64,000 nt of DNA, taken from NCBI RefSeq assembly GCF_022651205.1, contig NZ_JALCQI010000001.1, forward strand, positions 124,001 through 188,000. Direction: 5' to 3'. Below are positions 1 to 64,000 of the stretch, piece by piece. Below the pieces are notes generated by a model, which saw nothing but the letters and a program-made list of their open reading frames with translations, made no database searches and was not told the DNA's origin. Every line of letters starts with the position of its first letter. The first letter of the stretch is position 1. The position numbers were made by a program, and so were the translations under genes. The DNA is from Limosilactobacillus sp. GTDB taxonomy: Bacteria; Bacillota; Bacilli; Lactobacillales; Lactobacillaceae.

Positions 1-1205
1 TTAACTGGTCGAGTATAGTTTGGTCGTAACTTTCGCATGGTCATAACAGTAACAGGACCGGTAAGATAAGCAATCAACGTTGAAGTTGAGATTACACTCG
101 CAAGAACGTCCCAATCACGGAAGACAGTTACCATTCCTGCTCCAATTACCAAGTTAGTTAAGTATGCTAAACGGGGGTTCCCATAAATACCGTCAGTCTT
201 TCCTAACCAAAGAGGAACGTGACGGTTGAGAGTCATGGCCGCTAACGTTCGCCCTGACGAGGCAACAAAGGAAACCCCGGTCCCAAATGGTGAGACAAAG
301 GCATCTAAATATAAAAGAACAGCTAACCAGTTAATGCCAAGCATTATTGCAATATCAGCAAATGGCGAGTTGAAGTTCAACCCTTGCCAGCCGTCCTTAG
401 CCAAGCTTGTCGGCTTAATTGCACCGATAAAAGCTAATTGGAGAAAAATATAAATCAATGCGGCAACGCTAAGTGAAATCACAATTGCCCGGGAAATATT
501 TTTGGCAGGATTCTTAATTTCTCCACCAATATTAATAACCGTTTGGAAAGCATTATAGGAAAAGAGAATCCCGGAAATTGTTGTTGCCTGGAAAATAGCA
601 CTAGTTCCGTTTGGAAAGAAACTATGAACGGAATTACCGAAATTCCCAGGATGAAAACTACTAATCATTAAAATAATAATTGTTAATAACGGCATCCCAA
701 CTTTAAAAATAGAAATAAGATTGGTGAACCGTGTCATCAGTTCAACTGACCAAAAGTTTAGAAGGGTAAAGATAATCATGAACAAGAAGACTACCCAAAG
801 GCCGCTATTACTAATGTGGCCGTTAGCCATGAACCGGTTAGTCCAGTTCGCCCAACTCCAAGGCCAGGAACTCATATATTGAACAGCCGCTACTGCTTCA
901 ATTGGAATGATTGCTAATAATGAAACCCAATTAGCCCATGAAGAAATAAAGCCAAGTAAAGGCCCGTGGGTGTATTGAGCATAGCGACTCATTCCGCCAC
1001 TTTCCGGAAGCATTACTCCCAGTTCGATGTAGTTAAAGGCAATTAACCCCATCACGATCGCACCGACAATCCAGGAGATAATAGCGGCAGGTCCAGCAGT
1101 AGCTGCTGCTTCGCTGGCCCCAAATAACCACCCAGAACCAATTAACGAACTAATTGCGAGCATTACTGCTGAAAGTAACGAAATCTTTTTAGAATTTTTT
1201 TGCAA
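1..1205 (-). CDS. APC family amino acid permease (3' end truncated by window edge)
   Basis: Reverse strand reads LQKNSKKISLLSAVMLAISSLIGSGWLFGASEAAATAGPAAIISWIVGAIVMGLIAF..., typical APC permease N-terminus; TTG start preceded by GAGGTG; not in ORF track because no stop inside window. Confidence 0.85.
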   Translation of the reverse strand, partial: MQKNSKKISLLSAVMLAISSLIGSGWLFGASEAAATAGPAAIISWIVGAIVMGLIAFNYIELGVMLPESGGMSRYAQYTHGPLLGFISSWANWVSLLAIIPIEAVAAVQYMSSWPWSWANWTNRFMANGHISNSGLWVVFLFMIIFTLLNFWSVELMTRFTNLISIFKVGMPLLTIIILMISSFHPGNFGNSVHSFFPNGTSAIFQATTISGILFSYNAFQTVINIGGEIKNPAKNISRAIVISLSVAALIYIFLQLAFIGAIKPTSLAKDGWQGLNFNSPFADIAIMLGINWLAVLLYLDAFVSPFGTGVSFVASSGRTLAAMTLNRHVPLWLGKTDGIYGNPRLAYLTNLVIGAGMVTVFRDWDVLASVISTSTLIAYLTGPVTVMTMRKLRPNYTRPV

Positions 1206-1556
1206 ATTTTCACCTCAAAAATATTTTAGTGATCCTTATGCAAATAGTGCCTAGTTGGATAACGCTAGACAGAAGTAAATCTCTTAATTGTGTTCCAAAC
1301 AACTAATGTCTATTCACACAAAAATTCAATTTCTTAAAGACAGATTACAATATACCATATCACGCAAAAAAGCTGTGATGCAAATCACTAGTGATAAAGT
1401 AAACGGATACATAGCTCAAAAATTGAATTTTTTAATCCATTATCAAAACTTATAATGATGGGAATTAGAAATATTTAAAATAAAAAGAAAGCAGAATTAC
1501 GAAATTAAGTTTAAACACGTAACCCTGTTTTCCAATATATCAATATAGTGAAGAGT

Positions 1557-2948
1557 TTATTTTACTTGATTTAGTTTGCTATGCCGGTACCCATATGTGA
1601 AGTAAATGATTAATCCAATTACAAACCAAATTCCGGCCCCAATATAAGTTTCCAATTGAAGCTGAGTCATCATTGCGAGACATAGAAGGCCTGAAAGCAC
1701 TGGAATGAATGGGTAAAGGGGAACCTTGAAGCCACCACGATTACCAATGTCTTTCCGTCGACGAAGTGGGATGATCCCAAATGACACGAGGGTAAAGGCA
1801 AACAGCGTCCCGATGTTAACCAGACTAGTTAATTGATCAAGGGAAACCAAGCCACCCATCGCAGCAATAATGATTGCAACGACCCAAAGAGCTACTTGTG
1901 GAGAGTGGCTCTTCTTATCTAACTTACCAAGAAATGCTGGCAACAGTCCGTCACGGCCGATCGCATAGATTAACCGTGAACTGGAGTAGATCATTGCTAC
2001 CATCATGGTGAACATCCCGACTAGCGCACCGATTGAGAGAAGTTCTGCTAACCAATTCTGGTGAACCAGTTGAAGGGCATATGATACGGGGTTGGCGACG
2101 TCAAGTTTGGTGTACTTTACCATCCCCGTGAGGACAATTGCCACTCCCATGTAGAGAACCGCAACGATCCCAAGCGTTCCGATAATTCCAAGTGGCATGT
2201 TCTTCTTGGGATTCTTAACCTCAGCGGCTGAACTAGAAACACAGTCGAAACCAAGGTAAGCGAAGAACCCAGTTGTTGCTCCATGAATAACCCCGCTCAT
2301 GTGGTAAGGGAGAAATGGATGGTAGTTTTTCGGCTTGATGAAGAATAAACCAGCGACAATGAAGATAAGGATAATTGCAACTTTAATTACTACCGCAATG
2401 TTGTTTACCCGGACTGATGATTGAAGCCCTCGGGATAACATAACGGTAATTAAGAGGACAATCACAACCGCAACAATATTAATATAAGTACCGTGTGCGG
2501 GATCGAATGGTCCAGAAAGAGCATGGGGGATTTTAAGCCCAAAACTTTCGATAAATGAATTAAAGTAGGCGGCCCACCCCGTTGAAACTGATGCCACGGC
2601 TAACATATATTCTAGGACAAGCGCCCAACCAAGGAGCCAGCCGAAGAATTCGCCAAACACCACGTTACCATAAGAATAGGCACTGCCGGCAACGGGTAAT
2701 GCTGAAGCAAATTCAGCGTAGCACATTGCGGCAAATGCACAGACAATCGCGGATAACAGGAAAGAAAGGGACACCCCTGGTCCAGCCTGCTTAGCCGCAA
2801 TTGTACCCGGGAGAATAAAAATCCCGGTACCAATAACGGTTCCAATTCCGATAGCCATCAAGTCACGAGCGTTCATTGTTTTAGCGAAAAGTTTATCAGC
2901 TCCAAGATAACGATCGAGACTTTCTTTTCGGAAAATGTTTAAGCCCAT
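1557..2948 (-). CDS. APC family amino acid permease (YfnA/cationic amino acid transporter-like)
   Basis: 463 aa; GIGTVIGTGIFILPGTIAAKQAGPGVSLSFLLSAIVCAFAAMCYAEFASALPVAGSAYSY motif of APC permeases. Confidence 0.93.
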   Translation of the reverse strand: MGLNIFRKESLDRYLGADKLFAKTMNARDLMAIGIGTVIGTGIFILPGTIAAKQAGPGVSLSFLLSAIVCAFAAMCYAEFASALPVAGSAYSYGNVVFGEFFGWLLGWALVLEYMLAVASVSTGWAAYFNSFIESFGLKIPHALSGPFDPAHGTYINIVAVVIVLLITVMLSRGLQSSVRVNNIAVVIKVAIILIFIVAGLFFIKPKNYHPFLPYHMSGVIHGATTGFFAYLGFDCVSSSAAEVKNPKKNMPLGIIGTLGIVAVLYMGVAIVLTGMVKYTKLDVANPVSYALQLVHQNWLAELLSIGALVGMFTMMVAMIYSSSRLIYAIGRDGLLPAFLGKLDKKSHSPQVALWVVAIIIAAMGGLVSLDQLTSLVNIGTLFAFTLVSFGIIPLRRRKDIGNRGGFKVPLYPFIPVLSGLLCLAMMTQLQLETYIGAGIWFVIGLIIYFTYGYRHSKLNQVK

Positions 2949-3082
2949 CTTTAACCCACCTTTGCTATAATAAATTTAGCGGCAGGTAGTGAATCCTGTC
3001 GCGTATACTAACAATAATACATTTAGTTAATATTAAAAGTCAATTAGAAAATTAGATTATTTTTAAGGAGATTCAAGCGATT

Positions 3083-3496
3083 ATGGCAATTGAAATTACT
3101 AGTGGTGCTGTTGTTTATCGGCAAAATAATAGAGAAATTGAATACCTCTTACTAGAAAGCCAAAATAAGGGTCACTTCTGGGGATTCCCTAAGGGCCATG
3201 TTGAGGGCAAAGAAACGCTTGAAGAAACCGCTAAACGAGAAATTAAAGAGGAAACACAATTGGTCCTGCCAATCGATACCAGTTTTCACGTTTATACTGA
3301 ATATGACTTACCAAACGGCAACCGGAAACAAATGACGCTGTATACTGCTGATTTGACTAAGAATGAAGATATTCATTTACAAGCAGAAGAGATTAAGAAT
3401 AGTGGCTGGTTTAATTACCATGATGCTCGAGAACGGCTGACATATGATAATTTAAAGCAGTTGCTAGACCAGGTTAACGCTCATTTGACAAAGTAA
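3083..3496 (+). CDS. NUDIX hydrolase (Ap4A hydrolase-like)
   Basis: 137 aa with Nudix box GHVEGKETLEETAKREIKEET; SD aaggag upstream. Confidence 0.93.
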   Translation: MAIEITSGAVVYRQNNREIEYLLLESQNKGHFWGFPKGHVEGKETLEETAKREIKEETQLVLPIDTSFHVYTEYDLPNGNRKQMTLYTADLTKNEDIHLQAEEIKNSGWFNYHDARERLTYDNLKQLLDQVNAHLTK

Positions 3497-3497
3497 G

Positions 3498-4082
3498 ATG
3501 AGTTCTGGAAAAGTATTTGTCATTGCCGGGGCGGCTGGCTCCGGAAAGACAACGGTAGCTAAGTTTCTTCAGGAACATTATCAAATGGAACGGGTAATTA
3601 CACATACTACCCGTCCACCACGACCAACTGAACGTGATGGCGTTGATTACCACTTTGAAACGCCGGCTACGATGAATAAGCTTCATCTTTTGGAATCGGT
3701 TGAGTATGATCATCATCGTTATGGTTCCTCAATGGAGAGTCTTGAGGCTGGTTGGCAAAAGGGTCATGATGATGTAATCGTTCTCGATACCAAGGGTGCC
3801 TTGACATACCACCAGCAGCTAGGTCAGCGGGCAGTAATTATTTTCCTAACGGTGAGCCATATTGCTTCCTTAGCCAAGCGGATGGTTAAGCGGGGAGACG
3901 GAATTCGTGCGGTGCATTCGCGATTGAAAAGCGCTGAATATCACCGAGACCTCCACTTGCCCGATGAACTGAAGGGGATTGCTAACGTGGTCGTTAATGA
4001 TTCTTGGGAGCAAACGGTGGCTCAGGTAGAGCAAATCGTAAGACAAAGTGATTTAGAAAAAGATCAATCTATGGTAGAATAA
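3498..4082 (+). CDS. Guanylate kinase-like P-loop protein
   Basis: 194 aa; VIAGAAGSGKTTVAKFL P-loop and THTTRPPRPTERDGVDYHF typical of guanylate kinases. Confidence 0.85.
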   Translation: MSSGKVFVIAGAAGSGKTTVAKFLQEHYQMERVITHTTRPPRPTERDGVDYHFETPATMNKLHLLESVEYDHHRYGSSMESLEAGWQKGHDDVIVLDTKGALTYHQQLGQRAVIIFLTVSHIASLAKRMVKRGDGIRAVHSRLKSAEYHRDLHLPDELKGIANVVVNDSWEQTVAQVEQIVRQSDLEKDQSMVE

Positions 4083-4108
4083 CTTTTTTATTAGGGAGGT
4101 GGCATTCG

Positions 4109-4546
4109 ATGAATGAGCTAATTATGCAAGCACGAGAAACCTTGAAAAACAATGGATCCCGGTGGACCAAACAACGGCAGCAAATGATTGAAATTTTAGC
4201 CGAACATCCCGATCGTTATCTTGATTTTACGGATGTTGATCAGCGTCTGCGAAAGACCAATCCAGGCCTTAGCTACGGGACTATTTACCGTAATTTAAAG
4301 GAATTCGAGAAATTGGGGATTGTCGAAACCCGGCAAGAGGGTGAAAAAATGCAGGCTAAGGTTTGCTGTGATTCACGTCATCATCACCATTTTATTTGTG
4401 ACGTTTGTGGACGAGTTCAGGAAATTAAGATGCCGCCAATTGACTATGATTTCTTTGCTAAGCAACTTCCAGGGGCAAAGATTAATGGTCATGTTTTCGA
4501 GTTACATGGTATTTGTGCCGAGTGTCAGGCCAAAAGAAAAGGCTAA
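4109..4546 (+). CDS. Fur family transcriptional regulator (Fur/PerR/Zur)
   Basis: 145 aa; WTKQRQQMIEIL, SYGTIYRNLKEFEKLGIVE, HHHHFICDVCGRVQEI and CAEC metal-site motifs. Confidence 0.93.
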   Translation: MNELIMQARETLKNNGSRWTKQRQQMIEILAEHPDRYLDFTDVDQRLRKTNPGLSYGTIYRNLKEFEKLGIVETRQEGEKMQAKVCCDSRHHHHFICDVCGRVQEIKMPPIDYDFFAKQLPGAKINGHVFELHGICAECQAKRKG

Positions 4547-4621
4547 ATAATTTCAATATTCCTTAATATTTATCGGGGAGAAAAGCGAGTATGATAGGTT
4601 GTAGAAAAGGAGCATTTATTT

Positions 4622-5044
4622 ATGGCAAATAAAATCCCACCTATTGTGACTCCCTTTGCGTTATTTTCAATTGTCTTAGCATTAGGGGCCACGAACGTTG
4701 TTGTTAACCATGCAACACACACCTCTGAAGGGGCACGGGTAAGTTCAACATCATCAGTTGATCGACGGACTAATTCTGACAGTAGTAGTGTTCTTAGTCA
4801 TTCTTCCTCACAACAGGACGATAATGACGAGCAACAATCTTCCAGTACCCGGAGTCGTAATAACGATAATACTCAAGAAAACCAAAATAATACTGGTAAT
4901 GATACAGAGCGTTCGTCCTCAACCACGACAACGCATAATCAGGGAAACCAGAATACTGGTAACAAGTCGACCGGTAACGAAACTCAAACCGGGCAGATCA
5001 ATGGTGGTCAAGGAACGACTACTCAAAATACAACTAATAATTAA
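4622..5044 (+). CDS. Putative membrane-anchored Ser/Thr/Asn-rich low-complexity protein
   Basis: 140 aa; one hydrophobic N-terminal helix then S/T/N/Q-rich disordered tail. Confidence 0.6.
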   Translation: MANKIPPIVTPFALFSIVLALGATNVVVNHATHTSEGARVSSTSSVDRRTNSDSSSVLSHSSSQQDDNDEQQSSSTRSRNNDNTQENQNNTGNDTERSSSTTTTHNQGNQNTGNKSTGNETQTGQINGGQGTTTQNTTNN

Positions 5045-5062
5045 GCGGGGTGAACCTCACAG

Positions 5063-5902
5063 ATGTTTAGCTTTCTCGATATGATTAACTCATCGCTGAG
5101 CTATTTTAATTTAGATGTCAAACTAAAGAACCGGATCTATATTGTTCTGGCCATTTTAGGCGATATTTATCTGGTATACGTGACCTTCCGTTTATTTATT
5201 AACCATGCCTGGATGCGTGGCTTCTTGTATTGCTTAGCGATGGTCGCAATTACTTACTTCATTTACGTTAACTTTGTCTTCTACTTCTTAGGGAAGACTT
5301 CTCAATTTGATTTCCTTTCACCACGGATTGCCAAGGTGACGGGACAAAAGTTTGCTGAAAATAACCAGCCACAATTAAGAAGGGGTGCTGGTCGGTACTC
5401 AACCGGATTGGCAAACCAATCAAACGGTCTTTTCTCTGGTGCTGATACAATTCCAGCAACCGTTTCAATTGATCATTCCGAACAAGAGAATCTTCAAAAA
5501 GTAGTTGATCGTTTATTATCCGAAAAAATCTTCGTCAACGATTTTAATGGGATGAGTGAACGGGAGATTATCCACCAGTACCAGGAGACTCACCAGCCTG
5601 TTCAAGCATTAAATGTGGAGTCAATTCCACCGTACTTTGAACTAGTCCACGATCCAATCCGTCATCGGCTTGAGATTTATATGGGGATGAACCAAATGGA
5701 ACGCCACCCGGTTGGCCACATCACTAAGATTGGCTTAACCGATGTTCACGAGGCTCACGAAAAGTACCGGATTTACTTGGCTAATCTTGTGGTCGTTGAT
5801 GGACCAAACAAGATTCCAGGACGAAGTGGAACCACGATTATGACAACCGCCGACTATGGACTAAAAGCCCAAGTTGCCTATCGTGAACGAACAACAAAAT
5901 AA
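5063..5902 (+). CDS. Conserved hypothetical membrane protein
   Basis: 279 aa; two N-terminal TM segments and a soluble C-terminal domain; ORF follows previous gene by 18 bp. Confidence 0.75.
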   Translation: MFSFLDMINSSLSYFNLDVKLKNRIYIVLAILGDIYLVYVTFRLFINHAWMRGFLYCLAMVAITYFIYVNFVFYFLGKTSQFDFLSPRIAKVTGQKFAENNQPQLRRGAGRYSTGLANQSNGLFSGADTIPATVSIDHSEQENLQKVVDRLLSEKIFVNDFNGMSEREIIHQYQETHQPVQALNVESIPPYFELVHDPIRHRLEIYMGMNQMERHPVGHITKIGLTDVHEAHEKYRIYLANLVVVDGPNKIPGRSGTTIMTTADYGLKAQVAYRERTTK

Positions 5903-5912
5903 CAATCAATTT

Positions 5913-5950
5913 AAACTATTGTCACATTAAATGAGACAATAGTTTATTTT
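5913..5950 (+). terminator. Rho-independent terminator
   Basis: AAACTATTGTC...GACAATAGTTT perfect stem followed by T-rich tract. Confidence 0.8.
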
Positions 5951-6049
5951 TGTCTTATGATGATATAAACGTGCCAGATTAACTCTGTTGTCTATTTTTG
6001 ACACGGTTTACAATGTTTATTGCAAAATTGGTTAAAGGAGGGGAGACTA

Positions 6050-6607
6050 GTGCGAGTCACAAGAACTGTGCGTGATTTTCAAAATGCATTGCTAACACTA
6101 CTTGAAGAGCGATCCTTTGAACACCTGACAATTGATCAAATCTGCCAAGAAGCGTTACTACACCGGAGTAGTTTTTACCGCTACTTCCGCGATAAGTATG
6201 ACCTCCTTGAGCAAACATTGGGAACGCAAATTAACCGCTTAGTTGATAGTAGTGATTCGGAAGATGATCTAATTAAGCAGTTAATTTACTATGTTAATGA
6301 CCATAAGAATGTTTTTCGTCATTTAGCATCGGAAAGTGCCCACAGCTCATTGTATGCTGAAATGATGCATATCCTGAGTCAGATCATGCTGGAACGGCGG
6401 CAAGAAAAGAGCAATGATCCTGTTATTCAATTATTACAGCAGACCGCCGATCCGGAAATGTTAGCGTATGTGCTTAGTGGTGCGTTAATCGGCACTTTTT
6501 ACTGGTGGCAGGATAAGAACTATGATGTTTCAATTGATCACGTAATTGAGTTTGCTAAGCGTTCAATGCAATCATTATCGGTTGGTCGCCAATTGGAACA
6601 AAATTAA
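6050..6607 (+). CDS. TetR/AcrR family transcriptional regulator
   Basis: GTG start with upstream GGAGGGG SD (ORF track start 6020 is upstream of the SD); SFEHLTIDQICQEALLHRSSFYRYFRDKYDLLE HTH. Confidence 0.88.
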   Translation: MRVTRTVRDFQNALLTLLEERSFEHLTIDQICQEALLHRSSFYRYFRDKYDLLEQTLGTQINRLVDSSDSEDDLIKQLIYYVNDHKNVFRHLASESAHSSLYAEMMHILSQIMLERRQEKSNDPVIQLLQQTADPEMLAYVLSGALIGTFYWWQDKNYDVSIDHVIEFAKRSMQSLSVGRQLEQN

Positions 6608-6642
6608 TTAACAAATATTTAGGGGATAAGAGGAGAAAATAA

Positions 6643-9288
6643 ATGTGGAATGCGATTAAAGCGGAATTTAAAAATATTCTGCACAATCGACTATTATTAA
6701 TTTCCACTACCGTTATTTGTATTATCCCGTTCCTTTACAGTATCTTTTTCCTAAAGTCTGTTTGGGATCCTTATGGGAGTACGGAAAATTTGCCGGTAGC
6801 GGTTGTTAACAAGGATGTTCCGGTTGAATATCGTGGACAAACGATGGATATCGGTCATCGAATGGTCAAAGAATTAAAGAAAAACAAGCAATTAAAGTGG
6901 GAAATCGTCTCACCTGAAAAGGCACACTATGGATTAACCCACCGGAAATACTACACGGTTGTTACGATTCCAAAGAACTTCTCTAAGGACGCAACAACTG
7001 TTTTGAACAAGCATCCTCAGCAAATGCAACTGAAGTATGAGACGAACGGTTCACTAAACTACATTGGTGAAGTTATCAGTCAGTTGGGGATGACTAAGCT
7101 AAACGAAAAGATTCGGGCACAAGTTACCCGGGCATACGCTCAAGCAATGTTCAAAGCCCTCCACACGGTTGGTAAGGGGATGGGTACTGCTGCTAGTGGT
7201 GCCAAACAACTGGACAATGGACTGGTAACCCTTCAAAGTGGGATGAACCAGTATGTTGCCGGGGTTTCCCAAGTGAACAATGGTGTTCAGAAGTTACGGG
7301 TTAGTGTTGCTCCATTAGCCGCTGGTGCTCAACAATTAGCATCTGGTAGCCAAACACTTGCTAACGGAATCCGCCAATACACTGGTGGTGTTGGTCAGCT
7401 TGCCGCTGGATTAGGTAAATTGAATGCTAACTCGGGTGCACTGAACTCAGGCGCAAGTCAATTGCAAAGTGGACTGGGTCAATTGAGAGATAATTCTTCT
7501 GCAATTCAAAGTGGAACTGGTGATTTAGCAAAGTATACTGGTGAGTTAGACAAAGAAGTAAACGGTAACGATAGTCAGCTAAGTCAGTTAGGTAATATGG
7601 ACTTTGAAGGTATTATGGGAGCAATGAACCAGGCTCAGGATCTACAAAAGAGTCTTGCTCAATTGCAAACTGGTTTGACTACTGCTAAAGCTGCTTTGGC
7701 TGGTGTCCAGGAAAGTGCTGGTAAACTTCAACAAGCTTCTGGTGCATTGGCTGGTGTTAGTCAGGTTAAAGGACAATTAACCAGCGCTGCAAATGGTGCC
7801 GGTAGTGTTGCCAAAAGTGATGCTGAAATAGCCGGTAAATTACAAGCTCTTGCAGGTTCAACTAGTGATAATAATATTAAGAGTCAACTAGGCGCGTTAG
7901 CTACACAGGCTGGAGCAAATGCTAAAACTGCTGGAGACAGTGCTAAAACTATTGCTGATGTTGGAACTACTTTGAATAGCCTAAATAGTTTAGGAAGTTC
8001 TTTAAGTGATATGCAATCACAACTTGGTCAACTTTCTCAGATGTCAACAATCCTTGATAATGCTGATGGTACAATCAAGCAAGCTAATACATTGCTTAAT
8101 ACTTTGAATGGTTACAAAGGTACTTTATCCAGTTTGTCTGGTTCAAAAGATAAAATTAAGGCATTGCAATCTGCTACTAGCCAAATTGCTGGTGGTGCTA
8201 ATACCCTTAATACTTATGTCACCCAATACACTAACGGTGTTGATTCCGCTGCCGTTGGTGCCGGAACGTTGACTTCTGGTATTGGTCAATACACTGCCGG
8301 TGTTGCTCAAGCAGGAGCAGGTGTTGGTCAATTAACTGCCAACTCTGGTCAATTGAACTCCGGTGCTGGTCAACTTGCAGGCGCTCTTGGTCAATTGAAT
8401 GGTCAGGTTCCTGCATTGACTGCTGGTGTTAATCAATTAGCTGCTGGTACCCAACAATTAGTTGATAATTCACCAGCACTTGTTCAAGGAATTACCAAAT
8501 TAAACGTTGGTGCTGGTAAGTTAGCTGATGCTCTGGGTAAGGGTGCAAAGACCATTAATGGTATTAAGACCTCTAACCGGACAGCTAAGATGATTGCTGA
8601 ACCTTCAGTTGAAAAGCACTCTAACTACAGTTACGTACCAAACTACGGTCACGCACTGGCACCTTATGTTCTGTCAGTTGCCCTTTATGTTGGTATGCTT
8701 GTCTTCAACTTTGTTTACCCAATTCGGCGGGTCGCAGATCCAAATGCTTCTGCAACCGCTTGGTGGTTCAGTAAGGTTGTTGTTGGTGGAATCGCCGCAA
8801 TTGCCATGGCTGTTGTTGAATGTGGAATCATGATGATGTGTGGATTAACAATCGACCACGTTCCATCATTCTTTACCACAACGATCCTCTTCGGGTTGGC
8901 TTCGATGGCTGTTGTAATGTTCTTATCAATGACCTTTGATAACCCTGGTCGGTTTGTTGCCATGGTTCTTCTGATGTTACAACTTGGTGGTTCTGGTGGG
9001 ACGTTCCCAATGGAAGTTACCATGAAGTTCTACAATGTCATTCACTGGTACTTACCAATGACCTACTCGATCCTTGGTCTACGTGATTCAATTAGTGGTG
9101 GTTTAGGTACCCACTACACAATGTTCTGCAACCTTGTCCTATTAGGAATCGCGGTTGTCTTTAACCTCTTGTTACTATTAACAATGAAGGGAATTGCATC
9201 CCACGAGTTCCATGCACCAAGTGTTGCTAGTGAGAAAGAAAACGAACACGGCCCAATGGGTGAGGGCGATGGCTTTAATTCAAAATAG
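6643..9288 (+). CDS. YhgE/Pip domain-containing membrane protein
   Basis: 881 aa; N-terminal TM and C-terminal multi-TM block flanking long Q/L/G-rich repeats (QLAxG, NSGxLNSG); preceded by TetR regulator. Confidence 0.9.
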   Translation: MWNAIKAEFKNILHNRLLLISTTVICIIPFLYSIFFLKSVWDPYGSTENLPVAVVNKDVPVEYRGQTMDIGHRMVKELKKNKQLKWEIVSPEKAHYGLTHRKYYTVVTIPKNFSKDATTVLNKHPQQMQLKYETNGSLNYIGEVISQLGMTKLNEKIRAQVTRAYAQAMFKALHTVGKGMGTAASGAKQLDNGLVTLQSGMNQYVAGVSQVNNGVQKLRVSVAPLAAGAQQLASGSQTLANGIRQYTGGVGQLAAGLGKLNANSGALNSGASQLQSGLGQLRDNSSAIQSGTGDLAKYTGELDKEVNGNDSQLSQLGNMDFEGIMGAMNQAQDLQKSLAQLQTGLTTAKAALAGVQESAGKLQQASGALAGVSQVKGQLTSAANGAGSVAKSDAEIAGKLQALAGSTSDNNIKSQLGALATQAGANAKTAGDSAKTIADVGTTLNSLNSLGSSLSDMQSQLGQLSQMSTILDNADGTIKQANTLLNTLNGYKGTLSSLSGSKDKIKALQSATSQIAGGANTLNTYVTQYTNGVDSAAVGAGTLTSGIGQYTAGVAQAGAGVGQLTANSGQLNSGAGQLAGALGQLNGQVPALTAGVNQLAAGTQQLVDNSPALVQGITKLNVGAGKLADALGKGAKTINGIKTSNRTAKMIAEPSVEKHSNYSYVPNYGHALAPYVLSVALYVGMLVFNFVYPIRRVADPNASATAWWFSKVVVGGIAAIAMAVVECGIMMMCGLTIDHVPSFFTTTILFGLASMAVVMFLSMTFDNPGRFVAMVLLMLQLGGSGGTFPMEVTMKFYNVIHWYLPMTYSILGLRDSISGGLGTHYTMFCNLVLLGIAVVFNLLLLLTMKGIASHEFHAPSVASEKENEHGPMGEGDGFNSK

Positions 9289-9295
9289 AGTGTGA

Positions 9296-9500
9296 CTCAG
9301 CAGAAAACTTGCGGAAAGCTAGCAATTTCTCCTGACGAAGGCGACTTGCGCCTAAAGAGTGAACCAGAAAACTTGTTTTCGTCTGTGAGCCTTCACAAGG
9401 CTAACTAGAATTCTGACTACCAACTTGTTGGTGGCAGAATTCAGTTGGCTACTGAGGAAGGAGGTTGCTAGCTCTAGCAAGTTTCTGAGGAACACGTTTA
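9296..9500 (+). repeat. Intergenic hairpin-array repeat, copy A
   Basis: Similar to the reverse complement of 19949-20193 (shared gtgaaccagaaaacttgttttcgtctgtga..., hairpin with CAACTTGTTG apex, agctctagcaagt); contains several hairpins. Confidence 0.75.
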
Positions 9501-9569
9501 AACTATGCTGCATTAGAACCCATAATAGGGATCATGTTCGCAGTAAATATTTCTTAACAATCATGCTAA

Positions 9570-9603
9570 AGAGGCTGGATTAACTTCCAGTCTCTTTTTT
9601 TGT
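9570..9603 (+). terminator. Rho-independent terminator
   Basis: AGAGgCTGGattaacttCCAGtCTCT followed by T-run. Confidence 0.85.
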
Positions 9604-9712
9604 AAAGTTCGTGTTTTCCCTATTGTTTATTCAATATCTCTGTGCTATTTTTTAAACACCGAACAAACTTATATTATTTAAAAATAATGTTCGGAATAAA
9701 TATAAGGGAGAA

Positions 9713-10951
9713 TTGGGAATGACGAAAACAAGGAATCGGTATGGAGTGGCGTTTGCAGGGGTGATCCTTCACCTAATGATTGGTGGGGTATATGCCTGGA
9801 GTGTATTTACTAAGCCAATTTCCGCGTATACCGGCTGGAAGGAAACCGCAGTATCATTTGCATTTAGTTTAGCAATCTTTTTCTTAGGAATGTCAGCCGC
9901 ATTTATGGGACGGTTGGTTGAAAAATTTGGTCCAACAGTTACCGGAACGATTTCAAGCATTTGTTACGGTAGTGGGATTGCTTTAACTGGGTTAGCTGTT
10001 CAATCACACCACTTATGGTTACTTTACTTAGCATACGGGGTAATTGGTGGACTAGGATTAGGTTCTGGTTACGTTACACCGGTATCGACAATTGTTCGCT
10101 GGTTCCCAGATAAACGAGGCCTCGCTACTGGTTTAGCAATTATGGGCTTTGGCTTTGCGGCAATGCTTACTGGTCCAGTTGCCCAAAAGTTAATGGCAGC
10201 GGTTGGAATTGCTAATACTTTCTATATTTTAGGGGCCTTCTACTTTGTGGTTATGGTCGTTGCAGCTCAGTTTATTAAAAAGCCACGGCCAAACGAACTG
10301 CCACAAGCAATTGCTCAAAATGCACAACGGGTAAGCTTGACTAACCGTGAATTAACAGCTAACCAAGCACTAAAGACAAGAACCTTTGCATTCCTTTGGT
10401 TTATGTTCTTCATTAACATCACCACGGGGATTGGTCTTGTTTCTGCAGCTTCACCAATGGCACAAAACATGACGACAATGACCGCAAGTGCCGCCGCTGT
10501 GATGGTTGGAATTATTGGTCTCTTTAATGGCTTTGGTCGTCTTGTCTGGGCTACTCTATCCGACTTCATCGGTCGACCACTGACTTATAGTTTGATCTTT
10601 GTGCTAGACATTGTAATGCTGTTTATCCTGCTCTTCTTCAAGATGCCATTTATCTTTGCAATGGCGCTTTGCCTATTAATGTCCTGCTATGGGGCTGGTT
10701 TCTCCGTTATTCCAGCATACCTGGGCGATGTTTTCGGGACTAAAGAGCTAGGAGCAATTCACGGTTATGTTTTGACTGCCTGGGCCGCTGCCGGAATGGT
10801 TGGTCCGTTGCTGCTTTCATACACTCACCAAGTATTGCATAACTACTACGTCACCTTAATTGTTTTTGTCATTATTGATGCTCTTGCAATGATTGTTTCC
10901 GTTTGGATTCAACGCGACTTTGTTCCTCATCGGGAAACGAAGGCAGCTTAA
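9713..10951 (+). CDS. OFA family MFS transporter (oxalate/formate antiporter-like)
   Basis: 412 aa, 12 TM; MIGGVYAWSVFTKPI...GGLGLGSGYVTPVSTIVRWFPDKRGLATGLAIMGFG typical OFA signature; alternative ATG at 9719. Confidence 0.9.
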   Translation: MGMTKTRNRYGVAFAGVILHLMIGGVYAWSVFTKPISAYTGWKETAVSFAFSLAIFFLGMSAAFMGRLVEKFGPTVTGTISSICYGSGIALTGLAVQSHHLWLLYLAYGVIGGLGLGSGYVTPVSTIVRWFPDKRGLATGLAIMGFGFAAMLTGPVAQKLMAAVGIANTFYILGAFYFVVMVVAAQFIKKPRPNELPQAIAQNAQRVSLTNRELTANQALKTRTFAFLWFMFFINITTGIGLVSAASPMAQNMTTMTASAAAVMVGIIGLFNGFGRLVWATLSDFIGRPLTYSLIFVLDIVMLFILLFFKMPFIFAMALCLLMSCYGAGFSVIPAYLGDVFGTKELGAIHGYVLTAWAAAGMVGPLLLSYTHQVLHNYYVTLIVFVIIDALAMIVSVWIQRDFVPHRETKAA

Positions 10952-10971
10952 TTTAAGAGATAAAAAGAAAA

Positions 10972-11014
10972 GCGAAGAGGCTGAGAATAAACTCAGACTC
11001 TTCGCCTTTTTTAG
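10972..11014 (+). terminator. Rho-independent terminator
   Basis: GCGAAGAG...CTCTTCGC stem followed by TTTTTT. Confidence 0.85.
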
Positions 11015-11091
11015 CGGATTCGCACTCTGTTTTCTAGTATAATAAGTATTGTAAACGCACACAAAAACTGAGATAAAGGATGGGATTACAG

Positions 11092-12090
11092 ATGAAGCTA
11101 ATCATGTTTGGCGTTGACGCGAAGGAAGTTCCGTACGCTAAGGAATGGGCTGAAAAGACCGGCAACGAGGTTAAGATTGTTGAAGATCAATTGAATTCGA
11201 CAACAATTGATATGGTTAAGGGATACGATGGCGTTTCGGTTTTACAAACGAGTAAGATTGCCGATCCTGAGATTTATACTAAGTTAAAGCAGTTTGGAAT
11301 TAAGCAGTTATCAACCCGGACGGCTGGATATGACATGTTTGATCTAGGCTTGGCAAAGAAAAACGGCCTTAAGATCACTAATGTTTCAATTTATTCACCA
11401 CGGGCAATCGCTGAAATGGGGTTAACCCATGCAATGTACCTGTTACGGCGAATTGGCGAATTTAAGGAACGGATGTTAAATGATGCCGACTTCCGCTGGA
11501 GTAAAGATCTTGTGAGTGACGAAATCTATAACCAAACAGTTGCGATTGTTGGCCTTGGTCACATTGGTGGTGCGACGGCGCAGATTTATAAGGCGCTTGG
11601 TGCTCGAGTAATCGCTGTAACACGGGCAACTAGCGTGGTTTATGCTCCATATGTAGATGAATTTGTAGATTTGGAGACTGCACTAAAGGAAGCCGACATT
11701 ATCACTCTTCACGTACCATTGACTTCCAGCACAGAAAACATGTTTGCTGAAGCGCAATTTAAGCAAATGAAGAAGAATGCGATCTTAATTAACATGGCGC
11801 GGGGAAAGGTTGTTAACACTGCTGACCTGATCGCAGCCTTGAAGAACCATGAAATTGGTGGTGCTGGCTTAGATACTCTAGGCGATGAGACAACCTACTT
11901 TAGCAAGAAGGTTGCTCCAGAAGATGTTCCCGCTGACTTTAAGGAACTTGTTCAGATGCCAAACGTTGTTGTAACACCACACGTGGCCTTCATGACTGAC
12001 ACGGCCGTTCGTAACATGGTGCAAGTTAGTTTAAACGATATTGCAGCGATTGTTGAAGGCAAAAACGTTAAGAATGAAGTTCGTTTTTAA
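11092..12090 (+). CDS. D-lactate dehydrogenase / D-2-hydroxyacid dehydrogenase
   Basis: MKLIMFGVDAKEVPYAKEW...; VGLGHIGGATAQIYKALGARVIAV Rossmann motif; INMARGKVVNTADLIAALK; ORF track start 11080 is upstream. Confidence 0.9.
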   Translation: MKLIMFGVDAKEVPYAKEWAEKTGNEVKIVEDQLNSTTIDMVKGYDGVSVLQTSKIADPEIYTKLKQFGIKQLSTRTAGYDMFDLGLAKKNGLKITNVSIYSPRAIAEMGLTHAMYLLRRIGEFKERMLNDADFRWSKDLVSDEIYNQTVAIVGLGHIGGATAQIYKALGARVIAVTRATSVVYAPYVDEFVDLETALKEADIITLHVPLTSSTENMFAEAQFKQMKKNAILINMARGKVVNTADLIAALKNHEIGGAGLDTLGDETTYFSKKVAPEDVPADFKELVQMPNVVVTPHVAFMTDTAVRNMVQVSLNDIAAIVEGKNVKNEVRF

Positions 12091-12124
12091 TTCATAATTA
12101 GTGAATGAAAACACTGCTAAAAAA

Positions 12125-12163
12125 CGGTAAGCTACTATTTTACTAGTAACTTGCCGCTTTTTT
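12125..12163 (+). terminator. Rho-independent terminator
   Basis: CGGTAAGcTACT...AGTAaCTTGCCG followed by T-run. Confidence 0.8.
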
Positions 12164-12295
12164 TAACTTAAGAAAAAACTAATTAGTATTAACACTTTTG
12201 TAAGAGAATCATCAAAGTATCGCTAGTGAAACCGCTTCTTGTTATGATTAGGTCATCAAATAAACCTACTCAAGTAAAGAAAGGAGAGAATATCT

Positions 12296-12445
12296 ATGAC
12301 AAGCAAAGAAAGTATCAAAAATAAAGTTGCCGGTAAACTGAAACAGGTTGAAGGCAAGGCACAAGAAGTGCATGGTAAAGCGCAAGCAAAGGTAGAAGAG
12401 ATCAAGAAGAAAGCCGTTAAGAAAAAGGCAGAATTAGCCGAATGA
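12296..12445 (+). CDS. CsbD family stress protein
   Basis: Below ORF-track length cut-off: MTSKESIKNKVAGKLKQVEGKAQEVHGKAQAKVEEIKKKAVKKKAELAE; SD aggaga. Confidence 0.85.
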   Translation: MTSKESIKNKVAGKLKQVEGKAQEVHGKAQAKVEEIKKKAVKKKAELAE

Positions 12446-12461
12446 CAAGGAGGGAATACCA

Positions 12462-12722
12462 ATGTTACACTGGATTTGGGTATTAATTGTTGGTGGTGTA
12501 ATCGGATTAATTGCCGGGGCGATTACTCGTCGCGGTGGCTCGATGGGAGTCATCAGCAACATCATCGCCGGGTTAGTCGGTTCATCATTAGGTGAAGCAG
12601 TTCTCGGCGCGTGGGGACCACAAGTTGCGGGGATGGCGATTGTCCCTTCGATTATCGGTGCGGTAATCTTAGTCCTCATTGTTTCCTGGATTTTAGGAAT
12701 AATTAATCGCCGGACAGCTTAG
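12462..12722 (+). CDS. GlsB/YeaQ/YmgE family stress response membrane protein
   Basis: 86 aa; GLIAGAITRRGGSMGVISNIIAGLVGSSLGEAVLG glycine-zipper-like membrane protein. Confidence 0.9.
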   Translation: MLHWIWVLIVGGVIGLIAGAITRRGGSMGVISNIIAGLVGSSLGEAVLGAWGPQVAGMAIVPSIIGAVILVLIVSWILGIINRRTA

Positions 12723-12733
12723 AGAATAAAAAG

Positions 12734-12777
12734 CGAGAGGTTAGTTAGAATATTTTCTCACTAACCTCTCGTTTTTT
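12734..12777. terminator. Bidirectional terminator between glsB-like gene and hflX
   Basis: CGAGAGGTTAGTTAGA...CTCACTAACCTCTCG with T-run on + side and A-run on other side; convergent genes. Confidence 0.85.
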
Positions 12778-14050
12778 AGCGAATCACGTACTTTTGATAT
12801 TTATCGTAATCCTTTTGGGATAGCTCAACTGTCAGTACAGTTCCGCTGCTTTGGTATTCAGTATCAAGAATATTGGTATTCTCATTGAGATATGAAACAA
12901 CGTGACCATCCGCAAATGGAATTAGCATCTTGGCCTCAACATAATCCTTGAAGAGGTGTTTTCGAATAGCCTTGGTAAGAAGCTCAAGTGAATCGTCATC
13001 TTTAGCGGAGATAACAATTTGATCATCTCCCTCAAGAACTGGATATTCCATATCAGTCTTATCAGCCTTGTTAAAGACGTACAGCATCGGAATGTTTTCA
13101 ATACCAATTTGCTTAAGTGTCTTTTGGGTCGTCTTCATCATGTCCTCGTAATGGGGATCGGAAGCATCAATCACCTGAATTAGTAAGTCAGCGTTTGCAG
13201 CTTCCGCAAGGGTTGACTTGAATGATTCTACAAGGTGAGTTGGTAACTTGCTGACAAAACCAACAGTATCACTAAGCAAGAACCGTTTTTGATCGGGAAG
13301 CGTTAATTGCCGGACACTCGTATCAAGGGTCGCAAAAAGCATGTCCTTTTCGAAGACGGTTTTATCTTCGCCAACGCCATACTTTTCAACAAGACCATTC
13401 ATGATGGTCGACTTACCGGCGTTAGTATAACCGACAAGGGCTGCAGTTGGAATAGCACTTTTGTCACGTTGCTTCCGCTTAACTTCTTCAGAACGATCAA
13501 TTGCCCGTAGTTCTTTTCGGAGGTGACTGATTGAATTTTGGACCGTCCGCCGGTTCATTTCCAGTTTCGTTTCACCGGCACCACGGTTGGTAAAACCACT
13601 TCCACCACCAGTTTGCTGGTCAAGTCGTTGATTAGCACTCGTCTGGAGACGTGGTAGTCGGTACTGTAATTCAGCAATTTGTACCTGAAGTTTGGCCTCT
13701 TTTGACTGTGCTCGTTCAGCAAAGATTTCGAGGATCAATGCAGTCCGGTCGAGAACCCGGCAGTCCAGTTCATCTTCCAAGTTCCGTAATTGACTTGGGG
13801 TCAATTCATCGTTAGTGATAACGGTTGAAATCTTTTCAGCTAAAACTGCGGCTTTGATTTCCTCAACTTTACCGCTGCCAAAATAGGTAGCTGGATTAGG
13901 ACGGTCAATTGCTTGATCAATTCGATCGACGACTTTCATGTGGTTGGCTTGAGCTAATTCAGCAAGCTCGGTCATTGAATAATCAAAATCCTCTTGTTCG
14001 GTGTTCAATCCAGTGATTAATACTGGCTCTTCGGTTTGTATGTTATCCAT
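12776..14050 (-). CDS. hflX: GTPase HflX
   Basis: 424 aa; GGGSGFTNRGAGETKLEMNRR and ALVGYTNAGKSTIMNGL, LLSDTVGFVSKLP. Confidence 0.95.
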   Translation of the reverse strand: MDNIQTEEPVLITGLNTEQEDFDYSMTELAELAQANHMKVVDRIDQAIDRPNPATYFGSGKVEEIKAAVLAEKISTVITNDELTPSQLRNLEDELDCRVLDRTALILEIFAERAQSKEAKLQVQIAELQYRLPRLQTSANQRLDQQTGGGSGFTNRGAGETKLEMNRRTVQNSISHLRKELRAIDRSEEVKRKQRDKSAIPTAALVGYTNAGKSTIMNGLVEKYGVGEDKTVFEKDMLFATLDTSVRQLTLPDQKRFLLSDTVGFVSKLPTHLVESFKSTLAEAANADLLIQVIDASDPHYEDMMKTTQKTLKQIGIENIPMLYVFNKADKTDMEYPVLEGDDQIVISAKDDDSLELLTKAIRKHLFKDYVEAKMLIPFADGHVVSYLNENTNILDTEYQSSGTVLTVELSQKDYDKYQKYVIR

Positions 14051-14084
14051 TGAAAGATAATGTTCCCCCTTTAATCAGGTGATC

Positions 14085-14744
14085 TTATTTATCCGGAATG
14101 TGGAGCTGGTTATAAAAGTCCACATGTGTATCAGTATCGGTTAAAGTCATTTTCATGATGCTGCCGTTACGTGGTGAAACGTTTTGGTCAACGCCTTCAA
14201 GGTAGCGATCAGCGATTGAACGAATTGCTGCACCGTGAGAAACAACCACGGCAACGGAACCGTCCGGTAAATTACGGAGCCGGTCGAAGCCCTTATCCAT
14301 CCGCTTCCAAAAACGTTGTGCATCTTCAGCGTCACCATATTGATCTGCTTTAGCGATCCGATCCTTTAATTCATCGGTTCCCCAGCCAGCAGCCATTTGT
14401 GAGAAGTTATGGTAGCCGTACTTTCCACCAACAATATCAGCGACTGCACCACCATTTGCGCCTTCAAAGAAACCAAAGAAGATTTCACGGAAAGCTGGTT
14501 CCTGAATTGGTTCCTTAATATCTGTGTTTGGATCGGCAGCGAGGAGTAATCGAGCGGTATTCACTGCCCGTGAAAGGTCACTACTAAAAATATAGTCAAA
14601 TTTAACATCAGCAAGGGCCTTCCCAACTCGTTTAGCATCTTCAATCCCCTTTTCGGTTAGAGGGGCGTCAGACCATCCTTGCATTCGGTTGTACCGGTTG
14701 AGGTAGGTTTGACCATGACGAACAAAGTAGACAGTAATTGCCAA
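14085..14744 (-). CDS. Histidine phosphatase family protein (phosphoglycerate mutase-like)
   Basis: 219 aa; VYFVRHGQTYLNRYNRMQGWSDAPLTEKG RHG motif. Confidence 0.93.
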   Translation of the reverse strand: MAITVYFVRHGQTYLNRYNRMQGWSDAPLTEKGIEDAKRVGKALADVKFDYIFSSDLSRAVNTARLLLAADPNTDIKEPIQEPAFREIFFGFFEGANGGAVADIVGGKYGYHNFSQMAAGWGTDELKDRIAKADQYGDAEDAQRFWKRMDKGFDRLRNLPDGSVAVVVSHGAAIRSIADRYLEGVDQNVSPRNGSIMKMTLTDTDTHVDFYNQLHIPDK

Positions 14745-14831
14745 CTTGATCAGCTCCTTTTTACGTATGATAATAATTACCTTCTATTTTACCATGCTTT
14801 ACGGAGGAGTGTGAACAGTGACTAATTAGTG

Positions 14832-15482
14832 TTAGAGCATCTTATTCCGCTTGATGATCTTGCGCCGTAAGTAACGGATGATCGCCAGTAATGCAATGAC
14901 TGAGATGGCTACTAATACAAAGAGCAGGATGATCAGTGAGAAGTGTTCCTTTACGAACGGAATACTTCCGAAGTAGTAGCCAACAAGACTAGCAGCAAGG
15001 ACCCACACAATTACTCCAATGAGGTTACCGACCATAAATCGGCGAAAATCAAAGTGCATCGTTCCAGCAATCAACGGGATAAATGTCCGGATCAGGGGGA
15101 CAAAGCGACCAAAGGCGACTGTCTTGATCCCGTGCTTTTCTAGTAACTTGTGAGCTTTTTCCATTCCTGGTCCGTTAACCCGCTTTGAAAGCCATTGCCA
15201 ACGAGAGAGGGAGCGGCCAATGTAGTAATTAACGGTGTCACCGATAAAGGCCGCAAAGAAGAAGACCGGAATGACAATTTCCAGCTTCAGGACAGGGTGG
15301 AAGGCGATGAATGATGCGGTGAGAAAGATTAATGATTCTCCCGGGAGCCAGGGAAAGATAACCAGGCCGGTTTCCATAAAAATAATCGCAAAGAGCAGCA
15401 CGTAGCTCCATGGACCGAGCCATTCAAACATTGGAATAATGACTTCAGCAATGTGAGTCAAAATATAAAATAGGTTAGCCAA
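14832..15482 (-). CDS. DedA family membrane protein
   Basis: 216 aa; FPWLPGESLIF, FGRFVPLIRTFIPLIAGTMHFDFRRF. Confidence 0.93.
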   Translation of the reverse strand: MANLFYILTHIAEVIIPMFEWLGPWSYVLLFAIIFMETGLVIFPWLPGESLIFLTASFIAFHPVLKLEIVIPVFFFAAFIGDTVNYYIGRSLSRWQWLSKRVNGPGMEKAHKLLEKHGIKTVAFGRFVPLIRTFIPLIAGTMHFDFRRFMVGNLIGVIVWVLAASLVGYYFGSIPFVKEHFSLIILLFVLVAISVIALLAIIRYLRRKIIKRNKML

Positions 15483-15669
15483 TCTGCAAGCTCCTTTCTA
15501 AATAGTAAGTGATTACTCTATTTTACCGTCATTCTAGTCCCGAAGGTTCAGGTTACTGTCAATATTTAAAGATAATTTAGTATTCGGCGATCAAAAGGAA
15601 TATTGTTTCGGTCGTTGAGCTATCAATGCTATAATAGTAAGACGATTTTACCGAATGGAGGTAGCGAGT

Positions 15670-17964
15670 GTGACCGAACAGTCAGTACGAGAATTTGAAC
15701 AAAAACATTTAGATCACGTTATTAGTGAGATTAAAACGGCCAAGGACAAGGCTGAGAAAAAGATTCAAACCGCCCGACATGATATTAGGGGGATTAATAA
15801 GCAGATTGATGATATCCATCTGAACACCACAACTTATTCGGGGATGATGGATACTGCAATGTCCTTCCGTGCCCAGCAGCAAATGCTTGATGAACGGCAG
15901 AATAGTTGGCAGCACGCAGCGGATCGGCTTTCTACCTTAAAGCGACTGGAGAAGAAACCGTACTTTGCCCGAATTGATTTTCAGGAAAAGGGAGCTGCTA
16001 AGCCAGAAACCGTTTATATCGGCCTGGCTTCTTTTAGCGACCGTCCAGATCATTTCTTGGTTTATGACTGGCGAGCACCAATTTCCTCAGTTTACTACGA
16101 GGGTAAACTTGGTGAGGTGAGTTACGAGACCCCTGTCGGTACTCAGAAAGTCAATATGACCTTAAAGCGGCAGTTCCAGATTGAAGATGGAACGATTGTG
16201 ACAATCTTTGATACCGATGAGCAAGTTGGCGACCAGATGTTGTTGGAAGCGTTAGGTACCCACTCAAGCACCAAGATGAAGAGTATCGTGACGACGATCC
16301 AACGGACCCAAAACGAGATTATCCGTGATACTAAGGATGATCTCCTCTTCGTTCAGGGGGCTGCCGGATCCGGAAAAACTGCGGCTGTTCTCCAACGGGT
16401 TGCTTGGCTTCTGTACCGTTATCGGGGAAATCTAAGCTCATCCCAAGTTGTCCTGTTCTCACCGAACCAGCTATTTAACGACTATATCGATCAAGTACTT
16501 CCCGAGCTTGGGGAGCATAATATGGTTCAGATGACCTACTACCAGTTCGCTAACCGCCGAGTACCAAGATTGCATGTTGAAACCTTGGCTCAGCGATTTG
16601 AAAGCAGTCAGGATCCGGCCGTCAAGAAGGCTGTTCAGTTAACGACCAGTTTGGCTTACTTTAAGGCAACGGGCCGTTATGCTAAGCACTTGGGAAAAGC
16701 CAATATGCGGTTTAGAAATTTAATGTTTCACGGTAAGATCTTTATCAGTAAGGAAAAGATCAAGGAAATCTACTACTCCTTCAATAGTAATTATAACCTT
16801 GGTAACCGTCTTGATGGTACTAAGGAAGCGCTGATCAAGTACCTCAATCACCGAGTCAGCGTTGAAATGCGGAGTAAGTGGGCTGAAGAAGCAGTTCAAA
16901 ACCTGAGTAAGGAACAAATTGATGACATGATGGGCAACCAGCCACGTGAATTTGCGGATGATAACCAGCAGTTTAAGTTCTTAGCTCGCCAAATTGTGAT
17001 GAAAGCATTAACGCCGGTAAAGCGCGCAATCGACCATAACTTATGGTTAAACATCAACGCCCAGTTCATCCACCTTCTTCGTGCAACCCCTAAGCTGGTA
17101 GAACTGGGGCAGTTCGGAATTACGGAAGCTGAGTGGACAAATTATGTTGAGCAAACCAAGGACCAACTCCGGCAGGGAAAAATTAGTGCTAGTGGGATCA
17201 CGATCTACCTTTACCTGTATGACTTGATGACGGGGAAGAAGGGACAACGGGATATTCGCTACGTCTTCATTGATGAAGTTCAGGATTATGATGCTTACCA
17301 ATTAGCATACTTGAAATTCCGCTTCCCACATGCTCGCTTTACTCTCCTCGGTGACTTGAACCAGGCAATCTTTACCCACGAGAACAGTCGCTCATTGTTG
17401 CGCCAATTAAGCACGATGTTCGATTCAGAAAAGACGAAGATTGTCCAATTAACGAAGTCGTATCGGTCAACGAAACAGATTACTGACTTTACTAAGCACT
17501 TACTAACGAATGGTGAGGCAATTGAGGCCTTTGAACGTCAAGGTGACTTGCCAACTGTAATTGAGGATAGCGACTATGCTCAGGGTGTGACGAGCGTTAT
17601 TAAAACGCTGAAGAAGTACCAGCAAGCTCACGATGCGGTAGCAATTATCGGTAAGACCTTAGAAGACTGCGAGAAGCTTTTTACCGAATTAAAACGGCAG
17701 AACGTCAAGACAACGCTCGTTCGGACCGAAAATCAGCGGTTAGTTGATGGTGTCATCATCGTCCCATCCTACTTAGCAAAGGGACTTGAATTTGATGCGG
17801 TTATTGCTTGGAACGTTAATGCTAATGAATATCCAGATGATAGTGAGCGTCAATTGTTATACACCATTGCTTCACGGGCAATGCATGCTTTAACGATGAT
17901 TTCTGTCGGTCAGGTGACGCCATTGATTGATGGGATTCCTAAAGACCTATATTTACTTAATTAA
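15670..17964 (+). CDS. helD: RNA polymerase recycling motor HelD (UvrD-like helicase)
   Basis: DDLLFVQGAAGSGKTAAVLQRVAWLLYRYR, YVFIDEVQDYDAYQL, TKSYRSTKQI; likely GTG start at 15670 downstream of GGAGG (ORF track 15655). Confidence 0.88.
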   Translation: MTEQSVREFEQKHLDHVISEIKTAKDKAEKKIQTARHDIRGINKQIDDIHLNTTTYSGMMDTAMSFRAQQQMLDERQNSWQHAADRLSTLKRLEKKPYFARIDFQEKGAAKPETVYIGLASFSDRPDHFLVYDWRAPISSVYYEGKLGEVSYETPVGTQKVNMTLKRQFQIEDGTIVTIFDTDEQVGDQMLLEALGTHSSTKMKSIVTTIQRTQNEIIRDTKDDLLFVQGAAGSGKTAAVLQRVAWLLYRYRGNLSSSQVVLFSPNQLFNDYIDQVLPELGEHNMVQMTYYQFANRRVPRLHVETLAQRFESSQDPAVKKAVQLTTSLAYFKATGRYAKHLGKANMRFRNLMFHGKIFISKEKIKEIYYSFNSNYNLGNRLDGTKEALIKYLNHRVSVEMRSKWAEEAVQNLSKEQIDDMMGNQPREFADDNQQFKFLARQIVMKALTPVKRAIDHNLWLNINAQFIHLLRATPKLVELGQFGITEAEWTNYVEQTKDQLRQGKISASGITIYLYLYDLMTGKKGQRDIRYVFIDEVQDYDAYQLAYLKFRFPHARFTLLGDLNQAIFTHENSRSLLRQLSTMFDSEKTKIVQLTKSYRSTKQITDFTKHLLTNGEAIEAFERQGDLPTVIEDSDYAQGVTSVIKTLKKYQQAHDAVAIIGKTLEDCEKLFTELKRQNVKTTLVRTENQRLVDGVIIVPSYLAKGLEFDAVIAWNVNANEYPDDSERQLLYTIASRAMHALTMISVGQVTPLIDGIPKDLYLLN

Positions 17965-17977
17965 TGGTTAACTAAAA

Positions 17978-18025
17978 ACGACCTTCAGAGCTCAGTTTAA
18001 CTGAGTCTGAAGGCCGTGTTGTTTT
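17978..18025. terminator. Bidirectional terminator
   Basis: ACgaCCTTCAGAgCTCAG...CTGAGTCTGAAGGcCGT long stem between convergent genes. Confidence 0.85.
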
Positions 18026-18031
18026 AAATCC

Positions 18032-18928
18032 TTATTCTTGCGTACTTAGCTTTGGTTTACGCAGATCAAATTGCATGATCACGTTCGCGATAATGATTAG
18101 GAAACCACCAATAATTAAACGTGGTGAAAGTTGATCATAGCCGAGAAGAACCGAGATGGTAGTTGCAAAGAAAGATTCACTCATTAAGATTAGGCTCGCT
18201 GAAGTGGCATCCGTATACTTCTGTGCCCGGATCTGGATCCCTCGAGCAGCAAAGGTAATCACGATTGCGACGATTGCTAATGGAAGGAGGGCCTGTAGCC
18301 AGTTGATATGGGTGAGAGATGCTCGTTCCATTGTCAGTGCTAGTGGAGTCCCGCAAATAACCTGGACGAAGCCGATTAGGGTAATGATGATCCAGGGGCT
18401 TGAAGCACGACTAGCATATTTGCCGAAAATGATGATTTGGAATGCCCAGAAGAAAGCTGAGAGGAAGGTAATGAAATCTCCTGACTGAAGTGACCAGCCG
18501 TTGTCAGCAACTCCCGTTAAGATTGCCATTCCGATTAGTGAGAGGGGGATGGCAAAAATGATTTTTAGCTTCGGTCGTTCATGCCAAAATAGCCAGAGAA
18601 CTAGGGGCGTCAGAACAACGTAGGTTACTGTAATAAAGGAACTTTTAGCAGGAGTAGTAGAACGGAGGCCGAGCGTTCTTAGATAATAGCCACAAAAGTT
18701 GACTAGACCCACGATTAAGCCCACTTTGATATCAAACGGGGTTGCTCGTTTTAGTTGACGGTGGAACAGGACGAGACCACCGAGGACACACATTGCTCCC
18801 CGAACGGCATTGATTGTCCCTGATTGCATTCCAGCATCAACAACCATTTTATTAAAGATATATGTACTTCCCCAAAGGATTGTTACGAATACCAGGAGAA
18901 GATTTGCCGTCGATTTTGAAAGTTTCAT
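18032..18928 (-). CDS. DMT family (EamA) transporter
   Basis: 298 aa, 10 TM; LLLVFVTILWGSTYIFNKMVVDAGMQSGTINAVRG. Confidence 0.92.
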   Translation of the reverse strand: MKLSKSTANLLLVFVTILWGSTYIFNKMVVDAGMQSGTINAVRGAMCVLGGLVLFHRQLKRATPFDIKVGLIVGLVNFCGYYLRTLGLRSTTPAKSSFITVTYVVLTPLVLWLFWHERPKLKIIFAIPLSLIGMAILTGVADNGWSLQSGDFITFLSAFFWAFQIIIFGKYASRASSPWIIITLIGFVQVICGTPLALTMERASLTHINWLQALLPLAIVAIVITFAARGIQIRAQKYTDATSASLILMSESFFATTISVLLGYDQLSPRLIIGGFLIIIANVIMQFDLRKPKLSTQE

Positions 18929-18987
18929 GAATTTGCCCTTTCGTCTAGAGATGATTGCAGATTACCAATCATTTTCAACAAAAGCAA

Positions 18988-19881
18988 CTAATTTGACCGT
19001 TTGAGGAATGGCAGGCGGTGGAGATCCGTCTGCATGATTGCATTAGCGAGAAGGAGGATTGCGCCACCGATAATTAATGAGTGGGTTAATGAATCGTAGC
19101 CTAAAATTACTGAAAGGACACTGGCAAAGAATGATTCAAGCATCAGTAAAAGTCCTGCCGAAGTCGCATCGGTGTACCTTTGCGCAGTAATTTGTAATCC
19201 CTGGGCGATAAACGTAACGAGGATTGCAAGAAGTGCCACTGGAATCAAGGCTTGGATCCAGTGAATGTGGGCGAAAGTTTGTGTCTCCGTTGTTAGTGAA
19301 ACAACCCAGCCAGCAGCACCTTGAATTAGGCCAATCATAAAGATGATTACCCAGGGACTAGATGCTTTGGAGGCAATCTTACCAAAGAAGATCAATTGAA
19401 GTGCCCAGAAGATAGAAGAAATTAGGGTTAGAAAATCACCATAATTCAAGGCAAGACCACTTTGGGCGACGTTGGTTAGGATCCCCATTCCGATTAGTGC
19501 TAGCGGAATAACAAAGTAGGTTTTGCGGCGAGGACGCTCGTGCCAGAACATCCAGAGTAGAATTGGTGAAATTGCAACGTACATCGTCGTGATAAACGCA
19601 TTCTTTGCTGGAGTAGTAAAGCGAAGCCCGTCAGTTTGTAAATAGTAGGCAACAAAATTAGTGATCCCCATTAAAATCCCGGCTTTAAAATCAAACCAAT
19701 TCATTTTGCGGATACTCTTACTAAACACAATCAGGCAGCCAACGACACACATCGTTCCCCGAACCGCATTGATCATTCCCGAATGCATTCCCGCATTAAT
19801 CGCCATCCGCACAAAAATATAACTTGCTCCCCAAAGGATCGCTACCGTCAGTAGCAGTAAATTCGCTTTATGTTTCGACAT
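18988..19881 (-). CDS. DMT family (EamA) transporter, paralog of adjacent gene
   Basis: 297 aa; LLLLTVAILWGASYIFVRMAINAGMHSGMINAVRG; clearly homologous to 18032-18928. Confidence 0.92.
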   Translation of the reverse strand: MSKHKANLLLLTVAILWGASYIFVRMAINAGMHSGMINAVRGTMCVVGCLIVFSKSIRKMNWFDFKAGILMGITNFVAYYLQTDGLRFTTPAKNAFITTMYVAISPILLWMFWHERPRRKTYFVIPLALIGMGILTNVAQSGLALNYGDFLTLISSIFWALQLIFFGKIASKASSPWVIIFMIGLIQGAAGWVVSLTTETQTFAHIHWIQALIPVALLAILVTFIAQGLQITAQRYTDATSAGLLLMLESFFASVLSVILGYDSLTHSLIIGGAILLLANAIMQTDLHRLPFLKRSN

Positions 19882-19929
19882 CTGAATTCCTCCCCAAATA
19901 TTATTGTTTCATTATAGTATATTAGAGCG

Positions 19930-20285
19930 TGTTCGTTCCAAAGAGTTTTTCACTCCTTTACCGCGACCGCCACCTTCAGAAGCCTTACTGCAGCTGAGTT
20001 GAGAACGGCTCCCCAGGGACTTGCTAGAGCTAGCTACCTCCGATAACTTCTACTGCAACTGAGCCTAGAATGACGCAGTAGCTGATTGACTTCTCACATC
20101 AACAAGTTGATAGTGAGAAATCTAATCAGCCTTGCGAGGGTTCACAGACGAAAACAAGTTTTCTGGTTCACTCCTTTACCGCGACCGCCACCTCCGTCTA
20201 ATTAGTCCAGACTCGATTGCAAGTCAATCATCGTCTGGACTTCCTTAGTACTCGGTGGCTAGTTCGTCGCGGCGCGCTCTCTCAT
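19930..20285 (-). repeat. Intergenic hairpin-array repeat, copy B (inverted relative to copy A)
   Basis: Reverse complement matches 9296-9500; contains ttcactcctttaccgcgaccgccacct twice (19949-19975, 20167-20193). Confidence 0.75.
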
Positions 20286-20380
20286 ATCCTTAATTTTTTT
20301 TGAAATAAGTTTTTAAAGGTTGCTCCTTGAAAAGTGTTGTAATATTGTAGATATTGATATTTTTTAATGGAGGAACGATT

Positions 20381-22474
20381 ATGAAGACAGCGTTGCAGAA
20401 GCTATGGCACGGCTTGAATACCAAGCTTGGCTTTTTTCTGCTAGTAGTACTCCTATTTGGAATTAAAAGTTACTGGGCGTACAGTACTGAATTTAATTTA
20501 GGTGTTAAGGGGAGCGTTCAGCACTTCCTATTGGCGTTTAACACGATTCCTAGTGCCTTGGTTTTTCTTGGGATCGCGTTGTATTTCAGGGGCCGGCTTT
20601 CGTATTGGTTAATGATGATTATCAATGCGATGCTCTCCACCTGGTTATTCGCTAACATCCTGTACTACCGTGAATTTTCTGATTTTATTACATTTAACGT
20701 TATTAAAGGGTCAGGAGCGGCTTCGAATAATTTAGGAAAGAGTATCTTAGGAATTATCCGTCCCGAAGACTTTATGGTTTATGCGGACGTAATTATTCTG
20801 ATCCTGATATTGCTGTTCCACGTTATTCGGGTTGATATGCGTTACTTTAAGATCCGTTATGCAGCAACGATTACTGCTCTAGGCTTTGTTCTGTTTGGTG
20901 TTAACCTTGGAATGGCAGAATCGGACCGTTCGCAATTACTGACCCGGACGTTTGATAACAACTACATCGTTAAGTACCTAGGACTAGAAGCCTATACGAT
21001 CTATGATGGGGTTAAAACAACGCATAATAGTGTCATCAAGGCAAAGGCAAACCAGGAACAATTAAAGCCGGTTCAAAAGTTCTTGAAGAAGAACTATGCT
21101 AAACCAAACATTGAATATGAGGGAACGATACGAGGAAAGAACATCTTCGTTATCCACTTGGAAAGTTTGCAACAATTCATGATTGACTATAAGCAGAACG
21201 GTCAAGAAGTTATGCCAAACCTGAACAGGCTGTACCACTCATCAAATACGTTGGCCTTCGATAACTTCTTCCACCAGGTTGGTCAGGGGAAGACCGCCGA
21301 TGCTGAAATGATGTTGGAAAACTCCCTTTACGGGTTGCCAGAAGGGTCCGCAATGGTTACTGATGGGACAACGAACACGTTCCAATCAGCACCAGCCTTG
21401 CTCCACCAAAAGCTTGGTTATACAACTGCTTCATTCCACGGGGATGTGCCGAGTTTCTGGAACCGGGACAATGCTTATAAGTCCTTCGGTTACCAATACT
21501 TCTTTAGTAAGAACTACTATCCAAAGGTTAAGGATCAAGAACTGGGTTACGGTTTGAAGGATAAGATCTTCATGAAGGAATCAATGCACTACATTGAACA
21601 ATTGCCACAACCGTTCTATGCTAAGCTAATCACGGTTACTAACCACTACCCATACATCATTGATAAGAAGAACACTTCAATTGAAGCATGGAAGACCGGG
21701 GATGACACGGTTGACCACTATGTCCAAACCGCTCGTTACCTTGATCAATCAATCGGTGAATTCTTAGATTACCTTGATAAATCTGGCTTGCGGCAAAACA
21801 GTGTCCTGATTCTTTATGGTGACCACTACGGAATTTCAAATAACCATAAGCCCGCAATCGCCCAAGTCTTAGGTAAAAAGAAGATTACTAACTATGATCT
21901 AGCAATGTTCCAAAAGGTGCCATTCATGATCAATGCTCCAGGACTTAAGGGTGGAATTGACCATACTTATGGTGGTGAAATTGATGTTTTGCCAACCCTC
22001 GAAGATCTTCTTGGGATTAGTTCTGATAAGTACATTCAATTTGGTCAGGACCTTCTTTCAAAAGATCGCAACCAAATCGTACCGTTCCGTAATGGTGACT
22101 GGGTAACGCCTAAGTACACTAAGTACAATGGTGAATACTTCCACACGGGAACAGGGAAACAGATTAAGAACCCAACGGTAAAGGAAAAGAAGCAGTTTGA
22201 TAAGATTCAAAAGTACGTCACAACTGATCTTGGCCTTGCTGATAAGGTAATGAATGGTGATTTGATTCGCTTCTACAAACTTCCAGGCTTCAAGAAGGTT
22301 AATAAGAAAGATTACACTTATAACATGAAGAAGAGTCTAAAGAAGTTGAAGAAGGATCAAAAGCAACACAAGACGAGCGTTAAGGCACAAAACAATAATC
22401 AAAGTACCTACGATGATTACACAACCGACGCTCCAGAATTAAAGGATCAAAATCCTAGCTTCCCGGATGAATAG
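20381..22474 (+). CDS. ltaS: LTA synthase family protein (sulfatase-type)
   Basis: MKTALQKLWHGLNTKLGFFLLVV..., 5 TM + sulfatase domain (NIFVIHLESLQQF, ILYGDHYGISNNH); SD ggagg; ORF track start 20354 is upstream of SD. Confidence 0.92.
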   Translation: MKTALQKLWHGLNTKLGFFLLVVLLFGIKSYWAYSTEFNLGVKGSVQHFLLAFNTIPSALVFLGIALYFRGRLSYWLMMIINAMLSTWLFANILYYREFSDFITFNVIKGSGAASNNLGKSILGIIRPEDFMVYADVIILILILLFHVIRVDMRYFKIRYAATITALGFVLFGVNLGMAESDRSQLLTRTFDNNYIVKYLGLEAYTIYDGVKTTHNSVIKAKANQEQLKPVQKFLKKNYAKPNIEYEGTIRGKNIFVIHLESLQQFMIDYKQNGQEVMPNLNRLYHSSNTLAFDNFFHQVGQGKTADAEMMLENSLYGLPEGSAMVTDGTTNTFQSAPALLHQKLGYTTASFHGDVPSFWNRDNAYKSFGYQYFFSKNYYPKVKDQELGYGLKDKIFMKESMHYIEQLPQPFYAKLITVTNHYPYIIDKKNTSIEAWKTGDDTVDHYVQTARYLDQSIGEFLDYLDKSGLRQNSVLILYGDHYGISNNHKPAIAQVLGKKKITNYDLAMFQKVPFMINAPGLKGGIDHTYGGEIDVLPTLEDLLGISSDKYIQFGQDLLSKDRNQIVPFRNGDWVTPKYTKYNGEYFHTGTGKQIKNPTVKEKKQFDKIQKYVTTDLGLADKVMNGDLIRFYKLPGFKKVNKKDYTYNMKKSLKKLKKDQKQHKTSVKAQNNNQSTYDDYTTDAPELKDQNPSFPDE

Positions 22475-22601
22475 AATCATAAATAATAGTCGTCGATCTG
22501 AAGAAGTTGGATCGGCGACTATTACTATTTAAAATATTGAAGGTAAGTATGGTATGATTGATATTAATCGCTTACATTAATTAATGAAGGAACCAGTAAC
22601 T

Positions 22602-23525
22602 ATGGATGAATGGATGAACTATGAACGATTTGATCGTCAAGAATGGCATAACTTTTTTCCCACCGATAAAGTGCGGCTAAGCCAGGAGAACTTAGACGAA
22701 ATTAAGTCACTAAATGACCGGATCTCAATTGAGGACGTGCAGGATATTTACCTTCCCCTGATAAAATTGCTTCAGCTGCGGTACCAAAATCACCTGGAGT
22801 GGCAAATGCAAAAGGCTGATTTTCTCCACCAAAAGAGTGAACGAGTTCCCTATATCATTGGGATTGCCGGCTCGGTTGCCGTCGGGAAGAGCACGATTGC
22901 CCGGCTATTAAGCATCCTCTTAAATAAACTTTTGCCGGATAAACGGGTTGAACTGATGACTACGGACGGTTTTCTGTTTCCTAATGCCGAGCTAGAACGA
23001 CAGGGGATTATGGATCGCAAGGGCTTCCCTGAATCGTATGATATGGAGAAGCTTCTTCAATTTATGAATGACGTTAAGGCCGGCAAATCGGTCGTTAAGG
23101 CACCAACCTACTCGCATCAGGTTTATGATGTGATGCCAGATAAACCATTGATTATCGATCACCCGGATATTTTGATTGTCGAGGGAATTAATACGCTCCA
23201 GTTACCATCAAACCAGCGGATTTATGTTAGTGACTATTTCGATACTTCAATCTATGTGGATGCTGATTCTAAATTGATTGAAGAATGGTATTTGCAACGG
23301 TTCGGGATGCTACTCGATACTGCATTTACGGATCCAGATAATTACTACTACTCTTATAGCAAGGGACCACGCGAAGAAGCATTTAAGATGGCAAAGAAGG
23401 TTTGGCAGACGATCGACCTGCCTAACCTAACAGAGTACATCTTGCCGACACGTAATCGGGCAAACTTCATTCTCCATAAAACGACTAATCATGTAGTTGA
23501 CCGAGTTTATTTGAAACGCGGATAA
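22602..23525 (+). CDS. coaA: Type I pantothenate kinase
   Basis: [47 protein letters not shown]; start 22602 or 22584. Confidence 0.95.
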
Positions 23526-23616
23526 AGGCGAACTTATAATGATCATTGACCATTAATCGTTTAGCTTGTAAACTTAGTTGTTAAGATAAGAAAAATCAGA
23601 AAAGGGAAGTGGCAAC

Positions 23617-25170
23617 GTGGCAAAATTAAACTTGGATGCTTTTGATAAGATCATCGTGCTTGATTTTGGTAGTCAGTACAACCAGTTGATTACTCGGCGG
23701 TTACGTGATTTTGGGGTTTACTCAGAACTCCTTTCGCATAAGATTACTGCTGATGAGATCAAGCAAATCAACCCAAAGGGAATCATTTTCTCCGGTGGAC
23801 CAAACAGTGTCTACGATAAGGATGCTTTTAAGGTTGATCCAGAGATCTTTAAGTTAGGTATTCCAATTTTAGGGATTTGTTATGGGATGCAATTAATGTC
23901 ATACGATCTTGGGGGTAAGGTTGAAAAGGCTGATAACTCCGAATATGGTCGTGCTGACATTGAAGTTCTAAAAGACGACGCTGTATTGTTTAAGGGATTA
24001 CCAAAGAAGCAATACGTTTGGATGAGTCACGGTGACCTTGTAACTAAGGCACCAGAAGGCTTTGAAGTCGTTGCAACCAGTAAGAACTGTCCAATCTCCG
24101 CAATCGCTGATAATAAGCGGAAGTTCTACGGAATTCAATTCCACGCCGAAGTACGGAACTCTGAATACGGCCTTGATATCTTACGGCGGTTTGCCTTTGA
24201 CGTTTGTGGCGCAAAGGATAACTGGACAATGGATGACTTCATTGACTTGCAAATTGACCACATCCGTCAAGAAGTTGGTGATAAAAAGGTTATCCTTGGT
24301 CTTTCCGGTGGTGTTGACTCTAGTGTTACAGCCGTCTTGATCCACAAGGCAATCGGTGATCAACTGACTTGTATCTTTGTTGATCACGGTCTGTTACGGA
24401 AGAACGAAGCCGATCAAGTGATGAACGCGTTGAACCGTGATCTTGGGGTAAACATCATCAAAGTTGATGCTGCTGACCGCTTCCTTGGTAAGTTGAAGGG
24501 TGTTACTGATCCCGAAACAAAGCGGAAGATTATCGGTAAGGAATTCATCGAAGTCTTTAATGAAGAGGCCAAGAAGATTCCGGATGCTGACTTCCTTGCT
24601 CAAGGAACCCTGTATACCGATGTGATCGAATCTGGGACTGATACCGCCCAAACGATCAAGTCTCACCATAATGTCGGTGGGTTGCCAAAGAAGCTCGGCT
24701 TTAAGTTAATCGAACCATTGCGGAAGCTCTTTAAGGACGAAACCCGTGAATTGGGTGAAAAGTTAGGGATTCCGCATGAATTAGTATGGCGGCAACCATT
24801 CCCTGGCCCTGGTTTAGGTATCCGGGTGATTGGTGAAATTACCCCAGACAAACTCGAAATTGTTCGTGAAAGTGACGCCATTCTTCGTGAAGAAATCAAG
24901 AAAGCCGGCTTAGACGAAAAGATTTGGCAATACTTCACTGTACTACCAGGGATTCGTTCAGTTGGTGTCATGGGTGACGGCCGGACTTACGACTACGCGG
25001 TTGCTATCCGTGCGGTGACCTCAATTGATGGGATGACCGCCGACTTTGCCAAGATTCCATGGGACGTCCTCCAAAAAATTTCCGTCCGCATCGTAAACGA
25101 AGTCGATCACGTTAACCGGATCCTTTATGATGTCACGAGCAAGCCGCCTTCGACGATCGAATATGAGTGA
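23617..25170 (+). CDS. guaA: GMP synthase (glutamine-hydrolysing)
   Basis: 517 aa; [67 protein letters not shown]-type C-terminus. Confidence 0.98.
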
Positions 25171-25220
25171 TGCTATAGAATGATATAATGATAACTTGTA
25201 TCAGGTAAATGTTTTTGAAT

Positions 25221-25385
25221 TAAAAAGGGGCGCGTGACAGAAGTCATTCATAATTTCGTTTTCACGCCCCCGCAAACACAAATAGGGCTTCAGCGTTCGG
25301 ATTTTCCGAGTACTGAAGCCCATTCGTGTACTGCGTCGTTTGTATTTCATCTAGGTAATATAACTTATGTCACATTCCCTTTTTA
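25221..25385. mobile_element. MITE-like / hairpin intergenic element
   Basis: Imperfect TIRs TAAAAAGGGgcgcGTGACAgAAGTcAT / TAAAAAGGGaatGTGACAtAAGTtAT bounding ~165 bp with internal hairpins GGGGCG.GTGA..TCACGCCCC and GGGCTTCAG..CGG..CCG..CTGAAGCCC. Confidence 0.5.
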
Positions 25386-25493
25386 GCGCATTTTGGTTAA
25401 ATATGTACTAAATTATGGAATTAAAATCTATAAAGAGTCCCGTTATAATTAGGTGACATGTTTAGCAGTCTGTTCTGTATGATTAGAATTTTA

Positions 25494-25532
25494 AGCAGTC
25501 TGTGTCAAAGGTTTGATGTGAGCTGCTTTTTA
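25494..25532 (+). terminator. Terminator-like hairpin in adhesin 5' leader
   Basis: AGCAG...TCAAAGGTTTGA...CTGCT followed by TTTTTA, ~195 nt upstream of the start codon. Confidence 0.45.
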
Positions 25533-25724
25533 GGATTGGAGTCGCAATATATTAGTATTGGCAGCTTTGGCCTAACTTTATATATGGTGCTTGTTTGTCA
25601 AAACATTTGCCAGATGATCAATGTTATAATAGGTCTGTTTAGCGATTAGTCAGTTATGTGAATTCTATTATTCTGTAACAATAGCGGTTATTAGGGATTA
25701 AAACTACTAAGGAGCAATTTAAAA

Positions 25725-27314
25725 ATGGTTTCCAAAAATAATATTCAGTACAAGAGACAACAAGAGGCTCAGCAACTTCCTCATTATGGGTTGCGGCGAT
25801 TAAGCGTTGGTGTCGTTTCCGTTCTCCTGGGGACATCATTGTATTTAGGAGCTAGTCAATCAGTGGCTAACGCTGATACGGTCAACCAAGCAGGGGGGGT
25901 GGACAAACCGGCAGCAGATACTAGTGCACCAGCTTCCGTCGTTGACCAGCAAGCCACAGTGGTACCGTTGAAAACAAAACAAGTCAAGTCAGGCCAGCAG
26001 CCGGCCACCCCGGCCCAGGCTAACTCGCAGTTTAATGATCAGCTAACTGCGAAAAAGGCGGCTGCTGTTCAACCGCAGGCCCACTTTACCGGCGATGACA
26101 AATCGGCCACTGTTGATATTGCCAACGCAAATGTCGGCGATACCTATAAAGTGGTGTTCCATACTGATTCACACCTGAACCTGAGTTACACTCCCGGTCC
26201 GTTAACCCAGCAGGGCGTGGTGGACTCTAAGCAAACGGTTGACGCAGATGGGACACAGACGTATTCCGGGGAGTTCCTGAAGTCTGCCACGATTAATCAG
26301 CCATTTATTGTAAATAACGGCTATCGTGAAGACATCTTGAACACGCCGGGGACTTACCACAATTCTGCGGACCTGTACTTTAATGGCCAGCTAATTAAGA
26401 CGGTCCAATTCGCCGTGAAAATTCCACGCCAACAAGTTGCTGCGCGCTGGGATGACGTCGATGAACATGGTAACCCCATTCCAGCCGGTGTTGATAAATT
26501 TAAATACCATGAAGGTCGTGAAGACTACTGGATAATCCCTGGCGATGACCACCAGTACGACTATTCGCTGACCGTTGATGGTTTACCAGCCGCTTTTGAC
26601 CATCAGGGGGTCATTGTTAACGTCGGAGTTCCCAATGAATTTGTTGTCGACGGGGTTACTGGGCGGCGCGCCAATGGGACGCATAACAGTGAAGAATTAA
26701 CAAAGAATACGGACTTTGCCTTTTCCCAGGATGTTAGTGGTATCCACATTACTCTTCGCAAGGGGCTGGATAATCACTATGCCGTTCACCCGCGATTTAG
26801 CTTTGTGCTGATTGGTCATTATCACATGGCCCAACCAGACCAGGCAACCATCTTGGCGCCTGCAAACGGCTCCACTGTTAGTGGTAACGACGGCGCTGGC
26901 GAGGTTAGTGCTAAGTGGGTCGGTATTCAAGCACCGCTGATGGGCAAGAGCTCGTTGAAGGGGTATAGCTTTGGTGACTTGGTAACGCCACGGTTCCGTG
27001 TTAATCCCGATCAACGAGGTGTTCAGTTGGCCAACGGTGACACGGTTGATAATGCTTATTGGCTCAACCGCGACCATAGTGACAAGGCCTGGTTCTCAGC
27101 TTCCTTCACCAACTCAACCTTAATCGATTCACCGGCCGGTGCGGTGACCTTTTACATGCCCGACCATTATCAGCTCACCAAGCTGACAGCTGACAATTCT
27201 GGTGATCTAACTGACGTAAGCTATCATTATGCTGATGGTTCCACGAGTACGACCCTCAATATTAATAAACACGTGACGGCGATCTCTGGTACCCTCAGGG
27301 TTGCAAATTGTTAA
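25725..27314 (+). CDS. YSIRK signal-peptide surface adhesin, N-terminal part (terminated by in-frame TAA)
   Basis: HYGLRRLSVGVVSVLLGTSLYLG YSIRK-type signal; ends TAA at 27312-27314, same frame as the following ORF. Confidence 0.8.
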   Translation: MVSKNNIQYKRQQEAQQLPHYGLRRLSVGVVSVLLGTSLYLGASQSVANADTVNQAGGVDKPAADTSAPASVVDQQATVVPLKTKQVKSGQQPATPAQANSQFNDQLTAKKAAAVQPQAHFTGDDKSATVDIANANVGDTYKVVFHTDSHLNLSYTPGPLTQQGVVDSKQTVDADGTQTYSGEFLKSATINQPFIVNNGYREDILNTPGTYHNSADLYFNGQLIKTVQFAVKIPRQQVAARWDDVDEHGNPIPAGVDKFKYHEGREDYWIIPGDDHQYDYSLTVDGLPAAFDHQGVIVNVGVPNEFVVDGVTGRRANGTHNSEELTKNTDFAFSQDVSGIHITLRKGLDNHYAVHPRFSFVLIGHYHMAQPDQATILAPANGSTVSGNDGAGEVSAKWVGIQAPLMGKSSLKGYSFGDLVTPRFRVNPDQRGVQLANGDTVDNAYWLNRDHSDKAWFSASFTNSTLIDSPAGAVTFYMPDHYQLTKLTADNSGDLTDVSYHYADGSTSTTLNINKHVTAISGTLRVANC

Positions 27315-27332
27315 AGCAACAATAAGCTCACT

Positions 27333-30300
27333 GTGGATTTTGTTGGCCACTTAGACCCTGACCACCAATTCCATCAGGAAGAAAACTTAATCGCCAGCAT
27401 CGGTAAAAACGGGGACACTACCTACTTACCGGGAGTACTGACGACGGTGGATTACGTTAAGGAACCGGAGCCATCATATGATTCTGCAACCATTCAAGAC
27501 CAAATTTATTCATCCGTCATCGGAACTAATGCCACGGCGGGTTCCATCTGGGCGGACATTTTTAGCTGGCAACGGATTGACAACTCCAGTGCACAGTTCA
27601 CCGTGACGATTCCCAAAAACACGTTCGTAGGCTCGATCTTGATGAACAGCAACTACTGGCAGGACCCGGTCTACACCACTAACGCCAACGGTCAGCAGCA
27701 ACTGACGTTTGTCCTCAAGCCGCATTTGACTAAGGAACAGGTAGCGGGTATTAATCGGACACCAGTCGTTAATTTGAAGTCGATTGCTGTCTATGTCCCG
27801 GCCCTTAAGTCGGAAGATGGGGATGCCACCATCATCATGAATGGTAAGCAGCAGGATCAGAAAACCTTTAACGTGTCGCTTATTGCCGCGACTGCTGATT
27901 ACCTGTTAACGACTGCGCGGGGGAACATGGACGCCTCCGACCTTAATCAGGCAACTAACGATGACAAGAAGACTGCTCACGTGACGCTCAACTATGACTT
28001 TGTTAACGGGAACCCGAATACCAACTTAACGGGGCTGACCTTCGTCGGCAACTTGCCGCAAAAGCAGGATGGTAAATCGCAGGTCGACGTTCACCTGACG
28101 GGCCCAGTTCACGTGGTCGATTACTTAACCGGACAATCGATGGATAGTGATGTGGTTATTTCATACTCCACTAACTACTACCAGCCGGATACTGTCCAAA
28201 AGGCGGACCTCACGGGATTTGTCTCTGCTGATCAGGTTCATGATTGGTCTAAGATTAAGAGCTTCCGCGTCGACTTGAAGAAGCCGTTGACGGGTGGCAA
28301 CATTTGTCAGATTCAGGCGCCGGCGTTGGTCGTTGACCAAGTTAATAACGTTAACAAAGTGGCTTACCTCTCCGGAGCAGTCTTTGGTGACGGCATCATG
28401 CCTTACCGCCTAGTACCAGCGGGAACTGGTAGTGCCCAAATTAAGATTCAAGGGGTGTCGACAGTTCATCAAAAGGTCCACTATGTCGATGCAGCGGGAC
28501 ATGACCACAACATTGACCTCGGCAGTCAGCATGACATTAAGCTGACCGATAACGTCGATAAACTGACGATCAACGGTTTTCCAACGGATGCCGAGGGGAT
28601 TATTCCACAATATTATCACTGGGACCAGCAGGCGCCGACAATCGGAAACGATGCGGATGCTCACTATCCAGATGGGTTAGCCAACAAAATCGCTCAGTTG
28701 GGCACTGTGTCGCAGTACTACTTCGATGGCGACAGCATTGTTTGGAATTTAGTTCCTGACAAGCAGGAACAGATCACGGTTGACCAGGTCATTAAGTATC
28801 ACTATTACGGTTCCAACAAGCAGGCTGCTCCTGACTACACGAAGTCAGCACCAGCCATCGTCTACCTCAACCCGTTTACGAATCAGGTTGACGGTATTGA
28901 ATTGCAGCAAGAATTGCCAGCTGTCACCTCACCGTCGATTAAGAACTACCATGCCCTTCGTGGTGAGTTTAGCGCTTGGCAGGCACGTCACCAGTATACC
29001 GAGGTGAATGGGATTAGTCTGGACCTGACCCACCATGTTGCCCACATTAAAGGTGATGACTATTACGTTAGCGCCGCTGCCCAGTTAGTCGTTGTTGACC
29101 CTAACACCCATATGGCCAAGAAGGTCACTTTGGCCTATGACGACGGTTCTCACCAGATTAAATTTGCGGATACCGATGACAGCCTGAAACTGGCTGGTTA
29201 TCAGATGCACGTTTACTACCAGAATACTGACGGGATGCCGGTTTATAATGACGACGTTCATAAGGGCTACCCATGCTTTAACCTGAAGACCGATCCGTTA
29301 ATTTACCCGTACGCAATTGATGAGAATTCGAGTACCGAGGTTTCTCCGCAACAAGAGAATTATTTACGCTTTGATCATTCCTTCCCGGGTTATGATTCAC
29401 TCACGGCCGCAATGAGCGCTAGGGATACTGATGGCAAGCCGCAAGGCCAATATGATGACCACATCGATATTTCGGATGACAGTGATGGACGAGTAACGTT
29501 GACACCGACGCAGATTTTCTTTGTTTTCTACACGCCGGTCAAGCAAGAGTTGCAGGAGCAGTTTTTGATTACGGCGGATAACGATCCGTTGGCTAATTCA
29601 AAATCTGAATTTTTGAAACACATTGCCATCCCCAAAGCGCAAGCAGATGCTGTCAAGTCTGACATTTACCAAAGTACGGGTAAAGCCGGGACAATCATCT
29701 TTCCAAAGGCTGATGGTACAGGTAGCGCACAGTTGCCATTACCAACTGACCCTTACATGGGTGGGATTATTGACCTTAATTCGCCACAGTATTCTAAGTT
29801 TAAGCAGTGGTTAATTAGTCATGGTTATGCGACAGCGGAAACCCTGAGTGCAAGCTTCAATAATAATATGCGTCCCGGCTATGTCATTGACCGTGCTGAT
29901 TACCAGTTCACGAACGATGCGGGTGTCACCAATACCTACAGTATTCAGATGCACACGACTAAGGAGTTGTCGGCACTCATTAAGGAGCAACCGCACGCGA
30001 AGGTAGTTCTGACTGAAGGTGGGACCGAATTAAGCTATAAGACAAATATGACTGGGAATGCTGAAGACGGCTACCAAGGTGATGATATCTTCGCTTCGTA
30101 CGTGCCATCCTACAGTGATTTTCGCGAGGTCGATGCTCACCACTATGTGTTGGACGTTTATAATACTCAGTCTTACTCTGACAACCAGCCGGCAATCCCG
30201 GTCCTGCTGTCAATGAGAATTTTTAACCCGAATGGGCAACACTACGACCCAAGTATGATGTTTGACCAAACTGCCCACGAGATCGGAACACCCGACCCGC

Positions 30301-33300
30301 ATCCGCAAGTCTTGAACGTCCACTTTAAGAAGTTGGGTGCAACGGACCTGTTTACTCAGCACGGTAATATTGAGATTCATTACCAGGACGTTTCAGACCT
30401 ACAACCGAGTCATGATGGGAAGTACGTTTACGGTGGCGGTTACGATGCTAATGCCCACTTTAGTCACGGGACGAATTATGATGCCCACAAGCTGAAGGAT
30501 GCCGCTGATCAGGATCCGGACATTAGCAACCTGGTTAATGAACAACACGGTTCTACCGGAGCAGGACATTACTACCAAGTAGGGCAAAACGATAGTGGCG
30601 CTGCTATTGGTGGAGTGTCAATTCAATTTGCTCACGATGGCGACCCGTCAGGAATGAATGATCCCCAGAAAGATCAAACCGATCAGTGGAAGCACTATGA
30701 TATTAGCGCCGTTAATAACTACGTGGCTAACGATGACCAGTACGTCATTGTGCAGGAAGATCCGCAAGCGCAGAATGGTGATCACATGTGGAAAATGTTG
30801 AACCCAGCGGGGTACGCCAGTGCTGACGACCCGACCGGCGAAAAGACCTTAGCTAAATATATGCTGGAGGCGAGTGATGACTGGTCGATGTTTGGGCAAA
30901 CTCATCCGCAGGTTTATTACGTTTACCTGAAGCGGAAGCAAAAGCTTAATTACCGAGTCCTCGTCGAAGATAAGGATGGTCACGTGGTCAAGACCTTAAC
31001 GCCAGAAACGCTACTCGGTGTCGGTGGTTCTAATGAACAAGTGGCTACCACCAAGCTACACGGGGCAATGAGCTCTGACTCAACGACTCTTGGCGACCGC
31101 TACCAGTCAATCATCAAGCAGTTAGCTGACCGGGGCTTCCAAGCTGTGACCGCGGCTGATGGTCAGCTTAAGGTTAGTGACTCACTAGCACAGTTGACCT
31201 TTGACAATGATGCTACCAAGGACCAGTTGGTCACGATCTACGTCACCCAGCCGAAGACCGTTCAAATTCACTACGTTGACGTTGACGGGTCTTCTAAGAC
31301 TGGCAACTATACGGTCAACGACGGGACTGACCAATTGGAACACATGCAGACGGTTTCTGGCCTCGCCGGGAGTGATTACCAGAATCAACTCTGGGACTGG
31401 AATGCCGCTGGGTATGTGTTAGCAACGAGCGAAGACCAGATTGCTCCGGGAGCCACGAACGGTTCCTTCCAGTTAACGGACCCCACGTCACGGGCATTCT
31501 ACATTTTCCTGAAGCACCAGAAGAAGTCGGTCAATGACCACGCAGTCGTTAAGCATGAAACGATCCATTACGTTTACGAGGACGGGAGTCAGGCCAAACC
31601 AGATTATCAGGCACCGGACATCACCTTTAACCGGACTGGGGTGAAGGATCTGGTAACGAACGACATTGCTTGGAACCCGTGGACGACTGATAACGATACC
31701 TTTACGGCGGTTACTAGTCCAAAGATTGACGGTTACACGCCGGATAAGGATTCAGTGGACGCCGTCAAGATGACCGTGGACAAGGATGACGTCGTACAGA
31801 CGGTTACCTATCACGCCGACGGTCAGAAGCTGACCGTTAAATTCATTGATGACAGTGATAACGGGAAGGTCCTTAAGACTGTTACTAAGAGTGGGACTAG
31901 TAATGGTGACGCCGGTTATAGTACCAAGGGTGATATTCAGGCTTATGAAGGTCAACACTACGTTTTAGTTAGCGACAGCAGTGATGGTGAGGCGCTGAAG
32001 TTTGACGATGATGACGCTGTTGACCAGTCCTATGAAGTCCACTTGAAGCATGACACTCGTCAGGACCAACAAAAGGTTGAAGTTCTACGGACGATCAAGT
32101 ACGTCTATGAAGACGGGCAGCAGGCTCAGCCAAACTATGATGATTCATTAACGTTCTACGAAAAGAAAGTGGTCGATCTCATTGATGGGCACACGATTTC
32201 TGATGATTGGACGCCTGCACAAGACTTTAAGACGATTACGACGCCGGCTATTCAAGGCTATACGCCTGATCGGACGGCGGTAGCAAACAAAGGGATTGCC
32301 CATGACCATGCTGCCATCACGGAAATGGTCACTTATAAGGCAGAACAACAGAAGCTGACCGTTAAATTCATTGATGACAGTGATCATGGAAAAGTCCTCA
32401 AGACTGTAGCAAAGAGCGGTACGAGTGGTGCTGATGCTGGTTACAATACCAAGGACGATATTCAGACTTACGAAGGTCAGCACTACACGCTAGTTAGTGA
32501 TGAGACTAATGGTCAAGCGCTCCAGTTTGATAAGGACAAGTCCGTTGATCAGTACTATGAAGTCCATCTCAAGCACGCCACTCAGTCGGCAAGTGATACC
32601 GATAAGGTCACTGAGATCATCCATTATGTTTACGCGGATGGAACTAAGGCCGCTAAAGATTACACTACTAGTGTGGACTTTAAGCGTACTGGCACGAAGG
32701 ATCTGGTTACCGACACTATTAAGTGGGAGCCAGTAGCACCGCAATCGTTTGCTAGCCACCAGTCACCGACATTAGCGGGATATACCGCTGATGTATTGGT
32801 AGTGCCACAGATTGAAGTGCATTATGGTGATGCTGATGTTGCGCGGACGGTCACGTACACTGCTGACCAGCAACAGATCACGGTCAACTACATTGATGAC
32901 GTGACAGGTAAGACGTTGAAGACCGACCAATTGATGGGCAAGTCGGGCCAAAAGAGTGGTTACCGCACTAAGTCCTCGATTGATGGCTACCTGGGTCAGC
33001 ATTACCAGTTAGTCGCCGATGATACCAAGGGTCAAGAGCTAGTTTATGACCATGATTCAACGGTGGATCAAGTTTATAATGTTCATTTGACGCATGCGAC
33101 CGCATCGGTTAGCGATACGGTGATTAAGCATGAAACGATTCACTATGTTTACACTGACGGTCGGCAAGCACTGCCGGATTATGATGCGCCAGTAATTACC
33201 TTCACGCGGACCGGGATTAAGGACTTAGTAACGAACGAGATTGCTTGGAACCCGTGGACGACTGCTAATGATACTTTTGCGGCGGTTACTAGTCCGACAA

Positions 33301-33800
33301 TCAATGGTTATACACCTGATATTAGTCGGGTTGATGCTGTGAAAATGACCGCGGAGAAGGACAACGTGGAACAGACAGTTACCTACGCGCAGACTCACGA
33401 AACTCCTCAATCAGATCGACCAGGTAAGCCGAACCAGCCGGATCAACCAGGTAACCCAGATCAACCGGATCAACCAGGTAAGCCGAACCAGCCGGGTCAA
33501 CCAGGTAACCCAGATCAACCGGATCAACCAGGTAAACCGAACCAACCAGGTCAACCAGCCAACCTAGATCAACCGGATCAACCAGGTAAGCCGAACCAAC
33601 CAGGTCAACCGGCTAGCCCAGATCAACCAAATAATGGCGATGAGAACTATCAGCAGACACCGCTTGATAATCAGTCGGAACAACAGCATAATCAACAATT
33701 GCCGCAAACTGGTAATAAGGGTAATCGCTGGGCAGTATTCGGCGTAGCTTTATCTTCAATGATGGGCCTTGGTTTGGGTAAGCGCCGTAAGCAAGACTAA
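27333..33800 (+). pseudogene. C-terminal part of the same mucus-binding adhesin (Mub/MucBP repeats, LPQTG anchor)
   Basis: 2155 aa open frame in the same frame as 25725-27314; repeats TVKFIDDSDNGKVLKTVTKSGTS and ETIHYVYEDGSQAKPDY; C-terminal LPQTGNKGNRWAVFGVALSSMMGLGLGKRRKQD; no convincing SD before GTG 27333. Confidence 0.75.
33415..33640 (+). repeat. Proline-rich wall-spanning tandem repeat (54-bp / 18-aa unit DQPGKPNQPGQPGNPDQP)
   Basis: Direct reading of GATCAACCAGGTAAGCCGAACCAGCCGGGTCAACC... repeated ~4 times. Confidence 0.85.
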
Positions 33801-33840
33801 CTAGACATCAAAATTAGACTCTTTACTAGCTGATATTGAT

Positions 33841-33880
33841 AAGCAGCTCGTGTCGGGAATTTGGCACGGGCTGCTTTTGT
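33841..33880 (+). terminator. Rho-independent terminator
   Basis: AAGCAGCtCGTG...GCACGgGCTGCTTTT. Confidence 0.8.
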
Positions 33881-33902
33881 GTGTATCTGTTAACTGGTAT
33901 TG

Positions 33903-33935
33903 ATGCCACTCACAGAAATGTGGGTGGCATTTTTA
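33903..33935 (+). terminator. Second terminator hairpin with GAAA tetraloop
   Basis: ATGCCACTCACA-GAAA-TGTGGGTGGCAT fully paired 12-bp stem then TTTTT. Confidence 0.8.
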
Positions 33936-34015
33936 TGCAAATTGACAATCATTTAGAAAAAGGTGCTGTAAATTATACGTAAAATTTTGTACAATAAATT
34001 GAAGAGGTGATAACA

Positions 34016-34258
34016 ATGCAAAAAATGCAAATCCAACCAGTATCGGCTTTACGTGATTATAATAAATTACTAAAAGAAGTTGATACCGATAATCCAGTTT
34101 TTCTGACTAAGAATGGTTATGGTAAGTACGCAATTGTTGATATTGAAAACTATGATCATTTTGTTAATGGAATGAAACTTCTTCAAGAGTTAAATACGGC
34201 TGCGGCCGAAAAGGGCTATCGTGACGCGGGTGAAGTATTTAAGGGGTTAGAAGAGTGA
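34016..34258 (+). CDS. Phd/YefM family antitoxin
   Basis: MQKMQIQPVSALRDYNKLLKEVDTDNPVFLTKNGYGKYAIVDIENYD; ATG 34016 after GAGGTG SD (ORF track uses GTG 34007). Confidence 0.88.
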   Translation: MQKMQIQPVSALRDYNKLLKEVDTDNPVFLTKNGYGKYAIVDIENYDHFVNGMKLLQELNTAAAEKGYRDAGEVFKGLEE

Positions 34259-34602
34259 AAAACTATCATGTAGTTGTTAAACCACAAGCCGAACGAGACT
34301 TAAAACAGCTAAAGCAGTATTTACAGCAGAACTTTGGCAATGATAAAGCAAAAGCTAAACTGGACTCGTTGAAAAAGTCAGTATTAGGGCTTGGGACAAT
34401 GCCTAATTTAGGGCGAAATGCCACTGAATTATATTCAGCTTTAGTAGACTATCAGTACCTTCATTTACCAAAAAACACGATTTTTTATCAAGTCGATGAT
34501 AAAAATCAGCTAGTAGTAATTATTAGAGTTTTTAATAATCGCTCGGATGTCATTACTCACTTATTAGCATATATGGAGCACCTAAAGAATAACTTTCATT
34601 AA
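34255..34602 (+). CDS. RelE/ParE family toxin
   Basis: 115 aa; KPQAERDLKQLKQYLQQNFG...YQVDDKNQLVVIIRVFNNRSD; 4-bp overlap (GTGA) with antitoxin. Confidence 0.87.
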   Translation: MKNYHVVVKPQAERDLKQLKQYLQQNFGNDKAKAKLDSLKKSVLGLGTMPNLGRNATELYSALVDYQYLHLPKNTIFYQVDDKNQLVVIIRVFNNRSDVITHLLAYMEHLKNNFH

Positions 34603-34640
34603 AGGCTGGTTGTAGAAAAGACAAAATATTCTATGATAGT

Positions 34641-34826
34641 TTGGGACTTAATGAGGAATCGGTTTTATATATCTTAAGTAAGAATGGAAGTCAAACACGC
34701 AAAGAGATTCAGCAAGTATTACAAACAACCCCTTATCATGTAAGGAGATTACTATCTCACCTTATTGAAGAAAAAAAGGTGAGAAAAGTAGGTAGTTCTG
34801 TTAATACACGATATGAAAAGCGTTAA
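34641..34826 (+). CDS. Small winged-helix-like protein or C-terminal remnant of a larger gene
   Basis: 61 aa; NEESVLYILSKNGSQTRKEIQQVLQTTPYHVRRLLSHLIEEKKVRKVGSSVNTRYEKR resembles wHTH. Confidence 0.4.
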   Translation: MGLNEESVLYILSKNGSQTRKEIQQVLQTTPYHVRRLLSHLIEEKKVRKVGSSVNTRYEKR

Positions 34827-34874
34827 AAAGTGATCGGCCTATTACAAAATACAGCTTTCACGATAACGAAAATA

Positions 34875-34906
34875 CCCCCTAGTTAGATTCTTGGCTAACT
34901 AGGGGG
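34875..34906. terminator. Strong bidirectional terminator
   Basis: CCCCCTAGTTAGattcttggCTAACTAGGGGG between convergent TA modules. Confidence 0.85.
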
Positions 34907-34968
34907 TTATGTTTCGTCATTTTCAATAAACACTCTTACCGCTTTCCTCTTTCAGTATTAATTAGTTG

Positions 34969-35568
34969 TTATTTAGCAGCATTGATAAATGATTCTTGGA
35001 CACTCTTAACATTAGTTATTTTGATAAAATCTTGAAGCTTGATTAGATCGGATTGATTCAAGGCTTCAATAACTTTACTATCTTGACGATTGTAATCAAT
35101 ATATTGTGCGTGGTTAGCAGCTAGTAACTGAATAAATAATCTAGTTGTTCGTCCGTTACCTTCACGGAAAGGATGAAGGTAGTTAAGTGAATCAAGTAAT
35201 TTGGCATATTGTTCAACGGTAGGCTTCTTTGTTGCTTTAATTGTTTCAAGTTGCTGATTAATATTAGTGGTTGCTGTATCGAATGCCGTTGGTGGCATAA
35301 AATCAGTACCACCTTTGGTAAGGTAGTAATTGCGAAATTGTCCGGCCCAGGTATAGATATCACTGAATAGGAATCGGTGAATTTTGGCAAAATCATCCAT
35401 ATTCTTAATTACATAACCATGATGAAGTAGCCAAATAGCATTATGAGCTACTGTCCGGTATTCAACTGTACTTAGTTCATTTGCATCCTGTAGATTAAGT
35501 TTATTTCTCAATGTTCCGTTTGGATAAAGGAATCTCTTTTTTAGTTCTTCATCTTTCATACTATTCAC
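34969..35568 (-). CDS. Fic family protein (toxin)
   Basis: 199 aa; Fic motif HPFREGNGRTTRLF. Confidence 0.93.
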   Translation of the reverse strand: MNSMKDEELKKRFLYPNGTLRNKLNLQDANELSTVEYRTVAHNAIWLLHHGYVIKNMDDFAKIHRFLFSDIYTWAGQFRNYYLTKGGTDFMPPTAFDTATTNINQQLETIKATKKPTVEQYAKLLDSLNYLHPFREGNGRTTRLFIQLLAANHAQYIDYNRQDSKVIEALNQSDLIKLQDFIKITNVKSVQESFINAAK

Positions 35569-35971
35569 CGAAAATATCTTTGAATTTTTGATCTAATTCT
35601 GGATGACTGATTTCAGTAAATACTTTTAGTTCTTCAATATCGGAACGAGAAGGCCGCCATCCCTCCATAACATTACTTTTTACCGTAAATTTAACGTTTC
35701 GATAGGTAGGTAAATCGGGAATCTTAACTCCCTGAATGGATTGTTCGTGGTCATTAATTACTAATGAATATTGATCACCTTGAAGCAGATGCAATAATTT
35801 TTCGGGAGTTTCATTAATCGCCTTAGCAACACCATTTAAAATTCGAATAGTCCAAGTGTTAATCGGTCGTTTAAAGGCATTACTTAGCGTCGTCTTACTG
35901 ATTCCTGACTTGTGAGCAATATCGGAAAGGTTGGTATTATAATTAGTCATTACTTCATCTATTAACATCAT
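35561..35971 (-). CDS. HTH-domain Fic antitoxin with VbhA-like inhibitory motif
   Basis: 136 aa; N-terminal HTH (NLSDIAHKSGISKTTLSNAFKRP); C-terminal SNVMEG matches (S/T)xxxE(G/N); 8-bp overlap with fic. Confidence 0.82.
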   Translation of the reverse strand: MMLIDEVMTNYNTNLSDIAHKSGISKTTLSNAFKRPINTWTIRILNGVAKAINETPEKLLHLLQGDQYSLVINDHEQSIQGVKIPDLPTYRNVKFTVKSNVMEGWRPSRSDIEELKVFTEISHPELDQKFKDIFGE

Positions 35972-36058
35972 GATTAATCATCTCCAATTAATCTTTATTT
36001 ACTAATTATAATTAATTTTACCTAATATAGTACAAAAGTACGATATTAGGTATGCTAT

Positions 36059-36925
36059 CTATTTCTTCAACCGATTTCCTAATTCCCAAAAAGCCAATGC
36101 CGAGGCAGCAGCGACGTTTAGTGAGTCGACGCCCGCTGCCATTGGAATTTTGATCGTAAAGTCACTATCCACGATCGTCTTTTCCTTTAGTCCCGGTCCT
36201 TCTGAGCCAAGAATAATTGCTAATTTATCGACTTTATCTAGCTTGGGATCGTCAATGCTGACGGTGTTGTGGCGGAGAGCCATTGCTGCGGTTTGGTAAC
36301 CTGTTTGGTGAAGAAGATTAATCCCTTCAGATTGCCAGATCTTGGCATCAACATAAGTCCATGGTACCTGAAAAACGGTCCCCATCGAAACACGTGAAGC
36401 GCGGCGGTAAAGCGGATCAGCAGAATCACTCGTGATGATTACGCCATCTATTCCCAACGCCGCCGCAGACCGAAAAATCGCCCCAATATTAGTCGGGTTA
36501 ACGATGTTTTCTAAAATCGCAATCCGCGGGTGTTCACTTGGCATTGATGCCAAGAAGCTAGTGAGGTCTGGACGCTTGACACGGTACATTGCAGCAAGGG
36601 CACCACGTAAAAGGTTATAGCCACGTAACTGACGAATCAGTTCACTATTAATGACATAAATTGGCGTCTGCCCAAGGCCTGTTGTTTGGTTAACCGTCAT
36701 TTCATGATCTATATCAGCCAGGTCACGTTCTAGAACTTTCTCTTCAATTAAAAGAGAAGCCGGTCGATAACCTGCACGCAAAGCCCGCTCAATTACTTTG
36801 GGACTTTCTGCGATGAATAGTCCAGAATTAGGCTCACAAGCATGCAAAAGTTGCGCTTCGTTAAGCCGGACATACGGATCCAGATCGGCGCCGTCTAAGT
36901 TTGAAAGAAAAATTAAATTATGCAT
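36059..36925 (-). CDS. TrmH/SpoU family RNA 2'-O-methyltransferase
   Basis: 288 aa; LENIVNPTNIGAIFRSAAALGIDGVIIT, LAIILGSEGPGL, IPMAAGVDSLNVAAASALAFWEL. Confidence 0.93.
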   Translation of the reverse strand: MHNLIFLSNLDGADLDPYVRLNEAQLLHACEPNSGLFIAESPKVIERALRAGYRPASLLIEEKVLERDLADIDHEMTVNQTTGLGQTPIYVINSELIRQLRGYNLLRGALAAMYRVKRPDLTSFLASMPSEHPRIAILENIVNPTNIGAIFRSAAALGIDGVIITSDSADPLYRRASRVSMGTVFQVPWTYVDAKIWQSEGINLLHQTGYQTAAMALRHNTVSIDDPKLDKVDKLAIILGSEGPGLKEKTIVDSDFTIKIPMAAGVDSLNVAAASALAFWELGNRLKK

Positions 36926-37111
36926 ATTGAAATCTACCTTATTTATGATAATTTTAGGTTTATTTTACATTGTACATCCAAAGGTCAAAAGATAGCTGCA
37001 GGAAAATTACTTTAGCAGTTTTGTAATAAATATTAATAAAAAGAATGATCATCTATCGTCTGAAAAGACTATAATGAAATCGAATTATTTGTCTTTAAGG
37101 GAGGACTTTTT

Positions 37112-40100
37112 GTGTTAAATAGGAAGTTAAATAAAGAGTTGCTTCGCGCTGCGATGGCATTAACCATAATGACTACTGCTGGCTTTGTAACATCTCAAAA
37201 TGTCAAGGCTGCAGTAAAACCTAACCTAACGCCCGTTCGCGGAGGAGGAAACGAGGATTCTGCTAAAGTCAACCTCGATAATGCTTCAACAGCTGTAAGC
37301 AATGCTCAAAAAGCGGTTACTTCAGCTACAACGAAGTTAACGAGTGCTCAGAGTGCTGCAAGTGTCGCTTCTAATGCTGTTAGTTCACAATCAACAGTAG
37401 TGGCAAATGCATCAAGTGCAAAGGAACATGCTTCGACAGCCGTTAGTCAAGCTCAAAGTGCTCTTGATACAGCCCAAGCTGGTCCTGCAATTTCCGAACA
37501 AATTACAAGTGCACAAAATAAGGTTAATAGTCAAATTACTGTTGTTAGTGATGCAGCCGTTGCGTCAAGTAATGCTCGCAAAAGCGCGACTAGTGCATCC
37601 TCAGCATTATCTAATGCTCAAAGTGCTTATAACAGTGCTTCTTCTGCAGTAGTTGCTCAGTCTTCAGCTGTTTCAAGTGCTTCTCAAGCATTAAAGCAAG
37701 CTCAAGATGCATTATCGAATATCAATTCTTCGGTGGCAGCTACACAATTATCAGATGCAAGAACGGCTTTGAGTGCCGCTCAAAGCACCTTTAATGCTGC
37801 TAGTGCTGCCTTGAAAGAGAAAAAGCAAGCACAGAGTTCAGCATCTTCAGCACTATCTGCTGCTCAATCTGCCGCCTCGGTAGCAAGTGCAGCATTGTCT
37901 TCTGCTAATGTTACCTTGAATTCAGCCAGTGCTGCTCTGGATTCAGCCAAGTCTACTGCTTCAGCTGCTGCTAGCGCTGCTACTAGTGCTAACAATGAGG
38001 TAGCGACTAAGAGTCAAGCATTAGAAGAAGCAAGACAAGGAAGAGTCCAAGCCGAGACATCCATTCCAGAATTTAAGTTGACGGATGATCAGAAAACAAC
38101 TACACAAAATCTTGTAAAAGCTGTCAAAAGACTGATTAGTAATAAGATGGAGGAATATGCTCAAGGTGGAAGTGTAAGCTTTGGTACAGCCGACATACAA
38201 AATTTGACAGAATTTGATGCATGGAGAGCAGCAATGACCGTTTCGGGTGCTGCTGATGTGAGTGGTAATGTTAACCCTCAAATGTATAATAATTGGGTAG
38301 ATCAAAATAGTGCTGATCAGCAAGCACAGGTTGATCTTAAAAATATGACTAAGGCACAAGTTACTGATTTGTCTGAATTTGTTGCTGCCACCTTAAATAA
38401 ACTTCAGTCTGATTTGGGGATTAGTGGTCAAGTTGGTAAAAATATCGTTACCTCTGGAATGATTAGCTATGCTAAAGAGGTTGCGGATAATTATGTTGCA
38501 TCACAGAGTGCCCAAGATGGTCACTATATTTACGGTTTACAGAACGCTGCTTATGATCATGGCTTCGCAAACCAGAAGAATACTAATCCGGATGATTATG
38601 CTCCGACAAATTGTTATGGGGAAAGTTTGGGAACTGAGCTCAGTTCTGAAGATACGAAAGACACAACAATGGCGAAAGTCAAAAATCAGGTAGTATCAAC
38701 CATAGCCGGAATGCTGTTCAATGATGATAATGGCTCGGAGATGGGGCATGCTATATCAATGACTGGTATTGACTCTATCACTCTTGGAAGCCAATCAAAT
38801 CCAGTTAAAGTTGAAGATGAGTATTTAGGGGCCAGTTCATCAAATTCAGTAATTAATGATTGGAACGCTCGCCAAATTCACATTCTACAAATTACTCCTA
38901 GTCGATTGTCCACTGATGAGGCACTTCAAGATCTAGGTAATAACACCTACAATATCGTTCAAAATCCTTTAAATGCTGCTGCTGTAAATCGACAAGCAGA
39001 ACAACATATGGAGCAAGCAATTAATAATCCATATGAAAGTAGCAATACATCGAGTGCCGAATCATCAGCAATCAAAGCGGCTAGTGATGCGTTAAGTGAT
39101 GCTCAATCTGCTGATAGCTCGGCAAATGCAGCTAAGTCAACTGCTGATAGTGCTGTAACTAGTGCTCAAAGTGCATTTAATACCGCTAGTCAGTCGGCTG
39201 CTTTAGCGCAAACAGCTGCTAATACGGATAGTAATGCTGTAGTAGAGAAACAAAATGCTTTGTCTTCTGCTAATTCAGCAGTTTCATCAGCTCAAAACGA
39301 GTTAAATCAAGCAAGTGACCATCTTAATGAAGCTAAGACAGCTGAGTCAAATGCTCAAACTGCGGTTAATAATATTACTGCCGATCGAGCAACTAAGCAG
39401 CAACGGGTTACCGAAGCACAAACCGCATATAACCAAGCTAATGCACGGTTAACTTCCTTAAAGACTGATCTCCAGGCAAAGAGTTCAGCTCTTGCAACTG
39501 CATCTGCAGCTAATGATACCGCTAGTCAAGCTGTCGCTGCCGCAAATACAACACTAAATGCTGCTCAAGACCAATTACATACATTGGAAAGCAATCTCCA
39601 AGCCTTGCAACATGGTTCCAGTGATATTCCAGCACTTCAACATAATTTAAACATTAAGGAAGATCAATTACGAACAGCTACAGAAAATCTGACATCAGCT
39701 AAGAATAAGCTTACTGATCTGGAAGAACAATTACGAGCTGCTACTGATCAAGTAAACTCTGATCAAACGGCACTTACTAAAGCACAACAGGATTTGAGTA
39801 GGGCACAATCGGCATACCAAAATGCTCATGATGCTTATTGGACTGACGCACGAAAGTATGGCGATAAAGTAACGATTAGTGATGTCACGATTACAGTTGG
39901 AGAAATTACTACAACAAGTGAATTACCAAGATTAGTTATTAAGAATGGCCGACTTACAGTTGAAGAAACTCCTGCTTTAGCTCTTTTCATGAGCTTTGCC
40001 TATGATCCATCAGCACGAATTCCTGCAGGAACCACTGCAAATTGGACCGATCCAGCCAAGGTGTTAAATGATATACAGCATTCTGGTGATTATACTGAAG

Positions 40101-40756
40101 ATGTTACATTGAACTTCCCAGATCACAGTGCTTACCAAACTACGGTAAAAGTTCATGTGAAGGCAAAGAGTACCTCTGGTTCTTCTGCTACTCAACAAGG
40201 TGGCAGTTCAGCAACTACGCCATCGAGTACTCCGGCAAATCCAGCAACAAGCTCGGCAACTACGCCATCGAGTACTTCGGCAAGCCCAGCAACAAGCTCG
40301 GCAACCACGCCATCGAGTACTCCAGCGAGCCCAGCAACAAGCTCAGCAACCACACCATCAGAAGTTCCAGCAAGTTCAGCAACTAGTTCAGCCGCACCAT
40401 CAGATGTTCCAGTAAGTTCAGTAGCGCCCGCACAATCTGGTGTAGTAAACGCTAACGATGAAGGGACAGTAGAAAATACTGTTCAACATAATAATTTCAG
40501 TAGTGTTAAAGTACAAAACAATAATGCTATTTCATCATTAACTGCTGAAAGTGCCACAGCTATGGCTCGTGACATGTCAGGAAAGTTAAATTATGGAAAT
40601 AGCCAACAGATTCAAACTCATCAGCAATCCCAAACTCAGACTAAGCAATTACCACAAACTGGTAATCAACGTGGTCATGAAGGTACTCTTCTAGGCTTGG
40701 CACTTGTAAGTTTTACTACCATGTTTGGCTTAATCAAACAACGTAAGCAACGTTAA
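37112..40756 (+). CDS. SEC10/PgrA surface-exclusion-like domain LPXTG cell-wall protein
   Basis: 1214 aa; signal peptide, Ala/Ser-rich coiled coils flanking a folded domain (ISYAKEVADNYVASQSAQDGHYIYGLQNAAYDHGF...NCYGESLGTEL), 15-aa SSATTPSSTPASPAT repeats, LPQTGNQRGHEGTLLGLALVSFTTMFGLIKQRKQR. Confidence 0.85.
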   Translation: MLNRKLNKELLRAAMALTIMTTAGFVTSQNVKAAVKPNLTPVRGGGNEDSAKVNLDNASTAVSNAQKAVTSATTKLTSAQSAASVASNAVSSQSTVVANASSAKEHASTAVSQAQSALDTAQAGPAISEQITSAQNKVNSQITVVSDAAVASSNARKSATSASSALSNAQSAYNSASSAVVAQSSAVSSASQALKQAQDALSNINSSVAATQLSDARTALSAAQSTFNAASAALKEKKQAQSSASSALSAAQSAASVASAALSSANVTLNSASAALDSAKSTASAAASAATSANNEVATKSQALEEARQGRVQAETSIPEFKLTDDQKTTTQNLVKAVKRLISNKMEEYAQGGSVSFGTADIQNLTEFDAWRAAMTVSGAADVSGNVNPQMYNNWVDQNSADQQAQVDLKNMTKAQVTDLSEFVAATLNKLQSDLGISGQVGKNIVTSGMISYAKEVADNYVASQSAQDGHYIYGLQNAAYDHGFANQKNTNPDDYAPTNCYGESLGTELSSEDTKDTTMAKVKNQVVSTIAGMLFNDDNGSEMGHAISMTGIDSITLGSQSNPVKVEDEYLGASSSNSVINDWNARQIHILQITPSRLSTDEALQDLGNNTYNIVQNPLNAAAVNRQAEQHMEQAINNPYESSNTSSAESSAIKAASDALSDAQSADSSANAAKSTADSAVTSAQSAFNTASQSAALAQTAANTDSNAVVEKQNALSSANSAVSSAQNELNQASDHLNEAKTAESNAQTAVNNITADRATKQQRVTEAQTAYNQANARLTSLKTDLQAKSSALATASAANDTASQAVAAANTTLNAAQDQLHTLESNLQALQHGSSDIPALQHNLNIKEDQLRTATENLTSAKNKLTDLEEQLRAATDQVNSDQTALTKAQQDLSRAQSAYQNAHDAYWTDARKYGDKVTISDVTITVGEITTTSELPRLVIKNGRLTVEETPALALFMSFAYDPSARIPAGTTANWTDPAKVLNDIQHSGDYTEDVTLNFPDHSAYQTTVKVHVKAKSTSGSSATQQGGSSATTPSSTPANPATSSATTPSSTSASPATSSATTPSSTPASPATSSATTPSEVPASSATSSAAPSDVPVSSVAPAQSGVVNANDEGTVENTVQHNNFSSVKVQNNNAISSLTAESATAMARDMSGKLNYGNSQQIQTHQQSQTQTKQLPQTGNQRGHEGTLLGLALVSFTTMFGLIKQRKQR
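40195..40400 (+). repeat. 45-bp tandem repeat encoding Ser/Thr/Pro-rich stalk (SSATTPSSTPASPAT)
   Basis: agcaacaagctcggcaactacgccatcgagtactcc... repeated ~4 times. Confidence 0.85.
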
Positions 40757-40791
40757 GATTTAACTTCAAATAATATTCGTATAAATATTGA

Positions 40792-40823
40792 CATCTTCTG
40801 CAGAAATGTGGGAGATGTTTTTT
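40792..40823 (+). terminator. Terminator hairpin with GAAA tetraloop
   Basis: CATCTTCTGCA-GAAA-TGTGGGAGATG then TTTTTT. Confidence 0.8.
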
Positions 40824-40948
40824 GTTAAAAGTAGTTTTGCAAGGTAATTAAAATTACTAGGAAAAACTTCTAAAACAAATTTCATTACCGCTTAATAATT
40901 TTATTAATATTATCAATTGCAGTATCATATGAACAAGGAGATGATCGA

Positions 40949-41866
40949 ATGGACTTAGAAGACGCAATTCAATCCTGCTGGAGTCGGATTGATAATGGCC
41001 ACGTTGCAACTTATATTCCGGCATTAGCGAAGGTTGAACCTTACCAGCTGGGAGTTAGCCTTTATGACCTGAAGCAAAATAATCAAACTGGTGCTGGATC
41101 AACCAAGATCCGGTTCGCAATTGAAAGTATCTCGAAAGTAATCACTCTCCTGTATGCGATTGAGCAGTTGGGGATGACAACCGTAGCAGGTAAGGTGGAA
41201 ACGCGACAGACCGGCTTTGCTTCTGACACGATTTTGAATATGGAAATTACTAAGGAAACAAAGCCACTAAACCCGTTCGTCAACAGTGGAGCAATCTTAA
41301 TGACTTCGCTGATTAAGGAGCAGGATCAGCAGTCACCATTTGAACAACTGTTGGCATTTACTCGGGAACTTTGCAATGATAATCAAATCACCCTGAATGA
41401 GGAGATTTATCACTCGGAACTACGGACAGGCGACATGAACCGGTCGTTAGCTTACTATTTGAAGGCTAAGGAGATTCTTCAAGGTGATGTACCAGCCACG
41501 TTGAAGACTTACTTTAAGCAGTGCTCAATGATGGTGACCTGCGAAGACTTGGCTAACCTTGGTGCAGCGTTAGCGAACGATGGTGTTGCACCGTGGAGTG
41601 GTCAGCGGCTAGTTTCCAGCGCTGCCGCAACTTATGCGAAGTCAGTCATGATGACGACGGGACTTTACAACGAATCAGGAACTTATTCAGTTAAGATCGG
41701 GGTGCCGACGAAGAGTGGCGTTGGTGGTGGCTTAGTATCCGCTGCACCAAATCGTTATGGAATCGGAATCTTTAGTCCAGCGCTTGATCAAGCAGGTAAT
41801 AGTAGTGCAGGTTTGGCCTTACTTGAGGTTCTAAGTCGAGAGTTAAATCTTGATATTTTTAAATAA
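40949..41866 (+). CDS. glsA: Glutaminase A
   Basis: 305 aa; GHVATYIPALAKVEPYQLGVSLYD, FAIESISKVITL, NPFVNSGAI, GVPTKSGVGGG. Confidence 0.95.
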   Translation: MDLEDAIQSCWSRIDNGHVATYIPALAKVEPYQLGVSLYDLKQNNQTGAGSTKIRFAIESISKVITLLYAIEQLGMTTVAGKVETRQTGFASDTILNMEITKETKPLNPFVNSGAILMTSLIKEQDQQSPFEQLLAFTRELCNDNQITLNEEIYHSELRTGDMNRSLAYYLKAKEILQGDVPATLKTYFKQCSMMVTCEDLANLGAALANDGVAPWSGQRLVSSAAATYAKSVMMTTGLYNESGTYSVKIGVPTKSGVGGGLVSAAPNRYGIGIFSPALDQAGNSSAGLALLEVLSRELNLDIFK

Positions 41867-41896
41867 GTGTTAACCAAAATACAAATATAAAAGAGC

Positions 41897-41942
41897 AAAA
41901 TCACCGCTAACCTTTTCATTGAAGGTCAACGGTGATTTTAAT
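41897..41942 (+). terminator. Rho-independent terminator
   Basis: AAAATCACCG..ACCTT..AAGGT..CGGTGATTTT. Confidence 0.8.
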
Positions 41943-42055
41943 TAGTGCTACCTATCGAACGAGAAGTGAATAATTTCATAAAAATATAAACGGGTTAAAA
42001 TTAAGAATTAGTTAACCCTATTAACCTTATTATTGAAGTTTCTTCTTTGATTGTA

Positions 42056-42095
42056 AAAATAATGATATAATTTATTATGTATAAGTAAAACTAGG
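42056..42095 (+). promoter_or_regulatory. Predicted promoter of giant adhesin 1, similar to that at 56091
   Basis: AAAAATAATGATATAATTTATTATGTATAAGTAAAAC vs GAAAATGATGATACAATTTAATGTGTATAAATGAAAG upstream of the second giant gene. Confidence 0.5.
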
Positions 42096-42267
42096 CAAAC
42101 TAGAATGATTCTCAATAAATTATTGATATGTAAACTAAGTATGAAATTAATATTTGGCTATTAGTATCAGTGATTTTCGCGATAGTAATTCACTTTATCT
42201 GGTTAAGTCAGGCAAGATGAATTGCTGAATAGTAAGAATTTAATCTCAGCGTAGAGGGGTGTTAAAT

Positions 42268-45200
42268 TTGGGTAAAAACAATCAACAACGAAGAATGATC
42301 CCTGAAAGAAAGAACTACAAGTTATATAAGGCTAAGAAACAGTGGATTACTGCGTGTGCAACGGCACTGTTAGCCTTTGGAACAACGGCATTGATGAATG
42401 TTAGTGCGAGTGCGGACACAAATTCAACGAACAGAGATCCAGAGACTGAAATTGAGGCTCCTTCGGTTAAGGATGCTCTTAATAGTAGAAGTCCAAAAAG
42501 CAACAGCAGCGCAAGTAGTAGCACAAACAAGGGCCAATTAGCTACTCAACAAACTTCAGAGACAGCTCAAACAAGTGTTGCTACTAATGCGGTAACTTCA
42601 TCTGCTAAAGCCGCGCCTTTGACTAAAACAATAACTGACACGGCTAAAAGCCAAGATAATGGTCAAACGACGGCTAGTTCTGCGTCAACTGTAAAGAGTG
42701 GCTTAGTACAGCCAGCAACAACTAGTGATCAAATTAATCAGCAGAGTTCACAGCAAACCACTGCGGATAAATCAGCAAATCATAATGACCAAAGCGCTGC
42801 TTCATCAGTCAAAGTACCGGTTCCAGTAATGCCACATGCTGACAGTAGTGAAAATGCTGCACCAGTTGCTTGGACCGACGATGTTGCATATGTTGTGGTA
42901 GATACTAATTTAACTAATCTGGCAAGCAAATTCTTGCAAAATGGGGCTGAACTTGAAGCCGCTGGGGCCAAAATTACTTGGGTCGGTGACGTTCCTAAAC
43001 CAACGCAAGCTGATATAGATAGCCTTCAACCGATTAGCGGAAAAGTTCGGGTTCAATATGCTGACGGCACCAGTAAAGAAGTTGAGGTTGGCGCTATGGT
43101 TGAACCTCATGCTACCATCACATCGAATACTTTCTATTATGTTAACAACGTTGGTGATCGAGTTGATTCAGCAACGGCAGCCGATGCTAATGGCCGGAAA
43201 CTTTGGGACCAGGACGATAGTAGTAAGAGTGTCTTAAATACCCAAGACCTTTATGATCCGGGTTCAGCAACTGCTAAACTTTTAGCGCCCCTTGATACCA
43301 GTACGATTGGTATTCATTGGGCTGAAGTTCAAGTAACTGATACTAGTGTTTTTTGGAATGGAGAAGGAACCGTCAGCCAACAAGTTATTGGGACACCGTA
43401 TATTGTTAAGTTGCCATATGTGGTTAAAACCTTAAAGCTTAAGGATGATATTCCAATGGCTAGTGGTGATCCGACCATTAACGCCCAATTAGCTACTAGT
43501 CTTGGTAATGATGCCCAATTGGCTTTTAATCTCGGTACTGGTACTAATACTAATGTAGCAATGGGGGAATATTTTTATCAAGATTATGCGCTAGCAGTGG
43601 CTTTGGGCATTGTCACTAAGGTATCTAATTGGACAGCGCCAACAGATTTGAAGAATACGAAAGAGAATCATTTTACTTTGACTCTAGCTCAATTGCCAAA
43701 TGCACCAGAGCAAAATGTTCAGGTTAAATATATCTCGGATATTCAAGTTGCCCCCATTTATATTTATAATCAAGGAACAACTTATACTAATGGTCTTGGA
43801 CAAAATAGTGTTTTAATTAAACAATTGATTGCGGATGGTGAGATGAATGGGCAAGTCCATATTGTTTTGCCTGATGGCACCAAGTTAAAGGCTACTGATT
43901 TGTCTAATTTGCAGATTAAACTAGCAAATAGAGGACAAGGAATCTTTAAGGCTACTTTTACGGTTGGCTATAACGGCGTGAATAAAGCTGGTCAGCCAAA
44001 TGTTTTCACTGGTGTAGGGAATATAAATGCTTTACCAGGCTTTAATGACCAAGTTAACAAATGGTATGCTAAATTAAATAATACTAATAAAGCCACTTAT
44101 CAAGAAGGCATGCATGCTCAATGGACTAACGCCAGTGCAACAATTACACCACTTCAGCCATCAATAGCACAAGGTACCCCAGATGTAGTTGATATTAGTA
44201 ACGGCCCGATTATGGAAGCTGATAACCAAGTTTTGTCGACCCTCGTTAAGAATCCAGCTGATCCACAGCGTGGCTATGGTGTTACCAAGCCCAACCAATT
44301 TACCGATGCTAATGGAAATAAGCTTCCAGAAGGGCAATGGCCTGAAGGGACCAAGTTTGAATGGGCTGGTAAAGATGGGGCCAAGAAGTTGGTACTAGAT
44401 AAAGCCGGTGAAACCAGAACTGGTGATGTTAAAATCACGCTACCATCTGGTAGTACTTATACTGTCAAAAACATTACGGTTGTTTCGCGTGCAAAAGTTA
44501 AGTTAAAGAATGAGACGGTTGATTACGGTACCAAGTTAACAGCCAAAGATTTGGTTACTAACTTAGATGTTTTTCCAGAAGGGACGACTTTCCAGTACAT
44601 TGCTAATGAGCCTAAATGGACAGTCCCTGGTTCTTACAATACAGTTACTATTACCGCCACTTACCCAACCGTTGATGAAAATGGCAATCCAATTACAGGT
44701 AAGGATGCCACTATTACGACCGATCCAGCAAAGTGTGATGTAGCGGTCAATGGTCTGCGGACGATTACTGTTCTTGAGGGGACCACTGATATTCCTAGCG
44801 CTTCATCTGTCCTTAATTTGCCAACGGACTGGGCAGCACACGATACGCCAGAATGGGTAACTACACCTAATAGCACGCAAACCAACGAAGGTGAAATCAA
44901 GGTTCATTACACGGAAAGTGGCTTGGACCAGACGATTAAGGTTTACGTTAATGTTATTCCTAGGACATCCCTTTCTAATGTGAAGGACTTCTTCACTAAT
45001 GGTAATCGTTATGATGGTCAAACCGGTAGTATTGCTAATGGTGTAAACCAAGGCGGCATTTTAACTAAGGCTAACGGCAATGCAATTAACTATCAAGCTT
45101 ATACTGCAAGTGGTCAATCGGGGAAAGTTTCTACGATTACTAAGGGTGATGCTAGTTACACGCCAACTTATTCTTTGTCAGGGTTACAGACTAATACTGA

Positions 45201-48200
45201 TGGCAGTTTAGCTAGTGGCAAGCAGAATGTAACGATTAAGGTCTATGTACCAAAGGGAACAATCGGTGCTAAGACTGACGATCAAGGCAGTTATTACGAA
45301 TTAAAAGATACGGTTAATGTTGCCCAGAAGGTTAAATTCCAGTTCGTTGATCAATATCACAATGATGCGCCAATTGAGAATATTCCAACTTATTCACAAG
45401 AGTTTATTCCTGGAGTCCAAGCTAACCTTAATTTCAGGATGCAGGTGCCGAACGGCTACGAACTAGCATCTGGTACTTCAATTCCAACGTCATATACTTT
45501 AGCTGAATTTACTAAGAATCCAATCACTGTTAATGTGCTAATTCACCAGAAGATGCACTTCTATATTACTTTCCATGATGAAGATTCAAAGAAGGATTTA
45601 GGTACAGTTGAGATAGCTGACAATTGGAATGGTGGATATCATGATGTGACATCACAACTTCATCTTCCGGCCGGTGTTAATGTAAACGATTATGAGTCAG
45701 TTTCGGCTTCTGGTGTGCCAGAAGGTGTAACTTTAGCTGCCAGTTATTGGGATCCTTTTAGTAAAGAAAATGCTACTTGGTGGATTCCAAATTGTAAATG
45801 GGATAAAACTTTAGAAGTTGAGTCTAAGCTATGTGATGCAACGATGACCATTAACTTGAAGCATAAAACTACGGTAACGCAAGAGCAGCAGGAAAGAACG
45901 GCGACTGTTCATTATATTTATGCTAATGGTAACTATGCTGGGCAAAGTGCAAATCCTAATGCAACAGCTACTTTTATGTACACTCGTGAGAAGACCCATG
46001 ATGATGTAACTAAGAAAGATACCTACACTGATTGGAAATTTGATAATAAGTTCAATAATGCTAATTACAAAAATGGAATTTCTGATTTCCATCAAGGTCA
46101 ATGGACCATTAATAACGGCACTGCCACAGTAACTGTTCCAACCAATGATGGCTACACTGCTACAGATTCTGGTGACTGGACTGATAATCAGAATGCTGCT
46201 GAATTCAACTTTGATGGTAAAGACGCTTTAACCGACACAGCAACGAGTTACGGTCAAAAGAAAGATCATACCATCTACTACGTCCAAAATAAGACAGAGA
46301 GTAGAACAATTACTGAGTACTATAGAGCAGTTAATGATGATGGTACTCCTGGTGAAGAACTACAAGCGCCATCTCACATTGATGTTCACCTTAAGAAAGA
46401 TTTAGTTAGTTTTGCTACTAATGGCTCGACTGATCCAACTCACTTTACGATTAAGTATGCTGACAATTGGACAACAGCATATGCTATAAATGATCCAAAA
46501 GAATATAGTAATCAAGTCGGAAGTTGGGACTGGTCAAGCAATAGTAGTATTAGAAATGCTTTTCCTGTAAACATTACAAAGGATGGTAAGGAATATCATT
46601 CAACTGATTTGCCTAATGGAACTAACCAGACCAATGTTATTGATGGCGGATATGATACTGCAGTCTTTAATTTAGTGGGTGATCTTAATACTGCCTTTAC
46701 TGCTCAAGGTGAAGGTCAAAAGGCAAGTTCACAAACAATCTTCTATCTTAGAGATGATCAAGTTCAACAAGAAAAGAAGCGCACGATTGAAGTCACTAAA
46801 CCAGGTGAAACTGAAACAGAAACTTACCCTGCAGGAAGTGCAACTTTAACGAGAACGGCTAAACGTGTGTTGAATGGTTTTGATTTTGGCGACTGGAATA
46901 CTGGTTCATGGACTGCCACTGATCAAGGTGGCGAGATTCCTGGGTATAGCCGGAGCATTGAAGTAAGTACTGACGGTGGTCAAACCTGGACTGCCGGGAC
47001 TGCTGCTGATTTAGGTAAAGTTACCGTAACAAATAAAACTAAGAATACGATAGTTAAAGTTACTTACGGTGCGGTTGCCACTGCCAAATTAACTGGTAAT
47101 GGCTCCAGCACTTACAACGGCAGCGCAATTACTAACGCTGATTTAACTAAGGGCATTCACGTCGTAGTAAATGGTCCAACCGCTTCATCAGGTACTTACA
47201 AGCTTCAAGCTGGGGATGTTGAATTCTCAAGCGATGGCGGTAATACTTGGACAAAGAAAATGCCAATTAATGCTGATACCTACCAAGTACGCCTAAGTAC
47301 CCAAGGCGAAGACAACATTAAGGATCAGTTTGGCAACAATAGTATTGTTTGGACGCAAGACGGCAAGTCAACGATCACTAGTGACGCTACTTATATCATT
47401 AAGAAGCTAGAAGACGATTCCGTCATGGCAAATGCCGAAACTGGTAACTACGAGATGACGTACAATGGTGCGGCTCCTAGTTCAATTGATGCAAGCAAGT
47501 TCAAGTTCACGATAACCGTGAATGGTCAAACCGTTAACCTTGATGCAGCCGGCTTAACCTCAGCTGACTTTGCTTGGGTTGACGGCCAGGCACCAAAGGA
47601 TGTTGGTACTTACCAAATCAAGTTGACTGATGCTGGTTTAACTAAATTGCAAGCAAACAACTCAAACTTCATTTTGAAGAACACGGGCAATGGTACCTTT
47701 ACCATTAATCAAGCTGATGCTTCGGCTACGCTTGCCGGTAGTGGTACTCGTCCATACAACGGTCAAGCTGTCACAGTCGATGATTTGAATGTCAGTGATG
47801 ATCACAATAACATCACTTTGACTTTGCATTATCCAAAGGATGGCAATAGCAATTACTCAACTACGGTTAATTTAACGGCTGATGACTTTACTTGGAACAC
47901 GCTAAACGGTCAAGCTCCAACCGCTGCTAATACTCAACCTTACACCATCACAATTAAAGCTGATGCTGTGCAAAAGATCATTGAACAAGCAGTTGGTAAA
48001 GGTCAAAACGGTGTAAGCAACGTGAAGTTCGCTAACGGTGCAATCACTGGGACAGCTAACTACACCATTACGCCACTTGAAACCAATGCTGAATTAGTTA
48101 ACGTTACTGAAGGTAATTACAGTAAGGTTTACGATGCTCAAGTAACTAACCAGATTGATTCAGGCAAGTTCCAAATTACGGCGAATGTTGATGGTCAACC

Positions 48201-51200
48201 TGTTGTCCTTAACATGGATGGCATTACTGGTGGCAGCTACCAATGGGTTGATGAAGAAGGTAATCCTTTAACTGATAATCCAAAGAACGTCGGTACTTAC
48301 TACGTGAAGTTAACGGATACTGCTTTTGCCCACTTGCAAGCAGAGAATCCTAACTTCAAGTTGAGTAATACTGGTTTAGGCGTTTACACGATTACACAAG
48401 CTGACGCTACTGGAACTTTAAGTGGTTCTAACAGCAAGGTTTACGACGGTAGTGCAATTACAACCGGACAATTAAATAACAACGGCGACATCAAGGTTAG
48501 CTTGAACTTCCCAGGTGTAAATGGTCAAACTTACACTTTGAAGCAAAACGACTACACCATTAGTGGCAACGCTACTGATGCGGATGACTACACGATTACC
48601 TTAACTACTACTGGTGTTACTAATGTTGAAAACTACATTAAGTCACTAGCTGGAACTGGTCAAAATAGTCAAAGCAATGTGAAGTTCGCTGATAATGCCA
48701 TTTCAGGTACGGCTAACTTTACAATTACCGCTTCAAAGAATGTCGTTAGTGTTGGCGGCATACAAACTGAGACTTATAAGGGTTCACCATATAACGTTGT
48801 TTACAAAGCTAATGGTGATAACAGCGTCACAGTTTCAATCGCCAAGGCTGCTGGCAATAATGCTGGTGCTTTAGCAAGTTTGACCAATGTTCACCTTGAT
48901 TCAGATGACTTCAAGATTGTCAATGGTCCGGCTAAGAATGTTAACAGCTACAAGGTTGCTTTAACTGACGCCGGTTTAGCTAAGATCAAACAGGCTCTTG
49001 GTAAGAATTACGAAATATCCGTTGATCAAACTGCTTTTGGTACTTTAAAGATTAATAAATACCAGGCTAGTGCTAAGTTAACGGGTGATCCTAGTCAAGC
49101 CTATACTGGTAATCCGATTGCAGATTACTTGAGCAAGTACCATGTAGCATTAGATGAACCAAATGCTTCAAGCTACTCACTAGTTGCTGGTGACCTTGAA
49201 TTTAATGTCAACGGTCATTGGGTAACTGAAGCTCCAGTTAATGCTGGTAAATACGATGTTCGCTTATCACAAGCTGGTTGGAATCACATTAAGGCTATTA
49301 ATAGTGCTAATGTAGAATGGCCAACCGATGCTTCAGCTGGTACTGGTACTTACACTATTACTCAGGCCAAAGTTACAACTGAACTTAGCGGTAGCAACTC
49401 CATGACCTATACTGGCTCGGCAGTAACGACAGCTGACTTGTATGCTGATGGTTCGACAATTAAGGTTGTCATTAGTGGTACTGGCATTTCTAACTTGCCA
49501 CAGACTTTTGAATTAAAAGCTGGCGACTATGTATGGCAAACCATTGATGGTCAAGCACCAAAGAACGTTGGTACTTACACGATTAAGTTAACTGCTGCTG
49601 GAATTAATAATATTCAAAAGCAGATTAACCAAGCTGTTGGTGAAGGCAATGTTGCTTTGATCACGACCGCTGACAAGGCTGGTACTGCTGACTTTGAAAT
49701 TAAGCAAGCAGTCGCTGAGAACGTTCAACTGTATGGTGACGAAAAGTCGACTTACGATGGTAATCAGGTTAAATTTGATCCAACAAAGGCAGATGTAAAG
49801 AACAACTTTGGTTTCCACAATGTTGCGGGCTTAACAATTCCAGAATTTACGAGTGCAGACTTTGATTGGTTTGATAAGGATGGTAATCCGATTTCTGCGC
49901 CAACGAACGCTGGTCACTATATCTTGAAGTTGAATGCTCAAGGTGAAAAGAAATTTGCTGATGCCAACACGAACTACACTTTTGTTAAGGATGGCAAGAG
50001 CACGATCACTGGTCAGATTAACTATATTGTTGATCCAGCTGAATTAGTAATTACGGTTGCTGGTAGTGCTTCAAAGGTCTTTGATAATCAACCGGCAAAG
50101 CTTACCCAAGCTCAAATTGATGCTGGCGATATCAAACTAGTTTGGGGCAATTCAGATAAAGAACCGACTGGTTTAGGTCAATTTAACTTAACTCCAGCTG
50201 ACTTTGAGATTGTCGATGCTGATGGTCAACCTGCAGTTCATGCGAATGTTGGTAAAAATGTAGACGGTACATCAGTAACAGGTACACCATATCAAGTTCG
50301 TTTAACCGTTGCTGCACTTGAAAAGATTAAAGCACTCTCTGGTGCAAGTAATTACACAATTAGTCAGTCAAAGAATCATGGAGATTACTACATCTATGAA
50401 CACAGGGCTGAGTTAACTTTAACTGGTAACCAGACGACTGTTTATGGAACCTACTTACCATTTGATCCGAGTGCTTATACGTTAGACTTTAGTAATTGGC
50501 TCGAGAGCAGCGCCAAGCCAAAGATTACTTGGCAAAACGGTGTCCTTTATGTTAATGGTCAACCTAATACGAAGAACGTTACTTGGCAAGCTGGTGACCT
50601 TTACGTTGATGGCTATCCAGATGGTAGTCTTCCAACTAATGTCGGTTCTTACCAGGTTAAGATTTCGAAGCACTTAACTGATGAACTGCGTCAATTATTC
50701 CCAGACTATGACTTCTCTGGCAATATTGGTAGGGCTGTAATGGCACTGCTTAGGAGCAGCAATAGTAGTGTTAGCGATAGCGATGTCGAGGCTAGTCATG
50801 AGCCAGCCAGCTATGTTATTACACCAGCAACCACTACGGTAATGATTAATGGTGCTGAACATGTGAAGTACGTTGATGGTGAAACTCCAGAAATTAAGTA
50901 TGGAGACAATGGCTACACCCTTTCTATCACGGCACCGGTTAAACCGGAAGGCGCAACGGAAACAACGACTAAGCAGATTTATACTGATGTTCAGTTAAGT
51001 AATGATGATCTTGAATTTGTCACTACACCAGGGGATGTTGGTACTTACCAAGTTAAGTTATCCGCTAAGGGATTGCAGAAGCTGCAAAAGCTTACTGGAT
51101 CAACGAACTATGATTGGACGCAAGCTAGTGACGCACGTGCTAACTTCATCGTTGACCAGATGCCAGTGACGATTACTGTTGGCGGTGAAAAGTCCGTTGA

Positions 51201-54200
51201 CTATGGCTCAACAGACTGGTTAACCACGATTAAGGAAGATCCACAAGTAAATGATTATACGTTAACCGTGAAGACCGAAAATGGTTCAACCTTGACTTAT
51301 CAAGCTCAACCTGGTGACTTAGTCTTCAACCAAACGCCAGGAAATGTTGGGCCTTACCAGGTAGCATTATCTGCTCAAGGGTTAGCTCACATTAAGACCA
51401 AGTTAGGGACTAATTACGCTTATCCACAAGATGCTGTTGATGTAACTACTCACGGTACGTTAACGGTTAAGCAAGGTGAAGTTACTGTAACTTTGACCGG
51501 TAATGATGGCAAGACTTATGACGCTAAAGAAACAGTAGCTAGTGAACTGAATCCAACTAAATACAATCTTGGGTATTCAGTTGTTGTTTACTCCCCAGAT
51601 GGGCAATCGCAAACTTTGACTTTAGCAGCTGATGATTTACAAATTGTCGGGGATGCTACTAATGTTGGTACTTATCAAGTTGAGTTGTCAGCAAATGGGC
51701 AAAGCAAGCTAAAGAACTTAACCGGCAATAATGGTGACAATTACAAGTGGACCTTTACGCCAAAAGCGCATTACATGATTACTGCAGCGACTGCTCAGGC
51801 TGACTTAAGCGGTTCAAACGAAAAGATCTTTAATGGTCTTGCGGTAACGACGCCAGAGCTTAATAGTAATGGTCAAATCTTAGTTCACTTTACTTACCCA
51901 GGTAGTACTGAGCAAAGTACTTACACGTTGCAAGAAGGCGACTATACATGGGTGAATGGCAGTGCGCCAACGAATGTCGGGACGTACACCATTAACTTGG
52001 ATCAAGATCAGATTCTGCAACACTTGCAAGATCGTCTGAAAGAGTTAGCAGGGACTGGTCAAGATGGCGTTGCTAACGTTACGATTTCAACTAATGATCT
52101 GACTGGCCAAGCAAGCTTTACGATTACGCCAAAGGAAATTAGCAATGTTACAATTTCTGGTGATGATCAAAGCAAGGTTTACAACGGTCAAGGGGCAAAT
52201 CTTGATGTGAATGGCTTGACAATTAAGGCTGATGGCACGCTTGAAGGAACGCCATTAGTTGATACCGGTTTAACTGCCGATGACTTTGACTGGTACAGTG
52301 CAGCTGGCAAGAAGCTGGAGAATGCTTCAGTGAATGTTGGCTCCTACCAAGCACGGCTAAAGGATAGCTTCCTTGATACATTGAAGCAGAAGAATCCAAA
52401 CTACAGCTTCGATGCCGCTCAGGGTGTCATTAATTACGACATTAAGCCAGCTCCGGCAACAGTTACGATTGGCAATTCTGCAAGTCGTGATTACGATGGT
52501 AAGTCCACATCAGCTGCCGATGTTCAGGTAAGCTGGAACTCAACTGGTTTTGTTACTGGTGAGAACCTGAACCACACTGGTGTAACCGCTAGTGACTACA
52601 CTTGGTATACTAAGAATGCCAATGGCACTTACACCATCATGACCGGTGAGCCAACGAATGCTGGTACTTACTACTTGAAGCTTAATGATGGTGCAATTGC
52701 ACAAATCAAGCGTGATAATCCAAATTACAGCTTTGCAAACGATGCATTTACTGGTGAATTCACTTACACGATTAACGCAGTCGCTGGTACGGCAACGTTG
52801 AGTGGTCAGAATTCCAAGACTTATGATGGTCAAGACATTTCATTGGCTGATCTGAATAGCACCGATGGAAACATCGAGGTTAAGTTTGCCTTCCCAGGTA
52901 GCACTGACAGCGATACTTACCAACTTCAATCCGGTGACTACACGATAGGGCATAATGCGGCGAAGGTTGGTAATTACACCATTAAGTTAAGTGACCAAGG
53001 TTTGGCTAACTTACAAGCAGCACTTGATAAGTATGCTGGTAATGGCAACGTAACGTTAGATGCTGATTCGCTGCAAGGCTCTGCAAGTTTCAAGATTAAT
53101 CCAAAGGTAGCTAACGTCACGCTTAGTGGTAACGATGACAAGACTTACGATGGTCAACCGGCAGTAATTAATCCTGATAAGGGTAGTTTGACTGCTGAAG
53201 GCCTTATCAATGGTCAAGGCCTGAACACCACTGGTTTAACTGCTGGCGACTACGAATGGGTTGACGCTCAAGGTAATAAGATTGATGCCCCAACTGATGC
53301 AGGCACTTACTATATTCGTTTGACTAAGGCCGGGTTAGATCAGCTTCAGGCGGATAATCCAAACTACCAGCTTAGTGAAAGTGGTCGGATTACCTATGTA
53401 ATTAGTCCAGCAGAAGCTAAGGTTAAGATCGCTGGCTTTGAACAAGAAACTACTGCTAAGATCAATGCTGGTAATTACCACCTTGATGTGCCAGCGGGCG
53501 TAACTGTTCCGGATGGCTTAGAGTACGAATTTGCAAGCACGCCAAACCAATCTGGTACTTACTTGATTTCATTAACGCCAGCCTCGATGCAGAAGTTGAT
53601 CAAGGCAAATCCAAACTATGACTTGAAGATTTCTTCAACTGCCGAGTTTGAATTAGATGCTACCTTAACGATTGAGTTCCAAGACGCTGATGAGAACAAC
53701 AAGCAGGTCGGTAAGACGATTACCAAGACCGGTGTCGCTGATTCAACAATTAACAATCTTGGCTTAACGATTCCGAATAAGTACGAATTAGCTCAAGGCC
53801 AAACTTTACCTGGAGATTACACATTCGGTACTTCGCTAGAGCAACATTTGTACATCAAGTTAGTTCACAAGACTAAGCAAGATACTCAAACAAAAGATGT
53901 TACTCGGACAATTAACTATGAAGGTTTAATTCCTGATCAATTATCACAAATTCCAGATAGTCAAAAGAAGCAAACCGTTGAATTCAGTCGGACGGTTAAG
54001 ACTGATCTGGTAACTGGAAAGACGGTTCCTGGTAGTTGGACACCGGGTGATGGTCAATTTACATTTGTTGGCTTTACACCAAAACAGTTTAATGGTTTAG
54101 TAGCAGATAAAGTTGTAGCTAATGAAGTTGTAACGCCAGATAGTAAGAATAGTTCAATTACTATTACTTACAAGGCAGTGCCAGAACCAGAGCAGGGTCA

Positions 54201-55962
54201 ACAGGTAATTCACTATGTTGATGCTGATGAAGGTGACCGGTTAATTAGTGCTCAAACAGTTACGGGAACTGAGGACAGTCAAATTGACTTTACTCCAGAG
54301 GTTCCAGCAAACTACGAGCCAGTTGGCAAGTTACCGTCAACGATTATGATTAAGGGCGGTATTACTACCATTGCTCTAAAGCATAAGACTCAAGATATTA
54401 GTGATTCTAAGACAGTCACCCGGACGATTATTGATGAGTTGCCAAGTGGTACCAAGACGATAACACAAAAGGTAACAATTACTCATAAGGGTGTACTTGA
54501 TCTAGTAACTAATGTGGAAACTTGGGATCCTTGGACAACTGCTACGCTCGCTGAATATGTTCCAGAAGTACCTGATGGTTATACTGCAAGTATTAGTGAT
54601 GTACCTGAAGAAACTGTAACTGATAAGACGCAGAATTCTACGGTAAAGATCACTTACAAGGCAATCTCACAGCCTCAAGAAAATCAACAAGTAATTCAGT
54701 ATGTTGATGATGACGAAAATGGTCGACTTATTAGTACGCAAGTAGTTGAAGGAACGGAAGGTAGTGAAGTTACATTTACTCCAGAAATTCCGGCAAACTA
54801 TGAGCCTGTTGGTGATGTACCAAAGAAAGTAACCATTGCGGCTGGTATTACTAAGATTCACTTGAAGCACAAGACCACTCGTACCAGTCAAACAAGGGAT
54901 GTTACTCGAACAATCATTGAAAAATTCCCATTTGGCACAAGCAAGACTAAGACGCAAACAGTTACCTTAACGGAAACCGGAATTAAAGACTTAGTAACTG
55001 GCAAGACCAAGTGGAATAATGATTGGAAGACAGGTGAATGGAGTGCATTTACTCCAGATGAGGTTCCTGGTTATAATGCTGATCCAACTAGTGTAGCTGC
55101 TGAAAAGGTAACTGGTGAAACCAAGGATAAGACAGTCAAGATTACTTACGCTCCAAATGAGCAAACAGGTAAGATCTCCTACCAAGATAAAGATGGCAAA
55201 GAAATTACTTCGACGCCACTTTCTGGCAAGACTGATGAGCAAATCAATGTTGATCCAGTCGCACCAGCAGGTTGGGAAATCATCCCAGGTCAGGACATTC
55301 CAAAGACAGTTATCGCAACTGCTAATGGAATTCCAACTGTTATCGTAAAGGTTCAACGTATAGTAATTCCACCGGTACCTGAAACGGCTACCGAAAAGGT
55401 TCAATTCGTTGATGAATCTGGGAATGTGGTTGCTAGCCAAGATTACAGTGGTGACCTTGGTCAGACTATTCCAGTAGAACTTACTGTTCCAGCTGGTTAC
55501 AAGCTAGCTGCTGGTCAAGAATTACCAACAGAGATTAAGATTGAAAATGGTGTCATTACCATTAAGGTTGTGACTGAAGGTTCTGATCATCCGGACCACC
55601 CAGACCAACCAGTAAATCCGGATCATCCAGTAAACCCAGACCAACCGGTAAATCCCGATCATCCAGATAATCCTAACCAACCGGTAACACCAGATCACCC
55701 AGAAAATAATGGTGATAATGCTGGTAAACCAGGTGAAGGTGGCAATGTTCCGGGACACGGCAATGCAAATCCTGGTCATATTGCAAATGACAATTCAATT
55801 TCTTCTCAAATTAACCATCACGCCAACGGAAACCATAACAAGACAAACCAATTACCACAGACTGGTAACACTAACAACGAAAAGGCAGCAACTCTTGGCT
55901 TCCTCTTCGCGGGTCTTGCAAGTATCTTTGGCCTTACGGGATTACGGAAGAAGAAAAAGTAG
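42268..55962 (+). CDS. Giant LPXTG surface protein with KxYKxGKxW-type signal peptide, MBG repeats and MucBP/Mub-like repeats
   Basis: Up to 4567 aa; KLYKAKKQW signal, ~20 MBG-type repeats (e.g. ATLSGQNSKTYDGQDI), MucBP-like (VIHYVDADEGDRLIS), P-rich wall domain, LPQTGNTNNEKAATLGFLFAGLASIFGLTGLRKKKK. Probable start TTG 42268 by alignment with second gene (track start GTG 42259). Confidence 0.9.
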   Translation: MGKNNQQRRMIPERKNYKLYKAKKQWITACATALLAFGTTALMNVSASADTNSTNRDPETEIEAPSVKDALNSRSPKSNSSASSSTNKGQLATQQTSETAQTSVATNAVTSSAKAAPLTKTITDTAKSQDNGQTTASSASTVKSGLVQPATTSDQINQQSSQQTTADKSANHNDQSAASSVKVPVPVMPHADSSENAAPVAWTDDVAYVVVDTNLTNLASKFLQNGAELEAAGAKITWVGDVPKPTQADIDSLQPISGKVRVQYADGTSKEVEVGAMVEPHATITSNTFYYVNNVGDRVDSATAADANGRKLWDQDDSSKSVLNTQDLYDPGSATAKLLAPLDTSTIGIHWAEVQVTDTSVFWNGEGTVSQQVIGTPYIVKLPYVVKTLKLKDDIPMASGDPTINAQLATSLGNDAQLAFNLGTGTNTNVAMGEYFYQDYALAVALGIVTKVSNWTAPTDLKNTKENHFTLTLAQLPNAPEQNVQVKYISDIQVAPIYIYNQGTTYTNGLGQNSVLIKQLIADGEMNGQVHIVLPDGTKLKATDLSNLQIKLANRGQGIFKATFTVGYNGVNKAGQPNVFTGVGNINALPGFNDQVNKWYAKLNNTNKATYQEGMHAQWTNASATITPLQPSIAQGTPDVVDISNGPIMEADNQVLSTLVKNPADPQRGYGVTKPNQFTDANGNKLPEGQWPEGTKFEWAGKDGAKKLVLDKAGETRTGDVKITLPSGSTYTVKNITVVSRAKVKLKNETVDYGTKLTAKDLVTNLDVFPEGTTFQYIANEPKWTVPGSYNTVTITATYPTVDENGNPITGKDATITTDPAKCDVAVNGLRTITVLEGTTDIPSASSVLNLPTDWAAHDTPEWVTTPNSTQTNEGEIKVHYTESGLDQTIKVYVNVIPRTSLSNVKDFFTNGNRYDGQTGSIANGVNQGGILTKANGNAINYQAYTASGQSGKVSTITKGDASYTPTYSLSGLQTNTDGSLASGKQNVTIKVYVPKGTIGAKTDDQGSYYELKDTVNVAQKVKFQFVDQYHNDAPIENIPTYSQEFIPGVQANLNFRMQVPNGYELASGTSIPTSYTLAEFTKNPITVNVLIHQKMHFYITFHDEDSKKDLGTVEIADNWNGGYHDVTSQLHLPAGVNVNDYESVSASGVPEGVTLAASYWDPFSKENATWWIPNCKWDKTLEVESKLCDATMTINLKHKTTVTQEQQERTATVHYIYANGNYAGQSANPNATATFMYTREKTHDDVTKKDTYTDWKFDNKFNNANYKNGISDFHQGQWTINNGTATVTVPTNDGYTATDSGDWTDNQNAAEFNFDGKDALTDTATSYGQKKDHTIYYVQNKTESRTITEYYRAVNDDGTPGEELQAPSHIDVHLKKDLVSFATNGSTDPTHFTIKYADNWTTAYAINDPKEYSNQVGSWDWSSNSSIRNAFPVNITKDGKEYHSTDLPNGTNQTNVIDGGYDTAVFNLVGDLNTAFTAQGEGQKASSQTIFYLRDDQVQQEKKRTIEVTKPGETETETYPAGSATLTRTAKRVLNGFDFGDWNTGSWTATDQGGEIPGYSRSIEVSTDGGQTWTAGTAADLGKVTVTNKTKNTIVKVTYGAVATAKLTGNGSSTYNGSAITNADLTKGIHVVVNGPTASSGTYKLQAGDVEFSSDGGNTWTKKMPINADTYQVRLSTQGEDNIKDQFGNNSIVWTQDGKSTITSDATYIIKKLEDDSVMANAETGNYEMTYNGAAPSSIDASKFKFTITVNGQTVNLDAAGLTSADFAWVDGQAPKDVGTYQIKLTDAGLTKLQANNSNFILKNTGNGTFTINQADASATLAGSGTRPYNGQAVTVDDLNVSDDHNNITLTLHYPKDGNSNYSTTVNLTADDFTWNTLNGQAPTAANTQPYTITIKADAVQKIIEQAVGKGQNGVSNVKFANGAITGTANYTITPLETNAELVNVTEGNYSKVYDAQVTNQIDSGKFQITANVDGQPVVLNMDGITGGSYQWVDEEGNPLTDNPKNVGTYYVKLTDTAFAHLQAENPNFKLSNTGLGVYTITQADATGTLSGSNSKVYDGSAITTGQLNNNGDIKVSLNFPGVNGQTYTLKQNDYTISGNATDADDYTITLTTTGVTNVENYIKSLAGTGQNSQSNVKFADNAISGTANFTITASKNVVSVGGIQTETYKGSPYNVVYKANGDNSVTVSIAKAAGNNAGALASLTNVHLDSDDFKIVNGPAKNVNSYKVALTDAGLAKIKQALGKNYEISVDQTAFGTLKINKYQASAKLTGDPSQAYTGNPIADYLSKYHVALDEPNASSYSLVAGDLEFNVNGHWVTEAPVNAGKYDVRLSQAGWNHIKAINSANVEWPTDASAGTGTYTITQAKVTTELSGSNSMTYTGSAVTTADLYADGSTIKVVISGTGISNLPQTFELKAGDYVWQTIDGQAPKNVGTYTIKLTAAGINNIQKQINQAVGEGNVALITTADKAGTADFEIKQAVAENVQLYGDEKSTYDGNQVKFDPTKADVKNNFGFHNVAGLTIPEFTSADFDWFDKDGNPISAPTNAGHYILKLNAQGEKKFADANTNYTFVKDGKSTITGQINYIVDPAELVITVAGSASKVFDNQPAKLTQAQIDAGDIKLVWGNSDKEPTGLGQFNLTPADFEIVDADGQPAVHANVGKNVDGTSVTGTPYQVRLTVAALEKIKALSGASNYTISQSKNHGDYYIYEHRAELTLTGNQTTVYGTYLPFDPSAYTLDFSNWLESSAKPKITWQNGVLYVNGQPNTKNVTWQAGDLYVDGYPDGSLPTNVGSYQVKISKHLTDELRQLFPDYDFSGNIGRAVMALLRSSNSSVSDSDVEASHEPASYVITPATTTVMINGAEHVKYVDGETPEIKYGDNGYTLSITAPVKPEGATETTTKQIYTDVQLSNDDLEFVTTPGDVGTYQVKLSAKGLQKLQKLTGSTNYDWTQASDARANFIVDQMPVTITVGGEKSVDYGSTDWLTTIKEDPQVNDYTLTVKTENGSTLTYQAQPGDLVFNQTPGNVGPYQVALSAQGLAHIKTKLGTNYAYPQDAVDVTTHGTLTVKQGEVTVTLTGNDGKTYDAKETVASELNPTKYNLGYSVVVYSPDGQSQTLTLAADDLQIVGDATNVGTYQVELSANGQSKLKNLTGNNGDNYKWTFTPKAHYMITAATAQADLSGSNEKIFNGLAVTTPELNSNGQILVHFTYPGSTEQSTYTLQEGDYTWVNGSAPTNVGTYTINLDQDQILQHLQDRLKELAGTGQDGVANVTISTNDLTGQASFTITPKEISNVTISGDDQSKVYNGQGANLDVNGLTIKADGTLEGTPLVDTGLTADDFDWYSAAGKKLENASVNVGSYQARLKDSFLDTLKQKNPNYSFDAAQGVINYDIKPAPATVTIGNSASRDYDGKSTSAADVQVSWNSTGFVTGENLNHTGVTASDYTWYTKNANGTYTIMTGEPTNAGTYYLKLNDGAIAQIKRDNPNYSFANDAFTGEFTYTINAVAGTATLSGQNSKTYDGQDISLADLNSTDGNIEVKFAFPGSTDSDTYQLQSGDYTIGHNAAKVGNYTIKLSDQGLANLQAALDKYAGNGNVTLDADSLQGSASFKINPKVANVTLSGNDDKTYDGQPAVINPDKGSLTAEGLINGQGLNTTGLTAGDYEWVDAQGNKIDAPTDAGTYYIRLTKAGLDQLQADNPNYQLSESGRITYVISPAEAKVKIAGFEQETTAKINAGNYHLDVPAGVTVPDGLEYEFASTPNQSGTYLISLTPASMQKLIKANPNYDLKISSTAEFELDATLTIEFQDADENNKQVGKTITKTGVADSTINNLGLTIPNKYELAQGQTLPGDYTFGTSLEQHLYIKLVHKTKQDTQTKDVTRTINYEGLIPDQLSQIPDSQKKQTVEFSRTVKTDLVTGKTVPGSWTPGDGQFTFVGFTPKQFNGLVADKVVANEVVTPDSKNSSITITYKAVPEPEQGQQVIHYVDADEGDRLISAQTVTGTEDSQIDFTPEVPANYEPVGKLPSTIMIKGGITTIALKHKTQDISDSKTVTRTIIDELPSGTKTITQKVTITHKGVLDLVTNVETWDPWTTATLAEYVPEVPDGYTASISDVPEETVTDKTQNSTVKITYKAISQPQENQQVIQYVDDDENGRLISTQVVEGTEGSEVTFTPEIPANYEPVGDVPKKVTIAAGITKIHLKHKTTRTSQTRDVTRTIIEKFPFGTSKTKTQTVTLTETGIKDLVTGKTKWNNDWKTGEWSAFTPDEVPGYNADPTSVAAEKVTGETKDKTVKITYAPNEQTGKISYQDKDGKEITSTPLSGKTDEQINVDPVAPAGWEIIPGQDIPKTVIATANGIPTVIVKVQRIVIPPVPETATEKVQFVDESGNVVASQDYSGDLGQTIPVELTVPAGYKLAAGQELPTEIKIENGVITIKVVTEGSDHPDHPDQPVNPDHPVNPDQPVNPDHPDNPNQPVTPDHPENNGDNAGKPGEGGNVPGHGNANPGHIANDNSISSQINHHANGNHNKTNQLPQTGNTNNEKAATLGFLFAGLASIFGLTGLRKKKK

Positions 55963-55992
55963 TGATTAGAATTTAACCCAAATAAAAAAGGC

Positions 55993-56030
55993 GACTTTCG
56001 ATGTTCAATTTGAATATTGAGAGTCGTCTT
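55993..56030 (+). terminator. Probable terminator between the two giant adhesin genes
   Basis: GACTtTCgATgTTCAAtTTGAAtATtGAgAGTC. Confidence 0.65.
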
Positions 56031-56090
56031 TGCCTTATTGGTAATATTTGTCCATCAATGATTCGTTTGCTAATATTGCTATTTCAATAA

Positions 56091-56130
56091 CGAAAATGAT
56101 GATACAATTTAATGTGTATAAATGAAAGCG
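56091..56130 (+). promoter_or_regulatory. Predicted promoter of giant adhesin 2
   Basis: GATGATACAATTTAATGTGTATAAATG, similar to 42056-42095. Confidence 0.45.
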
Positions 56131-56173
56131 ATATAATGAAAAATAATTAATTGAAGAGTGGGGAGGATTAATA

Positions 56174-59100
56174 ATGGGTAAGAACAATCAACAACGGAGA
56201 ATGGTTCCAGAAAGAAAGAATTTCAAACTGTATAAGGCCAAGAAACAGTGGCTTACTGCTTGTGCCACCTTTATGTTTGCTTTTGGTGCATCCGCTGTAA
56301 TGAATGTTGCCCAAGCTGATAAGCAGCCAGATGAGATCAAGCCTCATGTTGAAGAAGTCGAAGGAAGCTCCACAACGGGAAAATCACTAGTAGCTAATTC
56401 TAGTGTGTCATTAACTAAAAGTACCACTAAGAGTACTGATAACGCTAATACTTCAGCACAGCCAACTTCACAAACTCAACAACCAGCTGACAAGTCAGCA
56501 ACATCAACTGTTACCAAGGCTGCATCAGGTCAGACAGACAGTGATGCTATCAGTGCTGTTACTAGTAAACCGGAGTCAACTCAACCAGCATCGGCAAGTG
56601 AACAGGATAATTCTGCGGTAAATTCAGCCAAGCCCGCATCAGAAATACCAGCTAGTGCAACGACCCAGACCACTTCTAGCGCAGGATCCGTTACTAAAAA
56701 ACAATCAAGTGACAAGCAATCTGCTAAATCAAATATTCCAGTGCCCGTAACCCATCATGCTGTTGATTCTTCAGGCACTACCAATGGCGGCTATAATTCT
56801 GCTACGTGGGGTACACTGGATACATCTAAATGGACTGGGCAGACTGCGACATTCAATGGAACTAGTTACTATCAATTAACTAAATACACCGGTGACCAAG
56901 CTCATATTATTGTCCCTAATGAAGCCGACTTTGAGGCAGCTAATCAATCAACTAATAACCCTCAAGTGGCGATTTCTAATGATTTACTGAAAGGCTTGGC
57001 AAAGAATGCCACGACGATTGCCTTTAGCAAGACCGGTGACAAGAAAGTTAAGCTGGTAAGTGATAACTTAGATTCGACTTTTGAAAATAATAGTAATTTG
57101 GAAAAGTTAGACGCCAATAACTTGGATACCAGTAGCGTAACCTCGATGAAAAAGACTTTTCATGCGGCTCCTAAGCTATCATCCTTGACTGGCATCAGTG
57201 GTTGGGATGTTTCTAATGTCACAAGTATGACAGAAACATTCCGAGGTATGAATAGTTTGCATACTTTAGCCGGCTTGGAAAATTGGGATGTTCGAAAAGT
57301 TACCGACATGAACAATATCTTTAATGAAGAGAATACTAGCAATAATGTCGATATTTCAGCGCTGAGCAATTGGAAAACAAGTAGTCTGCAAAACCTATCA
57401 ACCGCCTTTGCAAATATTAAATTTACCAATCTTCATGGGCTGGAAAGCTGGGATGTCAGTCATGTTACCAATATGAACTCTCTTTTTGAGAACGATGATA
57501 AATTGACTGATATCAGTGCATTGGCTAACTGGAAGACTGGCAATGTGCAAAATTTTGGCTCGCTTTTTGCTAGTGCCTACAAATTAACTGATCTTGGCGC
57601 ATTAGCTAATTGGAATACTAGCAGTGCGACGGATATCGATCGTGCGTTTAATGGTACAGGCCTTATTAATTATCATGGCTTAGAGAACTGGGATACCAGT
57701 AAAGTGACTAATTTTGAAGCAATGTTTGCTAATGAGGGTGCATTAGTTGATGCCAGTGGGATCGCTAATTGGAACACCGGTAGCGTTACCAATATGAATG
57801 CTTTATTTACTGGTTCGAGTCCTCAATATCTTGATTTTTCTAAGTGGGACTTTAGTAAGGTGAATAAAGCTTCAGACGTCATCAAGAATATAAAGACGGT
57901 GGTCTATCTTGGTAATAATTCGACAATGACCGCTGATAAGTTAAGTGCTTGGGGACTTACTCAAGCAAATCAGCCAATTATTTTCGCGAGTGGCGCTCTT
58001 TACACACTCCTATCTAGCAACAAAAATAATCATAAAATTAAAATTAATAATGCAAACAATGCATATGGTACTCCAGGAACCCAAATAGGGACTATTTCTG
58101 TGCCGGTAGTTTATAATGCAGGTACGGCAAGTGACGCGACTGCTGCTATGAAGAGCTACCAAGACATGGTTGAGCATAAGGTTCAACAGTATGTTGATGA
58201 CAATAATTGTGCTTTGAAGCTAATCTCTAAGGATCCAGTTAATGATTTAACTGGTCACAATAATCATTTAGTTAACTATGCACAAGCGACATATGCTAAA
58301 ACTGCGGTTACCGTTCAGCTTATTGACGATGATGATCATGGGAGCCAAGTTGGTTCAACTCAGGGAGGGATTCTTGATAAAAGCGATCAAGTTAAGTTCA
58401 CTATTCCAGCGAACTATCAATTAGCTCAAAATCCAGGTCTAACTATCACGCAAACAGGTAATCAGGCTACGCTGACGCATGACCCAACAGGTGGTCAAGT
58501 GACGGTTCAGATTCACCTGGTTCACCAAACCAAACAGGTTGACGGCAACACAGCAGGCCTTCCAGAGGATGTGAAGAAGTCTTTAAATAAAGATATTAGC
58601 CGGACGATTAATTACACTGGCTTAACTTCCGAGCAAGTCAACCAGATTCCAGCAGCTCAAAGAACACAAACTGTTCACCTGACCGGGAAAGCCACTTATG
58701 ATCTAGTAACGAAAAAGCTGGTTAGCGATATTACTTGGGACCCAGCGCAAATTAACGGCTTTACGCCAAAGAATTTTGCTGGCTATGTCTCTCGGGTAGT
58801 GGGCACTAACGGTAACCAGGTTTCACAAATCACTGTGACGGCAGATTCTCAACCTGAAGCAGTAACAGTAAACTATAAAAAAGCCCAGTTTAAGATTAAT
58901 GTCTGGGATAACACGACTAATCAATTATTATTCCCTGATGGGTATGAATGGGAGTTCAGTAACACAATTGGGTATGTAACTATTGTGCCGAGCAACTATC
59001 ATGCTGATAATTATCAAAGTATTGGTGTCACTGGAGTTCCTTACGGCGTCAAGATTACTGGTGATCAAAAGAAGGATTTAAATCAACCAGATACCCGCTG

Positions 59101-62100
59101 GTGGATTCCAAACTATTACTGTGACTCAGATGCGAATAAGTATGACTTGGCTGGTTCAACGATTATGATTCATGTGGTTCACAAGCTGAAGGATGTTACC
59201 ATCAAGGGCTCAGATGGCAAGACTTACGATGGTCAGCCAGGGACATTTGGTAGTGACAAGCCAATTACTATTACTGGTACTGATGCGGCTACTGGTAAAA
59301 AAGATATCAAATTAGTATCAAAAGATATTTCAATTAATGATTTTGTTTGGAATACTGACGCTGCACATGATGCACCATCTGAAGCTGGTAACTATAAGCT
59401 TGACTTTAAGGACAATGCAACCAAGAAAGCTATTATTGATATTCTTCAGAAGAATAATTCGGAGTATGGTATTAGTTATATTTATCCAAATAATTTGGGG
59501 AATATTCATACTGAATTAGATTATCATATTACCCCTGCTTCTAAAGTTGTAGTTCGTTACTATGATGTTACAGGTAAAGAAAAGACAGGTACTGAGTGGC
59601 AGCCAACTGATGGTACTGAAATTGCTAGTCAAATTGAAAATTTTGTCGGTAAAGGTGGAGATCCATTTAGCTTAGATTCTCTTTCTAACAAATGGAATTA
59701 TGATCAAGTTGGTTGGAAATTTGTTGGTCAAAATAGTGTTACCAAGTACCCAACAAGTGGTACTACTACGCCTGATGGCAATTATTATGTTGGTAATTAT
59801 AATGTCTATCTAAAGGCTGCTCAGCCTATATCAAAGACAATTACCAGAACAATTATTAATAAATTGCCCTCTGGAACCGTAACTACTACTCAAAAAGGCC
59901 TAGTTTCAAGAACTCATTCTGTTGATAAGACAACGGGCAAGGTAAGTTATGGTGAATGGAAGAACGGCACCTGGGATGCATTTAATGTTCCAACGCAAGC
60001 GGGTTATCTGCTTAAAATTACCCAAGAAATTGATGGGCAGAGTTCTCAAATTAAGTCAATTAATAAAGAAACAGTAACTTTTAACAGTAAGCCAGTTACG
60101 ATTACGATTTCGTATCAAGAAGTACGTTTTACCATTAAGGTGCAAGATGACACGACCGGAAACGAACTTTATAGTAAAGACTACTCTAAATCAGATGGCG
60201 ACTTCTGGGATAATTTTAGTGCCGAGATTAAGAATCATGGGGATTATCAATCAGTAAAAATTACCGGTGAACCCAAAAGCAATCCTAATGTTGTTACCTC
60301 TAATAGGGGTCAGTCATTTACTGATCCAAATACACAGTGGTGGTTCCCTAACGTGGCAAAAGACCCAGCAGCACTAGCAGGTCAGACTTTCGTTATTCAT
60401 GTGGTTCACAAGCTAAAAGATGTTACGATTTCTGGCTCAGATGGCAAGACTTACGATGGTCAGCCAGGGACATTTGGCAATGACAAGCCAATTACCATTA
60501 CTGGTACTGATATGGTAGATAACAGCCAGAAAACTTTGGATATTGCCGACATCACCACCGCCGACTTTAAGTGGAACGACGCTAGTCATACTAATGCCGG
60601 CTCTTACACTCTGACACCAAAGGATCAGGCCAAATTGATTCAAACGCTGCAAAAAGATAATCCTAAGTATGGTGTGGCTTACCTGAAGAGTATTGGCGGG
60701 CAGCTCAACTACACGATTAAGTCGAAGGTGACCTTTGAATTTGTCGATCACGATAACAACGACACGGTGATTGGCAGGCCTGTCACGCAGGGAATGACGA
60801 TCAATGAGGAGAATACAATTACTCGAGCATTAACCATTCCCGATAAATATGTGTTGGCGACGGGACAAACGTTGCCGACGTCGTATAAGCCAACAAGTAA
60901 TGCTCCTATTGTGAAAATTCAACTGGCCCACAAGATTGACGATGTTCAAGAAACGGCTACCAGAACGGCAACGGTCCATTATATCTATGCTAACGGTGAC
61001 AAGGCTGGTCAAAAGGCCGCCGCTGATGCCGTTCTGGAAGTGGCATACAAACGGACTAACAAGAAGGATGAAGTTACAGGACAGGTCACAGATGGTAACT
61101 GGCTCTGGGATCAGAGTAAGAACGATGATGGCTTTACCCACGGCTACAAGGCTGTTCATGGTGACTGGACACTGCCACAGAATTGGGCCAATGTTTCGGT
61201 TAAGAACCCTGATGTTACTGGATATACAGCAATTACAAAGGGCGACTGGGAAATCAACAAAGATGGAACGCAATCTAATGTTCCTGCTAACCAGTTTGTT
61301 TTCCCAACTTATGCAGGTCGCGGAACTTCGACAGAGGGCGATAATTCTGTTGCTTATACGGATGAGGCACCGGTTTACGAAGCCCGGCCGGTTCACACGG
61401 TTTACTATGCTGAAGTTAAGGATGAAGGTAGATTAGTAACGAAGTCCTTTAAGAAGTACGATAACGGCACTTATACGGATGCGGATGTTATTACTCTGCC
61501 AAACGGCACTAAACAATCATACGCCCAGATTAAGGTGTGGTACCAAGGAACACCAACTGAAGTGGTCACGAATAAGAGTAGTGATCCGAAAAATTGGCAA
61601 GTAACTTATGATTGGACTTGGAACAAGGATGGTGGCGACCAGTCCACCCCTGGCTTTACGGTCATTTCAGGTCAAGGTCTCTGGCACAATATTGAAAATG
61701 GTGGCAGTTGGGGTATTACTGCACCAGACCTTTCGGGATATACGGTTGTAAGCCTTCGGCAAGATATAGGTCGCCATTCCGTTACTTCTGGTGCACCAAA
61801 GGTTACATTGGATGGTGAAACCACCGCGACTGCCTTTACTGATTCCGCTGATGATTGGTACTACAAGAATAATTTGACGACTTACTATGTACCGAACGCT
61901 GATTTACAGCGGACCATCACTAGAACCATCAAGATTGCTGGTGAAGACCCGGTTACCCAGACGGTTACTTTTAACAGAATGGCTTATATTAACCTTGATG
62001 ATACCGGCATCGTTTTCGGTGCAATTATTGGTGGTGATGCTTACAAAAATGTCATTGGCGACAACGTTTGGAACCACAATTCAAGTGACCCAGACGGTAT

Positions 62101-64000
62101 TCCGACCGGGACATGGGACGAATATGATCTTACTAAGCGGGGTTATACGGCAGTCATTAACGGTCAGGCTGTCACGAAGGTAGTAAGTGAGACTGTTAGC
62201 CCCGACAGCAAGGATCAGACGGTGAATGTCAGCTACATCAAGAACGTTGCCAATATTACGATTAATCACGCGCAAGTCACGGTCACTTATGGGGAAAAAG
62301 TTGAGATTCCAGCTGGAATCACCAATTCTGTAGCGGCTGGTGACCCGTTGATTACCTTGCCAGCTGGCAGCAACAATGTGCGGTTAAGTACAGATGATTT
62401 CTTATTTGCTGACAAAAATAGCAATATTCTGAGACAGTCACCAGTGAATGTTGGGAACTACCGCATTGTTCTGAATGGTCATGGTTTAGCGAAGTTCAAG
62501 GCTCTTGATTCTAACTTCACGTGGAATTACGATCCAAAGGCTTCCTATGTTGAATACAAGATTACAGCTTCTAAGAATGTTGTTAGTGTAAGTGGTACAC
62601 AAACCGAAACTTACAATGATTCTGCTCAGAATGTTGCCTACAATGCTGACGGCAATAACAGTGTCACGGTTTCAATTTCTAGAGCTGCGGATAACCAAAA
62701 TGGAGCCCTTGCTAGCCTGACTGGTGTCACCTTAGATTCGGGCGACTTTAAGATTGTTAATGCAGCTGGTAAAGGAACCCAAGCAATTAATGCTAACGGC
62801 ACTTACCACATTGTTTTAACTGATCTTGGTTTAGGCAAGATCAAGGATAAATTAGGCAGCAACTACGCTATAACCCAAGCTAACACCTTTGGTACGCTGC
62901 AAATTAACAAGGCTACTGCTACAGCAACCTTAACTGGTCAAAATAATCGTAACTACAATGGCTCAGCTGTTTCACGGGATGACTTGTATGCTGGCACGAA
63001 TGGCAACATCACAGTTACGATTGCTATTCCGAATAGTGACAAGACCATTAGCTACACTTTAAAGAATGGCGATTACACTTGGGACACTGCAGGTCATGTA
63101 GCTCCAACTGATCACGGTACTTACACGTTCCAACTTAATAAGGATAAGGTTTTAGCAGGCTTACAAGCTGCAATCGCTGGTGATTCAACTTGGAAGGGCA
63201 ATGTTACTCTTAGTGCTGATAATTTAACTGGTAGTGCTCAATTTGACATTAATCAAAGAACATCTAGCGTTTCATTAGATGGCTCAGAATCTGTAACTTA
63301 CAATGGCAAGCAAGCTGAGACGCCGCTTGGTCAATTGAAGGACAAGATTTCAGCTACTAATTTAGTTGGTCATGATGCTCACTTAGATCTATCTGGCTTA
63401 ACTGCTAGTGACTTTGATTGGTACAAAGGCACAACTAAGCTTGATGAGGCGCCAACTGATCATGGTAATTACACGATCAAGCTGAAGGCTGATGGCTTAA
63501 CTGCTCTTCAAAATAAAAATAAGAACTACAAGCTATCAATTAATGATCAGCAAAATGAGTATGGTTATGTAATTAATACTGCCAAGGGTACGATTAAATT
63601 AGCTAATACGCATACGATTACTTTTGGTGATAGTGACCCAGATTACTACCAGAACTATCAATTAACTCTAGGGACAACTACTAAAGTTGATGGATTTACT
63701 CCAAGCTATACTTTGCAAGCTGGTGATTTGCAATTCTCAACTGATGGCAGTAACTGGTCAACTTCTGTGCCAACTGGTGTCGGTGAGTATCATGTTTCCT
63801 TGAGTCAAGCTGGTTTTGATCATATTAAGGATGCCAACGGTGAGAACGGCAATGTTGTTTGGCCAGCAACGTATAGTGAAATCACAGATAGTGCTAAGTA
63901 TGTCATCAACGCTGCAACGGCTACCGCTGAATTAGGCGGTAATGCAACGATGCAGTATGATGGCCAACCTGCCGAGCCCTCCGATCTTAACGGCAATGGC
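56174..64000 (+). CDS. Second giant surface protein (partial, runs off window): KxYKxGKxW signal, BspA-like DUF285 repeats, MucBP and MBG repeats
   Basis: MGKNNQQRRMVPERKNFKLYKAKKQWLTACATFMFAFGASAVMN...; frame open for 2609 codons to 64000, not listed in track because no stop codon; repeats WDVSNVTSMTETF, WDVSHVTNMNSLF, ANWNTGSVTNMNALF. Confidence 0.9.
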   Translation, partial: MGKNNQQRRMVPERKNFKLYKAKKQWLTACATFMFAFGASAVMNVAQADKQPDEIKPHVEEVEGSSTTGKSLVANSSVSLTKSTTKSTDNANTSAQPTSQTQQPADKSATSTVTKAASGQTDSDAISAVTSKPESTQPASASEQDNSAVNSAKPASEIPASATTQTTSSAGSVTKKQSSDKQSAKSNIPVPVTHHAVDSSGTTNGGYNSATWGTLDTSKWTGQTATFNGTSYYQLTKYTGDQAHIIVPNEADFEAANQSTNNPQVAISNDLLKGLAKNATTIAFSKTGDKKVKLVSDNLDSTFENNSNLEKLDANNLDTSSVTSMKKTFHAAPKLSSLTGISGWDVSNVTSMTETFRGMNSLHTLAGLENWDVRKVTDMNNIFNEENTSNNVDISALSNWKTSSLQNLSTAFANIKFTNLHGLESWDVSHVTNMNSLFENDDKLTDISALANWKTGNVQNFGSLFASAYKLTDLGALANWNTSSATDIDRAFNGTGLINYHGLENWDTSKVTNFEAMFANEGALVDASGIANWNTGSVTNMNALFTGSSPQYLDFSKWDFSKVNKASDVIKNIKTVVYLGNNSTMTADKLSAWGLTQANQPIIFASGALYTLLSSNKNNHKIKINNANNAYGTPGTQIGTISVPVVYNAGTASDATAAMKSYQDMVEHKVQQYVDDNNCALKLISKDPVNDLTGHNNHLVNYAQATYAKTAVTVQLIDDDDHGSQVGSTQGGILDKSDQVKFTIPANYQLAQNPGLTITQTGNQATLTHDPTGGQVTVQIHLVHQTKQVDGNTAGLPEDVKKSLNKDISRTINYTGLTSEQVNQIPAAQRTQTVHLTGKATYDLVTKKLVSDITWDPAQINGFTPKNFAGYVSRVVGTNGNQVSQITVTADSQPEAVTVNYKKAQFKINVWDNTTNQLLFPDGYEWEFSNTIGYVTIVPSNYHADNYQSIGVTGVPYGVKITGDQKKDLNQPDTRWWIPNYYCDSDANKYDLAGSTIMIHVVHKLKDVTIKGSDGKTYDGQPGTFGSDKPITITGTDAATGKKDIKLVSKDISINDFVWNTDAAHDAPSEAGNYKLDFKDNATKKAIIDILQKNNSEYGISYIYPNNLGNIHTELDYHITPASKVVVRYYDVTGKEKTGTEWQPTDGTEIASQIENFVGKGGDPFSLDSLSNKWNYDQVGWKFVGQNSVTKYPTSGTTTPDGNYYVGNYNVYLKAAQPISKTITRTIINKLPSGTVTTTQKGLVSRTHSVDKTTGKVSYGEWKNGTWDAFNVPTQAGYLLKITQEIDGQSSQIKSINKETVTFNSKPVTITISYQEVRFTIKVQDDTTGNELYSKDYSKSDGDFWDNFSAEIKNHGDYQSVKITGEPKSNPNVVTSNRGQSFTDPNTQWWFPNVAKDPAALAGQTFVIHVVHKLKDVTISGSDGKTYDGQPGTFGNDKPITITGTDMVDNSQKTLDIADITTADFKWNDASHTNAGSYTLTPKDQAKLIQTLQKDNPKYGVAYLKSIGGQLNYTIKSKVTFEFVDHDNNDTVIGRPVTQGMTINEENTITRALTIPDKYVLATGQTLPTSYKPTSNAPIVKIQLAHKIDDVQETATRTATVHYIYANGDKAGQKAAADAVLEVAYKRTNKKDEVTGQVTDGNWLWDQSKNDDGFTHGYKAVHGDWTLPQNWANVSVKNPDVTGYTAITKGDWEINKDGTQSNVPANQFVFPTYAGRGTSTEGDNSVAYTDEAPVYEARPVHTVYYAEVKDEGRLVTKSFKKYDNGTYTDADVITLPNGTKQSYAQIKVWYQGTPTEVVTNKSSDPKNWQVTYDWTWNKDGGDQSTPGFTVISGQGLWHNIENGGSWGITAPDLSGYTVVSLRQDIGRHSVTSGAPKVTLDGETTATAFTDSADDWYYKNNLTTYYVPNADLQRTITRTIKIAGEDPVTQTVTFNRMAYINLDDTGIVFGAIIGGDAYKNVIGDNVWNHNSSDPDGIPTGTWDEYDLTKRGYTAVINGQAVTKVVSETVSPDSKDQTVNVSYIKNVANITINHAQVTVTYGEKVEIPAGITNSVAAGDPLITLPAGSNNVRLSTDDFLFADKNSNILRQSPVNVGNYRIVLNGHGLAKFKALDSNFTWNYDPKASYVEYKITASKNVVSVSGTQTETYNDSAQNVAYNADGNNSVTVSISRAADNQNGALASLTGVTLDSGDFKIVNAAGKGTQAINANGTYHIVLTDLGLGKIKDKLGSNYAITQANTFGTLQINKATATATLTGQNNRNYNGSAVSRDDLYAGTNGNITVTIAIPNSDKTISYTLKNGDYTWDTAGHVAPTDHGTYTFQLNKDKVLAGLQAAIAGDSTWKGNVTLSADNLTGSAQFDINQRTSSVSLDGSESVTYNGKQAETPLGQLKDKISATNLVGHDAHLDLSGLTASDFDWYKGTTKLDEAPTDHGNYTIKLKADGLTALQNKNKNYKLSINDQQNEYGYVINTAKGTIKLANTHTITFGDSDPDYYQNYQLTLGTTTKVDGFTPSYTLQAGDLQFSTDGSNWSTSVPTGVGEYHVSLSQAGFDHIKDANGENGNVVWPATYSEITDSAKYVINAATATAELGGNATMQYDGQPAEPSDLNGNG
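59168..59284 (+). repeat. Near-identical 117-bp in-frame direct repeat, copy 1
   Basis: ATTCATGTGGTTCACAAGCTgAAgGATGTTACc...GGTACTGAT; ~10 mismatches by eye versus copy 2. Confidence 0.85.
60395..60511 (+). repeat. Near-identical 117-bp in-frame direct repeat, copy 2
   Basis: ATTCATGTGGTTCACAAGCTaAAaGATGTTACg...GGTACTGAT. Confidence 0.85.

Follow-up and report, generated by a model that had tools for sequence, protein, structure and literature searches.

What kind of sequence places the same imperfect hairpin twice, in opposite orientations, within one stretch of a Limosilactobacillus genome, and why do the two copies differ by changes that leave the pairing intact? The window analyzed here comprises 64,000 nucleotides of contig NZ_JALCQI010000001.1 (positions 124,001 to 188,000). 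The initial annotation had aligned the reverse complement of 20080-20131 (copy B) with 9399-9450 (copy A). The letters quoted for both hairpins proved exact when the sequence was read again, and the apex CAACTTGTTG and a bulged A are present in both copies. The matching hairpins are copies of an element of about 105 nt that has spread through Limosilactobacillus. The genome that contains the window (G000, 1.53 Mb, 86.8% complete) has 54 BLAST matches to the copy B interval and 22 hits of a covariance model (R1).

What is conserved among the copies is a core of about 105 nt, which comprises two hairpin domains and fixed linkers and includes a bulged A and a tandem G·A pair. By comparing core-bearing with core-free copies, we found that the core limits, NGGAGTGAACC...GCTACTGC, are identical in three contexts and in both orientations, and no target duplication was seen at the boundaries in these same comparisons. 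In the folded core, helix P1 (with the bulged A and the tandem G·A) and its capping hairpin are joined by the fixed linker YGCAAG to a long second hairpin.

Copy A occupies 9287 to about 9520 on the plus strand and begins right where the gene at 6643-9288 ends. Its parts are the following:

9287-9354, plus strand: left end AGAGTGTGA and 5′ arm of the long hairpin
9355-9455, plus strand: core (R1 hit, E-value 7.7e-25; context comparison)
9399-9450, plus strand: main hairpin P3/hp2 (sequence read)
9456-9491, plus strand: 3′ arm of the long hairpin (whole-element fold, -92 kcal/mol)
9492-9520, plus strand: 3′ module ACACGTTTAAACTATGCTGCATTAGAACC

The core of copy A is lodged in the 3′ arm of its long hairpin, in the context GCGCCTA-core-GGAAGG. 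A core-free version of this hairpin, with GCGCCTA directly followed by GGAAGG and reading GCGCCTAGGAAGG, is found in other copies. The start of copy A plus the preceding base forms TAG, the stop codon of the gene (TAGAGTG). No element is present at this site in G006, G010, G067 and G045, where the proteins run past the end of the window protein; read from the DNA, the gene ends in ..GDGFNSK in the window and in ..GDGFTSDGKN in G006 and G045. In this comparison, copy A has removed the last codons of the gene (..FTSDGKN* in relatives) and supplies its stop codon. The end of this gene seems to be a recurrent target, filled in other clades and empty in nearer relatives. Elsewhere in the window, an open frame of 4567 amino acids (42259-55962) probably encodes a giant surface protein.

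Copy B lies on the minus strand between two divergent genes and is a mosaic of several modules. It had been recognized correctly as a second copy, but the limits first given for it, 19949-20241, were too short; the copy spans about 19924 to 20282. In the order of its own strand, it consists of:

20178-20282, minus strand: left-end module, a long nested hairpin starting with AGAGAGCGCGCC (similar left end at site B in G006 and G045)
20075-20177, minus strand: core, comprising the P1/hp1 domain, linker and P3/hp2 domain (R1 hit, 124 bits, E-value 1.4e-28; limits from contexts with and without the core)
20137-20175, minus strand: domain 1, P1 with bulged A and tandem G·A, and the hp1 cap (covariation register, pair counts)
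20080-20131, minus strand: domain 2, the main hairpin P3/hp2 that had been noted at the outset (sequence read; helix 4 of the covariation counts)
20047-20074, minus strand: first 3′ module, TTCTAGGCTCAGTTGCAGTAGAAG type (recurs in other copies)
20006-20042, minus strand: orphan 3′ arm of another long-hairpin module, GGAGGTAGCTAGCTCTAGCAAG (matches the copy A 3′ arm, 9456-9491)
19982-20005, minus strand: second 3′ module
19949-19977, minus strand: 29-bp duplication of the hairpin/core junction (second copy at 20167-20195, 28 of 29 positions identical)
19924-19948, minus strand: outer end, an inverted left end AAACTCTTTGGAACGAACACGCTCT (reverse complement of AGAGTGTCTTCGCCCCAAAGAGTTT-type starts elsewhere)

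The left-end start AGAGAGCGCGCC is a degenerate form of AGAGTG(T/C)GAGCC, and the two 3′ modules are separated by the orphan hairpin arm. The ends of copy B are AGAGAG.../...GCTCT; copy A and most other copies end in a different 3′ module.

Known RNA families do not account for the core. Rfam gave no match to the window at the gathering threshold, and relaxed Rfam scans of the window, L. alvi, L. reuteri-type and g27 copies gave nothing credible at the core. Group I and group II introns and the known ornate RNAs were ruled out because they had no Rfam match. A T-box leader was considered on account of GGTGGCGGTCGCGG, a copy B segment similar to the AGGGTGG...CCGCG motif of T-boxes. This segment, however, forms the 3′ arm of the hairpin at the left end, where the Rfam scans report no T-box. 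We found no published report of the element in a literature search restricted to open-licence papers. A survey of bacterial stem-loop families included one Lactobacillus, L. johnsonii, which lies outside Limosilactobacillus (PMC2267715). The structured-RNA family is apparently undescribed so far.

Two alignments were used to evaluate the proposal, originally drawn from two copies, that substitutions in the hairpin are compensatory. The 43 copies of alignment A1 come from the window's clade and from L. alvi. Among its paired cells, 87.4% can pair, as opposed to 74.4% in shuffled alignments and 30-45% with partners slid, and doubly changed cells number 179 (59 ± 7 in shuffles). One pair shows all four Watson-Crick types about equally. 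Alignment A2 has 50 mostly diverged copies; they were aligned with R1, so the counts are biased towards most of the helices of that model, and with the corrected structure 94.1% of paired cells pair (67.5% shuffled, 34-44% in slid registers). Here 459 cells are doubly changed (131 ± 13 shuffled), changes occur on both sides in 32 of 35 pairs, a Y-R pair is found as CG in 22 copies and UA in 18, and the covariation score is 0.692, compared with 0.210 ± 0.010 for shuffled and 0.06-0.12 for slid alignments. With more homologs, pairing is thus kept far more often than broken, and the claim of compensatory substitution holds on both alignments.

The register of P1 was revised during this analysis. 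A first version (G22-C64, G23-C63) was dropped, as columns 21-66, 22-65, 26-62, 29-59 and 30-58 covary and give the register with the bulged A. Since the P1 pairs counted differ from those imposed by the model, P1 is an independent check, whereas the other helices lean on the model. The bulged A of P1 is present in 48 of the 50 A2 copies; at the tandem pair, G·A occurs in 38 and A·G in 42 of the 50, with Watson-Crick substitutes in several others. The bulged A, the tandem G·A, a second bulged A and the linkers are conserved across species and genera, and the core loops are conserved between genera. The family strictly keeps one single-strand fold by paired mutations.

The initial annotation had left RNA and a DNA cruciform as alternatives. 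On the sense strand, A2 has 77 G·U and 23 A·C combinations. Relative to dinucleotide shuffles, the core folds with z-scores of -4.8 (copy B) and -4.3 (copy A) on the stated strand, and of -3.1 and -2.8 on the opposite strand. A cruciform predicts no such strand asymmetry, which RNA or single-stranded DNA does; the excess of G·U over A·C and the better fold of one strand therefore favor a single strand. A cruciform is unlikely, and we infer that the folded molecule is RNA.

Matches to R1 were found in 42 of 54 Limosilactobacillus genomes, with 1-61 copies each. In a sample of 301 genomes of the family, 16 had matches, and these fall in 2 of 40 genera (Limosilactobacillus and one other). A degenerate pattern search recovered only Limosilactobacillus (alvi, portuensis, urinaemulieris, vaginalis, frumenti and avistercoris) and one uncultured Lactobacillus bin, which places the window in a Limosilactobacillus close to L. 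portuensis and L. vaginalis. By DNA similarity, Latilactobacillus sakei and Secundilactobacillus paracollinoides also have the core; there it lies on plasmids (L314, L315 and L316, positions 3001-3106), next to asnB and an IS6 transposase. These plasmids are a possible route between genera. The same type of search detected no core in phages.

The copies differ in arrangement between lineages. In the second genus (G334, L224, positions 1501-2374), cores form an array with alternating orientation and two core variants. In L. alvi, with 61 R1 hits (L071, L072, L086 and others), the core sits within a fixed element some 230 nt long; behind it comes a terminator hairpin, GG(C/G)(T/C)GGGAAGAAAC..GTTTCTTCCC.., whose 5′ arm resembles the element start GAGGTTGGGAAAAAA. 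The window's own genome has a subtype with a longer first hairpin, GAAATTGATTTATCAATTTC (L008, L018-L025, L028 and L029), represented by about a dozen near-identical copies antisense to the surrounding element. This near-identity suggests what may be a recent burst.

Core presence, site and orientation vary between species. In the window's clade, the core is lodged either way round within larger hairpin modules, forming BOX-like mosaics. The proteins of the two genes beside the window copies are 91-94% identical to those of G004, G006, G010, G045, G067 and G068. Site B is empty in G004 and has different module mixes in G068, G067, G010, G006 and G045, in two of which the core is reversed. In G041 (L190, positions 1501-1610), a bare core interrupts a gene that we named, from its translated sequence and not from a family search, as an Rpn-like nuclease/transposase; both halves remain open, and an uninterrupted paralogue (3119-2717, 88% identical) lies alongside. 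No target-site duplication was seen at this intragenic core, with at most an ambiguous G. Together, the filled and empty sites show a mobile element, or at least one that was repeatedly gained. The two-copy comparison from which we started was sound as far as it went, but had overlooked that the family is a mosaic, mobile repeat.

A different arrangement was found in the copies for which we use the working label "L. reuteri type." These read GGGAGCGAGACAG...TTATGTCACAGTCCC and run codirectionally with the gene, starting just after its stop codon; a T-tract usually follows them. Most of them have a stem followed directly by a T-tract at the 3′ end (A-tract, GGGA...TCCC, T-tract), which copies A and B do not. 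L. reuteri-type elements are also located downstream of the 3′ end of the copy A gene homologue in G069, G058 and G017 (L169, L175 and L179).

At all nine L. reuteri-type sites that have alignable relatives (selected for alignable flanks; they document replacement for the L. reuteri group but not for the window's clade), the relatives have an ordinary intrinsic terminator hairpin exactly where the element lies. At the filled sites, both the A-tract and the T-tract are retained, in some cases along with outer pairs of the former stem. For example, five relatives have ATATAAAAAACTTCAGCCC..GGGCTGAAGTTTTTTTAG, with small differences, where G056 has ATATAAA-element-TTTTTAG. None of the nine replacements is accompanied by a visible target-site duplication. 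A gain of the element is simpler to assume than a loss: the plain hairpin is common to several relatives, and the element is mostly confined to a single genome. These alignments show an element that substitutes for intrinsic terminator hairpins in the L. reuteri group. Flank complementarity of the L. reuteri-type copies is weakly copy-specific (3.17 vs. 2.43 ± 0.38), and for this reason we do not propose an extended host stem as a general feature.

Given these results, we consider it probable that lactobacilli harbor a small mobile non-coding element whose core these hairpins form, and that it works as follows. The folded strand would be RNA, co-transcribed at the 3′ ends of mRNAs. Selection on the fold may act because the fold must work as a transcription end, or must not spoil one, and because it may be what is copied or recognized during spread. 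Spread would occur by template switching or by single-strand-mediated exchange of hairpins, and not by cut-and-paste with target duplication; this is suggested by the way in which entire hairpins have been exchanged at the base, at the A-tract/T-tract or at module arms. Against universal sense transcription, many long-hp1 cores of the window's own genome are antisense and copy B lies in a divergent intergenic region. A bolder form of this proposal, which we put forward tentatively, is that a mobile structured RNA swaps itself for intrinsic terminator hairpins by RNA- or ssDNA-templated exchange, keeping the A-/T-tract base, and that the terminators may thereby become bistable (P1 vs. the outer terminator stem).

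We think it unlikely that the element is instead a host-serving structured regulator linked to 3′ ends or terminators (such as a switch that forms either P1 or an outer terminator stem) and copied because it is useful. In L. reuteri-type copies, 12 of 16 positions of the 5′ segment GGGAGCGAGACAGAAG could pair with CTTATGTCACAGTCCC at the 3′ end, and this predicted pairing would exclude P1, with a T-tract usually next. The likeness of the L. alvi 5′ end to the arm of the following terminator hairpin and the conservation of the core loops between genera are likewise consistent with a regulator. However, the host genes are not related to one another, the species of this one genus have anywhere from 0 to 61 copies, antisense and intragenic copies occur, and the flank complementarity is only weakly specific to individual copies.

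Less probable again is a requirement for the fold in single-stranded DNA, with the element as a non-autonomous relative of IS200/IS605-type elements or REPs whose hairpins a Y1 transposase recognizes and joins in trans. Folding of one strand, insertion in both orientations without visible target duplication and conserved unpaired bases in the hairpins would all fit, and Y1 transposases occur in 34 of the 54 genomes of the genus. However, no Y1 transposase is present in the window genome (87% complete) or in G006, G024, G067, G068 and G022, the latter with 5-12 copies each, and this missing co-occurrence rules out Y1 as a universal partner. In addition, the position of the L. reuteri-group copies, codirectional with the gene and behind its stop codon, is more natural for a transcribed element.

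It is improbable that covariation arose with no selection at all, the arms of a parasitic repeat being corrected by template switching within the hairpin (quasipalindrome correction). The mosaic modules, the junction duplication in copy B and the exchange of whole hairpins do point to frequent template switching. Yet such correction would erase imperfections, and the bulged A's, tandem G·A and linkers persist over species and genera, while G·U pairs remain in excess over A·C. Finally, a cruciform or double-stranded palindrome recognized by a DNA-binding protein, although suggested by strong palindromes in intergenic DNA, is very improbable, as it would expose both strands equally, in conflict with the strand asymmetries above, and as long asymmetric linkers are conserved.

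The preferred reading, a mobile element transcribed as RNA, touches on the long-standing question of how small structured repeats such as BOX and REP arise and move. The family has very strong covariation support and is found in common gut and food lactobacilli, among them laboratory strains that are tractable. Its before/after site pairs, with a plain terminator in one species and the element in a neighbor, make spread and effects on mRNA 3′ ends directly testable. If true, the hairpin-swap reading would define a class of mobile element by hairpin replacement and not by insertion.

Several known systems share features with this element. Like REP/BIME repeats with their RAYT (Y1) proteins and like IS200/IS605-derived MITEs, it has imperfect hairpins, single-strand asymmetry and intergenic spread with no obvious target duplication. 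It differs from REP/BIME in its larger two-domain fold and in that several carrier genomes lack a Y1 protein. Group IIC introns are structured RNA elements that favor intrinsic terminators. In contrast to these, our element is about 105-150 nt, which leaves no room for a reverse transcriptase frame, gave no group II match in the Rfam scans, and replaces the terminator hairpin rather than lying behind it.

The best analogue appears to be the pneumococcal BOX/SPRITE repertoire (PMC3049150). BOX repeats of Streptococcus pneumoniae and S. suis are described there as modular, structured intergenic repeats that the authors regard as parasitic, some of them co-transcribed with operon ends. The element shares with BOX, as presented there, short intergenic placement, separately varying modules, strong secondary structure, nested insertions, and many copies in one lineage with few or none in its neighbors (PMC3049150). 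BOX-type modularity is seen here in the varying number and order of modules, in copies A and B and at site B in six genomes. The element belongs to another lineage and has another sequence (the two were not compared letter by letter), and its conserved core, with non-canonical motifs, is found alone, intragenic and in either orientation within other modules. Replacement of terminator hairpins and a conserved two-domain core are features of the element that do not appear in the consulted passages of the BOX paper (PMC3049150). SPRITE, as described in the same paper, is a pneumococcal repeat that resembles a rho-independent terminator and lies at the 3′ ends of convergent genes, and is thus, like the element, a terminator-linked repeat tied to gene 3′ ends (PMC3049150). 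According to that description, SPRITE is a simple terminator-like hairpin, whereas the element would put a complex two-domain RNA in the hairpin's place (PMC3049150).
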